From Acidobacteriota bacterium (GTDB lineage: Bacteria; Acidobacteriota; Vicinamibacteria; Vicinamibacterales; JAFNAJ01), in assembly GCA_023384575.1 (NCBI GenBank), contig JAHDVP010000004.1, forward strand, positions 73,851-137,850: a stretch of 64,000 nt of DNA. Reading direction: 5' to 3'. Below the pieces are notes generated by a model. That model was given only the letters and a program-made list of their open reading frames with translations. It was not told the DNA's origin and ran no database searches. A program made the translations under genes and the position numbers. Positions 1 through 64,000 of this stretch are shown here, piece after piece. Within the stretch, counting starts at the first letter, position 1. Each line of letters opens with the position of its first letter.

Positions 1-41
1 CACGACCAAAGACCAACAACCCAGAACCCACACCCGAGCCG

Positions 42-563
42 TCACAGCAGCGTCAACCCCACGATCGTCTTCATGTCCGTGATCTCGCCGCGCGCGACCA
101 TGGCTCGTGCCTCGTCGAGCGGCACCGCGCGGGGCTCGATGTTCTCGTCGGGGTCCTGATGGGCCTCGTGCACCGGCCGCGTGAGGCCCGTCGCCTTGAA
201 GAACACCATCACCTCGTCGCAGTACCCGGGCGTCGGGTGGAACGCGCCGAGCCGCTCGACCGACGCGGGCCAGAGGCCGATCTCCTCGTGGCACTCGCGC
301 CGCGTCGCCTCTTCGAGCGACTCACCCGGGTCGATGCTGCCTGCAGGCAACTCCCACATCACGTGGTCGACCGCGTAGCGGTACTGTCGGATCAACACCA
401 CGCGCCCCTCTTCGTCGATCGGGACGATGACGACCGACTCGGGATGACGGACGACCTCCATGTCGACCTCGCGGCCGTGCGGCAGACGGACGCGGTCGAT
501 GTCGATGCGGAAGACACGGCCGTCGTGGACCGTGCGCGTGGACAGGCGGGTGGCAGTGGACAT
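42..563 (-). CDS. Nudix hydrolase, ADP-ribose pyrophosphatase-like
   Basis: 173 aa protein expected to hydrolyse nucleoside diphosphates linked to another moiety, most likely ADP-ribose, in the cytoplasm. The Nudix box is complete at residues 75-97: G75, E81, then R89-E90-x-x-E93-E94-x-G96, preceded by the substrate-side ELPAG segment. The reading frame stays open upstream to 716, but the composition there is unlike a Nudix N-terminus, so I start at the ATG at 563 (MSTATRL). The gene lies 247 bp downstream of the rluD-type gene on the same strand, with a strong hairpin between them. The family is secure; the exact substrate is inferred. Confidence 0.88.
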   Translation of the reverse strand: MSTATRLSTRTVHDGRVFRIDIDRVRLPHGREVDMEVVRHPESVVIVPIDEEGRVVLIRQYRYAVDHVMWELPAGSIDPGESLEEATRRECHEEIGLWPASVERLGAFHPTPGYCDEVMVFFKATGLTRPVHEAHQDPDENIEPRAVPLDEARAMVARGEITDMKTIVGLTLL

Positions 564-688
564 GTCGCGATCACCGTGACGTGCGATCCAGGGATCCCGC
601 GCGGGGCGAGCGGGGGCGTTCGTGGAGCAGCGCGTTCGGAGCAGGCTGCGGGTGCACCAGATGACGAACTGGCCCGAGCGCGCTGTCG

Positions 689-714
689 GGCGTGGGGATG
701 GGGGTCCCCACGCC
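689..714 (-). terminator. Perfect 10-bp stem hairpin after the ileS-rluD operon
   Basis: The arms GGCGTGGGGA and TCCCCACGCC are exact reverse complements around a 6-nt loop. It sits in the 247-bp gap between the end of the rluD-type gene and the start of the Nudix gene. No U-run follows on either strand, so it could be a factor-assisted terminator, an mRNA-stabilising hairpin or a chance palindrome. Nothing else is recognisable in this gap. Confidence 0.45.
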
Positions 715-810
715 AATCGCCGACGGGCCGCGAGAGGGCCGGTTCGTGCAGCCTGCGAAGCCGCGGTGCGGAGCGAATGTCCCCGGTCGCCACACGAAGC
801 TGCCCCCAGC

Positions 811-1824
811 CTACCCCATGTGGAACTCCTCGCGCGCGCGCCGCAGACCGTCGACGACGGCGCCCAGGTCGGCGGGCAGCGGGCTCGTGAACTCGAGCCC
901 GTGGCCTCCCGTCGGATGCGTGAACTTCAGCCGGGTCGCGTGCAGGAACGGCCGCGCCAGCGTCGCGATCGCCTTGAGGTGCGGCGGCAGGCGCCGGCGC
1001 ACGCCGCCGTAGAGCGCGTCGCCGACCACCGGGTGCCCGATGCTGCTGAGGTGCACGCGAATCTGGTGCGTCCTGCCCGTCGCAATGGCGACGTGCGCCA
1101 GCGTGACCCCCGGCAGGTGTTCGGCGCGCGTGATCCGCGTCACCGCCGTCCGGGCCCGCCGCGCGCGGGTCGACATGCGCTGCCGGTGCACCGGGTCGCG
1201 TCCGATGGGTTCTTCGATGCGCCGCCCGGCCTGCACGACGCCCCAGACGAGCGTCACGTACTCCTTTTCCACCTCGCGGTCGTGAAACTGGCGGGCGAGC
1301 GCGTCGTGCGCCCGATCGTGCTTGGCCACGACCATGACGCCCGAGGTACCCCGGTCGAGCCGGTGGACGATGCCCGGCCTGATCTCGCCGCCGATGCCGC
1401 TCAGCCCGCGCACGTGGTGGAGCAGAGCGTTCACCAGCGTGCCATCGCCGTGGCCGGCGCCGGGGTGCACCACCATGCCCGCCGGCTTGTCGACGACGAC
1501 GAGGTCGGCGTCCTCGTAGAGGATGTCGAGCGGCAGGTCCTGCGGGGCGGGCGTGGCCGCGACGGGCTCGGGCACGAGCACCGCGATGATCGCCCCGGCG
1601 TCGACGGGGGTGCTCGGACGAGTCGTCACTTCCCCGTCGACGAGCACGCGTCCCTCGCGGGCGAGGCGCTGGAGCTGCGATCGCGAGCGCCCTTCGACGA
1701 GCGCGGCGAGCACGTGATCGAGGCGCTGCCCCTGGTGCTCGTTGCCGGCCTCGACCACGATCGTCTGGCCCTCGTCGTCCTCGGGGTCGATCGGACCGGC
1801 GGGGGCATCCAGAGCGGCCGTCAT
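811..1824 (-). CDS. rluD: 23S rRNA pseudouridine synthase, RluD family
   Basis: 337 aa enzyme that isomerises specific uridines in rRNA to pseudouridine. An S4 RNA-binding domain at about residues 33-66 (QRLDHVLAALVEG) precedes the RluA-family catalytic domain. The catalytic aspartate is D157 in the HRLDRGTSG motif, and the later RTHQIRVH motif is intact. The ATG at 1824 overlaps the stop codon of lgt (TGATG), indicating translational coupling, and this fixes the start because the frame continues open upstream. Assignment to RluD rather than RluC or RluA rests on the S4 domain and general layout. Confidence 0.9.
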   Translation of the reverse strand: MTAALDAPAGPIDPEDDEGQTIVVEAGNEHQGQRLDHVLAALVEGRSRSQLQRLAREGRVLVDGEVTTRPSTPVDAGAIIAVLVPEPVAATPAPQDLPLDILYEDADLVVVDKPAGMVVHPGAGHGDGTLVNALLHHVRGLSGIGGEIRPGIVHRLDRGTSGVMVVAKHDRAHDALARQFHDREVEKEYVTLVWGVVQAGRRIEEPIGRDPVHRQRMSTRARRARTAVTRITRAEHLPGVTLAHVAIATGRTHQIRVHLSSIGHPVVGDALYGGVRRRLPPHLKAIATLARPFLHATRLKFTHPTGGHGLEFTSPLPADLGAVVDGLRRAREEFHMG

Positions 1825-2651
1825 CACCCCCGCCTGCCGGCCTTCTTCGCCTGTCGCACCTTCTCCTCTGTTGCCGCGTCGGCCGGGCGGCGCGAGAGCC
1901 GCACCAGCATCACGATGGCGACGGGGACGAGCAGGACCGAGATGAACTGCGACGTCGACATCAGGTTGAAGACCTCGCCGCGCGGATCGCCGCGGTAGAT
2001 CTCGAGCACGTAGCGCGTGATGGAGTAGACGAGGACGTACCCCCAGAACGTGCGGCCGGGGAACGGCCGGCCCTTGCGTTCGAGCCACAGCAGAAGGCCG
2101 AGGATGACCAGCTCAGCCCCGGCTTCGTAGAGCTGGACCGGGTGCAGCGGGACACCGAGCGGCGTGCCGACGTTGGCGGCCGCGAGCGGGCTGGTGAAGG
2201 TGACCGCCCAGGCGACGTCGGTGGGCCGGCCGTAGCAGCACCCCGCGAAGAAGCACCCCAGCCGGCCGATCACGTGACCGAGCGCGATGCCCGGCGCGAA
2301 CACGTCGCTCGTCGTCCAGAGGGGCAGACGGTGCCGCCGCATGTGCCAGAAGGCCACGGCGACGGCGAGGATGAGCCCGCCGTAGAACACGCCGCCCGAG
2401 CGGAAGAGTGAGAAGAGCTCGCCGGGGTGCTGCGAGAAGTACTCGAAGTCGACGACGAGCAGCAGGAGCTTCGCGCCGACGAGCGCGGCGATGATGACGT
2501 AGATGCCGAGGTCCATCACCCGCGTCGCGTCGAGGCCGCGCGCGCGGGCCCGCACGAGCGCGAGCTGCAGGCCGGCCAGGTAGGCGGCGGCGAGCAGCAC
2601 GCCGTAGGTGTAGACGGAGATCGGGCCGAGTTCAGCGAGCAGTGGGTGCAT
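1824..2651 (-). CDS. lgt: Prolipoprotein diacylglyceryl transferase
   Basis: 275 aa polytopic inner-membrane enzyme that transfers diacylglycerol from phosphatidylglycerol to the lipobox cysteine of prolipoproteins. The Lgt signature is visible around residues 125-150 (HVIGRLGCFFAGCCYG), and the protein is strongly hydrophobic with about seven likely membrane segments. Its start overlaps the end of lspA by 20 bp and its stop overlaps the rluD-type start. Lgt and LspA act consecutively in lipoprotein maturation, which matches their adjacency. A lysine/arginine-rich tail (EEKVRQAKKAGRRG) follows the last membrane segment. Confidence 0.95.
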   Translation of the reverse strand: MHPLLAELGPISVYTYGVLLAAAYLAGLQLALVRARARGLDATRVMDLGIYVIIAALVGAKLLLLVVDFEYFSQHPGELFSLFRSGGVFYGGLILAVAVAFWHMRRHRLPLWTTSDVFAPGIALGHVIGRLGCFFAGCCYGRPTDVAWAVTFTSPLAAANVGTPLGVPLHPVQLYEAGAELVILGLLLWLERKGRPFPGRTFWGYVLVYSITRYVLEIYRGDPRGEVFNLMSTSQFISVLLVPVAIVMLVRLSRRPADAATEEKVRQAKKAGRRG

Positions 2652-3141
2652 GCCGTGCCGTCAGGAGCATGTCGAGGATGAGCGCCGCCGCGCCGACGGT
2701 GATCGCCGCGTCGGCGACGTTGAACGCCCAGAAATGCCAGCCGCGCCAGTACGCGTCGACGAAGTCGACGACGTAGCCGAGGCGGGCGCGATCGATCAGG
2801 TTGCCGACGGCGCCGCCGAGGACGAGGCCGAGGCCGACGCGCGAGAGGCGCGTGTCGGCGCCGAAGCGCTCGGCGTAGACGGCGATCGCCACGAGCGCCA
2901 GCAGCGCCACGAGCGTGATGACCGCCGGCTTGTACGGGAAGTCGACGGCGTTGAACAAGCCGAACGCCGCGCCCGTGTTTCGGACGTGCGTGAAGTTCAG
3001 GAAGCCGGGAATGACGGGCAGGCTGTCGTAGAGCGGCAGCGTCCGCACCAGGATCGCCTTCGTGACCTGGTCGGCGGCCGCGATCACCACGAGCAGCACG
3101 AATTCGAGCCGCCGGACGACCGTCGGCAGGACCATCGGCAT
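2632..3141 (-). CDS. lspA: Lipoprotein signal peptidase (signal peptidase II)
   Basis: 169 aa four-helix inner-membrane aspartyl protease that removes the signal peptide from diacylglyceryl prolipoproteins. The family blocks are present: DQVTKA near the N-terminus, FTHVRNTGAAFGLF, GNLIDR carrying the first catalytic Asp, and FNVADAAI carrying the second. An upstream in-frame start at 3204 would lie inside ileS. The ATG at 3141, 26 bp after the ileS stop and preceded by a GGGCGGGG stretch, is preferred; an ATG at 3135 is also possible. Confidence 0.94.
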   Translation of the reverse strand: MPMVLPTVVRRLEFVLLVVIAAADQVTKAILVRTLPLYDSLPVIPGFLNFTHVRNTGAAFGLFNAVDFPYKPAVITLVALLALVAIAVYAERFGADTRLSRVGLGLVLGGAVGNLIDRARLGYVVDFVDAYWRGWHFWAFNVADAAITVGAAALILDMLLTARHAPTAR

Positions 3142-3166
3142 CAGCGGCCCCGCCCGGCAGAGGCGG

Positions 3167-5962
3167 TCATCGGTCGCTCGCTCCCGCCAGCTCGCCGACC
3201 GCATCGACGCAGCGTCCGCACAGGCCCGCGTACGCCTCGCCGCGCGCCACGTCGTCCACGTACCGCCAGCAGCGGACGCACTTGGTCCCTTCGACGCGCG
3301 ACACGCCGACGTCGAGCGTGGCGTGCGGGTCGTGGTGTGCGCGCACCGTCACTTTCGAGACGATGAAGAGCATCGGCAGGTCGGCCGCGTGGCGCACGAG
3401 GAAGGCCAGTTCCTCGCCCGGGGCTGCGAGCGTGACGTGCGCCTCGAGCGGTGTGCCGACGATCTTCTGCTGGCGCATCGTCTCGATCGACGCATTGACC
3501 GTGTCACGCAGGCGGATGAGCCTCCCCCAGCGTGTGTCGAGCGCCTCGTCGACGGGCATCTCGACGTCGTCCGGGAAGTCGGCGAGGTGCACCGAGTCTT
3601 CGCGACGGCCGGGCAGCGCACGCCACAGCTCGTCGGCCGTGACGGGCAGGATGGGCGCGATCAGGCGCACGAGGCCGTCGGCAATCCGGAACATCGCCGT
3701 CTGCGCCGAGCGACGCCCCGCCGACGTCGCGCCCCAGGTGTAGAGCCGGTCCTTCGAGACGTCGAAGTAGAAGGCGCTCAGGTCGACCGTGGCGAGCGCG
3801 TTCACCGCCTGGAAGATGGCGGGGAAGTCGTAGGTGTCGTACGCGCGCCGCACGCGCTGCGCCGTCTGCGCGTAGCGCGAGAGCGCGTAGCGGTCGACCT
3901 CGAGCATGTCGGCGAGCGCCAGCGCGTCGGCGGCCGGGTCGAAGTCGTACAGGTTCGCCGCGAGGTAGCGCAGCGTATTGCGCAGCTTGCGGTAGGCCTC
4001 GACGCACCGCGCGAGGATCTCCTTGCCGATCCGGACCTCCTCGCGATAGTCGACCATCGCCACCCAGAGGCGGAGGATCTCGGCGCCGCTCTGCTCGATG
4101 ATCTGCTGGGGCGGGATGTCGTTGCCGAGCGACTTCGACATCTTCTTACCCTCTTCGTTCACCACGAAGCCGTGCGTGATCACCTCGCGGTACGGCGCCC
4201 GGCCCCGCGTGCCGAGCCCGACGAGCAGCGAGCTGTGGAACCAGCCGCGGTACTGGTCGCTGCCCTCGAGGTACATGTCGGCCGGCCACGAGAGTTCGGG
4301 TCGCACCGGCAGCACGCCCTCGTGGCTCGCGCCCGAATCGAACCACACGTCGAGGATGTTCTGCTCGCGCTCGAACGACGTCCCGCCGCACGCTGGGCAC
4401 ACGAGCCCCTCGGGCAGGAACTCCTCGACGGGCCGCTCGTACCACGCGTCGGCGCCGTGGCGCTCGAAGACGTGCGCCGCGCGCTCGACGAGCGCCGTCG
4501 TGAGCAGCGGCTCCTGGCACGACGCGCAGGCCATGGCCGGGATGGGCACGCCCCACGACCGCTGGCGCGAGATGCACCAGTCGGGCCGGTGCGCGATCAT
4601 GTTGTGGATCCGCTCCTCGCCCCACGTCGGCAGCCACTTCACGCTGCGGATCGCCTCGAGCGCCCGGGCCCGCAGGTCGGCGCGGTCCATCGCGATGAAC
4701 CACTGCGACGTGGCCAGGAAGATCACGGGGTGGTGGCAGCGCCAGCAGTGCGGGTACTGGTGGTCGTAGTCTGCCCGGTGCCACAACCGCCCGCGTTCCG
4801 CGAGCGCCGCCTCGACCTTCGGGTTCGCCTCGAAGACCTGCAGCCCCGCGAAGAGCCCCACGTCGTCGAGGAACCGCCCGGCCGGATCGAGCGGCGCGTA
4901 GATGTCGAGCCCGTAGCGCAGGCCCGAGTGGTAGTCGTCGGCGCCGTGGCCGGGCGCGGTGTGCACGGCGCCCGTGCCCTGCTCGAGCGTGACGTAGTCG
5001 GCGACGATGCCGAGCGACGCGCGGTCGTAGAGCGGATGACGGAAGCGCACGTGCTCGAAGGCACCGCCCTTGGCCGTCGCCACCGGCGCGCCGAGCGGCT
5101 GGCCGATGGCCGCCGCCACGGCGCTCGCGAGCCCCTCGGCGACGACGAGGAGGCGGCCGGCGACGTCGTAGAAGCCGTAGTCGAAGTCCGGGTGGAACGC
5201 AATCGCCAGGTTCGACGGGATCGTCCAGGGCGTCGTCGTCCAGATGAGCGTCGACACGTCGCGGCCCGCGGTGGTCGGGACGCGCTCGGCCAGCGTGCCC
5301 GCGCTCTCGGAATCGAGCGGGAACTCGACGTAGATCGAGGGCGAGGTGTGCGCCTCGTACTCGACCTCGGCCTCGGCGAGCGCCGTGCGGCAGTGCAGGC
5401 ACCAGTGAACCGGCTTCTTGCCCTTGTAGACAAGCCCCTGCTCGACGAACCGGCCGAGCGCGCGCACGATGGCGGCCTGGTAGTCGTAGCTCATCGTGAG
5501 ATACGGCTGGTCCCACGCGCCCAGGATGCCGAGCCGGGCGAAGTCGTCGCGCTGGACGGCGACGTAGCGCTCGGCGTACGCGCGGCAGGCGCGGCGGAAG
5601 TCGGCCGTGCTCATGTCGCGCTTCTTCGACCCGAGCTCGCGGTCGACCTTGAGCTCGATGGGCAGGCCGTGGCAATCCCAGCCCGGCACGTACGGTGAGT
5701 CGAAGCCCGCCATCGTCTTCGACTTGACGACGAAGTCCTTGAGGACCTTGTTCAAGGCGTGGCCGATGTGGATGTGCCCGTTTGCGTAGGGCGGGCCGTC
5801 GTGCAGCACGTACTTCGGCCGGCCCGCGGACTTTTCACGGATGCGGTCGTAGAGCCGCTCGGCTTCCCAGCGGGCGATGACCTGCGGCTCGGTCGTCTGC
5901 AGGTTCGCCTTCATGGGAAAGCTGGTGCGCGGGAGGTTGACGGTGTCTTTCCAGTCGGGCAT
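3167..5962 (-). CDS. ileS: Isoleucyl-tRNA synthetase
   Basis: 931 aa class I aminoacyl-tRNA synthetase that charges tRNA-Ile. The HIGH signature is at residues 65-68 in [12 protein letters not shown] and KMSKS is near residue 607. The connective editing domain contains the expected [12 protein letters not shown] motif. The C-terminal zinc-binding module has two cysteine pairs (CVRCWRY and LCGRC), the full-length bacterial IleS form. It is first in the ileS-lspA-lgt-rluD operon, and a TACAAT -10 element lies about 42 bp upstream. A long open frame on the opposite strand is only its shadow. Confidence 0.98.
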
Positions 5963-6003
5963 GGCGGGTCGTCTGGCCGGGCGACAGCTCGGGTAAGCCT
6001 TCT

Positions 6004-6009
6004 ATTGTA
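6004..6009 (-). promoter_or_regulatory. Probable -10 element of the ileS operon
   Basis: TACAAT on the minus strand, 42 bp upstream of the ileS ATG. No convincing -35 hexamer was found at 16-18 bp. The inferred transcript would have a leader of about 35 nt. Confidence 0.45.
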
Positions 6010-6100
6010 GTGCACGCGGGGGACAGGCCACAGGCTTCGGGCTACAGGCTACCGGGCGGCGCTACAGGCTGCGTATCCGTGGGGCCGGGCCGAGATCACC

Positions 6101-6127
6101 GTAGCGCCGGGGCTTCAGCCCCGGCGG
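6101..6127 (+). repeat. GTAGCG/GGGGCTTCAGCCCC palindromic repeat, copy 1
   Basis: GTAGCG is followed by a 9-bp-arm palindrome, GCCGGGGCT and AGCCCCGGC around TC. Related copies occur at 19910-19936 and, inverted, at 48443-48475. It lies between the divergent ileS and GNAT genes. The surrounding 5963-6141 gap also contains short CTACAGGCT repeats near 6040-6070 and otherwise holds only the ileS promoter. Confidence 0.7.
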
Positions 6128-6141
6128 AGGGGCCCCCGCGA

Positions 6142-6147
6142 TAGAAT
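6142..6147 (+). promoter_or_regulatory. -10 element close to the GNAT start
   Basis: TAGAAT lies 9 nt before the ATG at 6157, and no Shine-Dalgarno sequence fits in between. The expected transcription start is within 3 nt of the start codon, so the mRNA would be leaderless or nearly so. Confidence 0.5.
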
Positions 6148-6156
6148 CGCCCCGCG

Positions 6157-7071
6157 ATGGACATCCGCCTGCTCACCACGCTCGACGACTTCCGGCGTGT
6201 CGTCGCGCTCGAACAGGAGGTCTGGGGCCTCACCGGGGCCGAGGACGTCGTCACGGTGCCGGTGCTCGTAGCGTCGGTGCGCGTGGGCGCGTCGCTGCAC
6301 GGGGCGTTCGACGAGGCGGGCGAGCTCGTGGGGTTCGCCTACGCGCTGCCGGGGTGGTTCGACGGCCGCCTCGTGATGTGGTCGCACGCGGCGGGCGTCC
6401 GGGCGGGCGTGCGGCGGAGCGGCATCGGCGTGGCGCTGAAGCGCGCGCAGCGCGAGTACGCGCTCTCGCGGGGCGTCGACCTGATCGTCTGGACCTTCGA
6501 TCCGCTGATGGCGCAGAACGCCCACTTCAACTTCAACCGCCTCGGGGTTGTCGTGCACGAGTACGAGCGCGACGTGTACGGTACGTCGGCGAGCCCGCTG
6601 CATGCCGGCGCGCCGACCGATCGGTTCGTGGCGCGGTGGTGGCTGCGGGATCCGCGCGTCGAGGCGCGGCTGACGGCAATGTCGGAAGAGCCGACTCGCC
6701 GTGAGGCGACGTCCGGCGACTCTCCAGATCCGATGGCCTCGGCTTCGGCCGCTGCTGCCGCATTTGAGCCCGGGGCGGATGCGGTCTTCGTGAACGACGT
6801 CGTCGAGCGAGGCGGGTGGCTGGCGCCGAGCCAGGCCCGGCTCGACGCAGACGCCGGGCGGTTACGCGTCCTGATCCCGCCCGACTTCGATCGCATGCTG
6901 CGCGACGCGCCCGACCTCGCTCGCGAGTGGCGGCTGCACGCGCGCGACGTGTTCGAGACCTACTTCGCGCGCGGGTACCGTGCTGTCGGCTTCACCCGGA
7001 CGGCCGACGGCGGTGGGGCGTACCATCTCGCCGCCGACGCAGGGACACGCGGCGGATCACGCGACGCGTAG
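6157..7071 (+). CDS. Predicted GNAT-superfamily acetyltransferase (COG3375-like)
   Basis: 304 aa protein resembling the predicted GNAT acetyltransferases of COG3375. The N-terminal part (about residues 1-165) contains the GNAT-type strand/helix block SHAAGVRAGVRRSGIGVALK, which matches the acetyl-CoA-binding R/Q-x-x-G-x-G/A region. It is followed by DLIVWTFDPL and NFNRLGVVV, typical of this subgroup. Residues about 175-205 are a low-complexity linker. The C-terminal part ends with GFTRTADGGGAYHL. The substrate is unknown. A diverged copy of the last part of the gene recurs at 8625. Confidence 0.75.
   Translation: MDIRLLTTLDDFRRVVALEQEVWGLTGAEDVVTVPVLVASVRVGASLHGAFDEAGELVGFAYALPGWFDGRLVMWSHAAGVRAGVRRSGIGVALKRAQREYALSRGVDLIVWTFDPLMAQNAHFNFNRLGVVVHEYERDVYGTSASPLHAGAPTDRFVARWWLRDPRVEARLTAMSEEPTRREATSGDSPDPMASASAAAAAFEPGADAVFVNDVVERGGWLAPSQARLDADAGRLRVLIPPDFDRMLRDAPDLAREWRLHARDVFETYFARGYRAVGFTRTADGGGAYHLAADAGTRGGSRDA
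6985..7036 (+). repeat. 52-bp direct repeat, copy 1 (3' end of the GNAT gene)
   Basis: This stretch encodes VGFTRTADGGGAYHLAA in the GNAT gene. It recurs at 8625-8676 with 5 mismatches, two of them synonymous. The two copies flank the Phd/PIN and MazEF-like toxin-antitoxin modules. Confidence 0.8.
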
Positions 7072-7135
7072 CGGCCTTCCGTGGCGCGGTGGCTCAGCGT
7101 CCAGTCGTGCGGCGTCATGCCGCCCGACGTCTGCG

Positions 7136-7164
7136 TTGCGACCGGCATCAGATCGGACTAGACT
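7136..7164 (+). promoter_or_regulatory. Promoter of the Phd/PIN toxin-antitoxin pair
   Basis: TTGCGA (7136-7141) and TAGACT (7159-7164) are spaced by 17 bp, 26 bp upstream of the antitoxin ATG. GGACTA occurs twice (7155-7160 and 7165-7170) around the -10 element. This could be an autoregulatory operator for the antitoxin, which is an inference from position. Confidence 0.6.
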
Positions 7165-7190
7165 GGACTAAGTCACGGCATGGATCGCTC

Positions 7191-7427
7191 ATGAACATCG
7201 TCAACATCCACCAGGCCAAGACGCATCTCTCGCGGCTCGTCGACGAGGCCGCCCGCGGGCGCGAAATCGTGATCGCCCGCGCTGGCAGGCCCGTCGCCCG
7301 CCTGGTGCCGCTCGCTGCCAGCGCCCGCAAGAAGCGGCTCGGCCTCCTGAAAGGCCGCATCAGAATCTCGGCCGCCTTCGACGACCCGCTTCCCGACGAC
7401 CTCCTGCGCCTTTTCGAGGGGCGGTGA
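7191..7427 (+). CDS. Phd/YefM-family antitoxin
   Basis: 78 aa antitoxin expected to neutralise the PIN toxin encoded immediately downstream and to repress their common promoter. The N-terminal Phd fold is recognisable: MNIVNIHQAKTHLSRLVDEA followed by GREIVIARAGRPVARLVPL. The toxin-binding tail starts near residue 50 and ends DPLPDDLLRLFEG, the usual ending of antitoxins paired with PIN toxins. The stop overlaps the toxin start (TGATG), as in a two-gene operon. The upstream promoter has a 17-bp spacer. Confidence 0.9.
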   Translation: MNIVNIHQAKTHLSRLVDEAARGREIVIARAGRPVARLVPLAASARKKRLGLLKGRIRISAAFDDPLPDDLLRLFEGR

Positions 7428-7804
7428 TGACCCGCGTCCTGCTCGATACGCACGTCCTGCTCTGGGCGCTCGCGGGCCACCGGCGCCTCCCCGCCGAGGC
7501 CCGTCGCCTGATGGACGAGCACGACGTCGTCGTCAGCGCCGCGTCGATCTGGGAGGTCGCCATCAAGGCCGGGCTCGGCAAGCTCCAGGTCGACCCGCTC
7601 GCCGTGCAGCAGGCCCTCGAGCCGAGCGGCTTCGACGAACTCCCAGTCACCACGGCACACGCCGCAGCGGTTGCCAATCTGCCGCCCTACCACCGCGATC
7701 CGTTCGACCGGCTGCTCGTCGCTCAGGCGCTTGCCGAGCACCTTGTCCTCGTCACGACCGACGACCAACTCGCGCCGTACGGCGACGTCGTCCGCCTGGT
7801 GTAA
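7427..7804 (+). CDS. PIN-domain toxin, VapC-like
   Basis: 125 aa PIN-domain ribonuclease, toxin partner of the Phd-type antitoxin just upstream. The acidic catalytic set is present: Asp in LLDTHVLLWAL, Glu in SIWEVAIK, Asp in DPFDRLLVAQA and Asp in LVTTDDQL. An in-frame GTG at 7424 precedes the ATG at 7427; I use the ATG, which overlaps the antitoxin stop. A closely similar but N-terminally damaged paralogue lies at 11477-11881. The cellular RNA target is unknown. Confidence 0.9.
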   Translation: MTRVLLDTHVLLWALAGHRRLPAEARRLMDEHDVVVSAASIWEVAIKAGLGKLQVDPLAVQQALEPSGFDELPVTTAHAAAVANLPPYHRDPFDRLLVAQALAEHLVLVTTDDQLAPYGDVVRLV

Positions 7805-7861
7805 GGCCTCGCGCCGGAACCAGTCACGGCATTCGCACCCAACCGCACCCCGTCATTGCGG

Positions 7862-7920
7862 CTCGCCACCGGCGCCCCCTCGGTTGAATCTTCGTCGACG
7901 AGGACCTGGAACGCCGAGCG
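7862..7920 (+). repeat. Diverged repeat X, copy 1, downstream of the PIN toxin
   Basis: This shares long matching blocks (CTCGG, TCGACGAG, CTGGAACGCCGA) with 11415-11470, which lies just upstream of the decayed PIN-toxin paralogue. The 7805-8001 gap holds no recognisable gene. Confidence 0.5.
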
Positions 7921-8001
7921 TTCGCCGTCCTGCCTCGATCCATGGCGCTTCGATCGGGCCTGCCTGGAGACTGGAGGTAAAAACGCGCAGGGTGGGAGGT
8001 G

Positions 8002-8029
8002 ATGAATACCTACTCGTAGTAGTATTCAT
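8002..8029 (+). promoter_or_regulatory. Palindromic operator overlapping the -10 of the MazEF-like operon
   Basis: ATGAATAC (8002-8009) and GTATTCAT (8022-8029) are perfect inverted repeats. The inner TACT/AGTA extend the dyad with one bulged base. The site overlaps a candidate -10 (TAGTAT, 8020-8025) and ends 3 nt before the antitoxin ATG at 8033. It is clearly AT-richer than its surroundings, as expected for an autoregulated toxin-antitoxin promoter. Confidence 0.7.
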
Positions 8030-8032
8030 GGT

Positions 8033-8296
8033 ATGTCAAGAGAGAAGGCCACCATTACCCTCGATCGAGTCAAGGTCGACACGGCGCGCTCGCTGATCCG
8101 CTCAACGTCGATCTCCGAAACGATCGACGTTGCGCTCGACCGTCTGATTCGCGGTGAGCAACTGCGGCGCGACGTCGCGGCCTATACGACCAGGCCTCCT
8201 GACGTCGATGAGCTGGCGATCGCCGATCTGCCAGTGAAGTTCGACCTCGACGACGACGAGGTCGACTACGACGCCGTGTATGGCAGGCGCCGATGA
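8033..8296 (+). CDS. Type II antitoxin of a MazEF-like pair (ribbon-helix-helix-like)
   Basis: 87 aa antitoxin partner of the following MazF/PemK-type toxin. The N-terminus (KATITLDRVKVDTARSL followed by SISETIDVALDRLIRG) looks like a ribbon-helix-helix DNA-binding domain. The acidic C-terminal tail (KFDLDDDEVDYDAVYG) is a typical toxin-binding segment. Its stop overlaps the toxin start by ATGA. A strong inverted repeat covers the promoter directly upstream and is the likely operator. The RHH class is inferred from the pattern; the toxin partner makes the role secure. Confidence 0.85.
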   Translation: MSREKATITLDRVKVDTARSLIRSTSISETIDVALDRLIRGEQLRRDVAAYTTRPPDVDELAIADLPVKFDLDDDEVDYDAVYGRRR

Positions 8297-8622
8297 CGGC
8301 ACAGGAGGCACGGCGCGGGGAGGTGTGGTTCGCCGACGTGCCGGGTGACAAGCGCCGACCCGTGCTGATTCTCTCGCGCGACCCCATGGGGCGCATCCTG
8401 CACTCGGTCATCTGTGCGCCGATCACCTCGAAGATCCGCGGTCTCAGCACCGAGGTGGCCCTCGGCCGTGAGGCCGGGCTGGCACAGAAGTCTGTCGCCA
8501 ACTTCGACAACACGTTCCTGCTGTCGCGCCGGCGGCTGGTCCGGAGGCTCGGCAGGGCCAACCCGACGACGCTGCAGGCGGCGTGTGCCGCCTTGGCGAC
8601 GGCCATCGGGTGTCCGTCGTGA
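8293..8622 (+). CDS. MazF/PemK-family toxin endoribonuclease
   Basis: 109 aa toxin expected to cleave RNA at short sequence motifs. The MazF fold is clear: RRGEVWFADVPGDKRRPVLI at residues 7-26, then VICAPITSKIRGLSTEVALG and QKSVANFDNTFLLSRRRL. The conserved RGEVW entry and the basic loop are intact. The start overlaps the antitoxin stop (ATGA). A second copy of the GNAT gene 3' end follows three bases after its stop. Confidence 0.92.
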   Translation: MTAQEARRGEVWFADVPGDKRRPVLILSRDPMGRILHSVICAPITSKIRGLSTEVALGREAGLAQKSVANFDNTFLLSRRRLVRRLGRANPTTLQAACAALATAIGCPS

Positions 8623-8624
8623 CC

Positions 8625-8676
8625 GTCGGCTTCACCCGAACGGCCGACGGCGGCGGGGTGTACGACCTCGCCGCCG
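8625..8676 (+). pseudogene. Fragment matching the 3' end of the GNAT gene (direct repeat, copy 2)
   Basis: 47 of 52 bp match 6985-7036, and the frame encodes VGFTRTADGGGVYDLAA. Two of the five differences are silent. The fragment has no upstream partner because the MazF gene occupies that position. It is best read as a relic of a second, related acetyltransferase gene or of a duplication. Confidence 0.7.
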
Positions 8677-8720
8677 CGCGGGAAAGAGAGGTAACGGTGG
8701 AACGCGGCGGACGCTCGATG

Positions 8721-9821
8721 TCACGGCTTCGAGCGCCCGCGCGCACAGACATCGCGGGCTTCCCGCTCGGATCCACGGCCATCTGATCCGAAGAACACGT
8801 CGTACGCGAATCGCACGTCTCCGGACGCGAACCACACAGGCGCCCGGTACTTGAACACATTGCCCCAGCGATCCGTGCGCCTGGATTCACGGAAGTACAC
8901 GGAGAGTGCATCGATGCCCGCTGAGGCAAGGGGCACGAGTGCGCTCGTCTCGATCACACCTCCGCGGACTGTGGCGACCCACAGGGCGAGCCGGTCGAAC
9001 GCGGGGTCGGATCGGTCGACGACGCCGTCGCGATTGTGGTCGAGGTCGGCTAGGGCGATGAAGCCATGCTCGGCTCTGGTGCCGTCCGTCAAGAGCGTTC
9101 CGTTGCCGAAGAGCTCTCCTCCGTCGTCAACTGTGCCGTTGTCGTTCCTGTCCAGGACGAGCCAGGCGCTGCTACCATCGACGGGCCAGGGCATCGGGAT
9201 CGGTCGGCCATTGCCCCAGAAGTCAAACAGGATGCCATCGGCTGGCGAGGTGAGCTCGACTCGTCCTCGCAGATTGACCAGGATTGGCGTCGGGAGGCCA
9301 CACGTCTGCACCGAGATGCCACACTCGTAGCTGCAGCACTCGGACGGCTCCTGGCACCACTCGCCGTCGTCCTTGCACTGCGGCGGTGGCGGGTCCTCGA
9401 CGAAGTAGATCGCCGGTGGCGGCGAGTCGGAGTAGTGCTCGCCCTCTCCGAAGCCCCAGTGGATCCCGCCGGCATAGTAGTAGGTTTCGAAACTCAGGCC
9501 GTCGCATACACGCTGGGCCCACGCGAGCGTACCCGAGCCGGACTGCCAGTCGTGGTGCGCCTGTGCGTTCGTTGAAGAGCAATTGGCCCCCAGACCTACG
9601 AGCGTCGCCCTCGCGTAGAAGTCGCCGCTGCACCCCACGTGGTTTCCGTAGTGAATCAGGTGTGTTTGAGCCGCGATCTCAACGCTGAGGTTGGGCAAGG
9701 CACGTATGCTGGCGCTCCTGCCACCCCACATGTCGTTCTGGCACATCGCCGCCTCGGTCGCGCCAACGCTTGCTACTGACAGAACGAACCCCAGTACGAC
9801 TGTGCGAGTCCACGTCAGCAT
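8721..9821 (-). CDS. Secreted cysteine-rich protein with EF-hand-like calcium loops
   Basis: 366 aa protein of unknown function. A signal peptide (residues 1-25, ending TEAA) precedes a region without recognisable family and a cysteine-dense segment at 149-175 (C-x6-C-x5-CC-x3-C-x6-C). The C-terminal half carries two dockerin/EF-hand-like loops, DRNDNGTVDDGGE near 224 and DLDHNRDGVVD near 259, so Ca2+ binding is likely. The start has a good ribosome site, GGGAGGTGAA. The gene follows 9862-10836 by 40 bp on the same strand, presumably as one operon. Both flank an accessory region. Confidence 0.7.
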   Translation of the reverse strand: MLTWTRTVVLGFVLSVASVGATEAAMCQNDMWGGRSASIRALPNLSVEIAAQTHLIHYGNHVGCSGDFYARATLVGLGANCSSTNAQAHHDWQSGSGTLAWAQRVCDGLSFETYYYAGGIHWGFGEGEHYSDSPPPAIYFVEDPPPPQCKDDGEWCQEPSECCSYECGISVQTCGLPTPILVNLRGRVELTSPADGILFDFWGNGRPIPMPWPVDGSSAWLVLDRNDNGTVDDGGELFGNGTLLTDGTRAEHGFIALADLDHNRDGVVDRSDPAFDRLALWVATVRGGVIETSALVPLASAGIDALSVYFRESRRTDRWGNVFKYRAPVWFASGDVRFAYDVFFGSDGRGSEREARDVCARGRSKP

Positions 9822-9861
9822 GCTTCACCTCCCATCGTGGTCCCGCTCACGCACGGTCCCA

Positions 9862-10836
9862 CTAAAGACTGGGCGGGTAGTCGAAAGAAGCTCCACCGCG
9901 CACATGTGCCTCGTGACGCGACACGACAAGCCACGACGACGAGGGGAGCAGCCGCAGCAGGCTCGCTCTTGCATCGAGCACGATCTCCCCGACCTCCGCT
10001 TCGAGCGCCTGATGCCCAGCTTGTGACTCGGCTTCGAGCTGCGCCCGCCGCGCATCCACTCGCTCGATCGTGTCCCGCGCGATGGCGAGCAATAACGCGA
10101 TGTCCTCGTGTCGCGCGCCCTGAAGGTGATGGCGCTCGAGCACGGCAAGGTACTCTGGCGCGTACGTCTCGGGACCCGTCGCGTAGTCGAGCGCACCGGC
10201 CGAGCGGGCCCGGAAGTAGAATTCCCATGCCCAGGCCTCGGGGATGAGGTGCGGCTCGGTCCTCCCGGACACCGACAGCTGACACTTCCCCGTCCGCGTT
10301 ACGTGGCCTGGCTTGCGGAACGTGACGGTGGTCTGTGAGCGTCGGTCGATCGCCGAGCGGCGTAGCGTGTCGAAGTCGGCCTTGGCCAGTGCGCGAATCA
10401 GTTGGTCGCGGCCGTCAAGCACGAGCTCCGCAAGCGCTGCATCGAGATCCGCGGCCACCTCGGCGTTGCCACCGGACGTTGGCCTGCGCGCACGTAGTCC
10501 CCTCGTCTTCATCAGCACCGTCGTCGCGATGGTTTCGACAGCAGAGTGGGCCGCGGCACTCAGACCGCGGTGCTCGGTCGTGCCAGATGCAGGCGGGGAG
10601 TGGCTCAGGCGCTTCCCGGCCGCCGCCTCGAAGAGCTCTCCCCAGACGACGTGCTCGGGAACGAGGAAGGGGAACTGGCTCCCGTCGAGGCGTGCGACAC
10701 ATTCCTCGCCGAGCGCCGGCTGTGCTGGCGAGGCGATGGCGATCGTGGCCCCTCCGCGCCCGAGGAGCACGGTGACACCGACGACGAGAGCGACGCGTAC
10801 GACCTTCAGCCGAATCCCGTCCGAGTGCGAGTCCAT
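9862..10836 (-). CDS. Exported protein of unknown function
   Basis: 324 aa; I do not recognise a family. The N-terminus has a hydrophobic stretch (residues 14-36, VALVVGVTVLLGRGGATIAIA) that could be a signal peptide or anchor. The mature part has one cysteine pair candidate, an aromatic PEAWAWEFYFRARSAG segment, and an Ala/Glu-rich helix near 245-290. The ribosome site GAGGGAGGG supports the start. It is the upstream gene of a probable two-gene operon with the cysteine-rich EF-hand-like protein, so the two may act together outside the cytoplasm. Confidence 0.6.
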   Translation of the reverse strand: MDSHSDGIRLKVVRVALVVGVTVLLGRGGATIAIASPAQPALGEECVARLDGSQFPFLVPEHVVWGELFEAAAGKRLSHSPPASGTTEHRGLSAAAHSAVETIATTVLMKTRGLRARRPTSGGNAEVAADLDAALAELVLDGRDQLIRALAKADFDTLRRSAIDRRSQTTVTFRKPGHVTRTGKCQLSVSGRTEPHLIPEAWAWEFYFRARSAGALDYATGPETYAPEYLAVLERHHLQGARHEDIALLLAIARDTIERVDARRAQLEAESQAGHQALEAEVGEIVLDARASLLRLLPSSSWLVVSRHEAHVRGGASFDYPPSL

Positions 10837-10930
10837 GACGCCCTCCCTCTCCAGCCCACTCCACTACGCCCAGGGGCACGGCCGACGGTTCTGCCCGTGA
10901 GAGGCAGCGAAGCCGGTTCATCGGCACCAG

Positions 10931-10947
10931 GTGTCAAGACTGACCCC
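10931..10947 (+). repeat. Isolated half of the 43-bp palindromic repeat
   Basis: GTCAAGACTGACCCC matches the right arm of the 43-bp family (TTCAAGACCTGACCCC) with one missing base and one change. No left arm is present upstream. Confidence 0.4.
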
Positions 10948-11144
10948 ATCCGCCGCGAACCCGCGCGATCGGTCGGTGAACCGAGGCGGCTGACTTCGGC
11001 ACGTCACAGGGCAATGAGTGTGCCGCCGTCGCCCAGTTGGGAGATGGATCATCAAGACCCCGCCAAGTGTGGTGCCACCGAGTCAGACGCACGCTGGCGC
11101 GCCAAGCCCATTCCGGACGAGCTGCCGGCCAGCCGTCACGCTCA

Positions 11145-11172
11145 CGAACGAACGAACGAACGAACGAACGAA
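11145..11172 (+). repeat. (CGAA)7 tetranucleotide tract
   Basis: Seven perfect CGAA units followed by CGA. It lies in non-coding sequence. Slippage here would change length by 4 bp, but no gene start or promoter that it could switch is obvious. Confidence 0.85.
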
Positions 11173-11414
11173 CGACGCCTCGACTCCAACGGCGCTGACG
11201 GCCGGCACTTGTACTCCTGGGCTGGCCATCACCCCGCCATGGTGTACCGCCGCCGGAATCTCGTCGGGCTGCCGACGTCTCGACACGACGGATGCTCACT
11301 CCGGCGCACGTCGTTGGGTCCTGGAATCTCCATGGTCGTACGGCGCCAGTGCGCACTGGTCAGCTCTCACGTTCGAATTGGCTAAGACGCTCGCACGCTA
11401 CCAACCCTGATGTG

Positions 11415-11470
11415 TCGCCATTGGCGGTCTCGGGTGGAGCATCCTCGACGAGACCCCTGGAACGCCGATC
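11415..11470 (+). repeat. Diverged repeat X, copy 2, upstream of the decayed PIN toxin
   Basis: Shares blocks with 7862-7920 (TCGCCA, CTCGG, TCGACGAG, TGGAACGCCGA). In copy 1 the repeat follows a PIN gene, and here it precedes one. Confidence 0.5.
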
Positions 11471-11476
11471 GGGCCC

Positions 11477-11881
11477 GTGTCGGCCAGCTGTTCGAGTCGT
11501 TCCTGCTCCAGCAAGTCGTCGCCCAGGCACCTCCTCCTCTGGGCGCTCGCAGATCACCGCCGGCTTCCCCGTGAAGCGCGACGCCTCATCGACGAGCACG
11601 ACGTCCTTGTCAGCGCCGCGTCCGTGTGGGAGGTCGCCATCAAGGCCGCACTCGGCAAACTGCACGCCGATCCGCTCGCCGTACAGCAGGCGCTCGAGCC
11701 GAGCGGGTTCGACGAACTGCCCGTCACCGCAGCACACGCCGCAGCCGTGGCCAGTCTGCCGCCGCACCACCGCGATCCGTTCGACCGGCTGCTCGTCGCC
11801 CAGGCACTCGCCGAGCACCTCGTCTTGATCACGACCGACGCCCAACTCGCACCCTACGGCGACGTCGTCCGTCGGCTGTAG
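11477..11881 (+). pseudogene. N-terminally damaged PIN toxin paralogue
   Basis: From LLLWALADHRRLP (about 11528) to the stop, this is highly similar to the PIN toxin at 7427-7804, including the blocks WEVAIKAALGKL and DPFDRLLVAQALAEH. The first strand LLDTHVL is replaced by an unrelated Ser/Cys-rich sequence, so the first catalytic Asp is lost. No Phd-type antitoxin gene precedes it. The frame remains open from a GTG at 11477, but activity is unlikely. Downstream sequence also resembles that after the intact copy. Confidence 0.8.
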
Positions 11882-12074
11882 GCCTCTTCGGCCGAAACGG
11901 TCACAGCTCCCGCGATCGACGTCTCTCGGGCGGTCCCATGGGACGTATCCTGCCTCAGGAGGCCTCCCGTCCGCAGCCGCCAGCCGGCAGTCGGTCCCCG
12001 TTTCGCTCGGTTCAACCTCGCGTGACCGCGGCGCGGCCACAACCTGCGCCTCCCGCCCTCCGTCTAATGCGGGC

Positions 12075-14522
12075 ATGGCCGCCCTGCTCCACGACATCCG
12101 GCACGCCGTCCGCGCCCTCCGCCGCGCTCCGGGCTTCGCGCTGGTCACCATCCTGACCCTGGCCCTCGGCATCGGCGCCAACACCGCGATCTTCTCGGTC
12201 GTCAACGGGGTGATCCTGCGCCCGCTCGGCTACCCGCAGCCCGACCAGCTGATGTTCATCACCAGCCGGTTCCCGGCGCTCGGCTTCGACCAGTTCTGGG
12301 TCTCGCCGCCGGAGTACTTCGAGCTGCAGGAGATCACCCAGTCGTTCGGCGTGATTGGCGCCTTCGCGACCCAGCAGGTGAACCTCGCCGCGGCGGACCG
12401 GCCGCGCCGCGTCGTCGCGGGACAGGTCACGGCCGAACTGCTCGAGGCCCTGGCGGTGCCCACGCGGGATGGGCGATGGTTCCGGCGGGACGAAACGGTG
12501 GTGAACGGTCCGGCGGTGGCGCTGCTCTCGACCGAGCTGTGGCAGTCGGCCTTCGGCGGACGGCCCGACATGGTGGGGCAGACCGTCGCGGTCAACGGCG
12601 TGGCGCGCGAGGTCGTCGGCATCATGCCGCCCGGCTTCGACGTCGTCGACAACCGGGTGGATCTCTGGTTGCCGTTGCAGCTCAATCCCGCCAATCGCCA
12701 GAACCGCGGCAACCACTTCCTGTACTTGGTCGGGCGGCTGAAGGACGGCGTCAGTCCAGCGGATGCGAATGCCGAGCTCGACACGCTGCTCGCGTCGTGG
12801 GGCGAGCGGACGGGCGCGAAGACCCACGTGCCGAGCCCGACGGGCCACGCGCTGCAGATGGAGCCGCTCGAGGACGAGGTGATTGGCTCCGCGCGTCACG
12901 CCGTCTGGGTGCTGCAGGCTGCGGTGGCCTTCGTCCTGCTCATCGCCTGCGCCAACCTCGCCAACCTGCTCCTCGCGCGCGCGGAGACGCGTCACCGCGA
13001 GTTCGCGCTGCGCATGGCGCTCGGCGCCGGCCGATGGCGGCTGCTGCGCCAGTTCGTTACGGAGGGCACCGTGCTCTCGCTCGCCGGGGGCGCGCTCGGG
13101 CTCGCGCTCGCCGCCGGCGGCGTGCGCGCCCTCGTCGCGGCCTATCCCGACAGCCTGCCGCGGGCGACCGAGGTCGCGCTCGATCCGGCCGTGCTCGCCT
13201 TCACGCTGCTCGTCTCGCTCGCCACCGGCGTCGTCTCCGGCCTCGCGCCGCTGCTGCACGTGTCGACCGGCGCGGTGGCCACCGGCCTCAAGGAGGGCGG
13301 CGTGAAGGGCGCGACCACGGGCGCGCGCCACCACGTGCGCCGCACGCTCGTCATGGCCGAAGTGGCCCTGGCCGTCATGCTCGTCGTCGGTGCGGGCCTG
13401 ATGCTGCGCACCGTGGCCAACCTGATGCAGGTCGACTCCGGCTTCGACCGCACGCGCCTCACCACCTTCGCCCTGGATCTCCCGCAGGCGCCGTATCCGG
13501 AGGCCGTGTCGGTCGTCCGTTTCTACGAGCGGCTTCTCGCCAAGCTCGAAGAGGTCCCGGGGGTGACGGCAGCCGCGGGCATGTCGGGCCTGCCGCCCAC
13601 TCGCCCGGTCAACGCCAACGACACGACCATCGAAGGCTACACCGCGCCGCCCGATGGCCCCTTCGAGAACATCGACTACTACCAGTTCGCCACGCACCAG
13701 TACTTCGAGACGATGGGCATTCCCATCGTCTCGGGCCGGTCGTTCACGCGCGCCGACATCGCGAGCGGGCCCGTCGTCGTCATCAACGAGACCATGGCGC
13801 GCACCTTCTACGGCGAGCAGGATCCCGTCGGCCGGCGGGTGCGCCCGTGCTGCGGCGACACCTTCCCCTGGTTCACCATCGTCGGCGTGGCCAAGGACGT
13901 GAAGCAGGGCGGCGTCGATCAGAAGACGGGCACGGAGCTGTACTTCATGGCCGAGCAGGCCGCAGCCGCCGGGTTCCCCATCCGCACCATGAACGTGGCG
14001 GTGCGCAGCAGCCTGCCGTCGAGCGCGCTCGCCGGGCCCATCGAGGCGGCGGTGCGCGAGGCCGACGCCACGCTGCCCGTCATCCGGCTGCGCGCCATGG
14101 ACGAGGTGTTCGCCGAGTCGGTGAGCCGGCCTCGCCTGCTCGCGCACCTGCTCGGCGCCTTCGCCGTGCTCGCGTTGCTGCTCGCCGCCGTCGGTACCTA
14201 CGGCGTCCTGTCGTACATGGTCACCGAGCGGAGGCGGGAGATCGGCATCCGGATGGCACTCGGCGCCGAGCGGACCACGGTGATGCAGCAGGTGATGCGG
14301 CAGGGGCTCGTGCTCACGGCCATCGGGCTCGTCGCGGGCATGGCCGGCGCCCTCGCGCTCAGCCGCGTGCTCGCGTCGCTGCTCTTCGGCGTGCAGCCGA
14401 CCGATCCCACGACGTTCGTAGTGGTCGCGACCACGATCACCGCCGTGGCCGCCCTTGCCTGCTTCCTGCCGGCGCGGCGCGCCACGCGGGTCGACCCGAT
14501 GCTGGTGCTGCGGGAAGAGTAG
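12075..14522 (+). CDS. ABC transporter permease, ADOP/MacB-FtsX type
   Basis: 815 aa inner-membrane protein made of two MacB-type periplasmic domains and two FtsX permease units, the layout of acidobacterial duplicated orphan permeases. The start LLHDIRHAVRALRRAPGFAL followed by the first helix LALGIGANTAIFSVVNGVIL is diagnostic. FtsX helices cluster near residues 285-390 (FVLLIACANLANLLLARAE, then RRALGAGRWRLL-like) and again near 705-810 (LGAFAVLALLLAAVGTYGVL, IGIRMALGAERTTV). No ATPase gene is adjacent, which is usual for this group. The exported substrate is unknown. A TCTAAT hexamer lies 6 nt before the ATG. Confidence 0.92.
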   Translation: MAALLHDIRHAVRALRRAPGFALVTILTLALGIGANTAIFSVVNGVILRPLGYPQPDQLMFITSRFPALGFDQFWVSPPEYFELQEITQSFGVIGAFATQQVNLAAADRPRRVVAGQVTAELLEALAVPTRDGRWFRRDETVVNGPAVALLSTELWQSAFGGRPDMVGQTVAVNGVAREVVGIMPPGFDVVDNRVDLWLPLQLNPANRQNRGNHFLYLVGRLKDGVSPADANAELDTLLASWGERTGAKTHVPSPTGHALQMEPLEDEVIGSARHAVWVLQAAVAFVLLIACANLANLLLARAETRHREFALRMALGAGRWRLLRQFVTEGTVLSLAGGALGLALAAGGVRALVAAYPDSLPRATEVALDPAVLAFTLLVSLATGVVSGLAPLLHVSTGAVATGLKEGGVKGATTGARHHVRRTLVMAEVALAVMLVVGAGLMLRTVANLMQVDSGFDRTRLTTFALDLPQAPYPEAVSVVRFYERLLAKLEEVPGVTAAAGMSGLPPTRPVNANDTTIEGYTAPPDGPFENIDYYQFATHQYFETMGIPIVSGRSFTRADIASGPVVVINETMARTFYGEQDPVGRRVRPCCGDTFPWFTIVGVAKDVKQGGVDQKTGTELYFMAEQAAAAGFPIRTMNVAVRSSLPSSALAGPIEAAVREADATLPVIRLRAMDEVFAESVSRPRLLAHLLGAFAVLALLLAAVGTYGVLSYMVTERRREIGIRMALGAERTTVMQQVMRQGLVLTAIGLVAGMAGALALSRVLASLLFGVQPTDPTTFVVVATTITAVAALACFLPARRATRVDPMLVLREE

Positions 14523-14614
14523 GACGAGCGCCAGAGGCCGCGCCGGGGCAACGCTTCAGCCCTGTCGATGCCGCGCCCTGCAACGCGAGCCACCCAGGTC
14601 GCGTAAGCTCTGGT

Positions 14615-15262
14615 ATGCCCGCCGCGGGCGACGTCGCCATTCCCCTCGACCAGGACAGCGTGGACGAGGCGCGTCTCGTCGCCGCCGCGCTGGCCGGCTC
14701 GCAGACGGCCTTCGAACGCATCGTCGTCCGCTACCAGCGGCCGGTGCTGAGCCTCCTCGTGCGCCTGACGGGCGATCGGGCCCTGGCCGAGGAGCTCGCC
14801 CAGGACACCTTCGTCAAGGCGTTCCGCAGTCTGTCGGCGTTCGACACCTCGCGTCGCCTCTCGAGCTGGCTCTTTCGCATCGCCCACAACGCCGGTATCG
14901 ATGCGCTCCGACGGGCCAGCGCGGCCCACAACAAGCCGACGTCCCGGACCGCAGCCGAAGCGCTGCCGCCCGACCTGCCGGCGCCTCCTCAGGCCGACCC
15001 GGTCGAGAGCCGCGCCCTCGGTGACGCGATCCAGCGGGCGTTCTCCCGCCTCCGGCCCGGCCAGCGTTCGGCCCTCGTGCTGCGCTACGAGGAGGGCCTG
15101 CCATTTGAGGACATCGCCCGGATTCTCGGCATCGCCGAGGCGACCGCGAGGAGCCACGTCCACCGCGCCCGCAGGCAGCTCGCGCAGATGCTGACCGAGG
15201 CAGGGTGGAACCCGGCCGACGGCCTGCAACGCGCGGCGCCGACCCTGCGTAAGCCTGTGTGA
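14615..15262 (+). CDS. RNA polymerase ECF sigma factor (sigma-70 family)
   Basis: 215 aa alternative sigma factor. The region-2 helix bundle spans about residues 30-100, with LAEELAQDTFVKAFRSL and SSWLFRIAHNAGIDALRR. A proline-rich linker (about 110-130) precedes region 4 at about 140-192 (RLRPGQRSALVLRYEEGLPF, then an ILGIAEATARSHVHRAR helix-turn-helix). The two membrane proteins that follow are likely co-transcribed, the first only 15 bp downstream. TAAGCT lies 5 nt before the ATG, hinting at a leaderless start. A much longer upstream frame is an ADOP-gene shadow. Confidence 0.92.
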   Translation: MPAAGDVAIPLDQDSVDEARLVAAALAGSQTAFERIVVRYQRPVLSLLVRLTGDRALAEELAQDTFVKAFRSLSAFDTSRRLSSWLFRIAHNAGIDALRRASAAHNKPTSRTAAEALPPDLPAPPQADPVESRALGDAIQRAFSRLRPGQRSALVLRYEEGLPFEDIARILGIAEATARSHVHRARRQLAQMLTEAGWNPADGLQRAAPTLRKPV

Positions 15263-15277
15263 CGGACCACGAGCGCG

Positions 15278-15805
15278 ATGGACGACCTCGAACGACGATA
15301 CGCGCGATGGCGGGCCACGGAATCCGACGGGCAGGACGATCCACCGGATGACCTGGCCGAGCCTGCCTTCGAGGCGCTCTTCACGGCGGCCATGCCGGAA
15401 GTGCGCGTCCCGGCGACGTTCTCGGCTTCGACAGTGCAGGCGATCGCGGAGGTGGCCGAGCGCGATGCGACACGCGCACGGCGCATGCGATGGGCGCTGG
15501 GGTCCGCGTCGCTCGCGGCGGCTGCCCTCGCGCTCTACTTCGGGACGGGACCCGCGCTGTCGTTACTCTCGTCACTGTTCGTGAACACGATCGACGCCCT
15601 GGTGGCCACGGTCGTGTGGATCGCGTCGAGCGCCGACACCGGGCCCGACCTCTGGTCGGTGGTGGCTGGTCTCGGCCGGGCAGCCGGCGCATTCATCGCG
15701 GATCCGAAGGTCACCCTCGTGCTCCTGGCGCTGCACGGGGTCGCGATTGCCGCGTTCATCGGCCTGCAGCGCCTGCTCGGCTCAGACCCGGAGTACTTGC
15801 CATGA
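15278..15805 (+). CDS. Membrane protein following the sigma factor, possible anti-sigma factor
   Basis: 175 aa. The acidic, cytoplasm-like N-terminal part (residues 1-65) lacks an obvious zinc motif. Hydrophobic segments follow at about 69-87, 88-115 and 145-167. Position directly after an ECF sigma gene and before another membrane protein (its stop overlaps the next start by ATGA) makes an anti-sigma or accessory role plausible. No anti-sigma family is recognisable from sequence alone, so that role is inference. Confidence 0.65.
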   Translation: MDDLERRYARWRATESDGQDDPPDDLAEPAFEALFTAAMPEVRVPATFSASTVQAIAEVAERDATRARRMRWALGSASLAAAALALYFGTGPALSLLSSLFVNTIDALVATVVWIASSADTGPDLWSVVAGLGRAAGAFIADPKVTLVLLALHGVAIAAFIGLQRLLGSDPEYLP

Positions 15806-17178
15806 CCAGGTGGATTGTTCCTGCTGTCGTCGTCCTGCTGCTTGCGGTGAGTGGCACGGCGTCCGCGCAGCTCGCGGCGGACGAGTCCGAGGCGATTCGG
15901 GCGCGGCTCGAGCAGCGCTTCGACATCGTGCCGCTCTCTGGTGCCGTGGGGCTGCGCCCCAGAGAACCGATGGGCGACATCCGCTTCATCGAAGTGGCCG
16001 ACACCATCTCGATCAACGGTGTCATCGTCACGGGCCGCGAGGTTCGCGAGCGGGTGACGGCCGAGGCCGAAGCCATTCTGCGCCTCAGCTACCTCGACGC
16101 CAGCGCCCGGCGTCAGTTCCTCGAGTCGGCGGCGCTGGAATCGCCGGGCGCCTCGCCCTCCGCGCCGCGTCGCGACACGATGGTCGAGGCGCCGCCAGCG
16201 GACGAGGCGCCCGCGCCCGCGCGGCGACGCACGCGCGCGGGTGGCGACCGGGTGCGCATCTTCGGCGACGTGCACGTGCGCGAGGGGGAGGTGCTCGGCG
16301 GACAGGCGGTGGCGGTGCTTGGTTCCGTCCGCGTGGACGGTGAGGTCGACGATCAGGTCGTGGCCGTGATGGGGTCGGTATCGCTCGGGCCGAGCGCGGT
16401 CGTGCGCGGTGACATCGTCACCGTCGGCGGACGCGTCAACCGGGCCCCAGGTGCCGAGGTGCGGGGCGCCATCACCGAGGTGGCGATTGGCGGCTTCAGC
16501 CCGAGTGTGTGGGTGCCCGTCCCGTCGGTTCGCCCACGGTGGGGTGGTTTCTGGGATGGGTTCGGCGGTGTGCCGCGCCTGATTGGCACGACGTTCCGGC
16601 TCGTGCTGCTCGCGCTGCTGGCCGCACTGGCGTTGCTGCTGGCCCGGCCAGTGGTCGAGGCGGCGGCCGAGCGGCTGCAGGACGCGCCCCTGCACGCCAC
16701 ACTGGTGGGCATGTTCGCGCTCCTGCTGCTCGGGCCCCTGCTGCTGCTGCTGTCGCTCGTCCTGGCCGTCTCGATCGTCGGGCTGCCGCTGCTTCTCGGG
16801 ATCCCCTTCCTGCTCGTGGCGCTCCTCCTGATGGCGCTGGCCGGCTTCAGCGGCACCGCGTCTGCCGTCGGCCGCTGGGTCCGCCGGCGGATCAACCTCG
16901 GTGGCGCGTCCCCGTTCGTCGACGTGTGCCTCGGAGTCGTCGTCATCCTGCTGCCCCTGCTCGTCGCGCGCCTCCTCGCGTTGGGGGGCTGGTGGGGCGG
17001 CATGGTGGCGATGCCGCTCGTCGCCGTCGCGATCGGCGTCGAGTTCGTGGCCTGGTCGGCCGGTTTCGGTGCCGTCCTGACCAACACGTTCAGCCGCTGG
17101 CAGGCGCGCCGGGCATCGCGGTCGACGCCACCGCCGCCACCCGTGCCGCCACCCGTGCCGGCCGCGCCAACGGCGTAG
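15802..17178 (+). CDS. Membrane protein with polymer-forming (bactofilin-like) repeat region
   Basis: 458 aa. A signal peptide (1-23, ending ASAQ) precedes an Arg/Pro-rich linker. Residues about 148-220 form a series of short hydrophobic/glycine repeats (RIFGDVHVREGEVLGGQAVA, then VLGSVRVDGEVDDQVVAVMG) like the beta-helix of bactofilin/DUF583 proteins. About five membrane segments follow between 265 and 430, and a proline-rich tail ends the protein. The start overlaps the previous gene (ATGA). It is probably the effector or target of the sigma-factor operon, perhaps in envelope stress. No precise function can be assigned. Confidence 0.7.
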   Translation: MTRWIVPAVVVLLLAVSGTASAQLAADESEAIRARLEQRFDIVPLSGAVGLRPREPMGDIRFIEVADTISINGVIVTGREVRERVTAEAEAILRLSYLDASARRQFLESAALESPGASPSAPRRDTMVEAPPADEAPAPARRRTRAGGDRVRIFGDVHVREGEVLGGQAVAVLGSVRVDGEVDDQVVAVMGSVSLGPSAVVRGDIVTVGGRVNRAPGAEVRGAITEVAIGGFSPSVWVPVPSVRPRWGGFWDGFGGVPRLIGTTFRLVLLALLAALALLLARPVVEAAAERLQDAPLHATLVGMFALLLLGPLLLLLSLVLAVSIVGLPLLLGIPFLLVALLLMALAGFSGTASAVGRWVRRRINLGGASPFVDVCLGVVVILLPLLVARLLALGGWWGGMVAMPLVAVAIGVEFVAWSAGFGAVLTNTFSRWQARRASRSTPPPPPVPPPVPAAPTA

Positions 17179-17308
17179 GCGCTCGCGGCCGCACGAGCCA
17201 GCACGGAGTCAGCCGCGAGGCCACCGTCTCAGCGTCCCGGTGGAGCATACCCGTTCGCCCGAACGTCCGGGCCCGCGGCGGGACGCGGGCCGGCGGTGCC
17301 GCCTCGGG

Positions 17309-17314
17309 TATGAT
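17309..17314 (+). promoter_or_regulatory. -10 element of the S9 peptidase gene
   Basis: TATGAT lies 37 bp before the ATG at 17352 and before the ribosome site GAAGGAG. It argues against using an in-frame upstream ATG that overlaps this hexamer. Confidence 0.5.
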
Positions 17315-17351
17315 CGGCGGGTTCAGTCGGTCCTCCCGAAGGAGTCTGCCC

Positions 17352-19418
17352 ATGCCCAGCCGGCGCACGACGCCCGTCTTCGCGCTCACCCTCGTGTTCA
17401 TGGCCGCCGTGGCCCTCGCGCAGCCGGCGCCCCGGCTGCTCGACCACGACACCTTCTTCCAGATGGAGTCGGTGTCGAACCCGCGCATCTCGCCCGACGG
17501 CAAGACCATCGTCTTCACGCGCGGATCGGTCGACATCATGAAGGACCAGGCGCAGTCGAACCTCTGGGTCGTCGACGTCGGCGGCGAGCGGCTGCGCCAG
17601 CTCACCGACGGCGCGTGGCGCGACTCGGCGCCCATCTGGTCGCCCGACGGCACGCGGCTCGCGTTTCTGTCGAATCGATCGGGGTCGACACAGATCCACG
17701 TCATGTGGGTCGACACCCGGGAGACGCTGCAGGTGACGCGCGTCGAGCGCGACCCGGGCGCACTCTCGTGGTCGCCCGACGGCAGGCACCTCGCGTTCAC
17801 GCTCTTCGTGCCCGACGAGAAGCCGATCCTGCCGGTCAAGCTCCCGCCCACGCCGAGAGGCGCGCAGCTGGCCAAAGGAGCGGTCGTCGTCGACCGTCCG
17901 AGCTGGGCGGCCGATGGCATTGGGCCGACGCCCAAGGGCCACCCTCACGTCTTCATCGTCGACGCCATCGTCGGCGGGACACCACGGCAGATCACGAGCG
18001 GCGACTACAACCACTCGGCGCCGGCCTGGTCGGCCGACGGCCGGACGATGTTCGTGTCGGGCATCCGCAAGCCCGACGCCGAGTACCTGCGCGGCGACTC
18101 GGAGGTCTATGCCATCGATCTCGCGACACTCGACGTGCGCACGCTGACCGACCGCAACGGGCCCGACACCAACCCGACGCCGTCGCCCGACGGGAAGTGG
18201 GTCGCCTACACCGGCTTCGACCAGCAGAACTTCACGAGCCACCTCTCGAGCCTCTACCTGATGGACGCCAACGGCGGCGCAAAGCGGCTGTGGGCCGGGA
18301 ATCTGCCGAGCTCCCCGTCGAACGTCACGTGGGCCCCGGACGGGGCGGGCGTCTACTACGGCATGCAGGAGCGAGGCGAGGAGAACCTGTACTTCGTGGG
18401 CCTGAAGGAAGGCAGTGCACCACGGAAGGTCACCGAGGGCGCGCACGTCCTGACGGGCGTCTCGATTGGCAGGTCGGGGCAGGCGGCGGCCGTCCGCACG
18501 TCGATCAGGCAGCCAGGCGTGCTCGTGACGTTCCCGCTCGCGCGGCCCGCCGACGTGAAGACGCTCGTCGACGTCAACGACGACGTGCTGGCAGGGCGAA
18601 CGCTGGCCGACGCGGAGGAGCTGTGGTTCACGGCGCCCGACGGCGTGCGTGCGCAGGGCTGGCTCATGAAGCCTGCGAATTTCGACCCGTCGAAGAAGTA
18701 CCCCATGCTGTTGTGGATCCATGGCGGGCCGTGGAGCATGTACTCGGTGGCCTGGAACTGGGCGTGGCAGAACTTCGCGGCCAACGGCTACGCCGTGTTG
18801 TGGACCAACCCGCGCGGCTCCACGGGGTACGGCCAGGACTTCGTCAACGGCATCCAGTTCAGCTACCCGGGCAGAGACTACGACGACCTCATGGCGGGCG
18901 TCGACGCGGCGCTCGCGACCGGCTGGATCGACAAGGACAACCTGTTCGTGTGCGGCGGGTCTGGCGGCGGCGTGCTCACCGCGTGGATCGTCGGACACAC
19001 CGATCGGTTCCGCGCGGCCGTCTCCATGCGCCCCGTCATCAACTGGCACTCGTTCGTGGGCACCACCGACGGCATCAGCTGGTATCACCAGTTCCAGAAG
19101 TACCCGTGGGAGGATCCCATGGAGTACGCGGTGCGCTCGCCGCTGCACCACGTCGCCAACGTGACGACGCCGACGATGGTCATGACGGGCGAGGCCGACC
19201 TGCGCACGCCGATGTCACAGAGCGAGGAGTACTACCGCGCGCTCAAGGTGCTGCGGAAGACCGACACGCTGCTCGTGCGGATGCCCGACGAGTTCCACGG
19301 CTGGCGCCGGCCCACGCACCAGCTGCTGCAGCAGCTCTATCTGCAGGCGTGGTTCGAGAAGTACAAGGGCCAGGACGGCACCCGTCAGACGACGAGCGCC
19401 GCGCCGGCCGGCCGCTGA
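17352..19418 (+). CDS. S9-family serine peptidase (prolyl oligopeptidase/acylaminoacyl peptidase-like), exported
   Basis: 688 aa. The signal peptide (1-23, ending ALAQ) is followed by a WD40/TolB-like beta-propeller with repeated SPDG blades to about residue 400, then an alpha/beta-hydrolase domain. The nucleophile is Ser537 in CGGSGGGVLT; the Asp is in the TGEADLRTP segment and the His in DEFHGW. The ribosome site GAAGGAG is 8 nt from the chosen start. It probably degrades peptides in the periplasm. It stands alone, between the sigma-factor operon and the HIT gene on the opposite strand. Confidence 0.92.
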   Translation: MPSRRTTPVFALTLVFMAAVALAQPAPRLLDHDTFFQMESVSNPRISPDGKTIVFTRGSVDIMKDQAQSNLWVVDVGGERLRQLTDGAWRDSAPIWSPDGTRLAFLSNRSGSTQIHVMWVDTRETLQVTRVERDPGALSWSPDGRHLAFTLFVPDEKPILPVKLPPTPRGAQLAKGAVVVDRPSWAADGIGPTPKGHPHVFIVDAIVGGTPRQITSGDYNHSAPAWSADGRTMFVSGIRKPDAEYLRGDSEVYAIDLATLDVRTLTDRNGPDTNPTPSPDGKWVAYTGFDQQNFTSHLSSLYLMDANGGAKRLWAGNLPSSPSNVTWAPDGAGVYYGMQERGEENLYFVGLKEGSAPRKVTEGAHVLTGVSIGRSGQAAAVRTSIRQPGVLVTFPLARPADVKTLVDVNDDVLAGRTLADAEELWFTAPDGVRAQGWLMKPANFDPSKKYPMLLWIHGGPWSMYSVAWNWAWQNFAANGYAVLWTNPRGSTGYGQDFVNGIQFSYPGRDYDDLMAGVDAALATGWIDKDNLFVCGGSGGGVLTAWIVGHTDRFRAAVSMRPVINWHSFVGTTDGISWYHQFQKYPWEDPMEYAVRSPLHHVANVTTPTMVMTGEADLRTPMSQSEEYYRALKVLRKTDTLLVRMPDEFHGWRRPTHQLLQQLYLQAWFEKYKGQDGTRQTTSAAPAGR

Positions 19419-19437
19419 AGCCGCCGCGCCCGTCGTG

Positions 19438-19782
19438 TCAGCCCGGGGGCCAGCCCAGTCCCCGTCCGCCCAGCACGTGCAGGTGGACGTGGAAGACGGT
19501 CTGGCCCGCCTCGGCGTTGCAGTTGAACACCGTCCGGTACCCGCGCTCGCCATGGCCGCGCTCGTTCGCGATGGCGGCGGCGCGGCGCACCATCTCGCCC
19601 ACGAGGCCATCGTCGTCCGCCGTCAGGTCGTTGAGCGTCGCGATGTGGCGGCGCGGGACGACCAGCACGTGCATGGGCGCCTGCGGGTTGATGTCGGCGA
19701 AGGCGTAGAGCCGGTCGTCGCTGTAGACGGGCGTCGACGGGATCTCGCCGGAGGTGATGCGGCAGAAGAGGCAACCGGCCAT
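19438..19782 (-). CDS. HIT-family nucleotide hydrolase/binding protein (HinT-like)
   Basis: 114 aa histidine-triad protein, the usual HinT size. The N-terminal CLFCRITSGEIPS with two cysteines and the C-terminal triad HVHLHVLGGR are both intact. Expected activity is hydrolysis of AMP-N conjugates such as aminoacyl adenylates in the cytoplasm. TATAAT on the minus strand lies 9 nt before the ATG, leaving no room for a ribosome site. It converges with the S9 peptidase gene, ending 19 bp from it. Confidence 0.93.
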   Translation of the reverse strand: MAGCLFCRITSGEIPSTPVYSDDRLYAFADINPQAPMHVLVVPRRHIATLNDLTADDDGLVGEMVRRAAAIANERGHGERGYRTVFNCNAEAGQTVFHVHLHVLGGRGLGWPPG

Positions 19783-19803
19783 GGTGCTCGGATTATAGCG
19801 GTC

Positions 19804-19936
19804 GCGAGGGGCTGACCGCTTCCGCTGAAGCTACGGCGGTCCGCCGAAGCCGTGGCGAAGGCGGAAGCCCCTCGCGCTACGGACGATCGCACAGGCGGTA
19901 CCGGCTCTCGTAGCGCCGGCGCTTCAGCCCCGGCGG
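19804..19936. repeat. Compound palindromic repeat block
   Basis: Inverted repeats GCGAGGGGCT (19804-19813) and AGCCCCTCGC (19866-19875) enclose a GGCGG/CCGCC palindrome. They are followed at 19910-19936 by a GTAGCG element with one arm mismatch relative to the copy at 6101. The block fills the gap between prmC and the HIT gene. Such CTACGG/GGCTTC palindromes look like REP-type repeats. Confidence 0.65.
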
Positions 19937-19965
19937 GGATCGCGAGCAGCTGAGGTGCCGGCCGG

Positions 19966-20847
19966 CTACGCGCCGCGACGCTCGACCGCCACGACCCTCG
20001 GAATCCGTTGCAGGTCGTGGTGGAACGCGGGCGCGTGCCACCTGTCGCCGAACAGGGCGCGGACGAAGTTGGCCTGGCCGTAGCCGAACTCGAACACCAG
20101 CCAGGCGCCCGGTCTCAGCTCGGATTCGGCCTCGGCCACCAGATTCCGGACGACGTCGAGACCGTCAGCGCCGCCGAAGAGCGCGAGCGCCGGCTCGTGA
20201 TCCCGCACCTCGGGCATCAGCGAGTCGCGGTCGCCGCTCGGTACGTACGGCGGGTTCGCCACGACCAGATCGACGCCGCCGTTTCCGCCGAGCAGCGAGG
20301 TCTCGCGCCACTCGATGCGGTCGGCGACCTGGTGCCGGGTGGCATTGCGCCGTGCGATGGCCAGGGCCTCGGCGCTCAGATCGGTGCCGACCACACGGGC
20401 GTCCGGGAACTCCAGGGCCAGCGCGATGGCGAGGCACCCGCACCCCGTGCACGCGTCGACGATCGAGGCCGGGCCGTTGGTGCCGCGATAGCAGTCGAGC
20501 GCCGATTCGACCACGAGTTCGGTTTCGGGCCGCGGCACCAGGACGCCGGGGCCCACCTCGAGCTCGAGGCCCCAGAACTCGACGCGGCCTCGCACGTACG
20601 CCATCGGCTCGCGTGCCATGCGCCGAGCCACGCGACGCTCGATCCGATCGATCTCGGCCTGGTGGAGCCGACGATGCTGCTCGACGAGCGCGGTCGCGCG
20701 GTCCCAGCCGAGCACGTCGCGCACGATCAGCTCGGCATCGAGGCGCGCCTCGGCCGCGTCGATGCCGGCACCGGCGAGCCGCACGGCGATGGCCCGCATG
20801 GTCGAGCCGACATCGGTCGACGACGATCGCGTGGCGCCCTGGTTCAT
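19966..20847 (-). CDS. prmC: Peptide chain release factor N5-glutamine methyltransferase
   Basis: 293 aa SAM-dependent enzyme that methylates the glutamine of the GGQ motif in release factors. The N-terminal helical domain (about 1-95) precedes the Rossmann domain with VDACTGCGCLAIALA as the SAM loop and the diagnostic VVANPPYVPSGD motif near residue 200. Its substrate gene prfA is about 14 kb away rather than adjacent. TATGAT lies exactly 6 nt before the ATG with no ribosome site, suggesting a leaderless transcript. Confidence 0.94.
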   Translation of the reverse strand: MNQGATRSSSTDVGSTMRAIAVRLAGAGIDAAEARLDAELIVRDVLGWDRATALVEQHRRLHQAEIDRIERRVARRMAREPMAYVRGRVEFWGLELEVGPGVLVPRPETELVVESALDCYRGTNGPASIVDACTGCGCLAIALALEFPDARVVGTDLSAEALAIARRNATRHQVADRIEWRETSLLGGNGGVDLVVANPPYVPSGDRDSLMPEVRDHEPALALFGGADGLDVVRNLVAEAESELRPGAWLVFEFGYGQANFVRALFGDRWHAPAFHHDLQRIPRVVAVERRGA

Positions 20848-20853
20848 GCGCGG

Positions 20854-20859
20854 ATCATA
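20854..20859 (-). promoter_or_regulatory. -10 element 6 nt from the prmC start codon
   Basis: Minus-strand TATGAT, then CCGCGC, then ATG. The predicted transcription start coincides with the A of the start codon. No clear -35 hexamer is visible. Confidence 0.55.
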
Positions 20860-20922
20860 CTGCCGCTCGAGTCAACTCGATGTGACGAACCCGCAGTGCG
20901 TCCGGAACGTCGGAGCGTTCGC

Positions 20923-20937
20923 CTCCCCCGAGGGGAG
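20923..20937. terminator. Short GC hairpin after the Mo-hydroxylase operon
   Basis: CTCCCC and GGGGAG are separated by 3 nt, 39 bp after the stop of the FAD-subunit gene and before the prmC promoter. There is no T-run, so this is a weak call. The rest of 20848-20975 shows nothing. Confidence 0.35.
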
Positions 20938-20975
20938 TCGAACGCGGCCCTCGACCGTCGCGTGTCGTGTGTCGA

Positions 20976-21950
20976 TCAGCCCGCGAGCCCGGCCAGCACC
21001 TTCTCGACGAGACCCTTGAGCATCGCCACCTTGTAGCCGTTGTGCTCCAGTGGTGATGCTCCCTCCACCGCGGCGGCCGCCGCGCGTCCGATGGTGCGCG
21101 CGTCGAGGCGCTGACCGGTCAGCACGCGCTCGGCGGCTGTGGCACGCCAGGGAACCGGGGCGGCCGCCCCGAGTACCACCCGCGCGTGGACGAGGCGCTG
21201 TTTCTCGAGGCGCGCCACGACGGCGACAGAGGCCAGCGCGAAGTCCCACGTGCCACGCGCCCGCACCTTCTGGAACACGCTCAGTGTGCCCGGCGGCACT
21301 GCGGGCACCGTCACGTCGGTCAGGAGCTCACCGCGCTCGAGCACCGTCTCGCGGGTCAGGTCGATGTCGGGCCCGACGAAGAACCGCTCGATCGGCACGA
21401 CGCGCGCGCCTCTCGGCCCGGCCACGCTCACGCTCGCGCCGAGCGCCGTGAGCGCAACCGCCGTGTCGGACGGATGGACGATCACGCACCCGCTGCCGCC
21501 GAGGATCGCGTGGTAGCGGTTGTCGCCCTGCAGGGCAAAACACGCGGCCCCTCCCTTGCGGGCGCAGTCGTAGCCGCCACGCAGGAACCAGCATCGCGGG
21601 CGCTGGCACAGGTTGCCACCCAGCGTGCCCTGGTGGCGCAGCTGCGGGCTCGCGACGGCCGCGGCGGCCTGGGCCAGGGCGCGGTACTTCGTCACCACCG
21701 CCGGGTCGCGTGCGATCGCGTCGACGGTGGTCAGCGCGCCGAGGCGCAGTCCGCCGTCCGCCGTCTCGACGATGCCGCGGAGCGCGTCGACGCGCGACAG
21801 CGAGACGAGGTGAGACGCGGCCACCACCTCGTCGCGCAGGCACCCGAGCAGGTCGGTGCCGCCCGCGATGGGGCGTGTGCCCGGCTGCGAGAGCGCTTCG
21901 AGTGCGGCGTTCACGGTCGTGGCGCGCGTGTAGGCAAACGCGGGAATCAT
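20976..21950 (-). CDS. Molybdenum hydroxylase FAD-binding subunit (YagS/CoxM-like)
   Basis: 324 aa FAD subunit of a xanthine-dehydrogenase-family enzyme; it passes electrons from the iron-sulfur clusters to the acceptor. The PCMH-type FAD motif RPIAGGTDLLGCLRDEV (residues 26-42) and the second block QLRHQGTLGGNLCQRPRCWF are present. The CRxCWFLR-type cysteine segment resembles YagS, which carries an additional [4Fe-4S] cluster. GGAGGTGAC precedes the start. It is the third gene of the operon, 21 bp after the Mo subunit. Confidence 0.9.
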   Translation of the reverse strand: MIPAFAYTRATTVNAALEALSQPGTRPIAGGTDLLGCLRDEVVAASHLVSLSRVDALRGIVETADGGLRLGALTTVDAIARDPAVVTKYRALAQAAAAVASPQLRHQGTLGGNLCQRPRCWFLRGGYDCARKGGAACFALQGDNRYHAILGGSGCVIVHPSDTAVALTALGASVSVAGPRGARVVPIERFFVGPDIDLTRETVLERGELLTDVTVPAVPPGTLSVFQKVRARGTWDFALASVAVVARLEKQRLVHARVVLGAAAPVPWRATAAERVLTGQRLDARTIGRAAAAAVEGASPLEHNGYKVAMLKGLVEKVLAGLAG

Positions 21951-21971
21951 GTCGTCACCTCCAGGAACGCG

Positions 21972-24296
21972 TCACGACTGGCGCGCGAGCGCATCGAGCA
22001 CCCGCGCCGGCGTGATCGGTGAATGGGCCACGCGCACGCCGAGCGCATCGGCCACAGCATTGGCGATGGCGGCCGCCGAAGGGATGAGCGCCGGCTCGCC
22101 GAGCCCCTTCGCTCCGGCCGAGTTGCAGACCTCGTCGCCCGGGTCGATCGGCACGCACACGGGCGCAGCCGGCACGTCGAGCGCCGTCGGCACCTTGTAG
22201 TCGCAGAGGTTCCTGGTCAGCACGCGCCCTTCGTGCACGGCATCCACGACCCGCTCCTCGGTGAGCGCCATGCCGGCCCCCATCGTGACGCCGCCGAACA
22301 CCTGGTTCTGATAGGTCAGGCGGTTCATCACCCGGCCGCTGTCCTGTGCGGCGAGATAGCGGAGCAGCCTCACTTCACCCGTCCGCGTGTTCACCGTCAC
22401 CTCGGCGAAGTGCGCGCCGAACGGGTTCACCGCAAGGCCGTGCGTGTCGGGCTCGCGCACGCCGACGCCGATCAGGACGCCCCGTCGAGCGAGCATCTGG
22501 ACGCCGCCCACCGCGAGCTTCACCGCCGGATCCGTCGACGAGACGATCGTGCCGTTCTCGATCGAGAGCGAGGTGGCGTCGACCTTCAGTTGTGCCGCCG
22601 CCAGCGCCAGCAGCTGCCGCTTGACCTCGAGCGCGGCCGCGCGGACCGCCGGCGCCTCGGTCGGCACGGTCTTGCTCCCGCCGCTCGGGTAGGTGAACTG
22701 CGTGGTGGCCGTGTCGGCGTGCTCCACGCTGATGCGCTCGAGCGGCACGCCGAGCTCCTCCGCGACGACCATGGCCATCACCGTCTTGGTGCCGGTGCCG
22801 AGGTCGCTCGCTCCCATGTTCAGGCTCGCGCTGCCGTCGGGCAGCAGGCGCACGATGACCGTGGCGGGCGGGTTGCCGCCGCCGCCACGCCACATCCCGG
22901 CCGCCATGCCCACGCCGCGACGCTCCGTCCCTGGCACCGCCGCGCGTGGCGTGCGCCCTCGGTCGGTCCAGCCGAAGGCCCTGGCCCCCTCAGACAGGCA
23001 TTCGCCGAGCCCACTCGTCGTGTAGCGCGGTTGCCCCGGCCGCCCCTGGCTCGTCTCGGGCACGTTCTTCAGCCGCAGCGCGACGGGATCCATGCCGATT
23101 CGCGAGGCCAGCATGTCGAGGGCCTGTTCGAGCGCCCACGAGCCCTGCGGGTGTCCGGGCGCGCGGAAGGGCCGCTCGGGCCCGAGGTTCGTGTAGACGT
23201 TCACCGACTCGGTCCGCACGTTGTCGCACCGGTACAAGTCGAGCGGCTGCCAGTCGACGCCACCGGTGCCGTTGGCCGAGTACGCACCGCCCGACCCCGT
23301 GCACCGGAAGTCGAGGGCCGTCAACGTGCCGTCCTTCTTCGCGCCGACCTTCACCGAGGCGGTCATCGCCGGCCGGTTGCCGATGGCGAGCATCGTGTCT
23401 TCGCGCGTCATGAACAGACGAACGGGGCGACCCGTGTCGCGCGCGAGGAGCGCCGCGATCACGCCGTACTTGCCGGTGTCGAGCTTCGCGCCGAACCCCC
23501 CGCCCATGTACGAGCCAATCACGCGGACCCGCGAGAGCGGCACGCCCAGCGACCTGGCGAGCGTGGCCTGGGCCGAGAACACCCCCTGGAGCGAGTCCCA
23601 CACGGTGAGCGACGGGCCGTCCCAACGGGCGACGCACCCGTGCAGCTCCATCGGCACGTGCAGTTCCGCCGCGGTACTGAACGAGCCCTCGACGACGACA
23701 TCCGCCGCCGCGAAGCCGGCCGCCAGGTCGCCGCGTTCGACCACGCGCGGCTCGCCGGCCCGATTGCCGTCGCGAAGAATCGGCGTCGCCCCTTCGGCCA
23801 GCGCCGCCTCGACCGTCACCGCAAACGGCAGGACCTCGTACTCGACGCCGATGGCGCGAAGCGCATCGTGGGCCTGGTACGGCGTGTCGGCGGCGACGGC
23901 CGCGACCTCTTCACCCTCGAAGCGGCAGTGCGGATCGAAGAGCCTGCTGAGCGGTCCCTGCGGGCCGCCGTACCACGGGATGTCGGCGCCGGGCGACGAC
24001 CCCGTCAGCACGGCGCGGACGCCGGGCAGGCGCTCGGCCTTCGACACGTCGACGCGCGTGACCCGCGCGTGAGCATGCGGGCAGCGGAGGACCGCCGCGT
24101 GCAGCATGCCGGGCAGCGAGACGTCGGACGGGTAGACCGCCGTCCCGCTGACGCGGTCGTACGCGTCGATGCGTGGCAGGGGCTGGCCGACGACCCGCGT
24201 CTCGCCCCACGGCGCGACGGTGGCCGCCTCGGGCGACGTGTCGGCACCGGCGAGGTTCGGATCGAGACCGCGATCGAGCTCGTCATACGGCGTCAT
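21972..24296 (-). CDS. Molybdenum hydroxylase molybdopterin-binding subunit (YagR-like)
   Basis: 774 aa catalytic subunit of an aldehyde/xanthine-dehydrogenase-type enzyme. The N-terminal ald_Xan_dh hammerhead domain (about 30-150: GETRVVGQPLPRIDAYDRVSG) is followed by two MoCoBD domains. The pocket segments YMGGGFGAKLD, RAPGHPQGSWALEQ and GEPALIPSAAAIANA are present. The C-terminal GAKGLGEPAL contains the active-site Glu. The oxidised substrate cannot be told from sequence; YagTSR relatives oxidise aromatic aldehydes. It lies between the 2Fe-2S gene (3 bp gap) and the FAD gene. Confidence 0.92.
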   Translation of the reverse strand: MTPYDELDRGLDPNLAGADTSPEAATVAPWGETRVVGQPLPRIDAYDRVSGTAVYPSDVSLPGMLHAAVLRCPHAHARVTRVDVSKAERLPGVRAVLTGSSPGADIPWYGGPQGPLSRLFDPHCRFEGEEVAAVAADTPYQAHDALRAIGVEYEVLPFAVTVEAALAEGATPILRDGNRAGEPRVVERGDLAAGFAAADVVVEGSFSTAAELHVPMELHGCVARWDGPSLTVWDSLQGVFSAQATLARSLGVPLSRVRVIGSYMGGGFGAKLDTGKYGVIAALLARDTGRPVRLFMTREDTMLAIGNRPAMTASVKVGAKKDGTLTALDFRCTGSGGAYSANGTGGVDWQPLDLYRCDNVRTESVNVYTNLGPERPFRAPGHPQGSWALEQALDMLASRIGMDPVALRLKNVPETSQGRPGQPRYTTSGLGECLSEGARAFGWTDRGRTPRAAVPGTERRGVGMAAGMWRGGGGNPPATVIVRLLPDGSASLNMGASDLGTGTKTVMAMVVAEELGVPLERISVEHADTATTQFTYPSGGSKTVPTEAPAVRAAALEVKRQLLALAAAQLKVDATSLSIENGTIVSSTDPAVKLAVGGVQMLARRGVLIGVGVREPDTHGLAVNPFGAHFAEVTVNTRTGEVRLLRYLAAQDSGRVMNRLTYQNQVFGGVTMGAGMALTEERVVDAVHEGRVLTRNLCDYKVPTALDVPAAPVCVPIDPGDEVCNSAGAKGLGEPALIPSAAAIANAVADALGVRVAHSPITPARVLDALARQS

Positions 24297-24299
24297 GGC

Positions 24300-24935
24300 T
24301 CACCCCCGCTTCAACTCGGCCGCCCGCTGGGCGGCCTCGAAGATGTGGGCGTAGGTGCCGCAGCGGCACAGGTTGCCGGCCACGCCCGCGCGCACCTCGT
24401 CGGGTGACGGCGACGGGTTCGTCCGGAGCAGCGCCTCGACCGCCATCACCTGCCCTGGTGTGCAGTAGCCGCACTGGAGCGCGTCGTGCTCGACGAACGC
24501 CTGCTGCACCGGCCCCAGCTCCTCGCCCCGCATCAGGCCCTCGATCGTCGTCAGGTCGCGGCCTTCGGCCTCGAGGGCGAGCATCATGCACGCGTAGCGC
24601 GTCTCGCCGTCGACGAGCACCGTGCACGCGCCGCACTCGCCACGCTCGCAGCCGACCTTCGTCCCGGTGAGCCCGAGCCGATCGCGCAGCACGAAGAGCA
24701 GCGACCAGCGCGGCTCCACGGCGAGGCGGTGCGTCGTGCCGTTGACGCGGAGCGAGATCATGACGAGCGCGTCGGCGGCGACCGTCTCGGCGCCAGCGGG
24801 CCCGGTGTCGGCCCCGGCGAGCCGGGACGTGGCCACCGCGCCGAGGGCGCCCGTGCCCACCGTGGTGATGAAGCCCCGGCGGCTCACGCCGCCGGTCGAG
24901 GCGCACGTCCGATCGGAGTCGTGCGAAGACGCCAT
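24300..24935 (-). CDS. Molybdenum hydroxylase [2Fe-2S] subunit with Tat signal (YagT-like)
   Basis: 211 aa iron-sulfur subunit. Plant-type [2Fe-2S] ligands are C96, C101, C104 and C116; the second, helical cluster uses C155, C158, C190 and C192. The N-terminus carries a twin-arginine signal (SRRGFITTVG, residues 18-27) and an Ala-rich h-region. The folded heterotrimer is therefore probably exported to the periplasm with its partner subunits. The start at 24935 has GGAGGCC upstream; the longer open frame has non-coding composition. It is the first gene of the operon. Confidence 0.92.
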   Translation of the reverse strand: MASSHDSDRTCASTGGVSRRGFITTVGTGALGAVATSRLAGADTGPAGAETVAADALVMISLRVNGTTHRLAVEPRWSLLFVLRDRLGLTGTKVGCERGECGACTVLVDGETRYACMMLALEAEGRDLTTIEGLMRGEELGPVQQAFVEHDALQCGYCTPGQVMAVEALLRTNPSPSPDEVRAGVAGNLCRCGTYAHIFEAAQRAAELKRG

Positions 24936-25221
24936 GGAGGCCTCCTGCTGTGGCCCCGCGACGAGTTGGGGGAACAGGTCGTAGCGCGGTGAGGCGTACG
25001 GCCGGCGATGGTCGCGAGGCGCGGTTGCCGGTGCTGCGGCCGTGGGGGCGAGGGAGGCCAAGGGCATCCCTCGTGAGGGCATCGTCCGGGGCGATGCCGC
25101 AGCGGTGATTCTACCCCGACGGGCCGCTCTCGGCGCAGTGGAATCCGAACCCCTTGCGCCCGATGTGCGGCCGCCGTAGGCTGCGCACGGGGAGAGCGTG
25201 TGACGACGCCCCCAGAGCGGC

Positions 25222-27024
25222 ATGGATCCCCTCGACTTCCTTCGCGCGCACGCGCCGTTCGACCGTCTCGACGCCGCCGCCCTGCGGCGCGTGGCCGCGA
25301 CGCTCGAGATCGCGTTTGCGCCGGCGGGCGCCCACGTGCTGCAGCGTGGCGCCGCGCCGGCGCGGTTCCTGTACGTGATTCGCAAGGGCGTCGTGCGCCT
25401 CGAGCGCGACGGCGAGGTCGTGCAGGTGCTCGAAGAGGGCGACACGTTCGGGTTTCCCTCGCTCGTCGGTCGCACGAGCCCGCTCGTCGATGCCGTCGTG
25501 GTGGAAGACGCGCTGCTCTACCAGGTGCCCGAGGCCGAGTTTCGCGCGCTCGTCGAGTCGCCAGGCTTCGCCGAGTTCTTCGTCGTGAGCCTCTCGGAAC
25601 GGCTGCACCGGCACGCCTCGCTGCAGCCGGTGCCCTTCGGCCGGGCTCTCTGGGGCAGTCTCGAGGGCATGCCGCTGGCGCCCGTGCGGTGGATCGCACC
25701 GGGAGAGACCGTGCAGGCCGCGGCGCGCCTGATGCGCGAAGCGGGCGCGAGCGCGATCTTCGTCGAAGGATCACCCCCGGGCATCGTCACCGACTCCGAC
25801 CTGCGCGTGCGGGTGCTCGCCGAGGGGCGTGGACCGTCCACGCCGGTCGGCGAGATCGCCACCCGCCCGGTTGCGACCGTGCCGTCGGGCAGCACCCTGC
25901 TCGAGGCGCTCACGTTCATGCTCGAGCGTCGCGTGCACCACGCGGCGCTCGAGTCGGCAGGCCGCCTCGTCGGGCTGATCACCGACGCCGACCTGTTGCG
26001 GCTCCAGGTGCAGACGCCGCTCTACCTGCTGCGCACCGTCGAGCGCCTCGCGGTCCCCGGCGATCTCCCGACATACGGGCAGGACCTCGCCGCGATGGTC
26101 GGGTCGCTCACGTGGTCCGGCCTCGACGCCTGGCAGGTCGGGCCAATCGTGGCCCGGGTGAACGACGCGCTCGTCGCGCGGCTCATCGCGTTCGTGCAGT
26201 CGACGCTCGGCCCGGCACCCGTTCCGTTTGCCTGGATCGTGTTCGGTTCCGAGGGGCGGCGCGAGCAGACGCTGCTGGCCGACCAGGACCACGCGCTCAC
26301 GTTCTCGGCGGGCGGCGAGGGCGTCGACGCCTACTTCGCGCGCCTCGCGCGGGAGGTCGTGGCCTTGCTGCTCGAAGCCGGGTTCCCGCCGTGCCCGGGC
26401 GGGTACATGGCCACCTCGTGGCGGATGCCGGTCGACGATCTCGCGGCGCGCTTCAGGGCATGGATCCTGAAGCCCGATCCCCAGGGCCTCGTCGATGCCC
26501 TCAACCTCTTCGACTTCCGGCCCGTGGCCGGGGACCTCGACGTCGGCCCGCTCGACGACATCATTGCTGCGGCGGCCCGCGAGCCGAGGTTCCTGGCCCA
26601 CTTCGCGCGCGCGTCGCTCGGGCTCGAGCCACCCCTCGGCGCGTTTCGGCACATCAAGGAGGATCACGGAGGCGTGGACCTCAAGCGTGGCGGCCTCGTG
26701 CCCGTGGCGGGCCTGGCAAGGCTGCTCGCGCTCGAGGCCGGCGCGCGCGACCGCCCGACGCTGGCGCGTCTCGAGGCCGCGGCGGCTGCCGGCACGCTGA
26801 GCCACGAGGGCGCGGCCACGCTCGCGCAGGCGTTCCGGTTCCTCATGCGCCTCCGCCTGACCGATCAACTGCGGCACCTCCGCGCCGGGAGACCGCTCTC
26901 GACGCTCACCCCGCTCGACGCCCTCACGTCGCTCGACCGCGCCTACCTGAAGGACGTCTTCGTCGCCATCCGCGAGGTGCAGCAGGCGACGGCGCTCCGG
27001 TATGCGATTGACCGCCTGGCGTGA
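25222..27024 (+). CDS. Signalling protein with cNMP-binding, CBS-pair and DUF294 nucleotidyltransferase domains
   Basis: 600 aa cytoplasmic protein. A cyclic-nucleotide-binding domain spans about residues 10-130 (GDTFGFPSLVG). A CBS pair spans 150-270, with TDSDLRVRVLAEG and LVGLITDADLLRL at its two ends. The DUF294 nucleotidyltransferase domain (about 290-430) has GSEGRREQTLLADQDHAL, carrying the GS...D-x-D metal-binding pattern, and a DUF294 C-terminal domain follows. The gene overlaps the DnaQ-type exonuclease by 23 bp. Similar pairs sit next to acetate permease genes in proteobacteria, as here. The ligand and target are unknown. Confidence 0.88.
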   Translation: MDPLDFLRAHAPFDRLDAAALRRVAATLEIAFAPAGAHVLQRGAAPARFLYVIRKGVVRLERDGEVVQVLEEGDTFGFPSLVGRTSPLVDAVVVEDALLYQVPEAEFRALVESPGFAEFFVVSLSERLHRHASLQPVPFGRALWGSLEGMPLAPVRWIAPGETVQAAARLMREAGASAIFVEGSPPGIVTDSDLRVRVLAEGRGPSTPVGEIATRPVATVPSGSTLLEALTFMLERRVHHAALESAGRLVGLITDADLLRLQVQTPLYLLRTVERLAVPGDLPTYGQDLAAMVGSLTWSGLDAWQVGPIVARVNDALVARLIAFVQSTLGPAPVPFAWIVFGSEGRREQTLLADQDHALTFSAGGEGVDAYFARLAREVVALLLEAGFPPCPGGYMATSWRMPVDDLAARFRAWILKPDPQGLVDALNLFDFRPVAGDLDVGPLDDIIAAAAREPRFLAHFARASLGLEPPLGAFRHIKEDHGGVDLKRGGLVPVAGLARLLALEAGARDRPTLARLEAAAAAGTLSHEGAATLAQAFRFLMRLRLTDQLRHLRAGRPLSTLTPLDALTSLDRAYLKDVFVAIREVQQATALRYAIDRLA

Positions 27025-27622
27025 CTGGTTCGGGCCGTCGACGTCCTGGGAGCAGGCGGTCTTCTGGGCGCTCGATCTCGAGACGACCGGCCTCGACCCG
27101 ACCCGCGATCACATCATCTCCGCCGCCATGGTGCCGGTGCGTGGTGGGACGATCCGGGTCGGCGAGCGCTGGCACACGTACGTCTGCCCGCCGAAAGGGG
27201 TCCAGTCCTCGCTCGATGCCCTGCGGGTGCATCACATCATGCCTCGAGAGAGCGCTGGCGCGCCGTCGCTCGCCGACGTCGTCCACGGCGTCGATCGACG
27301 ACTGCGCGAGGGGGTGCTCCTCGTCCACTTCGCCACCCTCGACGTCGCCTTCCTGCGCGAGGCCTGTCGCCGCACCGGCCAGCGCTGGATCCGGCCGCCG
27401 GTGGTCGACACGGCGGCGCTGGCCTGGCGGCTGCACCAGCGGGCCACCTGGCCCCGCGAGCCCGCCGCTGAGCCGGACCTCGGCCTGGCCGACGTGCGAG
27501 CCGCCTGCGGGCTGCCGCCCCATCGCGCCCACGACGCGCTGGCCGATGCCGTCGCGACCGCGGAGCTGTTCCTCGTGCTGCGGTCGCGTCTCGACCTGCG
27601 GTCGCTGCGGCAACTGGTCTGA
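27002..27622 (+). CDS. DnaQ-family 3'-5' exonuclease
   Basis: 206 aa DEDDh-type exonuclease related to the DNA polymerase III epsilon subunit. ExoI is DLETTGLDP near residue 25, ExoII is VHFATLDVAFLREA near 108, and ExoIII is the HDALADAVATAELF helix near 178 with the catalytic His and Asp. It overlaps the preceding DUF294 protein by 23 bp, so the two are translated together. A role in replication proofreading is less likely than a small-nucleotide or signalling role, but this is inference from context. Confidence 0.88.
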   Translation: MRLTAWRDWFGPSTSWEQAVFWALDLETTGLDPTRDHIISAAMVPVRGGTIRVGERWHTYVCPPKGVQSSLDALRVHHIMPRESAGAPSLADVVHGVDRRLREGVLLVHFATLDVAFLREACRRTGQRWIRPPVVDTAALAWRLHQRATWPREPAAEPDLGLADVRAACGLPPHRAHDALADAVATAELFLVLRSRLDLRSLRQLV

Positions 27623-27688
27623 CGGCGTGCCTGGCCGCCTGCCTCCCCGGAGGTGATCTCCGGCACCGCCGATTTCGTCTAATCCCAC

Positions 27689-29887
27689 GTGGCGCGTGCT
27701 GTCCGTGCGGTCTGGCTCGTTCCGGTCATCGTGGCCTGGATCCTCGCGGCGGCGACCTCGGCCCGCGCTGATGAGGCCTCGGCCGCCTCCACCCTCACGG
27801 TCGAGCGTGCGGAGGTGGCACCGCGCATCGACGGGGTCCTCGACGACGCCGTGTGGGCGCGGGCACCCTTGTCCACAGGCGACTGGGTGTCCTACAACCC
27901 CACCTACGGCGAACGGCTGCCGCAGCACACCACCGTCTGGGCGGCGTACGACGACCAGTTCCTCTACTTCGCCTTCCACTGCACCGATCCCGATCCGGCC
28001 CGGATCAAGACCAACGTGGCGCGGCGCGACAACATGTGGAACGACGACTGGGTTGGCCTGAAGCTCGACGCGATGGGCGACGGCCAGACGTCGTACGACA
28101 TGTTCGTCAATCCGAGCGGCGTGCAGGGCGACATCCTGACGAGCGCGGCCCGCGGCGAGAGCTCGTCGGTCGACTGGGTGTGGGACAGCGCGGCGCGGCT
28201 CACCGCGGACGGCTACACCGTCGAGATCCGTCTGCCGCTGCAGAGCGTTCGCTTCAAGAGCGGAGCGGTCGTGCCCATGCGCGTCCTGTTCTGGCGCCGC
28301 GTCAGCCGCCTGGGCGTCTCGGTCGCGTGGCCGGAACTGCCGCCGGGCTCGTCCTCGTTCGAGCGCCAGGCTGGGATGGCGGTGGCCAACCTCACGTGGC
28401 CCGGGGTGCGCGAGGTCATCCCGAGCGTGACGCAGTCGGTTGACCAGATCAGGTCGGCACCCGGTCGCTGGTCGGGCGCCGCCGGGCGGACGAACGTCGG
28501 TGCCAGCGTGAAGTTCGGCCTGACGTCGGCCGTGACGCTCGACGGCACGATCAACCCCGATTTCAGCCAGGTCGAGAGCGACGCCTTCCAGATGCAGGTG
28601 AACCAGCGCTTCCCGGTGTTCTTCAGCGAGAAGCGTCCGTTCTTCATGGAGGGCATGGGCGTGTTCGAGCTCGCCGGCACGGGGGGCGACGGTAACATGC
28701 AGACGGCCGTCCACACGCGGCGCATCGTCGATCCCGACCTCGGGGTGAAGCTGTCGGGCACCCTCGGCCGGGTGACCTTCGGGACGATTACGGCGGCCGA
28801 CAGCGCGCCGGCGCGGCTCGACCCCTCGCTCGACGGGCGGCGCAAGCTGTTCAACGTCGCGCGCGCCACCTACGGGCTCGGGCCGGCGAGCTACGTGGGC
28901 GTCCTCTTCACGGACACGTCGCTCGGCGGCGTGTCGAACAGGGTGGCCGGTGGCGACGCGTCGCTCAAGCGGGGCCGACAGCGGCTGAGTGCGACGTTCT
29001 TGCGGTCGGCGTCGACGGCAGACGGCGACCGCCGCTCTGGTGCGATGGCGCAGGCCATGTACACCTACGACACGCGCCGGTTCAACGTCGGCGCGCAGGT
29101 CGAGCACTACGACGAGGACTTCGAGCTCGACACCGCGTTCTACCGGCGGACCGGCACGACGGGCGGATGGGCGTACGCCGGGCTCAACTTCTACCCTCAC
29201 GCCGCGCAGGTGTCGTGGGTCAGGCGGGTCAACCCGTTCGTGTTCGCCCAGTACGTGCACGACCGGCCGCAGGGTGGCGCCGACGAGGTCGTCGTGTACG
29301 GCCTGCGCGCAAACCTCACGCGCAATGGGAGCCTCCGGGGCGACATCATTCGTGCCCGGGAGGCCTGGGCCCACCAGACCTACGACACGCCGTTCTACCG
29401 GTTGCAGGGCAGCATGCAGGTGACGCGGTGGCTCTACCTGAGCGGCCAGCTCAGGACCGGCGAAGAGCTGTTCTACGATGCCGCTCGCCCGTTCACCGGC
29501 CCCTCCGGCCTCCAGGCGCTCACCCTGACCTGGCAGCCCAGCGCGCGCTTCGCGCAGGACCTCAGCCTCCGGCGCCAGACGCTGGACGAGCCAGAGGGCG
29601 GCCCCCGGGTGTACGACGTCCGCATCGTGAACTCGAAGACGTCCTACCAGTTCACGTTGCGGATGGCCGTACGCGGGATTCTGCAGTACGACAGCTCGCG
29701 CCATCGCGTGCTCTCGGATCTCCTCGCGTCGTACGAGGTGCGCCCCGGGACCGTGTTCTACGCGGGGTATGGCGCGCTCTTCGAGAAGCGCGACTATCGT
29801 GACGAGCGGTGGGTCGCCGGCGAGGGAGGCTACCTCGGCACGGGCCGCGGCCTGTTCTTGAAGGCATCCTACCTGCACCGCTTCTGA
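27689..29887 (+). CDS. DUF5916-type protein with family-9-like carbohydrate-binding domain
   Basis: 732 aa exported protein. A signal peptide (1-27, ending ARAD) precedes a CBM9-like beta-sandwich (about 38-215: APRIDGVLDDAVWARA, WAAYDDQFLYFAFHCTDPDP). The DUF5916 region follows (about 235-732), rich in alternating aromatic/polar strands and ending in YLHRF, as outer-membrane beta-barrels do. The QVNQRFPVFFSEKRPFFMEG motif is typical of the family. The start is a GTG with TCTAAT 5 nt before it. It sits between the DUF294/exonuclease pair and the acetate operon. Function unknown; surface or outer-membrane location inferred. Confidence 0.88.
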   Translation: MARAVRAVWLVPVIVAWILAAATSARADEASAASTLTVERAEVAPRIDGVLDDAVWARAPLSTGDWVSYNPTYGERLPQHTTVWAAYDDQFLYFAFHCTDPDPARIKTNVARRDNMWNDDWVGLKLDAMGDGQTSYDMFVNPSGVQGDILTSAARGESSSVDWVWDSAARLTADGYTVEIRLPLQSVRFKSGAVVPMRVLFWRRVSRLGVSVAWPELPPGSSSFERQAGMAVANLTWPGVREVIPSVTQSVDQIRSAPGRWSGAAGRTNVGASVKFGLTSAVTLDGTINPDFSQVESDAFQMQVNQRFPVFFSEKRPFFMEGMGVFELAGTGGDGNMQTAVHTRRIVDPDLGVKLSGTLGRVTFGTITAADSAPARLDPSLDGRRKLFNVARATYGLGPASYVGVLFTDTSLGGVSNRVAGGDASLKRGRQRLSATFLRSASTADGDRRSGAMAQAMYTYDTRRFNVGAQVEHYDEDFELDTAFYRRTGTTGGWAYAGLNFYPHAAQVSWVRRVNPFVFAQYVHDRPQGGADEVVVYGLRANLTRNGSLRGDIIRAREAWAHQTYDTPFYRLQGSMQVTRWLYLSGQLRTGEELFYDAARPFTGPSGLQALTLTWQPSARFAQDLSLRRQTLDEPEGGPRVYDVRIVNSKTSYQFTLRMAVRGILQYDSSRHRVLSDLLASYEVRPGTVFYAGYGALFEKRDYRDERWVAGEGGYLGTGRGLFLKASYLHRF

Positions 29888-30202
29888 CCGCAGGCATCCT
29901 CGCGTCCTCACTCCCCGCGTCCCCACTCCCCGCGTCCCCTTGCGTTCCGGCCGCAATCTGGGCACACTTTCACGACTTCCGTCAGCGTCTGCCGGACCCT
30001 GGTCCGGAACTCACGCGTGTCGAGGGCGCCAAGCCTCGTCGAACGTCCGGCCGTCGGAACCGGGAGTGGCGGCGTCGACACGCGTGAGATCCGCACTGGC
30101 CGAGGGCGGCCTGCCGGTCGTTCCGCGGGCCGGGCGCCCGGGTGTCGGCCCCGCGCCGAGGGGCGCAGCGGGGTCGTGGGGCGTTCGCCACTGGGAGGTG
30201 TC
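29888..30202. other. Intergenic region before the acetate operon with inverted repeats
   Basis: It contains a direct repeat of ACTCCCCGCGTCCCC (29910-29945) and a 14-bp perfect inverted repeat, CTCACGCGTGTCGA at 30010-30023 and TCGACACGCGTGAG at 30075-30088. The two arms share an ACGCGTG core and lie 115-193 bp upstream of the DUF485 gene. They could be operator half-sites for regulation of acetate uptake. No gene is visible in this stretch. Confidence 0.5.
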
Positions 30203-30505
30203 ATGAAGCGCAGCGTCGAAGAGATGCTGGCGTCAGCCGAGTTCAGGCATCTGGTCGCGCGACGATGGCGGGTGTCGATTGCCCTCACCGTCGCGTTGTT
30301 CGTGACCTACTACGGCTTCATCCTGCTCGTGGCGCTCGACCGCACGTTGCTCGCGCAGCGCATCGGCGAGGTGACGACGCTCGGCATCCCGCTCGGCGTG
30401 TCCGTCATCCTCGTGTCGTGGGTGCTCACGGCCGTGTACGTGGTCTGGGCGAACCGGTCGTACGACGCCGAGGTCGCCAGGCTGCGGCAACTGCTGCGCG
30501 AGTGA
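30203..30505 (+). CDS. DUF485 membrane protein of the acetate permease operon
   Basis: 100 aa small inner-membrane protein with two helices (about 24-46 and 60-84). The N-terminal block EEMLASAEFRHLVARRWRVS is typical of DUF485 (YjcH). It is encoded 4 bp upstream of the actP-type permease, the standard yjcH-actP arrangement. GGGAGGTG supports the start; the frame is open further upstream but non-coding in character. It probably assists the permease. Confidence 0.9.
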   Translation: MKRSVEEMLASAEFRHLVARRWRVSIALTVALFVTYYGFILLVALDRTLLAQRIGEVTTLGIPLGVSVILVSWVLTAVYVVWANRSYDAEVARLRQLLRE

Positions 30506-30509
30506 GGCG

Positions 30510-32048
30510 ATGGAGACGACCCTCGGCACGCCGACCGCGTCGGCCATCACCTTCTTCTTCCTGATCGTCGCGTTGACGCTGGCGGTGACGTACTGGGCGG
30601 CGCGGCGCACCCGGTCGACGCGCGAGTTCTATGCGGCCGGCCGCAGCGTGAGCGCGCTGCAGAACGGGTTCGCGCTCGCGGGCGACTACATGAGCGCCGC
30701 GTCGTTTCTCGGGATCGCCGGCCTCGTGGCGCTCCGCGGGTACGACGGGATGATCTACGCGACGGGCTGGCTCGTGGGCTGGCCGGCGCTGATGTTCCTG
30801 GTCGCCGAGCCGCTGCGCAATCTCGGTAAGTACACGTTCGCCGACGTCGTGGCCTACCGGCTGCGCCAGACGCCGGTGCGCATCGCGTCGGCCATCGGCG
30901 GCATCCTGACGGTGCTCTTCTACACCATCGCGCAGATGGTCGGGTCGGGCAACCTGATCATGCTGATGTTCGGGCTGTCGTACGAGATCTCGGTCGTGCT
31001 CGTGGGCGCGACCATGCTCGCCTACGTGCTCTTCGGCGGGATGATCGCGACCACGTGGGTGCAGATCATCAAGGCGGTGCTGCTGCTGGCCGGCGTCTCG
31101 CTGCTGACGGGGCTCGTGCTGGCCGAGTTCCAGTTCAGCCCGGGCGCGCTGTACGCGGCCGTGGTCGAGCAGTACGGGCAGGCGGCCCTCGAGCCGGGCG
31201 GCCTCGTCACGAACCCGCTCGACGCCGTCTCGCTCGGCCTCGCGCTCATGCTGGGGGTGCTCGGCCTGCCGCACATCCTGATGCGCTTCTACACCGTCCC
31301 CGACGCGCGTGCGGCGCGCCTGTCGGTCCTGTACGCGACCGGCCTCATCGGCTACTTCTACATCATCATCCCCCTCGTCGGCTTCGGCGCCGCGGCGCTC
31401 GTCGGGCGCGACGTCATCGCCGGCATCGACGCCGGCGGGAACATGGCCGCTCCGCTCGTCGCCGAGCAGCTCGGGGGCACGCCGTTTCTGGGCTTCATCG
31501 CGGCCGTCGCCTTCGCGACGATCCTCGCCGTCGTGGCCGGGCTGACGCTGGCCGGCGCGTCGGCCCTCTCACACGACATCTACGTGTCGGTGGTCAAGAA
31601 GGGCCAGGCGACCGAGCGCGAGCAGGTGCGCGTCGCGCGCTGGGCGACGGTCGTCTTCGGTGCCCTCGCGGTGCTGCTCGGCGTCGTCTTCAAGGGCCAG
31701 AACGTGGCCTTCATGGTCGGCCTCGCGTTCGCGATTGCCTGCAGCGCCAACTTCCCGGCCCTGCTGCTGTCGATCGTCTGGCGGCGGTTCACGACCGCGG
31801 CCGCAGTCGCCTCGATCCTCTCGGGCGCGACGCTCGCCGTCGGGCTCATCGTGCTGAGCCCGACCGTCTGGGTCGACGTGCTGGGCTACCCATCGGCCCT
31901 GTTCGGGCTGCGGAACCCGGCCATCGTCTCGATGACGGTGGCGTTCCTGGTGGGCATCGGGGTGTCGCTCGCCACGCGCGAGCCCCGCGCCGCGACGATG
32001 TTCGACGAGGAGAAGCTGCGGACCTACCTGGGCGTCGGCGCGGAGTGA
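30510..32048 (+). CDS. actP: Acetate/cation symporter, solute:sodium symporter family
   Basis: 512 aa permease with about 13 membrane helices. The family features are FYAAGRSVSALQNGFALAGD (residues 34-53) with its SAASFLG continuation and GLPHILMRFYTVPDARAAR near 250. Its placement between a DUF485 gene and acs identifies acetate or a similar short carboxylate as the likely substrate, taken up with Na+ or H+. The previous stop is only 4 bp away, so translation is probably coupled. Confidence 0.9.
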   Translation: METTLGTPTASAITFFFLIVALTLAVTYWAARRTRSTREFYAAGRSVSALQNGFALAGDYMSAASFLGIAGLVALRGYDGMIYATGWLVGWPALMFLVAEPLRNLGKYTFADVVAYRLRQTPVRIASAIGGILTVLFYTIAQMVGSGNLIMLMFGLSYEISVVLVGATMLAYVLFGGMIATTWVQIIKAVLLLAGVSLLTGLVLAEFQFSPGALYAAVVEQYGQAALEPGGLVTNPLDAVSLGLALMLGVLGLPHILMRFYTVPDARAARLSVLYATGLIGYFYIIIPLVGFGAAALVGRDVIAGIDAGGNMAAPLVAEQLGGTPFLGFIAAVAFATILAVVAGLTLAGASALSHDIYVSVVKKGQATEREQVRVARWATVVFGALAVLLGVVFKGQNVAFMVGLAFAIACSANFPALLLSIVWRRFTTAAAVASILSGATLAVGLIVLSPTVWVDVLGYPSALFGLRNPAIVSMTVAFLVGIGVSLATREPRAATMFDEEKLRTYLGVGAE

Positions 32049-32070
32049 GGTCCGAACGAATCGCCCGGGC

Positions 32071-32076
32071 TACAAT
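32071..32076 (+). promoter_or_regulatory. Possible own -10 element of acs
   Basis: TACAAT lies 101 bp before the acs GTG within the 129-bp actP-acs gap. It would allow acs to be transcribed apart from actP. No good -35 was found. Confidence 0.4.
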
Positions 32077-32177
32077 CGGCGGGCAGCACCAGCAGGTTCA
32101 TCCGTGGGTGGGTCGGCGGCCACCGGCCGCCAGCCGCCAGCACGACCCGTATCGGCCTCTCGAGGGAGCACGACACC

Positions 32178-34130
32178 GTGAGCGACGCCGCCTATCCCGT
32201 GAAGCCCGCAATCGCGCAGCGGGCGCACATCAACAGCTTCGACGAGTACCAGCGGCTCTACCGCCTGTCGCTCGACAACCCCGAGTGGTTCTGGGGCGAG
32301 CAGGCGAAGACGCTCACCTGGTTCCACCCGTGGCAGTCGGTGCTCGACGCCGACTACGAGGAGGTCGACTTCGCCTGGTTCTCGGGCGGCCGTCTCAACG
32401 CGAGCTTCAACTGCGTCGACCGGCACCTGCCGACGGCCGGCGACCGGACGGCCATCATCTGGGTGGGTGACGAGCCGGGCGAGTACCGCCGCATCTCGTA
32501 CCGAGAGCTCAAGCACCAGGTGTGTCGCGTGGCGAACGTCCTGCTGCACCACGGCGTCAAGAAGGGCGATCGCGTGTGCATCTACCTGACGATGATGCCG
32601 GAGCTCGTGTACGCGATGCTGGCTTGCGCACGCATCGGCGCCGTGCACTCTGTGGTCTTCGGCGGGTTCAGTGCCGATTCGCTGCGCGATCGCATCGTCG
32701 ATGCCCGGTGCCGCGTCGTGGTGACGGCGAACGAGGGACTGAGGGGCGGTCGAGCGGTGCCGCTCAAGAAGACCGTGGACCGCGCCGTCGAGGGCATGGC
32801 GATGGTCGACACCGTGCTCGTCGCCCGCCGCACCGACGCCGACGTCGACATGGCTCCCGGCCGCGACCACTGGCTCGACGAGGAATGTCACCGTCAGCGC
32901 TCGACGTGCACGAACGAGTGGATGGGGGCGGAGGACCCGCTGTTCGTCCTGTACACATCCGGCAGCACGGGCAAGCCCAAAGGGCTGCTGCACACGACGG
33001 GCGGCTACCTCACCTACGCGGCCTACACGCACCGCCTCGTCTTCGACTACCACCCGGGCGACATTTACTTCTGTGCGGCCGACATCGGCTGGATCACCGG
33101 ACACAGCTACATCGTCTACGGGCCGCTCGCCAACGGAGCGACGACCGTGATGTTCGAGTCGACGCCCGTCTATCCCGACCCGGGCCGCTACTGGCGCATC
33201 GTCGACGACCTCGGCGTCAACGTGATCTACACGGCGCCGACCGCGCTGCGCGCGCTCGCGCAGAAGGGCGACGAGTGGGTGAAGCGATACTCGCGCCAGT
33301 CACTGCGCATCCTCGGCACGGTGGGCGAGCCCATCAACCCCGAGATCTGGAAGTGGTACCACGATGTGGTTGGCGACGGCCGCTGCACCGTGGTCGACAC
33401 GTGGTGGCAGACCGAGACGGGTGGCATCCTGATCACGCCCCTGCCAGGGGCCACGCCGACCAAACCGGGCTCGGCGACGCTGCCCTTCTTCGGCGTGAAG
33501 CCGGTGGTCGTCGACGCGACGACCGGTGCGCCCATCGAGGGCAACGGCGTGTCGGGCGCCTTGTGTCTGGCCTCGCCGTGGCCCGGGCAGGCCCGGACGG
33601 TGCACGGCGATCACCAGCGGTTCCGGGAGACCTACTTCAGCCAGTACCCCGGGTATTACTTCACCGGCGACGGCGTACGGCGTGACGAAGACGGGTACTA
33701 CTGGATCACCGGGCGCATCGACGACGTGCTGAACGTGTCGGGCCATCGTATCGGCACGGCGGAGGTGGAGAGCGCCCTCGTGTCGCACGAGGCGGTCGCG
33801 GAGGCTGCGGTCGTCGGCTACCCGCACGAGATCAAGGGCCAGGGCATCTACGCGTACGTCCTGCTCCGCGCCGGGTACGAGGACGCGGGCGAGGAGCAGC
33901 TCGTCGGCGCGCTCAAGCAGCAGGTGCGCAACGCCATCGGCGCGTTCGCCGCGCCCGACATCGTCCACATCGCGTCGGGCCTGCCGAAGACGCGCAGCGG
34001 CAAGATCATGCGGCGCGTCCTGCGCAAGGTCGCCTCTTCGGAGTACGACGGCCTCGGCGATCTGACGACGCTCGCCGAACCGGAGGTCGTGCAGCGGCTG
34101 ATCGACGAGCACCGCGAGCGGATGGCGTGA
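32178..34130 (+). CDS. acs: Acetyl-CoA synthetase
   Basis: 650 aa AMP-forming enzyme converting acetate, ATP and CoA to acetyl-CoA. The N-terminal block ([20 protein letters not shown]) belongs to the Acs family. The AMP-binding signature [12 protein letters not shown] is near residue 258 and WWQTETGG near 414. The C-terminal [11 protein letters not shown] contains the catalytic lysine that is the regulatory acetylation site in this family. The GTG start has GGGAG upstream. It follows DUF485-actP, forming an acetate uptake/activation module. Confidence 0.96.
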
Positions 34131-34333
34131 ATCGGACCGAGTTGGCCCCAAGTTGCCAATCCGGCTGGCGGCTGACGACTGGCGGCCTCGTTGGAGAAAT
34201 CGACGATTGGACGACTGACCGTCGCTTCACGCCCAGTGAGGTCACCGTTCACGGAGAAGACGGCGATCTTCACCGTGCTGGCCGGGAGCCGCCGGTCGGT
34301 CGTCGCAAGCCGACTATCGGGCTGGGACTCACC

Positions 34334-34354
34334 GTGAGGGCTTCGCTCCCTCAC
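34334..34354. terminator. Hairpin at the prfA 3' end
   Basis: GTGAGGG and CCCTCAC form a 7-bp stem around CTTCGCT, and the prfA stop codon lies inside the right arm. There is no T-run. It could end transcription from either side of the acs/prfA convergence. The rest of 34131-34333 has no recognisable content. Confidence 0.4.
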
Positions 34355-35442
34355 GTCGTCGCGCCGCTCTCGGTGGCTTCCCTCAGGCGTTCGGCGAGGA
34401 AGTGCGAGACGACCTTGTCGAGCAGTTCGTCGAGCTCACCGTTGAGCACGCCCGTGAGCTGGTGGGTCGTGAAGTTGATGCGGTGGTCGGTGATCCGGCT
34501 CTGCGGGAAGTTGTAGGTCCGGATCTTCTCGGATCGCTCGCCCGTGCCGACCTGGCTGCGCCGATCCTTCGCGATGGCGTCCTGCTGCTTGCGCATCTCG
34601 ATCTCGTAGAGGCGCGCGCGCAGCACCTTCATCGCCTTCGCCCGGTTCTTGATCTGCGATTTCTCGTCCTGCTGCGACACGACGAGTCCGGTCGGGATGT
34701 GCGTGAGGCGCACGGCCGAGTAGGTCGTGTTGACGCTCTGGCCGCCCGGCCCGCTCGAGCAGAACGTGTCGATCCGCAGGTCCTTCGGGTCGATCTGGAC
34801 GTCGACCTCCTCCGCCTCCGGCAGGACCGCCACCGTGGCCGTCGACGTGTGGATGCGGCCGCTCGCCTCGGTCGCCGGCACGCGCTGCACGCGGTGGACG
34901 CCGCTCTCGTACTTGAGGCGGCTGTAGACCTGGCGGCCCTCGATGATGGCGATGACCTCCTTGAGACCGCCGGCCTCGGCGTCGCTCTGCGACATCAGCT
35001 CGAGACGCCAGCCCTGCCGCTCCGCGAAGCGCGAGTACATGCGGAAGAGATCGGCGGCGAAGAGCGCCGCCTCCTCGCCGCCGGTACCGGCCCGGATCTC
35101 GAGCATGACGTTCTTCTCGTCGTTCGGATCCTTGGGCACGAGCAACAGCTTGATCCGTTGCTCGAGCGCGTCGCGCCGGCCCGTGAGCGTGTCGAGCTCC
35201 TCGCGGGCGAGCTGTGCCATCTCAGCATCGCCGGACCGGACCAGATCCTCGGCCTGGGCGATCTGATCGACGATCGAGCGGTAGTCGCGACCGCAGTCGA
35301 CGAGCTCCTCGATTTCGGCGATCGCCTTCGAGTGTGTGCGGAACTCGCCCGGATCGGCCTGGACCGACGAATCGGCGATGAGCGCCGTGAGCTTGTCGTA
35401 CCTGGCCTCGACGGCCGCGAGCTTCTCGATCAGATCTGCCAT
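34351..35442 (-). CDS. prfA: Peptide chain release factor 1
   Basis: 363 aa factor that releases peptides at UAA and UAG. The codon-recognition tripeptide is PAT in [13 protein letters not shown], the RF1 signature, distinguishing it from RF2. The GGQ motif is in [20 protein letters not shown], with the glutamine being the PrmC methylation target. The N-terminal helical domain starts at [15 protein letters not shown]. An open frame continues upstream of 35442 but without RF1 character. Because the organism also uses UGA for selenocysteine, discrimination by RF1/RF2 is relevant here. Confidence 0.96.
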
Positions 35443-35525
35443 GGGTTCAGCGGTGAGCGCGCCCGCAGGCCAGCGGCGCTGCCGGCGCGGCGGTCTTCCG
35501 GCGGAGCGACCGTGAGTGTGACATG

Positions 35526-35771
35526 TCAGCCGCCGGAGACCGGCGGAAGGAACGCGATCTCGTCGCCATCGGCGACCGGATCGTCGAGCTTCGCATACTC
35601 GGCGTTGCGGGCGCACGAGATGACCCGCGTGTAGGCCGCGAGGTCCGGGTGCTCGGCGACGAGATCCTCCCACACGGCACGGATCGACGCTCCGGCCGCG
35701 ACGTCGCGCGAGACGTCTGGCGATCCGACCACGTCGCGCAACCGGGCGAACAACCGTATCGTCACCGGCAT
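35526..35771 (-). CDS. moaD: Molybdopterin synthase small subunit
   Basis: 81 aa ubiquitin-like sulfur carrier ending in the required Gly-Gly (PPVSGG). In its thiocarboxylated form it donates sulfur to precursor Z together with Moa[15 protein letters not shown] at the N-terminus is typical. It starts inside the last codons of moaE (10-bp overlap), so the two subunits are translationally coupled. Moco made with it would serve the hydroxylase at 21-25 kb. Confidence 0.93.
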
Positions 35772-36250
35772 GCGCGCCTCAACGCCTCTTCCCGCGCGGT
35801 CTCGTCGTCCGGGTTGGCCGTCGCGCCCTCGATCCAGACCTCGCCGCCCTCGAAGTGCTCGCGCTTCCAGATGGGCGCGATCTGCTTGATGCGCTCGATC
35901 GCGTACCGGCTGGCCGCAAACGCCTCGGCACGATGCGCCGACGCCGCGGCGATGGCCACGCTCACCTCGCCGAGCGCGAGCGTGCCGACGCGGTGGTGAA
36001 TGGCCAGCGTGACGCCTGGCCACGCGGAGGCGGCCTCCGAGCGAATCCGATCCAGGGCCTTCACCGCCAGTGGGCCGTAGGCCTCGTATTCCAGCGCGCG
36101 CACGGCGCGTCCCTGGTTTTCCCCCCGGACGACCCCGAGAAATGTCACGATGGCGCCAGCCGCGCCGGCACCGGGCCCGGCCGACGGGCTCACCAGCCCG
36201 GCCAGTGCGGCTGGGTCGAGCGGATGTTCGCTGATCGCCGCAAACGCCAT
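35762..36250 (-). CDS. moaE: Molybdopterin synthase catalytic subunit
   Basis: 162 aa large subunit that inserts sulfur into cyclic pyranopterin monophosphate. The family blocks are [51 protein letters not shown] and the catalytic-lysine region [16 protein letters not shown]. The frame is open further upstream through a palindromic repeat. The ATG at 36250 lies 6 nt after a TATAAT, so it is almost certainly the real, probably leaderless, start. Confidence 0.94.
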
Positions 36251-36256
36251 CCCCCG

Positions 36257-36262
36257 ATTATA
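36257..36262 (-). promoter_or_regulatory. -10 element 6 nt from the moaE start codon
   Basis: Minus-strand TATAAT, CGGGGG, ATG. The 43-bp palindromic repeat begins 2 bp further upstream, so any -35 contact would fall inside the repeat. Confidence 0.65.
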
Positions 36263-36263
36263 G

Positions 36264-36306
36264 GGGGTCAGGTCTTGAACCATGGCGTTTTTCACGACCT
36301 GACCCC
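36264..36306. repeat. 43-bp palindromic repeat, copy 1
   Basis: Left arm GGGGTCAGGTCTTGAA and right arm TTCACGACCTGACCCC; the loop contains TGGCG. It is placed between the divergent moaE and flavodoxin genes, immediately next to the moaE -10. The other full copies are at 36919, 55461 and 56802, all exactly 43 bp. Confidence 0.85.
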
Positions 36307-36327
36307 GCTCAACGGACGGAGGTTGCC

Positions 36328-36933
36328 ATGTATCGAGACGTCATCGCCTGCCTCGGAGTGCTGCTGGGTGTCGCATCCATGGCCGCCGCCCAGGACCAAC
36401 CCGCTGCCGTGCGGATCCTGATCGCCTACGAGTCGGTTACGGGAAACACCGAGAAGCTGGCGCAGGCGATACGCGACGGGGCCGTGGCCGTTCCTGCCGT
36501 CGAGGTGACGCTGTCGCGGGCCAGTGAGGTCAGAGACGAGGCACTCGCGGGGTTCGATGGGGTGATCGTGGGAACGCCCGTCTACTGGGCGAATCTCACG
36601 GCTGAAACGAAGCGGTTCCTCGACCGGCTCGGCGACGCGTTGTGGAAGGCGAAGACGACCGGCGACGGCCGCACGGCCGGCGCCTTCTGCACCGGTGGCG
36701 GGGTCTCGATGGGGAAGGACGTCGCGCGCCTGTCCATTCTGTCCGCCTTCATGACCATGCGGTTCGTCGTGGTGGGAGGAGTCGATGCCGCGGGGTTCGG
36801 CACGCTCGGCCCGGAAGCGACGACCGGTCCGGACGACCCTGGCGTCGCGGGCCGGGAACTCGACGAGGCGCGGGCGTTCGGCGAGCGCTTCGCGCGCCTC
36901 ACCCGTCAGCTCCGATCCGGGGTCGGGTCTTGA
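36328..36933 (+). CDS. Exported flavodoxin-like protein (NAD(P)H:quinone oxidoreductase type)
   Basis: 201 aa. A signal peptide (1-22, ending AAAQ) precedes a flavodoxin fold. The phosphate-binding loop is YESVTGNTEKLAQAI near residue 36, GTPVYWANLTAETKRFLDRL is near 87, and FCTGGGVSMG is near 117, the layout of WrbA/NAD(P)H:quinone oxidoreductases. GGAGG precedes the start. Export of a flavodoxin is unusual and fits FMN loading after secretion or a lipid-quinone role. The last residues, SGVGS and the stop, are encoded by the left arm of a palindromic repeat. Confidence 0.8.
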   Translation: MYRDVIACLGVLLGVASMAAAQDQPAAVRILIAYESVTGNTEKLAQAIRDGAVAVPAVEVTLSRASEVRDEALAGFDGVIVGTPVYWANLTAETKRFLDRLGDALWKAKTTGDGRTAGAFCTGGGVSMGKDVARLSILSAFMTMRFVVVGGVDAAGFGTLGPEATTGPDDPGVAGRELDEARAFGERFARLTRQLRSGVGS

Positions 36934-36961
36934 AGTATGGCGTCCTTCAAGACCTGACCCC
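36919..36961. repeat. 43-bp palindromic repeat, copy 2
   Basis: Arms GGGGTCGGGTCTTGAA and TTCAAGACCTGACCCC with TGGCG in the loop. It covers the 3' ends of two convergent genes: the TGA of the flavodoxin gene and, on the other strand, the TGA of the PAP2 gene both lie in its arms. It may double as a bidirectional terminator. Confidence 0.88.
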
Positions 36962-37972
36962 ACGCCACCAGCGGTCGAAGCGGGGGGTGAGCCACACGAC
37001 CCACGGCAGCAGCAGCGCGCCGGCGATCAGGTCCACCACGTAGTGGTGGCGCAGGTAGACGGTCGCAACCAGCAGGCCGGTGACGACGACGAGCAGGATG
37101 GGGAAATACCAGCGGCAGTACCGCCACGCGTAGTGGAGCGCGACGATGCTCACCCCCGCGTGCAGGCTCGGGAACGCCGCGCGCGACGCGTGGTTCGGCA
37201 TCATGTCGATCAGGCTCGCCTGGAAGTTCATGATGGGCCCCCCGCGCAGGTTCACTTCGAACATCCCGAGCGACTCGAGATAGAGCCGCGGAGGGGCCGC
37301 CGGGAAGATGACGTAGAGCAGGTAACCGGTGTAGAAGCACAAGATGACGCCGAGCAGCACCTCGCGCGCCTCGACCCGCTTGCCGCTCGCCCACAGGACG
37401 ATCACCACCGACGGCGCAATCAGGAAGAAGCTCGAGTAGAACATCGAGAAGAACTCCGTCCGCCCGCGCGTGATGAACTGTTCGGCCCACACCACGGGTT
37501 GGCCACCGAAGATCCACTCCTCAATCGCCACCAGGTGATGGTGGATGTCGTTGGGGTTGACGAACCGCACGGTGTCGTGGAGGTTCGTGTAGACCGCGAT
37601 GCACAGCACAAACGGCAGCATCGTCCGATAGAACTCGGCGGCGGCCGCGAGGCGCGGCCGCCACGCGAGCCACTCCCGCGACCGGTCGATGAGCGGGATC
37701 GTCGCGGCCAGCAGCACGGCCACGCTCAGCCGCAGCAGCCCCGCCTCGATGCGCTTCACCGACAGGCCGTCCTGCTGCAGGCTCGAGATCGCGTACACCG
37801 TGACGATGCTCGATGGCACGAAGCCGACGACGAACAACGCCTCCTCCGGCCGCAGGCGCCGGAACGCCTGCCACAGGCTCACGAGCCAGCCGCCGCCCGC
37901 CCCGCGGGGTCGCGTCACCGCGGAGCCGACACCGCGTTCCGCAGCGGCCTGGCGACCCTCGTCAGCGCTCAT
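36947..37972 (-). CDS. PAP2-superfamily membrane phosphatase/phosphotransferase
   Basis: 341 aa polytopic membrane protein. The PAP2 active-site motifs are present near the C-terminus: FPSLHAGVSIVALHYA (motif with catalytic His) and YLRHHYVVDLIAGALLLPW (second catalytic His and Asp). The layout resembles the inositol-phosphotransferase (Aur1/PAP2_3) branch, so a role in lipid head-group exchange is plausible. The first 30 residues are hydrophilic and cytoplasmic. The tail GVRS plus stop is encoded by a palindromic repeat arm. Confidence 0.85.
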   Translation of the reverse strand: MSADEGRQAAAERGVGSAVTRPRGAGGGWLVSLWQAFRRLRPEEALFVVGFVPSSIVTVYAISSLQQDGLSVKRIEAGLLRLSVAVLLAATIPLIDRSREWLAWRPRLAAAAEFYRTMLPFVLCIAVYTNLHDTVRFVNPNDIHHHLVAIEEWIFGGQPVVWAEQFITRGRTEFFSMFYSSFFLIAPSVVIVLWASGKRVEAREVLLGVILCFYTGYLLYVIFPAAPPRLYLESLGMFEVNLRGGPIMNFQASLIDMMPNHASRAAFPSLHAGVSIVALHYAWRYCRWYFPILLVVVTGLLVATVYLRHHYVVDLIAGALLLPWVVWLTPRFDRWWRGVRS

Positions 37973-38043
37973 GCGATCCCGTCGCCGATGGCGATGTCGC
38001 CGCGGCCGAGAGCAGGGAGTGTGGAGGCACGCGTGGCACGGCG

Positions 38044-38730
38044 TCAGCGGCCGAAGACGAGCAGATACTGGTAGGGCAGGAACCGTTCGTGAGCGAGCAG
38101 GCGCAGCCCCGCGACGTCCGCGTCGGCGACGACGGTGGCCGGGTCGACGCGCTCTTCCATCGCCGGTCCTGGGCCACCACCCTCCCGCCTGAAGTCGACG
38201 ATTCCGAGGCGGCCGTTCGGCTTGAGCGAGGCGCGGACGTTCGCCAGCAACTGCACGCGGTTCTGGACCTCGTGATACGCGTCGACCATCAGCACCGCGT
38301 CGAGCGCCTCGGGCGGCAGCCGGGGGTCGTCGTCTTCACCGAGCACGGTGACGACGTTGCGGAGCCCCTCGCGTGCCACGCGCCGGTCGATGGCATCGAC
38401 CATCTGCCGTTGCACGTCCTCGGCGTAGACCAGCCCATTGGGCCCGACCCGGCGGGCGAGCCGCACGGTGAACCACCCGCCCCCCGCCCCGAGGTCGGCG
38501 ACGACCGAGCCGTCGCCGATGCCGAGCGCGTCCATGATCTCGCCTGGCATCTGCCAGGCATCGCGGTCTGGGCCCTCCAGGACCCCAAGATCCTGCGGCG
38601 GGAACAGCCGCCCGTGGCGTGGGCGCTCCTGCGCCGAGAGCGCGGCCACCACGCCAGCGATCACGAGCAGCGCGGCCCCGCCTCGAAAGCCCCCTCGGAG
38701 GCCGCGCCAATCGGCCGCGCGCCAGCACAT
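38044..38730 (-). CDS. Class I SAM-dependent methyltransferase with N-terminal anchor
   Basis: 228 aa. An N-terminal hydrophobic segment (about 19-33, AALLVIAGVVAALSA) could be a signal peptide or anchor. The SAM-binding motif VVADLGAGGGWFTVRLA is near residue 75 and the acidic end of strand 2 is YAEDVQRQMVDAI. The substrate is unknown. TATAAT lies 6 nt before its ATG, and the divergent fumarase gene starts 20 bp away with its own -10, so the two promoters overlap. Confidence 0.82.
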   Translation of the reverse strand: MCWRAADWRGLRGGFRGGAALLVIAGVVAALSAQERPRHGRLFPPQDLGVLEGPDRDAWQMPGEIMDALGIGDGSVVADLGAGGGWFTVRLARRVGPNGLVYAEDVQRQMVDAIDRRVAREGLRNVVTVLGEDDDPRLPPEALDAVLMVDAYHEVQNRVQLLANVRASLKPNGRLGIVDFRREGGGPGPAMEERVDPATVVADADVAGLRLLAHERFLPYQYLLVFGR

Positions 38731-38736
38731 GGGAGG

Positions 38737-38744
38737 ATTATACT
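38737..38744. promoter_or_regulatory. Overlapping divergent -10 elements (methyltransferase and fumarase)
   Basis: Minus-strand TATAAT (38742-38737) ends 6 nt from the methyltransferase ATG. Plus-strand TATACT (38739-38744) ends 6 nt from the fumarase ATG at 38751. The whole divergent intergenic region is 20 bp. Confidence 0.65.
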
Positions 38745-38750
38745 CGTCGC

Positions 38751-40283
38751 ATGATGACGGCCTTTTTCGACAGCATGCTCCAGCTCATCACGCGAACCTC
38801 CACCGATCTGCCGCCGGACGTGCGCCGGGCCATGAAGCAGGCCACGGGCATGGAGGTGCCGGGCAGCAGTGCGGGCCAGGCGATGGCAATCATCGCCGAG
38901 AACATCGACCAGGCCAGTGACGGCGAGGGCCCGATCTGCCAGGACACCGGGATGCCGACCTTCGAGGTGAAGGTCCCGATCGGCACGAACCAGCTCTGGA
39001 TGCGGCAGCAAATCCGGGACGCCGTCGCCGAGGCGACGCGCCGCGGCAAGCTGCGCCCCAACTCCGTCGACTCGATCACGGGGAAGAACTCGGGCGACAA
39101 CCTCGGCCCGGGCACGCCGATCGTCCACTTCGACCAGTGGGAGCGGGACGACATCGAGGTGAAGCTCATTCTGAAGGGCGGCGGCTGCGAGAACACCAAC
39201 GCGCAGTACGCGCTGCCGGTGGAGCTTGCGCACCTCGGGCGGGCCGACCGGACGCTCGACGGCGTGCGCAAGTGCATCCTGCACGCCGTGTGGCAGGCCC
39301 AGGGCAAGGGCTGCAGCCCCGGGGCCGTCGGCGTCGGCATCGGCGGCGACCGCACTTCGGGGTATGCCCTCGCCAAGGAGCAGCTCTTCCGCCTGCTCGA
39401 CGACGTGAACCCCGACGAGCGGCTCGCGGCGCTCGAGGCGCAGGTGATGAACACCGTGAACACCCTCGGCGTCGGGCCCATGGGCTTCGGCGGAGGCGTC
39501 TCGCTCATCGGCTGCAAGATCGGCGCGGCCAACCGCCTGCCCGCGAGCTTCTTCGTCTCGGTGGCCTACGACTGCTGGGCGTTCCGTCGCCTGGGGGTCG
39601 TGCTCGATCACGCCGACGGGCGCATCACCTCGTGGCTCTACCGCGACCCGTCACAGGCACCGATTCGCATGATCGACACCGCCGAGGGCGCCCCGGGCGG
39701 CTTCCAGCTCACCGGCCGCGAGAAGGTGCTGACCCCGCCCATCGACGAGGCGACCATCCGCTCGCTGCACGTCGGCGAGGTCGTCCTCGTGACGGGCCGG
39801 ATGTACACCGGGCGCGACGCGGTGCACGCGCACCTGATGAAGCACGACCCGCCCGTCGATCTGCGCGGCAGCGTGCTCTACCACTGCGGCCCTGTGGTCC
39901 TCAAGGAGGGCGACACCTGGCGCATGACAGCTGCCGGCCCCACGACCAGCATCCGGGAGGAACCCTACCAGGCCGACGTGATCACGCGCTACGGCGTCCG
40001 TGCGGTGGTGGGCAAGGGCGGGATGGGCGCGAAGACGGCGGCCGCGCTGAAAGAAGCGGGCGCCGTCTATCTGAACGCCATTGGCGGCGCCGCGCAGTAC
40101 TACGCACGCACCATCGAAGCCGTCGACGGCGTCTCCTGGCTCGACTTCGGCGTGCCGGAAGCGATGTGGCACCTGCGCGTCAAGGCCTTCCCGGCCATCG
40201 TCACCATGGATGCGCACGGCAACAGTCTGCACAAGGACGTGGAAGCGCAGTCGGGCGAGAAGCTCGAACGGCTGCGCGCCTGA
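38751..40283 (+). CDS. Class I fumarate hydratase (iron-sulfur type)
   Basis: 510 aa oxygen-sensitive [4Fe-4S] enzyme interconverting fumarate and malate in the TCA cycle. Cluster-binding cysteines occur in PICQDTGMPTFEV (near residue 62), LKGGGCENTN (near 144), KGCSPGAVGVGIGGDRTSG (near 188) and VSLIGCKIGAAN. The C-terminal domain (about 300-510) carries GKGGMGAKT and LNAIGGAAQYYARTIEAVDG, so the alpha and beta parts are fused as in FumA/FumB. It has a likely leaderless start; a second ATG follows at 38754. Confidence 0.95.
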   Translation: MMTAFFDSMLQLITRTSTDLPPDVRRAMKQATGMEVPGSSAGQAMAIIAENIDQASDGEGPICQDTGMPTFEVKVPIGTNQLWMRQQIRDAVAEATRRGKLRPNSVDSITGKNSGDNLGPGTPIVHFDQWERDDIEVKLILKGGGCENTNAQYALPVELAHLGRADRTLDGVRKCILHAVWQAQGKGCSPGAVGVGIGGDRTSGYALAKEQLFRLLDDVNPDERLAALEAQVMNTVNTLGVGPMGFGGGVSLIGCKIGAANRLPASFFVSVAYDCWAFRRLGVVLDHADGRITSWLYRDPSQAPIRMIDTAEGAPGGFQLTGREKVLTPPIDEATIRSLHVGEVVLVTGRMYTGRDAVHAHLMKHDPPVDLRGSVLYHCGPVVLKEGDTWRMTAAGPTTSIREEPYQADVITRYGVRAVVGKGGMGAKTAAALKEAGAVYLNAIGGAAQYYARTIEAVDGVSWLDFGVPEAMWHLRVKAFPAIVTMDAHGNSLHKDVEAQSGEKLERLRA

Positions 40284-40334
40284 CGCTGAACGGATCGGCC
40301 GGCCCCCTCGTATAGCTCGTCGGAGGCAACTGGC

Positions 40335-43052
40335 ATGTCGCTATCGTTCGATCGTTTCGTCCTTCGCGCGCTCCAGAGGGGTGGAGGCGCGTTCCTTCTG
40401 GCCTCGGTGCTGGCGGTTCCCGCCGGCGTCCAGGCCCAGCCCGCGCCGTCTGCCGGGCTGCCACCGCTCATCGATCGTGAGCTGTTCTTCGGCGACCCGG
40501 AGATCTCGGGGGCCCAGCTCTCACCCGATGGGCAGTGGCTGTCGTTCATCAAGCCGCTCAACGGCACGCGCAACGTCTGGGTGAAGCGCCTCGACGAGCC
40601 GTTCGAGAAGGCCCGGCCCATCACCGCCGACACGAGACGGCCGATTCCCGGCTATTTCTGGAGCCGCGACTCGAGGTTCGTCCTTTTCGTCCAGGACCAG
40701 GGCGGCGACGAGAACTACAACGTCTACGCGGTGAACCCGACCGACCCGCCGTCCTCCGGCGCCGAGGTGCCGGCCGCCCGCAACCTCACGGACGCCAAGG
40801 GCGTGCGGGCCCTCCTCTACGCGGTGCCGCGCAGCGAGCCCGACGCGCTCTACGTCGGCCTCAACGACCGCGACCAGGCGTGGCACGACCTCTACAAGGT
40901 GACGATCTCCACCGGGCAGCGCACGCTCGTGCGCCAGAACACCGAACGGATCACGAGTTGGGTGTTCGACCGGAAGGACGCGTTGCGCCTCGCCACGCGG
41001 TCGGCCGAGGACGGCAACACGGAGGTGCTGCGCGTCGACGAGGGCGGGTTCACGAAGATCTACGAGTGCGACGTGCTCGAGACCTGCGCGCCCGTGCGAT
41101 TCCACAAAGACGCGGCGCGCGTCTACCTCATCACCAACAAGGGCGCAAACCTCGTCCGCCTGACGCTGTTCGACGTCGCGAAGCAGACCGAGGAGCTCGT
41201 CGAGCAGGACCCCGAGGGCCGCGTCGACTTCGCCAACGCGGTCTTCTCTGATGTCAGCGACGAGTTGCTCGGTACGGTCTACGTCGACGACCGCGCCCGC
41301 GTGTACTGGAAGGACAAGGAGTTCGAGGGCCTCTACCAGCACCTGAAGAAGGAGTTGGGGGGGGCGGAAGTGAACCTGCCGTCGCGCACCGCCGACGAGC
41401 AGCTCTGGCTCGTGTCGGCCAACCGCGACACCGATCCGGGATCGACCTACCTGTTCGACCGCAAGACGCGCCGCCTGACGCGCCAGTACCAGATCCGCGA
41501 ACGCCTGCCGCGCGAGCACCTGGCGTCGATGCAGCCGGTGCGCTACCCCTCGTCCGACGGCCTCGAGATTCCCGCGTACCTCACGCTGCCGAAAGGCGTC
41601 GAGGCCAAGGCGCTGCCGCTCATCGTCGTGCCGCACGGGGGGCCGTGGGCGCGCGACACGTGGGGCTACGACGGATTCGCGCAATTCCTCGCCAACCGCG
41701 GCTACGCGGTCCTGCAGCCGAACTTCCGCGGCTCGACGGGCTTCGGCAAGCAGTTCCTCGACGCCGGCAACGGCGAGTGGGGCCAGAAGATGCAGGACGA
41801 CATCACCTGGGGCGTCAAGTCCCTGGTGGAGAAGGGCGTCGTCGATCGCAAGCGCGTCGGCATCATGGGCGGCTCCTACGGGGGGTACGCCACGCTGGCC
41901 GGCCTCGCCTTCACTCCCGACGTGTACGCGGCGGGCGTGTCGATTGTCGGGCCGTCGAACCTGATCACGCTGCTCGACTCGATTCCGCCGTACTGGGAAC
42001 AGATCCGCAAGCTGTTCCACGAGCGGATGGGCGACCCCAACACGCCGGAAGGCAAGGCCCGGCTCGAACGGCAGTCGCCGCTCAACTCGGCCGACAAGAT
42101 CGTGGCGCCGCTGCTCGTCGTGCAAGGGGCCAACGACCCGCGCGTGAAGAAGGCCGAGTCGGACCAGATCGTCATCGCCCTGCGCGACCGGGGCTTTCCC
42201 GTCGAGTACATCGTCGCGCCCGACGAAGGGCACGGGTTCGCGCGGCCGGTGAACAACATGGCGATGTTCGCCGCGGCCGAGAAGTTCCTCGCCGCGCACC
42301 TCGGCGGCCGGTTCCAGGAGTCGATGCCGCCCGACGTCGCGGCGCGCCTCGGCGAGATCACGGTCGACCCGAAGACGGTCGAACTCGCGGCGCCGATCGA
42401 CACGTCAGCCGTGGGCGTACCGGTGCCGGCCGTCGACCTGCAGCCGGCGTCGCTCCGCTACGCCGCCCGCCTCGAGATCGGCCAGCAGAAGATGGAGATG
42501 TCCGTCGCCTCGGAGATCCGCGACGACGGCGCCACCTGGGTCGTCACCGACACGGCGCAGACGCCGATGGGCGCCGCCGTCGACTCGGTGGTGCTCGAGA
42601 AGGGCTCGCTGCTGCTCAAGAAGCGCACGATCGACCAGGGGCCGGTCAGCATCGTGCTCACGGTCGACGGCGGCAAGGTCACGGGCGAGATGAAGATGCA
42701 GGGCCAGAGCCGGCCCATCGCCGCCGATCTCGAGAGCGGACTCTTCGCCGACGGCGCGGGCGCTCACGCCGTGCTCGCGACCCTGCCGCTCGCCGAGGGC
42801 TACACGACGGCGTTCCGCAACTTCGACGTCCAGGCCCAGAAGGTGAAGGTGATGCAGCTCGTCGTCGCCGGCAGCGAGACGATCACCGTGCCGGCGGGCG
42901 AGTTCGACAGCTGGAAGGTCGAGGTGACCGACACCGCGTCGGGCGGGACGACGACGATCTGGGTGGCGAAATCGTCGCGGACCGTCGTGAAGCTGTCGGC
43001 CGTGCTGCCGCAGATGAACGGCGCCGTGATGACCCAGGAACTGCAGAAGTAA
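40335..43052 (+). CDS. S9 serine peptidase with additional C-terminal DUF3108-like domain
   Basis: 905 aa exported peptidase. A signal region (1-35, ending VQAQ) precedes a beta-propeller (to about 380) and an alpha/beta-hydrolase domain with Ser514 in MGGSYGGYATLAG, Asp in QGANDPRVKK and His in DEGHGFARP. Catalysis should therefore be intact. Beyond the usual end (about 660), 230 further residues form beta-rich sequence (DTAQTPMGAAVDSVVLEKGS, TVPAGEFDSWKVEVTDTASG) resembling DUF3108 periplasmic proteins. GGAGGCAAC precedes the ATG. It converges with the aldehyde dehydrogenase over a strong hairpin. Confidence 0.92.
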   Translation: MSLSFDRFVLRALQRGGGAFLLASVLAVPAGVQAQPAPSAGLPPLIDRELFFGDPEISGAQLSPDGQWLSFIKPLNGTRNVWVKRLDEPFEKARPITADTRRPIPGYFWSRDSRFVLFVQDQGGDENYNVYAVNPTDPPSSGAEVPAARNLTDAKGVRALLYAVPRSEPDALYVGLNDRDQAWHDLYKVTISTGQRTLVRQNTERITSWVFDRKDALRLATRSAEDGNTEVLRVDEGGFTKIYECDVLETCAPVRFHKDAARVYLITNKGANLVRLTLFDVAKQTEELVEQDPEGRVDFANAVFSDVSDELLGTVYVDDRARVYWKDKEFEGLYQHLKKELGGAEVNLPSRTADEQLWLVSANRDTDPGSTYLFDRKTRRLTRQYQIRERLPREHLASMQPVRYPSSDGLEIPAYLTLPKGVEAKALPLIVVPHGGPWARDTWGYDGFAQFLANRGYAVLQPNFRGSTGFGKQFLDAGNGEWGQKMQDDITWGVKSLVEKGVVDRKRVGIMGGSYGGYATLAGLAFTPDVYAAGVSIVGPSNLITLLDSIPPYWEQIRKLFHERMGDPNTPEGKARLERQSPLNSADKIVAPLLVVQGANDPRVKKAESDQIVIALRDRGFPVEYIVAPDEGHGFARPVNNMAMFAAAEKFLAAHLGGRFQESMPPDVAARLGEITVDPKTVELAAPIDTSAVGVPVPAVDLQPASLRYAARLEIGQQKMEMSVASEIRDDGATWVVTDTAQTPMGAAVDSVVLEKGSLLLKKRTIDQGPVSIVLTVDGGKVTGEMKMQGQSRPIAADLESGLFADGAGAHAVLATLPLAEGYTTAFRNFDVQAQKVKVMQLVVAGSETITVPAGEFDSWKVEVTDTASGGTTTIWVAKSSRTVVKLSAVLPQMNGAVMTQELQK

Positions 43053-43062
43053 TCGCTCGACA

Positions 43063-43091
43063 CACGGGGGCCGATCGTCCCGGCCCCCGTG
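43063..43091. terminator. Bidirectional terminator-like hairpin between convergent genes
   Basis: CACGGGGGCC and GGCCCCCGTG form a perfect 10-bp stem with a 9-nt loop. It fills the 42-bp gap between the S9 peptidase and aldehyde dehydrogenase 3' ends. T-runs are absent, as elsewhere in this GC-rich DNA. Confidence 0.7.
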
Positions 43092-43094
43092 CCT

Positions 43095-44519
43095 TCACCG
43101 GTTCACGACGAGCAGCTTCAGCTCGGTCATCTCCTCGATGGTGTACCGCGGGCCCTCGCGTCCCAGACCCGAGTCCTTCACGCCTCCGTACGGCATGTGA
43201 TCGATCCGCCACGTCGGCACGTCGTTTACGATCACGCCGCCTGTCTCGATTCGATCGAACGCCGAGAGCGCCCGCTCGAGGTCGCGCGTGAAGACCCCGG
43301 CCTGCAGTCCGTAGGTCGACCGGTTCACCGCCGCGACCGCTTCGTCGAACGACGAGAAGCGCGCGAGCACCACGACCGGGGCGAACGCCTCTTCCGCGCA
43401 GACCTTCGCGTCTTCGGCGACGTCGGCCAGCACGGTCGGCGCATAGGTCGTCGGGCCGAGCGCGCGGCCCCCCGTGAGCCGCCTCGCCCCGCCAGCCACC
43501 GCCTCGTCGACCCAGCGCGAGATGCGCTCGACCTCGCCCGCGTCGATCATCGGCCCGACATCGGTCGCGAGGTCGAGCGGGTCGCCCACCGTCAGGGCCT
43601 CGACGCGCCCGACCAGGGCCTGGGCGAAGCGGTCGAAGACGCTCTCGTGCACGAAGACGCGTTGCACCGAGATGCAGCTCTGGCCGGCGAGGGCGAAGCC
43701 CCCGGCCGCGACGCGCGCGACGGCGAAATCCACGTCGGCCGTCTCGTCGACGATCACGCCCGCGTTGCCGCCAAGCTCGAGCAGCACCCGCTTCTTGCCT
43801 GCCCGGGCCTTCAGCGCCCAGCCGACGACCGACGACCCGGTGAACGTCAGCAGCTTGAACCGCTCGTCGGTCACGAGGCGATCGCCGAGCGTGCGGTCCA
43901 TCGGCAGCACGCTCACCGCGCCTTCCGGCAGCCCGGCGTCGGCGAGCAGCGCTCCAAGCCGCAGGGCCGAGAGAGGGGTCTTGGTGGCGGGCTTCAGCAC
44001 GACCGGGTTGCCGGCCGCCACCGCCGGCGCGAGCTTGTGCGCCGAGAGGTTGAGGGGGAAGTTGAACGGCGAGATGGCCGCGACCGGACCGAGCGGGAAA
44101 CGCCTGGTCACCGCGAAGCGGCCCTCCCCGTGGGGCGCGAGGTCCATCGGGAGGACGTGTCCCTCGACGCGTCGCGCCTCGTCGGCGGCGACCTCGAACG
44201 TCATGGCGCCTCGGTCGACCTCGGTGAGGGCATCGCGCAGCGGCTTGCCGGCTTCGCCGGCGAGCGCGCGCCCCACGGCCTCCCGCTCCTCGCGCAGGCG
44301 GCGGGCCACGGTGCGGAGGATCTCGGCGCGTCGCCACGCCGGCAGCGCGCGCATGGCGGGGGCGGCGTCGACGGCGGCCCGCGCCGCCGTCTCGAGGTCG
44401 CTGGCCCCGGCCAGCCAGGTGCGGGCGACGAGGCCACCGTCCCACGGGCAGGTCACGTCGAGGGGGCGCCCCGACGTTCCGGGACGGCCGGCGAGAACGA
44501 ACGGCACATCGTGTGGCAT
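43095..44519 (-). CDS. NAD(P)-dependent aldehyde dehydrogenase
   Basis: 474 aa ALDH-superfamily enzyme. The catalytic Cys lies in FALAGQSCISVQRV (near residue 281) and the general-base Glu in LLELGGNAGVIV (near 248). The cofactor motif FTGSSVVGWALKA is at about 226 and ISPFNFPLNL at about 145. The layout resembles non-phosphorylating glyceraldehyde-3-phosphate or lactaldehyde dehydrogenases, but the substrate cannot be fixed. It ends VVNR and faces the S9 peptidase gene; erpA is divergent upstream. Confidence 0.92.
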   Translation of the reverse strand: MPHDVPFVLAGRPGTSGRPLDVTCPWDGGLVARTWLAGASDLETAARAAVDAAPAMRALPAWRRAEILRTVARRLREEREAVGRALAGEAGKPLRDALTEVDRGAMTFEVAADEARRVEGHVLPMDLAPHGEGRFAVTRRFPLGPVAAISPFNFPLNLSAHKLAPAVAAGNPVVLKPATKTPLSALRLGALLADAGLPEGAVSVLPMDRTLGDRLVTDERFKLLTFTGSSVVGWALKARAGKKRVLLELGGNAGVIVDETADVDFAVARVAAGGFALAGQSCISVQRVFVHESVFDRFAQALVGRVEALTVGDPLDLATDVGPMIDAGEVERISRWVDEAVAGGARRLTGGRALGPTTYAPTVLADVAEDAKVCAEEAFAPVVVLARFSSFDEAVAAVNRSTYGLQAGVFTRDLERALSAFDRIETGGVIVNDVPTWRIDHMPYGGVKDSGLGREGPRYTIEEMTELKLLVVNR

Positions 44520-44589
44520 GATCGTCTCACATCCCGTTGATGAAAAAGGCCTTGCGAGGCACGAGGCCGCGCGGAGCCGGCGCGGGGCG

Positions 44590-44618
44590 CCTTGCCCGGC
44601 ACCCGTCGAGCCGGTATA
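44590..44618 (+). promoter_or_regulatory. Promoter of erpA
   Basis: TTGCCC (44590-44595) and TATACT (44613-44618) are separated by 17 bp, 37 bp upstream of the erpA ATG, giving a leader of about 30 nt that contains AGGAGATC. Confidence 0.65.
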
Positions 44619-44654
44619 CTCGACGGTACTCTACTTTCCAGGAGATCTCGACCC

Positions 44655-44984
44655 ATGATCAGTGTCACCCCGATGGCCGCCGAGAAGATCACCGAGTTGC
44701 TCACCGAGGAGCAGAAACTCGGTGCCGGGCTGCGGGTGTTCGTGCAGGGCGGCGGATGTTCCGGTTTCCAGTACGGGCTGATGATCGAGGAGGGCGAGGC
44801 CGACGCCGAGGCCGACCGGGTCATCGAGTCGCACGGCGTGCGCCTGTTCGTCGATCCCATCAGCGCGCGCTACCTGCAGGGGGCGGAAGTCGACTTCATC
44901 GACAACCTGTCGGGTGGCGGGTTCACCATTCGCAACCCGAATGCCAAGACGACCTGCGGCTGCGGGTCGTCGTTCAGCGCCTAG
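44655..44984 (+). CDS. erpA: A-type iron-sulfur cluster carrier (ErpA/IscA)
   Basis: 109 aa HesB/IscA-family protein that carries [2Fe-2S]/[4Fe-4S] clusters to apo-enzymes. The three conserved cysteines are in GGGCSGFQYG and in the C-terminal CGCGSSFSA. AGGAG is well placed before the ATG. It is followed about 105 bp later by a Fur-rubrerythrin fusion. Client proteins in this window could include the fumarase and the molybdenum hydroxylase. ErpA versus IscA cannot be told with certainty. Confidence 0.92.
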   Translation: MISVTPMAAEKITELLTEEQKLGAGLRVFVQGGGCSGFQYGLMIEEGEADAEADRVIESHGVRLFVDPISARYLQGAEVDFIDNLSGGGFTIRNPNAKTTCGCGSSFSA

Positions 44985-45088
44985 TCCCAGAACACCGTGA
45001 TGAGGTGTGCGAGGCATCACGGTTCCAGGTGACGGCGAGGCGCGCCGAGACCGAGCCCCCGCAGGACCGGCTGACGCCGGCAACAGAG

Positions 45089-46069
45089 ATGCCGACACCC
45101 GAAGCGGTCATCGACCAGCTCCGTCCCGAGGGCAGCAAGCGGTCGAGCAAGCGCGACCGGATCGTCGACGTGTTCCTGCGCCACGAGGGCCACCTCAGCG
45201 CCGACGACCTGTTCGACCTGATTCGGCAGGAGGACCACCGAATCAGCCGGGCGACCGTCTACCGCACGCTGCAGTGGATGGTCGACGCCGGGATCGCCCG
45301 CAAGGTCGATTTCGGCGAAGGGCGGTCGCGGTACGAGCACTCGTATCACCGTCCCCGTCACTTCCACCTGATCTGCAAGGAGTGCAACCGGTCGTTCGAG
45401 TTCCTCAGCAGCGACATCGAGGCGCTGCTCGAGGAGGTGGCGGCCGCGCGCAACTTCGCACCAAAGCAGAGCGTGCTGCAGATCTACGGCGAGTGCGAAC
45501 AGTGCCGGACCGGCAAGGCCCCGGCCGTCGCCGACGGGGCCACCGAACTGCTCTTCGCCCGGGACGCGCTGCGCGTGGCGATCGCCACCGAACGCAGCGG
45601 CCTCCAGTTCTACTCGCGGGCCGCGCGCCTCACGAAGGACTCGCGTGGCCGCGAGGTCTTCCTGCGACTGGCCGAAGAGGAGAAGGAGCACCTCGGCACG
45701 CTCGAGGCGCGCTACCGGGAGCTGCTCGCCCAGGATCCCGACCTCGAGGCGCGGCCGACCTTCCTCTTCTTCAAAGGGGCCGCCAACGGCCTCTTCGCCG
45801 CAGGCACCGAGGAGCTGTCGAAGGGCGTCGACGATCGGCAGGCGCTGATGATCGGCATCCGGTGCGAGCGCGGGTCGCACCGCTTCTTCAAGCGCTACGG
45901 CGAGCGGTTCGAGGACTCGGAAGGCAAGCGGATCTTCCTCGAGTTCGCCGAGGAGGAGAAGGACCACCTCGAGCTGCTCATTCGCGAGTACCGGGCGCTC
46001 GTCGAGCGCACGCTCTCGCAGAAACGCAAGGCGCGCCCGGCGGCGCGTCCGCGACGGGCACGCGCCTGA
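45089..46069 (+). CDS. Fusion of a Fur-family regulator with a rubrerythrin-like ferritin domain
   Basis: 326 aa. Residues 1-145 are a Fur/PerR-type regulator: winged helix with SRATVYRTLQWMVDAGIA, a His-rich HSYHRPRHFHLIC metal site, and CxxC pairs C96/C99 and C136/C139. Residues 152-305 are a rubrerythrin-type four-helix bundle with a full di-iron ligand set: E168, E198-x-x-H201, E260 and E290-x-x-H293. It has a basic tail. The two parts could couple iron/peroxide sensing to iron oxidation. Start uncertain: a GTG further upstream (near 45028) is also in frame. Confidence 0.85.
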   Translation: MPTPEAVIDQLRPEGSKRSSKRDRIVDVFLRHEGHLSADDLFDLIRQEDHRISRATVYRTLQWMVDAGIARKVDFGEGRSRYEHSYHRPRHFHLICKECNRSFEFLSSDIEALLEEVAAARNFAPKQSVLQIYGECEQCRTGKAPAVADGATELLFARDALRVAIATERSGLQFYSRAARLTKDSRGREVFLRLAEEEKEHLGTLEARYRELLAQDPDLEARPTFLFFKGAANGLFAAGTEELSKGVDDRQALMIGIRCERGSHRFFKRYGERFEDSEGKRIFLEFAEEEKDHLELLIREYRALVERTLSQKRKARPAARPRRARA

Positions 46070-46917
46070 TCGACCTGCACCTGCACACCACGGCGTCCGA
46101 CGGTCGGCTGGCACCTCGCGATCTCGTCGCCCGCGCGGTCGCCGCCGGCATCTCCGTGCTGAGCGTCACCGACCACGATACGACCGCCGGCCTCGACGAG
46201 GCGGCGGCCGCCGCCTCGGCTGCCGGCCTGACGTTCGTGACGGGGATCGAGGTCACCGCCGTCGAGCAGGCCACCGACGTTCACCTGCTCGGTTACTTCT
46301 TCGACCCGGCCTCAGGCGACCTCGCCGACCTGCTCGCCGCGCAGCGGGCGGATCGCCACCGCCGGGTCGCCGACATCTGCCGGCGTCTCGACGACCTCGG
46401 GTACGGGGTCGACCTCCCCGCCCTCGACCGCCCGGATGCTGAAGGGCAACGGCCCGTCGGCCGGCCGGTCATCGCCCGGGCCCTCGTGGAGGCCGGCCAC
46501 ACCGCGTCGATCCAGGAGGCTTTCGAGCGCTTCCTGGTGCCAGGCCGCCCCGCGTTCGTCGAACGCCGGGGCGTTTCACCCGCTGACGTCGTCTCAGTGG
46601 TAACGCGCGCTGGCGGCCTGTGCTCGCTGGCCCACCCGGGGCTGCTCGACCGCGATGGCTGGATCCGGCCGTTTGTCGCCGGCGGCCTGACCGCGCTCGA
46701 GGTCTTCCACGGCGACCATGGGCCGGCCGACGAGGCTCGGTACGCGGCGCTGGCAGCCGAGCACCGCCTCGCCCAGACGGGCGGGTCGGATTTCCACGGC
46801 GACGATGATGGTCGCACTCGCCGTCTCGGCCGCATTGGCTTGCCCGTGGAGGCGTTCACCGACCTGGTCGCTCGCGCGGTGCGCTTCGGCTGTGCGAGGG
46901 TCCCGAGGTGGGCGTGA
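46066..46917 (+). CDS. PHP-domain metal-dependent phosphoesterase (CTG start proposed)
   Basis: 283 aa PHP-family hydrolase. The first motif LIDLHLHTTASDG begins at the very start, followed by VTDHDTTAG, TGIEVTA, LAHPGLL and a C-terminal GGSDFHGDD, so all metal-ligand motifs are present. Possible activities include 3',5'-nucleoside bisphosphate phosphatase. No ATG, GTG or TTG exists at a sensible place. A CTG at 46066 overlaps the preceding stop as CTGA, mirroring the usual ATGA coupling, and is the best candidate. Confidence 0.85.
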   Translation: MIDLHLHTTASDGRLAPRDLVARAVAAGISVLSVTDHDTTAGLDEAAAAASAAGLTFVTGIEVTAVEQATDVHLLGYFFDPASGDLADLLAAQRADRHRRVADICRRLDDLGYGVDLPALDRPDAEGQRPVGRPVIARALVEAGHTASIQEAFERFLVPGRPAFVERRGVSPADVVSVVTRAGGLCSLAHPGLLDRDGWIRPFVAGGLTALEVFHGDHGPADEARYAALAAEHRLAQTGGSDFHGDDDGRTRRLGRIGLPVEAFTDLVARAVRFGCARVPRWA

Positions 46918-47681
46918 CCGCCGGTCTGGTGGACATGGTTGGAGGTGTGGTGGCGGAGCAGAGCGGAGCGGTCGTCGAGGTGCGCGGGCTCGTCAAGGAC
47001 TTCGGCGGTCTCCGCCCGCTTCGCATCCAGGCACTCGAACTCCAGCCGGGCGACCGCGTGGCCGTTTCGGGTCTCGATGCCGTCGCCGCGGAGGTGTTCG
47101 TCAATCTGATCAACGGGGCCATCGTGCCCGACACCGGCGAGGTGCGGATCCTGGGGCAGCGCACCGTCGATATCGACAACGAAACCGACTGGCTGGCGTC
47201 GCTCGACCGGTTCGGCATCGTGACACGACGCGCGGCGCTGCTCGATCTGCTCTCGGTCGAGCAGAACCTCGCGCTCCCCTTCACGCTCGACATCGACGCC
47301 CTGCCCGGCGACGTGCGCGAGCGCGTGGCGCGGCTGTCCCGGCGTGTCGGGCTCGACGACGCGTGCCTGGGGTGCCCGGTCGGCGACTGCCCGGCCGACG
47401 ACCGGATGCGTCTCCACCTCGCGAGGGCCCTGGCGCTCGACCCGGCGGTCCTGCTCCTCGAACACCCGACCGTCGGCCTGGACCGCGACCAGGTGCCCGG
47501 CTTCGCGCGGGACGTCGCCGACGCGGTCGTCGGTCACCCCCTGGTGATGCTGGCGATCACCGAGGATGCCGGGTTCGCCGGCGTGGTCGCCCGACGCCGG
47601 CTGAAGCTGCAGGCGGGCACCGGAACGCTCGTCGACGCCAGGGGCTGGCTCGACCGCCTGATGGGCGGGAGCACGTCGTGA
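46908..47681 (+). CDS. ABC-ATPase-like protein with degenerate nucleotide-binding motifs
   Basis: 257 aa with the overall ABC ATPase layout but damaged motifs. The Walker A position (residues 54-61) reads GLDAVAAE without the GK[ST]. The signature is CPADDRMRLH instead of LSGGQ. Walker B reads VLLLEHPTVGLD, with the usual Asp-Glu replaced by Glu-His. The fold therefore seems kept but ATP hydrolysis is unlikely. GAGGG precedes the GTG start, and a GTG at 46914 is an alternative. No permease gene is adjacent; the genes around encode PHP and HAD phosphatases. Confidence 0.75.
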   Translation: MGVTAGLVDMVGGVVAEQSGAVVEVRGLVKDFGGLRPLRIQALELQPGDRVAVSGLDAVAAEVFVNLINGAIVPDTGEVRILGQRTVDIDNETDWLASLDRFGIVTRRAALLDLLSVEQNLALPFTLDIDALPGDVRERVARLSRRVGLDDACLGCPVGDCPADDRMRLHLARALALDPAVLLLEHPTVGLDRDQVPGFARDVADAVVGHPLVMLAITEDAGFAGVVARRRLKLQAGTGTLVDARGWLDRLMGGSTS

Positions 47682-47701
47682 AGCGCGGGCAGGAGAGACC
47701 G

Positions 47702-48397
47702 ATGCGCCTGCTGACCCTCTTCGACATCGACGGCACGCTCGTGAACACCGGAGGCGCCGGCCGCCGCGCGATGGCACGCGCGTTCGAGGCGACGCTCGGC
47801 ATCGTCGGCGTGCTCGATGACGTGCCGCTCGCCGGGCGGACCGACGAAGCCATCATCGGCGACGTGCTCGCGCGCAGTGGAGCCTCGACGTGGGCGGGCA
47901 ACGGCTGGCGCCGGACGTTCGAGGCCCGGTACTTCGCGTGCCTCGACGAGGAGTTGTCGCGAGGGGCCGACGAAGCGCGCACCGTGCTGCCGGGCGTCGC
48001 GCCGCTCGTCGATGCGCTCGCGGCGCACCCGGGAGTCACACTGGCGCTGCTCACGGGCAACTTTCGAGAGTCGGCGGAAATCAAGCTCGGGCACTTCGAC
48101 CTGTGGCGCCGCTTCGCCTTCGGGGCCTTCGGCGGTGAGACGGTCTCACGCGACGACCTCCTGCTTATTGCTCTTCGCCATGCCGCCGAGCACGGGCTGC
48201 CGCCGTTTGCGCCGCACGAGGTGGTGATCGTGGGCGACACCGTCCACGATGTCGTGTGCGCGCGGTCGGGGAGCGTGCGGTGTCTGGCCGTGGCGACCGG
48301 CGGAACGACGGCGGATGCCCTGCGGGACGCCGGCGCCGACCTCGTGGTCGGCGACCTCTCGGACACCGCCGCGATTCTCGACTGGCTGCTTGTGTGA
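47702..48397 (+). CDS. HAD-superfamily phosphatase
   Basis: 231 aa haloacid-dehalogenase-type hydrolase. Motif I is LFDIDGTLVNTGG with the nucleophilic Asp, motif II is LLTGN, and motif IV is VIVGDTVHDVVCA. The cap segment lies between about 20 and 90. It resembles phosphoglycolate-phosphatase-like enzymes, but its substrate is undetermined. A GTG at 47678 would overlap the previous stop. I prefer the ATG at 47702, which has AGGAG at good spacing. It is the last gene of the ErpA/Fur/PHP/ABC run. Confidence 0.88.
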   Translation: MRLLTLFDIDGTLVNTGGAGRRAMARAFEATLGIVGVLDDVPLAGRTDEAIIGDVLARSGASTWAGNGWRRTFEARYFACLDEELSRGADEARTVLPGVAPLVDALAAHPGVTLALLTGNFRESAEIKLGHFDLWRRFAFGAFGGETVSRDDLLLIALRHAAEHGLPPFAPHEVVIVGDTVHDVVCARSGSVRCLAVATGGTTADALRDAGADLVVGDLSDTAAILDWLLV

Positions 48398-48442
48398 TTG
48401 CCGCGCCGCCTGGGGAGCGGCCGCGCGGTTCGGGGCGGGCCC

Positions 48443-48475
48443 CGGTCGGCAGGGGCTGAAGCCCCTGCCGCTACG
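48443..48475 (-). repeat. GTAGCG/GGGGCTTCAGCCCC palindromic repeat, inverted copy
   Basis: GGCAGGGGCT and AGCCCCTGCC are perfect arms around GA, ending in GCTAC, the complement of the GTAGC entry seen at 6101 and 19910. It sits 46 bp after the HAD gene. It is the main content of the gap between the HAD gene and tRNA-Sec. Confidence 0.7.
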
Positions 48476-48549
48476 GAAGCGGTGGCGCGGACGTAGCGGC
48501 CGAGCCGAAGCGCGTCGAGGAAGTCATCAGGCCGCAGGCGGGCAGAGGC

Positions 48550-48645
48550 TGGCGGAAGCGCCTGGGAGTCGAACCCAGCCCCCCCGCAAGGCGGGGAGCG
48601 ACCGATTTTGAAGACCGGGAGGGCCACCGGGCCCCGTTCGCTTCC
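48550..48645 (-). tRNA. selC: tRNA-Sec (anticodon UCA)
   Basis: 96-nt selenocysteine tRNA with encoded CCA. The anticodon is TCA (complement of 48609-48611) in the loop CTTCAAA. The acceptor strands GGAAGCG and CGCTTCC, the 6-bp D stem with a 4-nt loop, the long variable arm CCCCGC-CTT-GCGGGG and the T arm CTGGG-TTCGACT-CCCAG are all visible. This layout distinguishes it from tRNA-Ser. It indicates that UGA is read as selenocysteine in some genes. selA, selB and selD are not in the window. Confidence 0.95.
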
Positions 48646-48673
48646 AGTCGGCCGGCAAGACAGAGACCCCGGC

Positions 48674-48688
48674 ACACGGCCACCGTGT
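48674..48688. terminator. Short hairpin between the cold-shock gene and tRNA-Sec
   Basis: ACACGG and CCGTGT pair around CCA. It lies about 95 bp after the cold-shock stop and before the tRNA, in the direction of both. There is no T-run. Confidence 0.35.
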
Positions 48689-48781
48689 CCGTGGTCGTCG
48701 CCGGAAAGGTCACAGGGAGGGCACCGGCCCCACCCCCCCGTGAGGCCGGCCGTGAGCGCAGACGACGTGTAACGCCGGTCG

Positions 48782-48988
48782 TCAGCCTTCGATCAGGCGG
48801 ACTTCCCCCGCGCGCGGACCCTTGGCCGACTCCTCCACCGAGAATTCGACCCGCTGCCCCTCGCGCAGCAACTCGAAGACCGCGCCTCGCACCGCGCTGC
48901 GGTGGAAGAAGTGCTCGATTCCGCCCTCATCGCGGATGAATCCGAACCCCTTGTCGATGAGGAGCCGTGCGATGGTTCCCGTGGTCAT
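48782..48988 (-). CDS. Cold-shock-domain protein
   Basis: 68 aa single CSD protein, an RNA/DNA chaperone. The RNP1-like KGFGFIRDEGG and RNP2-like HFFHRSAV motifs are intact, and length matches the family. Uniquely in this window its promoter lies some 370 nt upstream, giving a very long leader. cspA-type genes in other bacteria use long leaders for temperature control. Confidence 0.94.
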   Translation of the reverse strand: MTTGTIARLLIDKGFGFIRDEGGIEHFFHRSAVRGAVFELLREGQRVEFSVEESAKGPRAGEVRLIEG

Positions 48989-49355
48989 ACCCGTATCCCT
49001 CCGTGCGACGAAGCCCCCGGGCCGAGCCCCGGAGGCCGCGAGGTCCGTGCCGTCGGGAGACGGGCCCGGGGAACGAGCGGCCCGTTACTTGGGGAACGAG
49101 ACGCCGAAGACCGGACGACCGTGACCCGGGCGCGGCCTCGAGCCGTGCAGCCGGGCGGTACCGCGCCGGACAGGCCCCGGTACGGCACCGACGATGAGCA
49201 GTTCCCGACCGACAGAACGTGTGGCTGCTCTCCTGCCTGATCTCGGACACCTGAACCCGGGCCGCGCCGGCGTCCACGCGCTCGCGCGAGCCGAAGCCAA
49301 ACGGGCGCGTTTCGTCGTGACGCGACGCAAACGCGGGGGCTCAGGGCTGAAATCA
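48989..49355 (-). promoter_or_regulatory. Long 5' leader of the cold-shock gene
   Basis: About 365 nt between the predicted transcription start and the cold-shock ATG, with no credible gene on either strand. Several GC-rich self-complementary stretches could fold. It may act as a cis-regulatory RNA thermometer. Confidence 0.5.
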
Positions 49356-49360
49356 AGGCC

Positions 49361-49389
49361 AGTGTAGGAGGATCATCCGCCGAAGTCAA
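49361..49389 (-). promoter_or_regulatory. Sigma-70-type promoter of the cold-shock gene
   Basis: On the minus strand TTGACT (49389-49384), 17 bp, TACACT (49366-49361). This is the best-matched promoter in the region. It is not near any other minus-strand gene start. Confidence 0.7.
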
Positions 49390-49403
49390 TCGAAGGGCAC
49401 AGG

Positions 49404-49622
49404 TTAGCCGCCGGCTGCCACCTGCCAGGTCTCTTCCTCGCCCTCCTCCTCGTCGTCCCCCCAGTCCTCGTCGTCTTCCTCGTCGTCTTCGTCCCAGCCG
49501 CCCTCGTCGACGTCGGGGTCGTCGTAATCGCCGGGTTGCGCCCGCCGGGCGCAGGGCCGCGAGCCGGCATCGACCGGGGGAATCGCGAACGCTCCGAGCC
49601 CCGGAAGCAGCCGCCGCGTCAA
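49404..49622 (-). CDS. Small strongly acidic protein
   Basis: About 72 aa if a TTG at 49622, 8 bp after the zinc-ribbon gene, is the start. Roughly the last 35 residues are almost all Asp, Glu, Trp and Gly (DVDEGGWDEDDEEDDEDWGD). It looks like a disordered acidic tail, possibly nucleic-acid mimicking or metal-binding. The N-terminal extent is uncertain and no family is recognised. Confidence 0.4.
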   Translation of the reverse strand: MTRRLLPGLGAFAIPPVDAGSRPCARRAQPGDYDDPDVDEGGWDEDDEEDDEDWGDDEEEGEEETWQVAAGG

Positions 49623-49630
49623 CTCAGGCC

Positions 49631-49849
49631 TCAGGCCGGCGCACCAGCTGGCTCGGCCGCCGTGTCCTTCGGCGGGGGAGCCGCCGGTTTCGGCGGGGGA
49701 TAGGTCGTCCAGAAGTGGCGCCCGCACGAGGCGCACACCCAGTACTGTTGCGCCGCCCACGGGGCGCCGGGCGCCGGGTCGCGCAGGTCCATGGCGGTGC
49801 CGCAGCGCTGGCAGCGGAGGGTGGGAACGTCGGCCGACACAAGCCGCAT
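49631..49849 (-). CDS. Small zinc-ribbon protein
   Basis: 72 aa. Two CxxC pairs (LRCQRCGTAM near residue 11 and WVCASCGRHFW near 38) form a zinc ribbon, followed by a Pro/Ala-rich tail. I start at the ATG at 49849; an in-frame ATG at 49882 would extend it by 11 residues but overlaps the -10 element of the divergent gene. Function unknown; possibly co-expressed with the acidic protein downstream. Confidence 0.7.
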   Translation of the reverse strand: MRLVSADVPTLRCQRCGTAMDLRDPAPGAPWAAQQYWVCASCGRHFWTTYPPPKPAAPPPKDTAAEPAGAPA

Positions 49850-49881
49850 GGTAGCACGCGGTGCCGGGTGGGCGCAGCGCA

Positions 49882-49887
49882 TAGAAT
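49882..49887 (+). promoter_or_regulatory. -10 element 6 nt from the MobA-like start codon
   Basis: TAGAAT, then GCCCCC, then ATG at 49894. No ribosome site fits, so a leaderless transcript is expected. Confidence 0.6.
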
Positions 49888-49893
49888 GCCCCC

Positions 49894-50514
49894 ATGCGAG
49901 TCGTGGGCGTGGTCCTGGCCGGTGGGCAGTCGTCGCGCGTCGGGTTCCCCAAGGCGTTGCTCCCCATTGGGGGCTCGACGTTTCTCGCGTCGATCGTGGC
50001 GAACCTCTTCGAGGCGGGCGTGTCCGAGGTGGTGGTCGTCACCGGCGCGCACGACGCCGAGATCCGCTCGGCCCACGCGGGGCGCTGGCCTCGCCCGCTC
50101 TCGTGGGTGCTGAACGCGGACCACGAGCGGGGGCAGCTCGCGTCGCTCAAGTGCGCGCTCGCCGCGATCGCGCCAGAGCCCGACGCGGTGCTCGTGACCC
50201 TTGTCGACCAGCCGCTCGTGCGCGCCGACACCATGGCGGCGATCGTGGAACGCCACCGGGCATCGGGCGCGCCCGTCGTCCGCCCGGTCCACGACGGGCG
50301 GCACGGGCACCCGGTGCTCTTCGGGCGGGCGACCTTCGCGTCGCTCCGCGCCACGCCGGACGCGAGCGGCGCGCGCGCGGTCGTGCACGGCCTTGGCGAG
50401 GCCGTTGCCGACGTCGAGGTCGTCGACGCCGGCGTGACCGAGGACGTCGACACCATCCGCGACTACGAGCGGCTGGTGGGGCCCTTGCCGGCCGCGCTGG
50501 CCGATCGCGTGTGA
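49894..50514 (+). CDS. MobA-like NTP transferase, molybdenum cofactor cytidylyltransferase type (MocA)
   Basis: 206 aa nucleotidyltransferase. The N-terminal LAGGQSSRVGFPKALLPIGG is the nucleotide-binding loop; LVTLVDQPLVRADTM and the GHPVLFGRATF motif follow. The residues resemble MocA, which makes the cytosine dinucleotide form of Moco needed by xanthine-dehydrogenase-family enzymes such as that at 21-25 kb. Specificity for CTP versus GTP is inferred. The gene is monocistronic or leads the DPP-IV gene 55 bp downstream. Confidence 0.85.
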   Translation: MRVVGVVLAGGQSSRVGFPKALLPIGGSTFLASIVANLFEAGVSEVVVVTGAHDAEIRSAHAGRWPRPLSWVLNADHERGQLASLKCALAAIAPEPDAVLVTLVDQPLVRADTMAAIVERHRASGAPVVRPVHDGRHGHPVLFGRATFASLRATPDASGARAVVHGLGEAVADVEVVDAGVTEDVDTIRDYERLVGPLPAALADRV

Positions 50515-50569
50515 GTTGCCGTTCGGGGTCGACGGCTCGTCGGCCTGGCGAACATCGGAAGGGGACATC

Positions 50570-52837
50570 GTGAGACGGAGTCTGACCTCGGCGACCGTGT
50601 CGGTGGGAGTCGTGCTGACGTGTGCCGTGCTCGGCGCGCAATTCGACGAGCGCGGCCGCGCCCTCGACGAGCAGATCGACCGCATTTTCGAGGCCCGCGA
50701 GTACGACGTCCCGCGATTCGGTCCGGCACGCTGGATCCCCGACGGCTCCGCGTACACGACCGTCGAACCATCATCCGGCAGTCCTGGGCAGCAGGACCTC
50801 GTCCGCTACGAGGCGACGACCGGTGAGCGATCGGTCGTCGTGTCGGGCGGGCGATTGGTGCCGACCGGGGCAGACGAGGCACTGACGATTGCCGACTACG
50901 CCTGGTCGGGCGACGGCCGCCGGCTGCTCGTCTTCACGAACACGGTGCGCGTGTGGCGCGCCCACACCCGCGGCGACTACTGGGTCCTCGACCTCGAGAG
51001 CGGCCGACTCGCGAGACTCGGTGGCGACGGCCCGACGTCGTCGCTGATGTTCGCGAAGTTCTCGCCCGACGGCGCGCGCGTGGCGTGGGTCCGTGCCAAC
51101 GACATCTACGTGGAGCACGTCGACACGGCGGCCATGACCCGCCTCACGCTCGACGGGTCCGAGACGACGATCAACGGGACCTCCGACTGGGTGTACGAGG
51201 AGGAACTGGGCGTGCGCGACGGGTTCCGCTGGAGCCCCGACGGCACCCACATCGCCTTCTGGCAGTTCGACTCGACGGGCGTTGGCCTCTTCCCGCTCGT
51301 CAACACCACCGACACGCTCTACCCGGTCGTCACGTGGATTCGGTATCCGAAGGTCGGCACGACGAACTCCGCGGTGCGCATCGGGGTCGTCGACGTCGGG
51401 AGCCGTGAGACGCGCTGGATGCGGACGCCTGGCGATCCCCGGGACACGTATCTCGCGCGCATGGACTGGCTGGACGACTCGACGCTGGCGATCCAGCAGT
51501 TGAACCGGCTGCAGAACCGGAACGACCTGCTGCTGGCCGATCGGCGGACCGGCGACGTGCGCCGGGTCTTTCGCGACGAGTCGGCGACCTGGGTCGACGT
51601 GGTCGACGAGGTCCGGTGGGTCGATGGAGCGCAGTCGTTCCTCTGGGTGAGCGAGCGTGACGGCTGGCGGCATGTGTACCGCGTGCCCCGGGAAGGCGGC
51701 GAGGCCACGCTCGTGACGAGGTTCGAGGCCGACATCACCGGGATTGCCGGGGTCGACGAGGCCGGCGGGTGGGTCTACGTGATGGCTTCGCCCGTCAGCG
51801 CGACCGAGCGCTACCTGTATCGGGCACGGCTCGACGGGCGCGGTGTTCCCGAGCGTGTGACGCCCGACGCGGTCGGCACGCACGCCTACGACGTGGCGCC
51901 CGGCGGTCGTCTGGCGTTCCACACCTCTTCGCGGTTCGACCGTCCGCCGACGACAGGCGTCGTCGACCTGCCGAGTCACCAGGCGATGAGAACGCTCACC
52001 GACACCCGTGCGCTCGAGGCGAAGCTCGCGAGCCTCCTGACGCCGCCCGTCGAGTTCTTCCGGATCGGCGTGGGCGATGGCGTCGAGCTCGACGGGTGGA
52101 TGCTGAAGCCATCCCACTTCGACCCGTCGCTGCGGTACCCGGTGATCGTCCACGTGTACGGCGAGCCCGCGGGCCAGACGGTGCTCGACCGCTGGGGCGG
52201 TGGACGCGCGCTGTTCCATCGCGCGCTGGCCGAGGCCGGCTACGTCGTGTTGAGCGTCGACAACCGCGGCACCCCGGCCCCCAGGGGAGCGGCGTGGCGG
52301 AAGATCGTGTACGGCACGGTGGGCGACCTGTCCTCGCGTGAGCAGGACGCGGCGATTCGCGCGCTGGTGCTGCGGCACCCGTTCCTCGACGGCGAACGGG
52401 TGGGCATCTGGGGATGGAGCGGCGGCGGGTCGAACACCCTCAACGCGATGTTCCGGTTTCCCTCGACGTACCATGTCGGGGTCTCTGTCGCCCCGGTGCC
52501 CGACCAGACGCTCTACGACACAATCTACCAGGAGCGCTACATGGGGCTGCCGCGCGACAACGCCGAGGGGTATCGCATCGGCTCACCCATCCACTTCGCC
52601 GACGGGCTGGCCGGCAGACTGCTGCTCGTTCACGGCTCGGGCGACGACAACGTGCATTACCAGGGCACCGAGCGGCTGATGAACCGGCTCGTCGAGCTCG
52701 GAAAGCCCTTCGACCTGATGGTCTACCCGAATCGGACGCACGCCATCGCGGAGGGCCCGGGCACGACCAAGGACGTGTATCGCCGCATCGGCCGGTATTT
52801 CCTGGATCACCTGCCGCCGGGCGGGCGGCCTCGATGA
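50570..52837 (+). CDS. Dipeptidyl peptidase IV-type S9 peptidase, exported
   Basis: 755 aa. A signal peptide (about 1-23, ending LGAQ) precedes a beta-propeller with the DPP-IV Glu-Glu motif in DWVYEEELG, which anchors the substrate N-terminus. The hydrolase domain has the nucleophile Ser617 in GWSGGGS (Gly where Tyr is usual), Asp in GSGDDNVH and His in NRTHAI. Activity would release X-Pro or similar dipeptides. A GTG at 50570 with GGAAGGGG is chosen; an upstream ATG would bury the signal peptide. The stop overlaps the BtpA gene (ATGA). Confidence 0.9.
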   Translation: MRRSLTSATVSVGVVLTCAVLGAQFDERGRALDEQIDRIFEAREYDVPRFGPARWIPDGSAYTTVEPSSGSPGQQDLVRYEATTGERSVVVSGGRLVPTGADEALTIADYAWSGDGRRLLVFTNTVRVWRAHTRGDYWVLDLESGRLARLGGDGPTSSLMFAKFSPDGARVAWVRANDIYVEHVDTAAMTRLTLDGSETTINGTSDWVYEEELGVRDGFRWSPDGTHIAFWQFDSTGVGLFPLVNTTDTLYPVVTWIRYPKVGTTNSAVRIGVVDVGSRETRWMRTPGDPRDTYLARMDWLDDSTLAIQQLNRLQNRNDLLLADRRTGDVRRVFRDESATWVDVVDEVRWVDGAQSFLWVSERDGWRHVYRVPREGGEATLVTRFEADITGIAGVDEAGGWVYVMASPVSATERYLYRARLDGRGVPERVTPDAVGTHAYDVAPGGRLAFHTSSRFDRPPTTGVVDLPSHQAMRTLTDTRALEAKLASLLTPPVEFFRIGVGDGVELDGWMLKPSHFDPSLRYPVIVHVYGEPAGQTVLDRWGGGRALFHRALAEAGYVVLSVDNRGTPAPRGAAWRKIVYGTVGDLSSREQDAAIRALVLRHPFLDGERVGIWGWSGGGSNTLNAMFRFPSTYHVGVSVAPVPDQTLYDTIYQERYMGLPRDNAEGYRIGSPIHFADGLAGRLLLVHGSGDDNVHYQGTERLMNRLVELGKPFDLMVYPNRTHAIAEGPGTTKDVYRRIGRYFLDHLPPGGRPR

Positions 52838-53655
52838 GCGCGTCCGATCGCGTTTCGACGTTCCAGACCAGACTGGGCGCGCCCCGCGCCCTCATCGGCA
52901 TGCTGCACGTCGGTGCGCTGCCCGGCACGCCCGCGGCGTGCGATCCGCTCGATCGGATCGTCGACCGCGCGGTGGCCGAGGCCTGCGTGTATCGCGACGC
53001 CGGGTTCACGGCGCTGGCGATCGAGAACATGCACGACCGGCCGTACCTCAAGGGGCACGTGGGCCCAGAGGTCACGGCCGCCATGACCGCCGTTGGCCGC
53101 GAGGTGAAGCGCGCCGTCGCGCTGCCCCTCGGCGTGCAGGTGCTCGCCGGTGCCAACCGCGAGGCGCTGGCGGTCGCGCTCGCGTGCGGGGCCGACTTCG
53201 TGCGCGTCGAGGGTTACGTCTTCGCTCACGTCGCCGACGAAGGGATCATCGAGGCGTCGGCTGGCGACCTGTTGCGCTACCGCCGGGCGATCGGCGCCGA
53301 GCACGTGCTCGTGTTCGCCGACGTCAAGAAGAAGCACGGCGCGCACGCGCTCACCGCGGACGTCTCGATTGCCGAAACTGCCCGGGCGGCCGAGTTCTTT
53401 CTCGCCGACGGCGTGATCGTGACCGGGTCGGCGACAGGCCGCGCGGCCTCGCCCGACGAGGTGCGCGATGTCGCAGGCGCCGTCGACATCCCCGTGCTCG
53501 TAGGTTCGGGCGTCACGGCCGAGAATCTCGCCGACTACGCGGCTGCGCATGGGGTGATCGTCGGCTCCTCCGTCAAAGAGGACGGCCGATGGGACCGCCC
53601 GCTCGACCCCGGGGCCGTCCGCGCGGTGGCGGCGGCGTGGGCCGCGCTTCGCTGA
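52834..53655 (+). CDS. BtpA/SgcQ-family protein
   Basis: 273 aa TIM-barrel-like protein of the BtpA family (COG0434). Typical blocks are ALIGMLHVGALPGTP, AIENMHDRPYLKG, QVLAGANREALAVA and VGSGVTAENLADYA. BtpA was named for photosystem I stability, but most bacterial relatives lie near carbohydrate kinases and have unknown roles. It overlaps the DPP-IV gene by 4 bp and precedes a PfkB kinase by 6 bp, so a role in the pseudouridine/sugar-phosphate pathway is inferred. Confidence 0.85.
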   Translation: MSASDRVSTFQTRLGAPRALIGMLHVGALPGTPAACDPLDRIVDRAVAEACVYRDAGFTALAIENMHDRPYLKGHVGPEVTAAMTAVGREVKRAVALPLGVQVLAGANREALAVALACGADFVRVEGYVFAHVADEGIIEASAGDLLRYRRAIGAEHVLVFADVKKKHGAHALTADVSIAETARAAEFFLADGVIVTGSATGRAASPDEVRDVAGAVDIPVLVGSGVTAENLADYAAAHGVIVGSSVKEDGRWDRPLDPGAVRAVAAAWAALR

Positions 53656-53661
53656 CCGGTC

Positions 53662-54576
53662 ATGGGTCCCGATCTCGTCGTTCTCGGCAACCTGCTCGTC
53701 GACGACCTCGTCTTCGCCGACGGGCGGACGCGCATGGCGCAGCCGGGCGGCGCAGTGCTGTACGCGGCGGTGGCGGCACGGGCGTGCGGTACGAGCGTCG
53801 GCTGCGTGAGCCTCCTGGGAGATGATTACCCCTCGACCCCGATCGATCGGCTGCGACGCCTGGGTGTCGACCTCGCTGGCGTCCATCCCCTCGGACGGCC
53901 AGGGGTGCGCACGTGGCTGCTCTACGAGGATCAGGTGCGCCGCCTGATCCATCGGCTCGGGTGTCCCACGCACGAGCAGGTCTCGCCCGACGCCCGCCAC
54001 GTCCCGGAGGCGTGGTGGGCCGCGCGCGCGTTCCACCTCTCGCCGATGGCGTTCGCACCGCAGCGGGCGCTGCTTCAGGCGCTGGCGGGGCGTGCCAGCG
54101 GGTTCGTGTCGGTCGACCCGCACCTGCCGGTTACCGAGGACACCATCGACGACTGGCGCGATGCGCTGGCTCAGGCCGACGCCTTCTTCGTGAGCGAGCA
54201 CGAGGTGAGGCTGGACGAGGGCGCCGCCGACCCGCGGGCCGTGTTGCCACGCCTGGCGAGCGGCCGCCTGCGGTTCGTGCTGCTCAAGCAGGGCGAGCGG
54301 GGCGGCCTCCTGTACGACGCGCACGAGCGTCGATCGCACGCGTGGACAGCCCCGCCGTGCGCGACGGTCGATCCGACCGGCGCCGGCGACGCCTTCGCCA
54401 TGGGGTTCGTCTCCGCGCATCTCGAGGGCCTGCCCGTCGAGGCCTGCCTGCAGCGCGCGGCCGTCGTCGCCGCCGTTGCCGTCGAGGGCTGGGGGGCGGC
54501 GGCGCTCTTCGACCTCACCCCGTCGGCGATGGAGGCGCGCCGCCGGCAATGGATCGGCGAGGAGGCCCGCTCGTGA
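53662..54576 (+). CDS. psuK: PfkB-family sugar/nucleoside kinase, probable pseudouridine kinase
   Basis: 304 aa ribokinase-like enzyme. The N-terminal GNLLVDDLVF and GGAVLYAAVAARACG bind the sugar, and the C-terminal DPTGAGDAFAMGF contains the catalytic Asp and anion hole. Its overlap (GTGA) with the pseudouridine-5'-phosphate glycosidase gene makes pseudouridine the likely substrate, yielding pseudouridine 5'-phosphate. Sequence alone would allow other nucleoside or sugar substrates. Confidence 0.83.
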   Translation: MGPDLVVLGNLLVDDLVFADGRTRMAQPGGAVLYAAVAARACGTSVGCVSLLGDDYPSTPIDRLRRLGVDLAGVHPLGRPGVRTWLLYEDQVRRLIHRLGCPTHEQVSPDARHVPEAWWAARAFHLSPMAFAPQRALLQALAGRASGFVSVDPHLPVTEDTIDDWRDALAQADAFFVSEHEVRLDEGAADPRAVLPRLASGRLRFVLLKQGERGGLLYDAHERRSHAWTAPPCATVDPTGAGDAFAMGFVSAHLEGLPVEACLQRAAVVAAVAVEGWGAAALFDLTPSAMEARRRQWIGEEARS

Positions 54577-55475
54577 CCTCGCACCTCGTCGTGGCCGAGC
54601 CCGTCGCCCGCGCGCTGGCGGGCGGCGAGCCCGTCGTTGCCCTCGAGACGACGCTCGTGACGCACGGGTTGCCGCACCCGCAGGGCGTGGAGGTCGCGCT
54701 GGCGCTCGAGGAGGCCGTGCGGCGGGGCGGGGCAGTGCCGGCGACCATTGGCATCCTGGATGGCGCCATCCGCGTGGGCCTCACACCGGACGAGTTGACG
54801 CGCCTGGCGACCACCCCGGGCGTCGCGAAGCTCAATCCGGGCAATCTGGCCGCGGGCCTCGCGTCGGGAGCTCCCGGCTCGACGACCGTCGCCGCGACGA
54901 TCATCGCGGCTCACGCGGCGGGGATCGGCGTGATGGCGACGGGCGGGATCGGTGGCGTGCACCGCGGCGAGGGTGGCGATGTCTCGGCCGACCTCGTGGC
55001 CCTGTCGCGCGTGCCGGTGGCCGTGGTGTGCGCGGGCGCGAAGGCGATTCTCGATCTGCCGCGCACCGTCGAGATGCTCGAGACGCTCGGCGTGCCCGTG
55101 TTCGGGTTCGGCACGAGCGAGTTTCCCGCCTTCTACCGGCGGTCGAGCGGCCTGCCCGTCGACGCGATGTTCGAGGACCTCCCCGCGCTCGCGCGCGCGG
55201 TGCGTGCCCACTTCGACCTGGCGTTCGGCACCGGCGTCGTCGTGGCCAATCCGATTCCCGAAGCGGACGAGTTGGCGGCGGAGCTGTACGAGACCGCGCT
55301 GGCCACGGCGCTGTCGGAGGCCGACGCGCGCGGCATTCGTGGGCGGGCCGTGACGCCGTTTCTGCTCGAGCGGATCCGCGTGCTGACTGGCGGATCGAGC
55401 GTGCGGGCCAACGTCGCGTTGTTGCGTCACAACGCGAGCGTCGCCGCCGCGCTGTGTCGTGGGGTCAGGTCTTGA
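54573..55475 (+). CDS. psuG: Pseudouridine-5'-phosphate glycosidase
   Basis: 300 aa enzyme that splits pseudouridine 5'-phosphate into uracil and ribose 5-phosphate. Family blocks are ALETTLVTHGLPHPQG near residue 24, GATIGILDG-like ATIGILDGAIRVGL, ATGGIGGVHRG near 130, VCAGAKAILDLPRT and GFGTSEFPAFY. GTG start overlapping psuK. The last four residues GVRS and the stop are encoded by a palindromic repeat arm, so the natural C-terminus was probably slightly different. It completes the salvage pathway. Confidence 0.93.
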   Translation: MTSHLVVAEPVARALAGGEPVVALETTLVTHGLPHPQGVEVALALEEAVRRGGAVPATIGILDGAIRVGLTPDELTRLATTPGVAKLNPGNLAAGLASGAPGSTTVAATIIAAHAAGIGVMATGGIGGVHRGEGGDVSADLVALSRVPVAVVCAGAKAILDLPRTVEMLETLGVPVFGFGTSEFPAFYRRSSGLPVDAMFEDLPALARAVRAHFDLAFGTGVVVANPIPEADELAAELYETALATALSEADARGIRGRAVTPFLLERIRVLTGGSSVRANVALLRHNASVAAALCRGVRS

Positions 55476-55503
55476 AGTGCGGCGTGTTTCACGACCTGAC
55501 GCC
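55461..55503. repeat. 43-bp palindromic repeat, copy 3
   Basis: Arms GGGGTCAGGTCTTGAA and TTCACGACCTGACGCC; the loop has GGCG. It covers the psuG stop codon. The remaining intergenic stretch to 55690 contains no gene. Confidence 0.85.
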
Positions 55504-55690
55504 ACCGCGACGCGGCCTGTGAGCGGCACGAACCGACGCTGCCGCGACCTGGCGGCGCCCCGTGTGGAGACTGATCTTGCGCGAGCGGGTGCTCACGAGC
55601 CGGGTCGTCATCTGGCGCACCCGAACTCTACGTCGGACGCGTCATCCCACGGGCGCGCCGACGCGTTCGGACCCGCCAGTCGAGCAGGGG

Positions 55691-55696
55691 TATAGT
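55691..55696 (+). promoter_or_regulatory. -10 element of the secreted-protein gene
   Basis: TATAGT, 10 nt before the ATG at 55707. It overlaps an in-frame GTG at 55695, which therefore cannot be the start. A GTG at 55704 is also possible. Confidence 0.5.
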
Positions 55697-55706
55697 GGTG
55701 CGGGTG

Positions 55707-56696
55707 ATGGATGCGCGAAGACCACTCCTTGCCTTCGCGACGGCCCTCGTCGTGCTCTTCGTCGTCGCGCCGCCCATCCTGCCATCTGGCGCTCCGCCCG
55801 GAGCACAAGCTGTCGCCGAGTCGCCCCGACTCGGTGCCGACGTCGCCAGCCTGACCGCCGCACTTGCCGACTACATCGACCAGTTCAACCTCGTGACGTC
55901 AGCGGTGGTCGCCGAGGAGCGCTACGTGCAACTGCGGCACACGTGGCGGGGCAACGCAACGGGGCCGGACGCCGAGCCCGAACTCGAGTGGCGCGAGGGC
56001 ACCAGCGGTTCGAAGGCGGCGCACGTCATCGCGCGGATCCAGTTGCTCTCGGACATGCTGTTCGTGCAGGTGAAGGAGGGCGACTGGATGGACTACCGCG
56101 ACGTGGCGGAGGTGAACGGCAGACCAGTGAGAGACCGCAGCCGGCGCGTGCTCGATCTGTTCCTGTCCGGAACGCCCGATGCCCTGAAGCAGGCGCGTCG
56201 GATCGCCGACGAGAGCGCCCGCCACAACCTGGCCGGCCTCCACCGCACGCTCAACCTGCCGAACACGGCGCTGTTTCTCCTGCGCCGCGCTGAACAGCCG
56301 CGGTACTCCTTCAAGTGTGCGAAGGACGAGACGCTCGACGAAGGCGAGGCCCGGGTGCTCGAGTACCGGGAGCGGACCCGGCCCACTATCCTCCGCACGA
56401 CCGGCGGCGCGGACATCCCCATCTACGGGCGCGTGTGGATCGACGCGCAGGACCGGAAGGTGCTGCGCACGGAGCTGCGCTTCGAGCGCAGCGTTACGGG
56501 TGGGAGGTCGCTGATTCGCGTCGATTACCGTCCGTTGGAGGGCCACAGCGTGCTGGTGCCCGCGCAAATGTGGGAGTGGCACGAGGATGGCCCGCGCGAC
56601 GGCGATCTGTTCCAGCGCACGGGGTACTACATGCAGGGGCTCGCTACCTACTCCGGGCACAAGCGGTTCACCGTCACGACGCAGATCGTCAAGTAG
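55707..56696 (+). CDS. Exported protein of unknown function
   Basis: 329 aa (ATG at 55707). The signal segment (about 4-34: PLLAFATALVVLFVVAPPIL) precedes a region with SAVVAEERYVQ and REGTSGSKAAHVIARIQLLS. This is a pattern I associate with acidobacterial secreted proteins of unknown role. Beta-rich strands follow, including GRVWIDAQDRKVLRTELRFE and VPAQMWEWHE, reminiscent of outer-membrane lipoprotein-sorting (LolA/DUF-type) folds. No catalytic motif is visible. It stands alone between two palindromic repeats. Confidence 0.7.
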   Translation: MDARRPLLAFATALVVLFVVAPPILPSGAPPGAQAVAESPRLGADVASLTAALADYIDQFNLVTSAVVAEERYVQLRHTWRGNATGPDAEPELEWREGTSGSKAAHVIARIQLLSDMLFVQVKEGDWMDYRDVAEVNGRPVRDRSRRVLDLFLSGTPDALKQARRIADESARHNLAGLHRTLNLPNTALFLLRRAEQPRYSFKCAKDETLDEGEARVLEYRERTRPTILRTTGGADIPIYGRVWIDAQDRKVLRTELRFERSVTGGRSLIRVDYRPLEGHSVLVPAQMWEWHEDGPRDGDLFQRTGYYMQGLATYSGHKRFTVTTQIVK

Positions 56697-56801
56697 GCTG
56701 GCCACGCGAACAGGGCGGCCAACGTTCTCCGGATCCTGTTGATGTTACCCGCCGCAGAGTTCATCGTGTGGGCCGGATGGCGAGTCGTTGGGGGCGACGC
56801 T

Positions 56802-56844
56802 GGGGTCAGGTCATGACGTGTGGCGCTATTCACGACCTGACCCC
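56802..56844. repeat. 43-bp palindromic repeat, copy 4
   Basis: Arms GGGGTCAGGTCATGAC and TTCACGACCTGACCCC with TGGCG in the loop. It lies between convergent genes (secreted protein and pilin-like protein), 8 bp from the pilin-like stop, and here does not supply a stop codon. Confidence 0.85.
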
Positions 56845-56852
56845 ACGGTCGT

Positions 56853-57332
56853 TCACTGCGGCCCGCGTGGCCCGCAGACCTGCGCGCGCTGGAGGTGCTG
56901 ATCGAGCTTCTGCACGGCCGGCAACAGCTCGAAGGTCAGCGGCCCCCTGATGTTCTCCAGCAGTCGTCTCTGGACGGCCGGGAGGCGGTTGTTGGCGAGG
57001 GCCCCGTCGATGAACTCGCGGACCTTCTGGAACGTCTCGTCCGCCTGACAGAACGGACCGAGGGCCTGGAAATTGATTGGCCCGAACTCGTCCTCGACGT
57101 CACCCACGTCCAGGATGAAGCGCCGGGCGACGGCTTCCGACTCGTCGGCCACGCCCTGGACGAAACGTGCGAACTCGGCGAGGTGGGGGTGCTGCTCGGC
57201 GCGGGCGGCCGCATCGCGGACCTTCTGGACCGCGGGCAGCAGGAGCCCGATCAGGATCGCGATGATCGCGATGACCACCAGCAGCTCGATGAGGGTGAAA
57301 CCCGAACGGTCTCGCAGGACGCTGGCTCTCAT
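56853..57332 (-). CDS. Type IV pilin-like protein with prepilin methylation motif
   Basis: 159 aa. The prepilin signature [20 protein letters not shown] begins near residue 12, with the cleavage Gly, Phe+1 and Glu+5 all present, followed by [14 protein letters not shown]. The remainder (about 45-159) is helical and charged, without cysteine. It may be a minor pilin or a pseudopilin. GAGGAGG precedes the ATG. No pilus assembly gene is adjacent. The tail is unrelated to the nearby repeat. Confidence 0.85.
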
Positions 57333-57789
57333 GGGGCCTCCTCGTGACGGGTGAACGCGGAGCCAGGACGACGCCGAAGCGGACGAGAGGTATCGGGCGC
57401 GCGAACGCGACATTCACGACCAGCGCCGACCGGCACAGCCCGCCGTGGCCGTGGCCACCCGGCCGGTGACATGGCCGGTCGGATGCGTCGGCCTGAGAGC
57501 GTCGCACGCCCGATCCAGGTGCGAGCGGACGAGCCGGCCGAGAAGGGGTCCGGAAGGGGTGATGATGCCCCTGCGGCCGGGCACTGTCAACGACTTCTTC
57601 CGAAGGCTCCGGCCGTGAACGAGGTCGTCCCTGCGGCGGCCGCGCTCCAGGCAGTCTGCCCGGCCGAGGGGTGCTCGACGAGCGACCGGCTGCAGCTCGA
57701 GCGGTGAGGGGCGAGGTGGTTGCTCGTGCCCTCCAGCGAGGGGCGACACGTGGGCCCGTGGTATAATTGACAGTCTCTCCCGACGGAGT
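57333..57789. other. Intergenic region before tRNA-Ala
   Basis: About 455 bp with no credible gene. It contains a possible minus-strand promoter for the pilin-like gene, TTGACA (57590-57585) and CATCAT (57567-57562) 17 bp apart. The tRNA-Ala -10 TATAAT is at 57762. Confidence 0.45.
57762..57767 (+). promoter_or_regulatory. -10 element of tRNA-Ala
   Basis: Consensus TATAAT, 22 bp upstream of the mature tRNA 5' end. The -35 region is GC-rich and unconvincing. Confidence 0.6.
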
Positions 57790-57865
57790 GGGCCTGTAGC
57801 GCAGTTGGGAGCGCGCCTGAATGGCATTCAGGAGGTCACCGGTTCGATCCCGGTCAGGTCCACCA
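57790..57865 (+). tRNA. tRNA-Ala (anticodon GGC)
   Basis: 76 nt with encoded CCA. Acceptor GGGCCTG pairs with CAGGTCC (one G-U). The D arm, the anticodon stem CCTGA/TCAGG with loop ATGGCAT and the T arm are all regular. Anticodon GGC is at 57823-57825. The 3' half, from the anticodon stem to the CCA, is overlapped by the antisense end of a serine recombinase gene, marking it as an integration site. Confidence 0.95.
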
Positions 57866-59402
57866 ACCTTTCATTTCCCCCCTCAATCGGCTGCAAGTAG
57901 TTGAAAGCCGGTGCGGTTACGGCGGTTCCAACGAAGCCGTTTCCGTCGAACGCCATTCCCTCGGGAAAGAACAGCTGCTGGAACCGCTGGCGCTGATCCA
58001 GTGAGGCCTGCACCCACAGGTCCGCGGCACGGGGCAGGATGCGTTCCGCGAACGCCAGGATCCCCTCCACGTCGAGTCCGTCGATCTCGGTCGCGTGCCG
58101 GTCCATGCGCAGCAGCGTGAGTTCCTCGCGCAGCTTCTCCGCGTGGCGGTCGTAGACGTCGATGTCGATCGTGCGGTCGAACAGAAACGCTTCGTCCAGC
58201 CGATCGAGCTTCTTCTGGATGGCCTGTGCCTGGCGTTCAGCGCTGGCAAGGTCGGCCTTGATTGACTCTTTACGCGCCTTCCACACCTGCAACACCGACT
58301 CCTTCAGCAACGCCATGTAGCCGGCGCTCGGCTGCAGGCGGGCCAGCTCTTTCTCGAACAACGTCTCGAGCTTCGCCTTGGTCACGTTGACACCGCGACA
58401 TCCTGGACGGCAGTGGTAGTAGGCGTAGTAGCTGTTGCGTCCCTTCGACCAGCTGCCGGTGAGGCCGCGGCCGCACGACTCGCATCGCACGAAGCCGCGG
58501 AGCGGGAAGTCGGGATGTCCAATCAGCTGCGGCGCCGTACTCGGAACGCGGCCCTGCAGTACGGCCTGCACTCTGTAGAAGGTGTCTTCGGGGATCAGCG
58601 GCTCGAAGTCGCCACGGCCACCGCGCACTCCGTAGTCGGGCACGTCGACGATGCCGGCGTAGAGCTGATTGCGCAGCAGCATGCCGATTGCCTGCGAGCT
58701 GAGAGGCTGGCCGCGCCGGTTCCGCAGTCCCCAGGCTGTCGCCTGCTGCAGCAGTTGCTGCTTGGTGAACCGTCCGGTCGCGTACTCCTTGAAGGCCCGG
58801 TGCACCAGCGGCGCGCGTTCCGGGTCGTGCAGCAGGCTCTTGCCCATCGAGCGCGGCGCGTTGATGTAGCCAATCGGCGCGAGGAAGACCCAGCGACCGA
58901 TCTCGAGCGCGGCTTTCATGCCGGCGCGGGTGCGGTCTGAGCGCACGTCGTTGTCGAACTGCGCGAACGCGGCCAGCACGCCTTCCATCAACTTGCCGGT
59001 GGACGTGTCGTCGATCGGCTCCGTCGCCGACCGTAGGGAGATGCCCAACGACTGCAGCAGCGACCGCAGCGCGAAGTGGTCGTATTTGTCGCGAGCGAAG
59101 CGCGTCAGGTTGAACACGACCACGAAGTGCACGCGGCCCTTGTTGGTCCGGCAGAACGTGAGCAGTCGTTGCAGTTCTGTGCGGTCCGCGGTCTTGGCGC
59201 TCTCGCCCTCTTCCTTGAACCTCGCGAGGACGTCCAGGCCTTCGCGCCGGCAGTAGTCCTCGCAGGCCCGAAGCTGAGTGGGCAGGCTCAGGTTCTCCGT
59301 CTGCTCCTTCGTGCTGACGCGGATGTAGATGACGGCGCCGGGCATGGATCGCAGGGTAGTCCCCTCGTCCGGCGACTTCAACGTGCTTGTCGCGGTGGCC
59401 AT
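57828..59402 (-). CDS. Large serine recombinase (site-specific integrase/resolvase family)
   Basis: 524 aa. The resolvase catalytic domain starts at VIYIRVSTKEQ with nucleophile Ser30, followed by VFNLTRFARDKYDHFALRSL and EGVLAAFAQFDNDVRSDRTR. A PF07508-type recombinase domain (APIGYINAPR to about 290), a zinc ribbon with CESCG and CRPGC, and a coiled coil (about 385-430) follow. The C-terminus LTGIEPVTS plus stop is encoded antisense to tRNA-Ala, so integration created the last codons. It likely catalyses integration and excision of the element. The small gene upstream ends 4 bp before it. Confidence 0.92.
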   Translation of the reverse strand: MATATSTLKSPDEGTTLRSMPGAVIYIRVSTKEQTENLSLPTQLRACEDYCRREGLDVLARFKEEGESAKTADRTELQRLLTFCRTNKGRVHFVVVFNLTRFARDKYDHFALRSLLQSLGISLRSATEPIDDTSTGKLMEGVLAAFAQFDNDVRSDRTRAGMKAALEIGRWVFLAPIGYINAPRSMGKSLLHDPERAPLVHRAFKEYATGRFTKQQLLQQATAWGLRNRRGQPLSSQAIGMLLRNQLYAGIVDVPDYGVRGGRGDFEPLIPEDTFYRVQAVLQGRVPSTAPQLIGHPDFPLRGFVRCESCGRGLTGSWSKGRNSYYAYYHCRPGCRGVNVTKAKLETLFEKELARLQPSAGYMALLKESVLQVWKARKESIKADLASAERQAQAIQKKLDRLDEAFLFDRTIDIDVYDRHAEKLREELTLLRMDRHATEIDGLDVEGILAFAERILPRAADLWVQASLDQRQRFQQLFFPEGMAFDGNGFVGTAVTAPAFNYLQPIEGGNERLVDLTGIEPVTS

Positions 59403-59406
59403 CGCG

Positions 59407-59595
59407 TCAGCCTCGGGCTGGGCTGTGCATGTCCCGGAACGCGTCGATCAGCGCGTGCGCCATCGCCTGCGCGTGGCGGCGGATCGCCTCGATGTCCTCG
59501 TCGGACAGGTCGCGCGCTTCGTCGCCGAGCAACTCGCGGTATCGCGCAATCGCGACTCGTTCCGGAACGAGCTCGCGTTCCCTCGGGTCGTCCAT
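59407..59595 (-). CDS. Small protein encoded directly upstream of the recombinase
   Basis: 62 aa, charged and helical (VAIARYRELLGDEARDLSDE, then IRRHAQAMAHALIDAFRDM). It has no recognised family. It ends 4 bp before the recombinase start, so the genes are probably co-transcribed. A role as recombination directionality factor or regulator is a guess from position. Confidence 0.5.
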   Translation of the reverse strand: MDDPRERELVPERVAIARYRELLGDEARDLSDEDIEAIRRHAQAMAHALIDAFRDMHSPARG

Positions 59596-60372
59596 CGGAA
59601 TCGCTCGTTCGGATGTGACCGACGCGATGTGAGGGCGCGGACTTGTCCCGGACCATCACGCAAGTGCCGGTCTTCGGCTCGATCGAGGCTCCCGTCAAGG
59701 CCGAAGCCGCGCCGCAGGCGTGGGCCGAGCATCAGCGAGGCGCCTTGACGGGGACGAGAGCGAGCCGACCATCCACCGCGTGATGGTCCGGGCTGCTGGT
59801 ATGGCTGCCGCCGCGCCGCTGGGGCGGGCCGTGCAGGATCTCGTGAGCTGTCGGCGGTGCCCTTGGCCTGCCGCTGAGGCAACCAAGGGGAGAGACGCGG
59901 TGTGCGGAAGTGGATGTCTCTCTGCAAGGCTGAACGCAGCGGCGCGGCGATTCCTTACAGCGTGCCTGCCATGGGCCACGCGCGTACCGTCGCCGCCGGG
60001 TCCGACACCGCCGCCGGCACGCGGGGCGTGAGCGACCCTCCGGGGCCGCCCTCTGAAAGGCCGACCGGCGAAAAGCGGGGGGTCGCTCACGCCCCGATTC
60101 GTCGTGTTGTTCGTGCAGACCGGCGGCACAGAGCGCCGCCGGGTTGTCGGCCTGCGCCGCGTGCAAGTTGCAGTAGACGAGCAACATGCGCCGCGCAGGG
60201 GAGAGCTATCCCGTGACACGGCAACGGCTTGGCGCGGTGAACGGCCGAGGGCTGAAAGCCTCCCAGGCCACTAGCCCCGCTATTAGCCTCATCCGTTCCG
60301 GTTTGTCTGTGTCGATCGGCGCGGCTGCTGCGGGTAGACAAGTGGCTCCCGGGCCGATGTCTACCCTATTGT
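59596..60372. other. Stretch without credible genes, containing a large inverted repeat
   Basis: About 775 bp. All open frames have shadow-like, Arg/Pro-rich composition. The notable content is the perfect 16-bp inverted repeat at 60023-60095. Confidence 0.5.
60023..60095. repeat. 16-bp perfect inverted repeat
   Basis: GGGGCGTGAGCGACCC (60023-60038) and GGGTCGCTCACGCCCC (60080-60095) are exact reverse complements 41 bp apart. It lies in the non-coding part of the element. It could be a replication or recombination hairpin, terminator or remnant of small insertion-sequence ends. Confidence 0.75.
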
Positions 60373-60674
60373 CTATCGGTCGGCTTCGGTGACGTATCCG
60401 CAGCCAGGGGAAGAGAGGGCGACGTCGCCCCGTCCGTCAATAAGCTCGCGCGCGCACTCGTAGTGCCAGTTCGTTCGCGTCGGGGTGTGGTCTTCGCCGA
60501 GGAAGACGATCGGTTCGCCGTCGTCCGAGTCCGCGAACCCGATCGGTGGCCGGCTGTGCTTCCAGCGATCGGCCCGGACCCTCGTGAGGGTTCGATCCTG
60601 GCGATGAGGTCCTCCCAGACATCGAGGAACACGGCGTCGTGCTCCTGCTCAACGTATGCGATGCGGCCCTGCAC
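60373..60674 (-). pseudogene. Frameshifted gene of unknown function
   Basis: The first part, from a GTG at 60674 (AGGAG upstream), reads MQGRIAYVEQEHDAVFLDVW and continues to about 60590. After a frame change near 60580-60605, the downstream frame gives clearly coding sequence, including GFADSDDGEPIVFLGEDHTP and TNWHYECARELIDGRGD, up to a TAG at 60373. No family is recognised. The frame change coincides with the T-arm-like repeat at 60589. Confidence 0.6.
60589..60601 (+). repeat. T-arm-like 13-bp repeat, candidate right att site
   Basis: GGTTCGATCCTGG against GGTTCGATCCCGG in tRNA-Ala (57841-57853), same orientation, one mismatch. AGGTCC follows in both, with a 3-bp longer spacer here. It lies at the frame break of 60373-60674. 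Confidence 0.35.
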
Positions 60675-61109
60675 GTGGCGCTCCTGTGGGTGCTCGATGT
60701 TCTTGTCGAGAGCGGTTCTTCGCCGCTTTCAGGCCACCGGACTGTTGGCGCTCGTTGAACGCTGACCACCTCTGCTCAATGACGATTGACCATGGCTGGC
60801 TGCCGACGATGGTGGGCACCGGCGGCCGGATCCGGAGACGCGCTGGTCAGCTGTTGGCGAGGGGAATCGGCGTTCTCTGGTCAGTCCTCGGCGGGCACCA
60901 CCACAATGGCATGATGCTCGCGGGGGAATCCTGCTCCGCGCCTGCGTTCCCCTCCCCGTTCCCCCCCGACAAGCCGATCGCCTCGCCGCCACGCCGCAGA
61001 CCGCGCGACTGGTGATCGCGTCGTCCAGGAAGCATGTGCCCTGTTTGTCCGAACACCCGGTGCTCGCCGACGTGCACCTCACCGGTGCGGTTCTTCCCGA
61101 CCCACGACC
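60675..61109. other. Stretch with no recognisable content
   Basis: About 435 bp. Overlapping open frames exist on both strands, but none has a recognisable motif or convincing composition. Confidence 0.4.
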
Positions 61110-61655
61110 TCAGGCCTCAGGAGTCGATGCGCGGCGCATCAACATCTCTGTCGTACCCGCGAGATCATCGAGGTCAGGCTCGCCAGCGAGGCCCAATAGT
61201 TGCCAAGACTTCAGCGTCACGACCCGCGCCAAGTCGACGTCGTTGGGTGCCAGGCAAGGCTCGAGAGCCAGGAGCGCTTTCGTCGCAGTCGCGCCGGAAA
61301 ACGGCTCATCGGCTTGAGCGCACGTGACCAGCGCGGCACGGTACCACTGGACGGCCTGTTGTTTCTCACTGGTCTGTTCACAGGCATGACCTACGCTCAG
61401 TTCAGCTGTGAACCGTGAATAGGATCCTGGACTGAAGAGACCGACCGCTTGGATGAAGTCGTTCTTGGCCGCCTGCAAGTTTGCCTTCTCTTCCTGGATC
61501 GAGCCGCGGTACACGAGAGCCCGACCCCGCACCTCGTCGTTCCCTCGGTCAAGAACGACTTCGATCTCCTGCAGCGCTTGCTCGACGTTTCCGCTCGTCC
61601 ATGCCCGGACGATTCGTCGTTCCGCCTGATCCCACTGATCCAGAGTCATCATCAT
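61110..61655 (-). CDS. TPR-like helical protein, possible immunity protein
   Basis: 181 aa made of alternating helices with TPR-type spacing (QWDQAERRIVRAWTSGNVEQ, RALVYRGSIQEEKANLQAAK, then a QQAVQWYRAALVTCAQAD repeat). There are several ATG/GTG options (61661-61649) and 61655 is used. It lies directly downstream of a cysteine-rich toxin-like C-terminal fragment. Single-gene TPR proteins in that position sometimes act as immunity partners. That role is inference. Confidence 0.6.
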   Translation of the reverse strand: MMMTLDQWDQAERRIVRAWTSGNVEQALQEIEVVLDRGNDEVRGRALVYRGSIQEEKANLQAAKNDFIQAVGLFSPGSYSRFTAELSVGHACEQTSEKQQAVQWYRAALVTCAQADEPFSGATATKALLALEPCLAPNDVDLARVVTLKSWQLLGLAGEPDLDDLAGTTEMLMRRASTPEA

Positions 61656-61662
61656 CCACACT

Positions 61663-61908
61663 CAGCTGAAAGATCAGGTACTTGTAGAACGGCCACGCGC
61701 CGTCGGCCGACACGCATTCTCTGAAGCAGGCGCCACAATCTGTCCGCTTGCCCCACTGTCTCTGTCTGTGCGGTGGCTGCGTCGGACTCTCGAGGCACAG
61801 AGTTAGCAACCGCTGGCATGTGTTTCCTTCGTCATTCTTCTCGTCGTTGTCGCCAAGACAGTTGCCATCTTCACAGGCTTTGTAGATGCTGACCGCCCTG
61901 GACCGGGG
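61663..61908 (-). pseudogene. C-terminal remnant of a cysteine-rich, toxin-like protein
   Basis: An open frame without start codon encodes ACEDGNCLGDNDEKNDEGNT and, further on, GKRTDCGACFRECVSADGAW. The cysteine spacing (CxxCxxxC) and position before a small helical protein resemble tails of polymorphic or RHS-type secreted proteins. The upstream part is missing: the frame begins right after the stop codon of the PIN gene. It appears truncated by insertion or deletion. Confidence 0.5.
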
Positions 61909-62316
61909 TCAACGCCGAGGCGGTCGCATCTGCCGACTCACGAACTGTCGCGGTGACAGCATCTCGACGCCCGAGTAGCTGTCGAGTGTCAGCAGGTCGG
62001 CATCACCGCTCACAATCGCGTCAGCTTCGCCTGCCAGTGCCGTGGCGAGCACCCAATCGTCGTCAGGATCGCGGCACACCGCTTCGGCAAGCTTCGCTGG
62101 CTCGCACCAGGCCGCGTGCTGGCGATAGAGCGCAAGGATGGGCAGGTCATCGGGAGTCAGGCGGAACTTCCTCCGCAGCGTGACCACGAGTTCTTCCCAG
62201 AGCACCTGCGACAAGATCGCGTTGTGCTCCGGCACGTGAATCTCGAGAATCTCCCGGCACAGGCCTTCTGACACTATGCCGGCGACTACCACGTTCGTGT
62301 CGAAGACGACCTTCAC
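61909..62316 (-). CDS. PIN-domain toxin (PilT-like)
   Basis: 135 aa PIN-domain ribonuclease toxin. The acidic residues are in KVVFDTNVVVAGI, the central Glu in SQVLWEELVVTL, and DPDDDWVLATALAGEADAIV and SGDADLL. GTG start overlapping the antitoxin stop as GTGA. It forms a module with the ribbon-helix-helix antitoxin upstream. Its stop abuts the truncated toxin-like fragment in the same frame. Confidence 0.88.
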   Translation of the reverse strand: MKVVFDTNVVVAGIVSEGLCREILEIHVPEHNAILSQVLWEELVVTLRRKFRLTPDDLPILALYRQHAAWCEPAKLAEAVCRDPDDDWVLATALAGEADAIVSGDADLLTLDSYSGVEMLSPRQFVSRQMRPPRR

Positions 62317-62531
62317 GAGATGAGCGCGAACACGTCTTCGTCGGTGAAGATTCCCTTGTCCCTCGCGCGCGGGACCGCTACGCGGCGAGACTCCGTCAGC
62401 GCGTCCTGCCAGAGCTTCCGATGAATCGCCATGCGCACGTACTCGCTGGTCGTCAGGCCGCTCTCGCTTGCGGCCTGAGCAATCAGTCGCTTGGTGCGGG
62501 GCGGCAGGCTCACGGTGAGTGTCTCTCGCAT
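62313..62531 (-). CDS. Ribbon-helix-helix antitoxin
   Basis: 72 aa. RETLTVSLPPRTKRLIAQAA is the RHH strand and first helix, and GLTTSEYVRMAIHRKLWQDA the second. The C-terminus DKGIFTDEDVFALIS binds the toxin. It is paired with the PIN toxin (GTGA overlap). The ATG at 62531 follows directly after a perfect inverted repeat, its probable operator; the ATG at 62543 lies inside that repeat. Confidence 0.88.
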   Translation of the reverse strand: MRETLTVSLPPRTKRLIAQAASESGLTTSEYVRMAIHRKLWQDALTESRRVAVPRARDKGIFTDEDVFALIS

Positions 62532-62556
62532 GCCTGTAAGCATAAATCTTACAGGC
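62532..62556 (-). promoter_or_regulatory. Perfect inverted-repeat operator of the RHH/PIN module
   Basis: GCCTGTAAG (62532-62540) and GCTT-type partner CTTACAGGC (62548-62556) are exact complements with a 7-nt AT-rich spacer. It overlaps a TAAGAT -10 (minus strand, 62551-62546) and abuts the antitoxin ATG, so binding would block transcription. Confidence 0.75.
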
Positions 62557-62622
62557 CGAGGATTCAAGCGTCTGGCCGCAAGGGCCGGCCGCCGTTTGGC
62601 AGGGGCAGGTATGAGGGCGTCG

Positions 62623-62760
62623 CTACGCCGGCTCGTAGCGTTGAAGCAGGTAGACGAGCTGCAGCCACCGGTGAATGTGGTTCCAACGGCCGCGCGTCGG
62701 GTCCACCATCCTTCGCCCAAGCGAGTAGACGCCGTGGCGTGAGCTACGGTTCGGCGAACC
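62623..62760 (-). pseudogene. Possible C-terminal gene remnant
   Basis: A short frame ending in GVYSLGRRMVDPTRGRWNHI, then RWLQLVYLLQRYEPA. It looks more protein-like than the surroundings but has no start or family. The rest of 62557-62845 shows nothing. Confidence 0.25.
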
Positions 62761-62845
62761 ACGCGAAGGCTGTCTCGCGGTAGCCGCGCAGGGCGCCTGT
62801 GGCGTACTGACGGCTGAGTGGACGCCCCAGCCACACCGGAACTGC

Positions 62846-63160
62846 TCAGTCCAAGGCCGCGAGTCCAGCAAGGATCACCGGTTCCTGATCCGGAAACTCG
62901 ACGACCAGCGACAGCTTCCCACCCATCGCCTCCACGTACCCTCGCAGCGTTGAGATGAGCAGGTCGCTGCGCTGCTCGAGCCGCGACACGCTGTCCTGGC
63001 CGACACCGAGGACTTCGGCCATCTTCTTCTGCGTCAGCTTGTGGGCGCGACGAAGCTCCTGGAGGGAGCGCTCCTCCGCGATGATCGTCGCCGCTCGCGC
63101 AGCAATCTTCCGCTTGCGCTTCGCGCTGAGTCCTTTGCGAAGGCGATCGATGTTGTTCAT
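62846..63160 (-). CDS. XRE-family antitoxin (HigA-like)
   Basis: 104 aa helix-turn-helix protein. The HTH spans about 45-75 (LRRAHKLTQKKMAEVLGVGQ, then DSVSRLEQRSD). A basic N-terminal helix precedes it. The C-terminal part (VEFPDQEPVILAGLAALD) resembles antitoxins paired with RelE/HigB-type toxins. Its ATG overlaps the toxin stop (ATGA), with the toxin gene first, the HigBA order. Confidence 0.88.
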   Translation of the reverse strand: MNNIDRLRKGLSAKRKRKIAARAATIIAEERSLQELRRAHKLTQKKMAEVLGVGQDSVSRLEQRSDLLISTLRGYVEAMGGKLSLVVEFPDQEPVILAGLAALD

Positions 63161-63552
63161 GGCTTTCGCTCCCTCTTCTTCGGACGGTCCTTCTCGGCTC
63201 CTGCCTTCAACGCGGCCAGATGGCCATCGAAGCGCCGATCCGCCCTCTCGATCAACTGCCGGTAGAAGCGCCTCTGACTGCCTCCCGACTTGTCGCCCCC
63301 ACACAGGATGATTGCTTTGCGCGCCGTGTCGAAGGCGAACGCGAATCGCCACACACCGCCGGCCCCATCGAACCGCAGTTCCTTCATGTTCGCGTGGCGC
63401 GACCCCGTCAGCGTATCGACGCGCGGCCGCCCCATCTGAGGCCCAAAGACCTTCAAGGCTTCGATATGCGCGAGGAGCTCATCCTGAACATCCTCGTCCA
63501 GCGCCTGGAACTCCGGCACGAACAGGCGATGGAAGTCGACGCCCCAAGCCAC
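63157..63552 (-). CDS. RelE/HigB-type toxin (phage-derived Gp49-like family)
   Basis: 131 aa. FVPEFQALDEDVQDELLAHI, then GRPRVDTLTGSRHANMKELR and GGVWRFAFAFDTARKAIILC are the family blocks, followed by GGDKSGGSQRRFYRQLIERA. Expected to cleave mRNA on ribosomes. It is followed by its XRE antitoxin. The basic tail (KDRPKKRERKP) is longer than usual. The 63553-63623 gap holds only a repeated GCCGCATGGT. Confidence 0.86.
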   Translation of the reverse strand: MAWGVDFHRLFVPEFQALDEDVQDELLAHIEALKVFGPQMGRPRVDTLTGSRHANMKELRFDGAGGVWRFAFAFDTARKAIILCGGDKSGGSQRRFYRQLIERADRRFDGHLAALKAGAEKDRPKKRERKP

Positions 63553-63623
63553 GATTGATTATGGATCCAGGGTCATATGGAGTCAAGACCATGCTGCCGC
63601 ATGGTTGGGACCTTGCCGCATGG

Positions 63624-64000
63624 TCAGGCCTTGGCGGGAGCTTTCGATGGCTTGCGTCCCCTCGGCAGCTTCGAACGCTTCGCCTGGTGAGCGCGCTCGG
63701 CGCGGCGCGCCCACTTGGTCACCTCTCGTTCGACGATCGCTTGAAGTCGATCCTGCTGCGGCTTCGGCAACCAGGGCAGAAACCTGGGCATGCCCAAGTC
63801 CTCGTTCTGGCCTAACCACTCCAGCTTGAGCTTCGTGGACTCGAGCACTGCACCGGCGCATTGCATGGCGAGCTGCAGCGCTTGAAGCCCGTCAATGCCG
63901 AACACGTACCTCGGTCTCCGCCAAGTCGTGTTGAGGCCCGTAATCTGCAGGGCGCAGCCCCAGTCCGAGCCAGGTACAGCTTGGGGCACGGCAAGCGTAA
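63624..64000 (-). CDS. Protein of unknown function, 5' end beyond the window
   Basis: At least 121 codons, open to the window edge. DWGCALQITGLN and FGIDGLQALQLAMQCAGAVL resemble a group of short uncharacterised bacterial proteins (DUF6968-like, from memory). A Lys/Arg-rich tail (RAHQAKRSKLPRGRKPSK) is visible. An in-frame GTG at 63989 exists, but the homologous pattern suggests the true start lies upstream. No context on function. Confidence 0.6.
   Translation of the reverse strand, partial: TLAVPQAVPGSDWGCALQITGLNTTWRRPRYVFGIDGLQALQLAMQCAGAVLESTKLKLEWLGQNEDLGMPRFLPWLPKPQQDRLQAIVEREVTKWARRAERAHQAKRSKLPRGRKPSKAPAKA

Follow-up and report, generated by a model that had tools for sequence, protein, structure and literature searches.

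A Fur-family protein fused to a ferritin-like di-iron bundle is the probable Fur of the order Vicinamibacterales

Fur is among the best-studied bacterial regulators and is regarded as a small stand-alone sensor. The protein that very probably serves as Fur in the order Vicinamibacterales, judging by its metal-site residues, its predicted target promoters and its distribution, is a single polypeptide in which a Fur-family repressor is followed by a complete di-iron four-helix bundle, as an initial annotation of its gene had claimed. The gene lies in a 64,000-nucleotide stretch of contig JAHDVP010000004.1 from an Acidobacteriota bacterium (assembly GCA_023384575.1), hereafter the window (Table 1). 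A widespread lineage would thereby rely, often exclusively, on a Fur that also carries a ferritin-type di-iron site, and the sequence suggests that this controller of iron uptake itself probably binds iron and may oxidise it.

The open reading frame runs without interruption from ATG to TGA on the plus strand of the window; in its product, a short linker joins a Fur domain (residues 15-133) to a ferritin-like domain of four helices (residues 151-314). Searched against Pfam with hmmscan, the protein matched FUR (PF01475) over residues 15-133 at E = 1.6e-28, covering positions 3-121 of the 121-position profile and scoring 99.7 bits where 23.1 is the cut-off. Two segments, from residue 159 onwards, matched Rubrerythrin (PF02915; E = 3e-12). 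The worry that a frameshift or sequencing error had joined two genes, or that the fusion arose in assembly, can be dismissed: the junction is uninterrupted in the 50 orthologs of Table 1 and also in more distant fusions at 33-43% identity, and since these orthologs read through it in one frame, the fusion is real. The position just after erpA, pointed out at the start, is conserved in relatives as well, for wherever the contig of an order member extends that far, erpA is the immediate 5' neighbour of the fusion, in the same orientation, and in most order members the PHP-domain gene follows 3' on the same strand. The gap between erpA and the fusion (44985-45088), where a Fur box had been suspected, holds none. 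Its perfect inverted repeat is absent from the orthologous gaps of relatives and was rejected as a Fur box or operator, and the box described below was found at 0 of 57 erpA promoters within two mismatches, so that autoregulation through a feo-type box is rejected too.

Table 1. Features of the fusion locus, in window coordinates, and exact boxes in the host genome (columns: feature, position, strand, basis or remark)
TATACT, -10-like element 5' of erpA	44615..44620	+	TATAAT-like element here in nearly all relatives
erpA, A-type Fe-S carrier, first gene of probable operon	44655..44984	+	directly upstream in relatives
Inverted repeat ACCGTGATG-N12-CATCACGGT, erpA-fusion gap	44994..45023	+	perfect 9-bp arms
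Fur/ferritin-like fusion gene	45089..46069	+	single ORF, 326 aa; 50 aligned full-length orthologs, 64-78% identity
Fur domain, aa 1-142: winged helix, Zn site, regulatory site	45089..45514	+	Pfam FUR, Fur structures, invariant residues
Ferritin-like four-helix bundle, aa 151-314	45539..46030	+	AlphaFold2 of domain; conserved ligands
Basic C-terminal tail, aa 306-326	46004..46066	+	median net charge +8, 53 order members
PHP-domain phosphoesterase-like gene (by eye)	46066..46917	+	abuts fusion stop; start codon uncertain
Exact box 5' of feoAB, host genome			gene name by eye from translation
Exact box 5' of FecA-type TonB receptor, host genome			gene name by eye from translation
Exact box 5' of second TonB receptor, host genome			gene name by eye from translation
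Exact box 5' of PhnD-like ABC substrate-binding gene, host genome	gene at L184:1501-2481 (G000:C3)		name by eye

By sequence and by fold, the best matches of the first half are solved Fur proteins. Its structural zinc site consists of two CxxC pairs (C96/C99 and C136/C139) and its regulatory site of H35, E83, H91, H93 and E104; apart from a gap at H35 in one row, all of these residues are invariant in 55 fusion orthologs of the order, as they are in 20 of 20 aligned distant fusions. Together with the FUR profile match, this bears out the winged helix, zinc CxxC pairs and His-rich sensor site that had been read from the sequence at first. The third metal site of Fur is gone in the order, where R90, mostly F92, and S128 are found, and is partly retained in the distant fusions. 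The fusion shares the numbering of Bacillus subtilis PerR at C96, C99, C136, C139, H91 and H93. Fur carries Glu at the position of PerR's Asp104 (PMC4866751), and every one of the 55 order members and of the aligned distant fusions has Glu at position 104, the PerR Asp being absent. In addition, the host genome encodes one further Fur-family protein, which both NCBIfam and an Asp at position 104 mark as PerR-like, and whose gene lies about 40 bp 5' of a katG catalase-peroxidase gene (L114:8836-11603; G000:C6, about 155835-158602). Hence, of the original label "Fur/PerR-type", the Fur part stands, on Glu104 and on a Fur-like box at iron-uptake genes, and the PerR part is rejected because of residue 104 and the PerR-like paralog next to katG.

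That box came from the wider search for Fur sites that the initial annotation had proposed. Scanning for TGATAATNATTATCA, the classical E. coli-type Fur box, returned 13 sites within three mismatches against 1 for the control, and led to the feoAB promoter and then to the better-defined palindrome TGAGA-N5-TCTCA. Upstream of feoB at 19 feoAB loci of the order, the exact palindrome is present at 14 and missing at five, and TGAAA-N5-TTTCA is found at none, whereas in sister orders with a stand-alone Fur TGAAA-N5-TTTCA is present at four of four feoAB loci and TGAGA-N5-TCTCA at none. This half-site switch (feoAB promoters L154-L183) accompanies a change in the recognition helix, which reads SRATVYRTLQ in the order versus G..TTVYRTLK in stand-alone Fur. 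The host genome contains only four exact copies of the palindrome (reversed control, 0), all of them before transporter genes (Table 1); the copy directly 5' of the PhnD-like gene abuts a TATAAT element. The PerR-like protein of the host could in principle bind some of these sites. Ten near-complete relatives have no PF01475 protein other than the fusion, and eight of these genomes have the feo box, exact in seven (G095, G099, G100, G101, G078, G110 and G058) and with one mismatch in G128. As no other Fur-family protein accompanies the fusion in these eight genomes, we infer that it binds TGAGA-N5-TCTCA. The feoB promoters of genomes with distant fusions show scattered TGAAA-type palindromes only.

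The second half is confidently predicted to be a four-helix bundle. AlphaFold2 gave a mean pLDDT of 91.9 and a pTM of 0.87 for the isolated domain; the full-length model likewise has high-confidence helices at 151-181, 185-215, 249-273 and 278-314, but with a pTM of only 0.54 it does not fix how the two domains sit relative to each other. A Glu4His2 ligand set (E168, E198, H201, E260, E290 and H293) is arranged over the four helices as E / ExxH / E / ExxH. All six di-iron ligands are thus there, as the first reading had it: they are invariant in the 55 order orthologs, save up to two truncated rows, and are also kept in the distant fusions, losses in one family (f43) aside. Across a set of 47 sequences, stand-alone homologs at 24-34% identity among them, E168, Y175, L194, E198, H201, E260 and H293 are invariant and E290 nearly so. 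C259, which adjoins the ligand E260 and is the sole cysteine of the C-terminal half, is invariant in the order and missing from the distant fusions.

Most rubrerythrins, though not all, have a rubredoxin-like FeCys4 domain, and an ExxE in their helix C gives a seventh carboxylate. By Pfam scan and by sequence, the 326-residue fusion has no rubredoxin-like domain, and its helix C lacks ExxE, with E260 followed by S263 at the position of rubrerythrin's second helix-C Glu; Ser, Ala, Thr or Asn occupies it in other fusions. Three of the four archaeoferritin motifs are present (E-x6-Y, ExxH and ExxH), helix C having E-x6-F (E260, F267), and the best Foldseek match is 2FZF, an archaeoferritin relative, at a modest E-value of 4.5e-3. 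The early description of the bundle as rubrerythrin-like therefore holds for its Pfam match and not for its motif set, which is archaeoferritin/bacterioferritin-like (ExxH, ExxH), and the reading as a rubrerythrin peroxidase is not supported, rubredoxin and the helix-C ExxE being absent. Because the motifs resemble archaeoferritin, and because both the extra helix-C Glu and rubredoxin are lacking, ferroxidase activity or iron sensing is a likelier function of the bundle than peroxidase activity. P. furiosus archaeoferritin has measured ferroxidase activity and is a monomer in the absence of iron (PMC3401498).

These features also bear on the notion of a PerR-like one-protein peroxide sensor and peroxidase, in which peroxide would inactivate the sensor site and the rubrerythrin-like domain would destroy the peroxide. 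Glu104 in every fusion, the separate PerR-like protein by katG, iron-uptake genes as box targets, the lack of rubredoxin and Ser263 make it very improbable, even though the Fur/PerR family fold and the PF02915 match would suit it, as would the common operons of perR and rbr in Desulfovibrio and Geobacter (PMC545781). The broader idea of a one-protein sensor-effector, also put forward in the initial annotation, may still hold.

The genome-wide search for this architecture that had been suggested found the fused form conserved in relatives. Within Vicinamibacterales, 136 of 146 genomes, from all 15 families, have the fusion, a few as pieces cut by contig ends. It was not found in G026, G032, G034 and G035 (family f2 of the order), several of which are nearly complete, and these are possible losses. 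The 24 genomes from sister orders of the class have a stand-alone Fur only, at about 40% identity, and among 396 genomes of the phylum 23 more carry the fusion, in ten families outside the class and at 33-43% identity. Among the 77 loci found by a pattern scan of genome contigs, the ones with 63-82% identity are fusions in single open frames from Acidobacteriota MAGs, two of which are labelled Acidimicrobiia; outside Acidobacteriota, this one scan found only single-domain relatives and no fusion. Adjacent genes in G463 (L113:4944-5954) were rejected as a fusion, because the ferritin-like gene there, which has all six ligands, is a separate one lying 18 bp beyond a PerR-type gene. A search of open-licence papers found no report of a Fur-ferritin-like architecture, which domain databases may list. 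In a tree of Fur domains, the order's fusions group together (100/100), and most of the distant ones fall into a second clade (88/83). When the three long-branch fusions L109, L111 and L112 are left aside, the hypothesis that the fusion arose only once is not rejected (AU p 0.655), nor is it thereby shown.

An exception to this pattern of conservation is family f43, most members of which (L102-L108 and L110) have lost one or more di-iron ligands with the Fur half intact. All six are present in L097, the earliest branch of the group, and the loss is therefore likely derived. Most of f43 thus retains the fusion with a degenerate site, which means that an incomplete iron site need not lead to loss of the fused bundle. 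This, like the conserved basic tail typical of the order and the many invariant non-ligand residues there, would fit a bundle that is mainly structural, offering an oligomerisation or docking surface (e.g. for ErpA or a higher-order Fur array) with the iron site secondary. We regard this as rather improbable, since structure alone fails to explain why the few residues common to the order, the other families and stand-alone homologs include the six ligands.

The best explanation of the whole, to which we assign a probability of about one half, is that the order's Fur has an in-built second iron site that tunes repression. The Fur dimer would sense Fe(II) at H35/E83/H91/H93/E104 and act as an Fe(II)-dependent repressor, binding TGAGA-N5-TCTCA before feoAB and the TonB receptor genes and thereby turning iron uptake off when iron is sufficient. 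The archaeoferritin-like bundle would bind a pair of irons as a second module responsive to iron or oxygen, and the occupancy or oxidation of this di-iron site would alter the DNA binding or assembly state of the dimer; repression would therefore track the ferrous pool together with oxygen or redox state. Both iron binding by the bundle and crosstalk between the two domains are steps that we infer. More tentatively, one polypeptide may combine Fe(II) sensing at the Fur site with sensing of iron/oxygen, or of its own ferroxidase turnover, at the di-iron site; it would then be a subtype of Fur that serves most of the order as the main, and often the sole, Fur.

The main rival is a bundle attached as a ferroxidase buffer: it would oxidise Fe(II), retain it and remove H2O2 or O2 close to the regulator, and so either protect Fur and the DNA against Fenton chemistry or compete with the sensor site for iron, without a dedicated allosteric link. 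This rival gains from the motif match to P. furiosus archaeoferritin, an established ferroxidase (PMC3401498), with 2FZF as best fold match, and from the precedent of a regulator paired with a di-iron enzyme in the perR-rbr operons of delta-proteobacteria (PMC545781). We nevertheless think it somewhat unlikely: a regulator is normally scarce and thus a poor iron store, three other ferritin/Bfr/Dps-type genes already exist in the host genome, and family f43, keeping the fusion minus its ligands, is a poor fit to an indispensable enzyme there. The first two of these points, together with the strong conservation of the ligands, are the reasons for favouring the bundle as a second regulatory module.

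If this dual-input reading is true, the master repressor of iron uptake holds its own ferritin-type chemistry, and if the site modulates repression, bacterial iron sensing can couple directly to iron oxidation within a single molecule. Nature provides controls in the sister orders with a plain Fur and in the family where the fused domain no longer has its iron ligands, and the predicted box and its targets open the idea to direct test.

Compared with known systems, the fusion resembles Fur (PF01475) in its winged helix, Zn(Cys)4 site, His3Glu2 site with Glu104 and box at feoAB and TonB receptors; it differs in about 185 extra C-terminal residues that form the di-iron bundle, in the order's loss of the third metal site of E. 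coli Fur (H87/D89/H125) and in the order's half-site, TGAGA instead of TGATA. With P. furiosus archaeoferritin (PF1196 / PF1190, PDB 2FZF) it shares a four-helix bundle without rubredoxin, E-x6-Y in helix A and ExxH in helices B and D, but its bundle is attached to a repressor, is only about 21% identical and has E-x6-F rather than E-x6-Y in helix C. Rubrerythrin (PF02915) belongs to the same Pfam family and is likewise a di-iron four-helix bundle, unlike the fusion in its rubredoxin domain and helix-C ExxE. The perR-rbr operons of delta-proteobacteria also tie a Fur-superfamily regulator functionally to a ferritin-like di-iron protein, but through separate genes, with PerR-type regulators and in the context of peroxide stress (PMC545781). 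Finally, di-iron domains sense iron elsewhere, as the hemerythrin domains of BRUTUS do (PMC12022348): BRUTUS and FBXL5 would work like the fusion in having a di-iron helical bundle that senses iron inside a regulator, although they are eukaryotic ubiquitin ligases whose bundles belong to an unrelated fold family.
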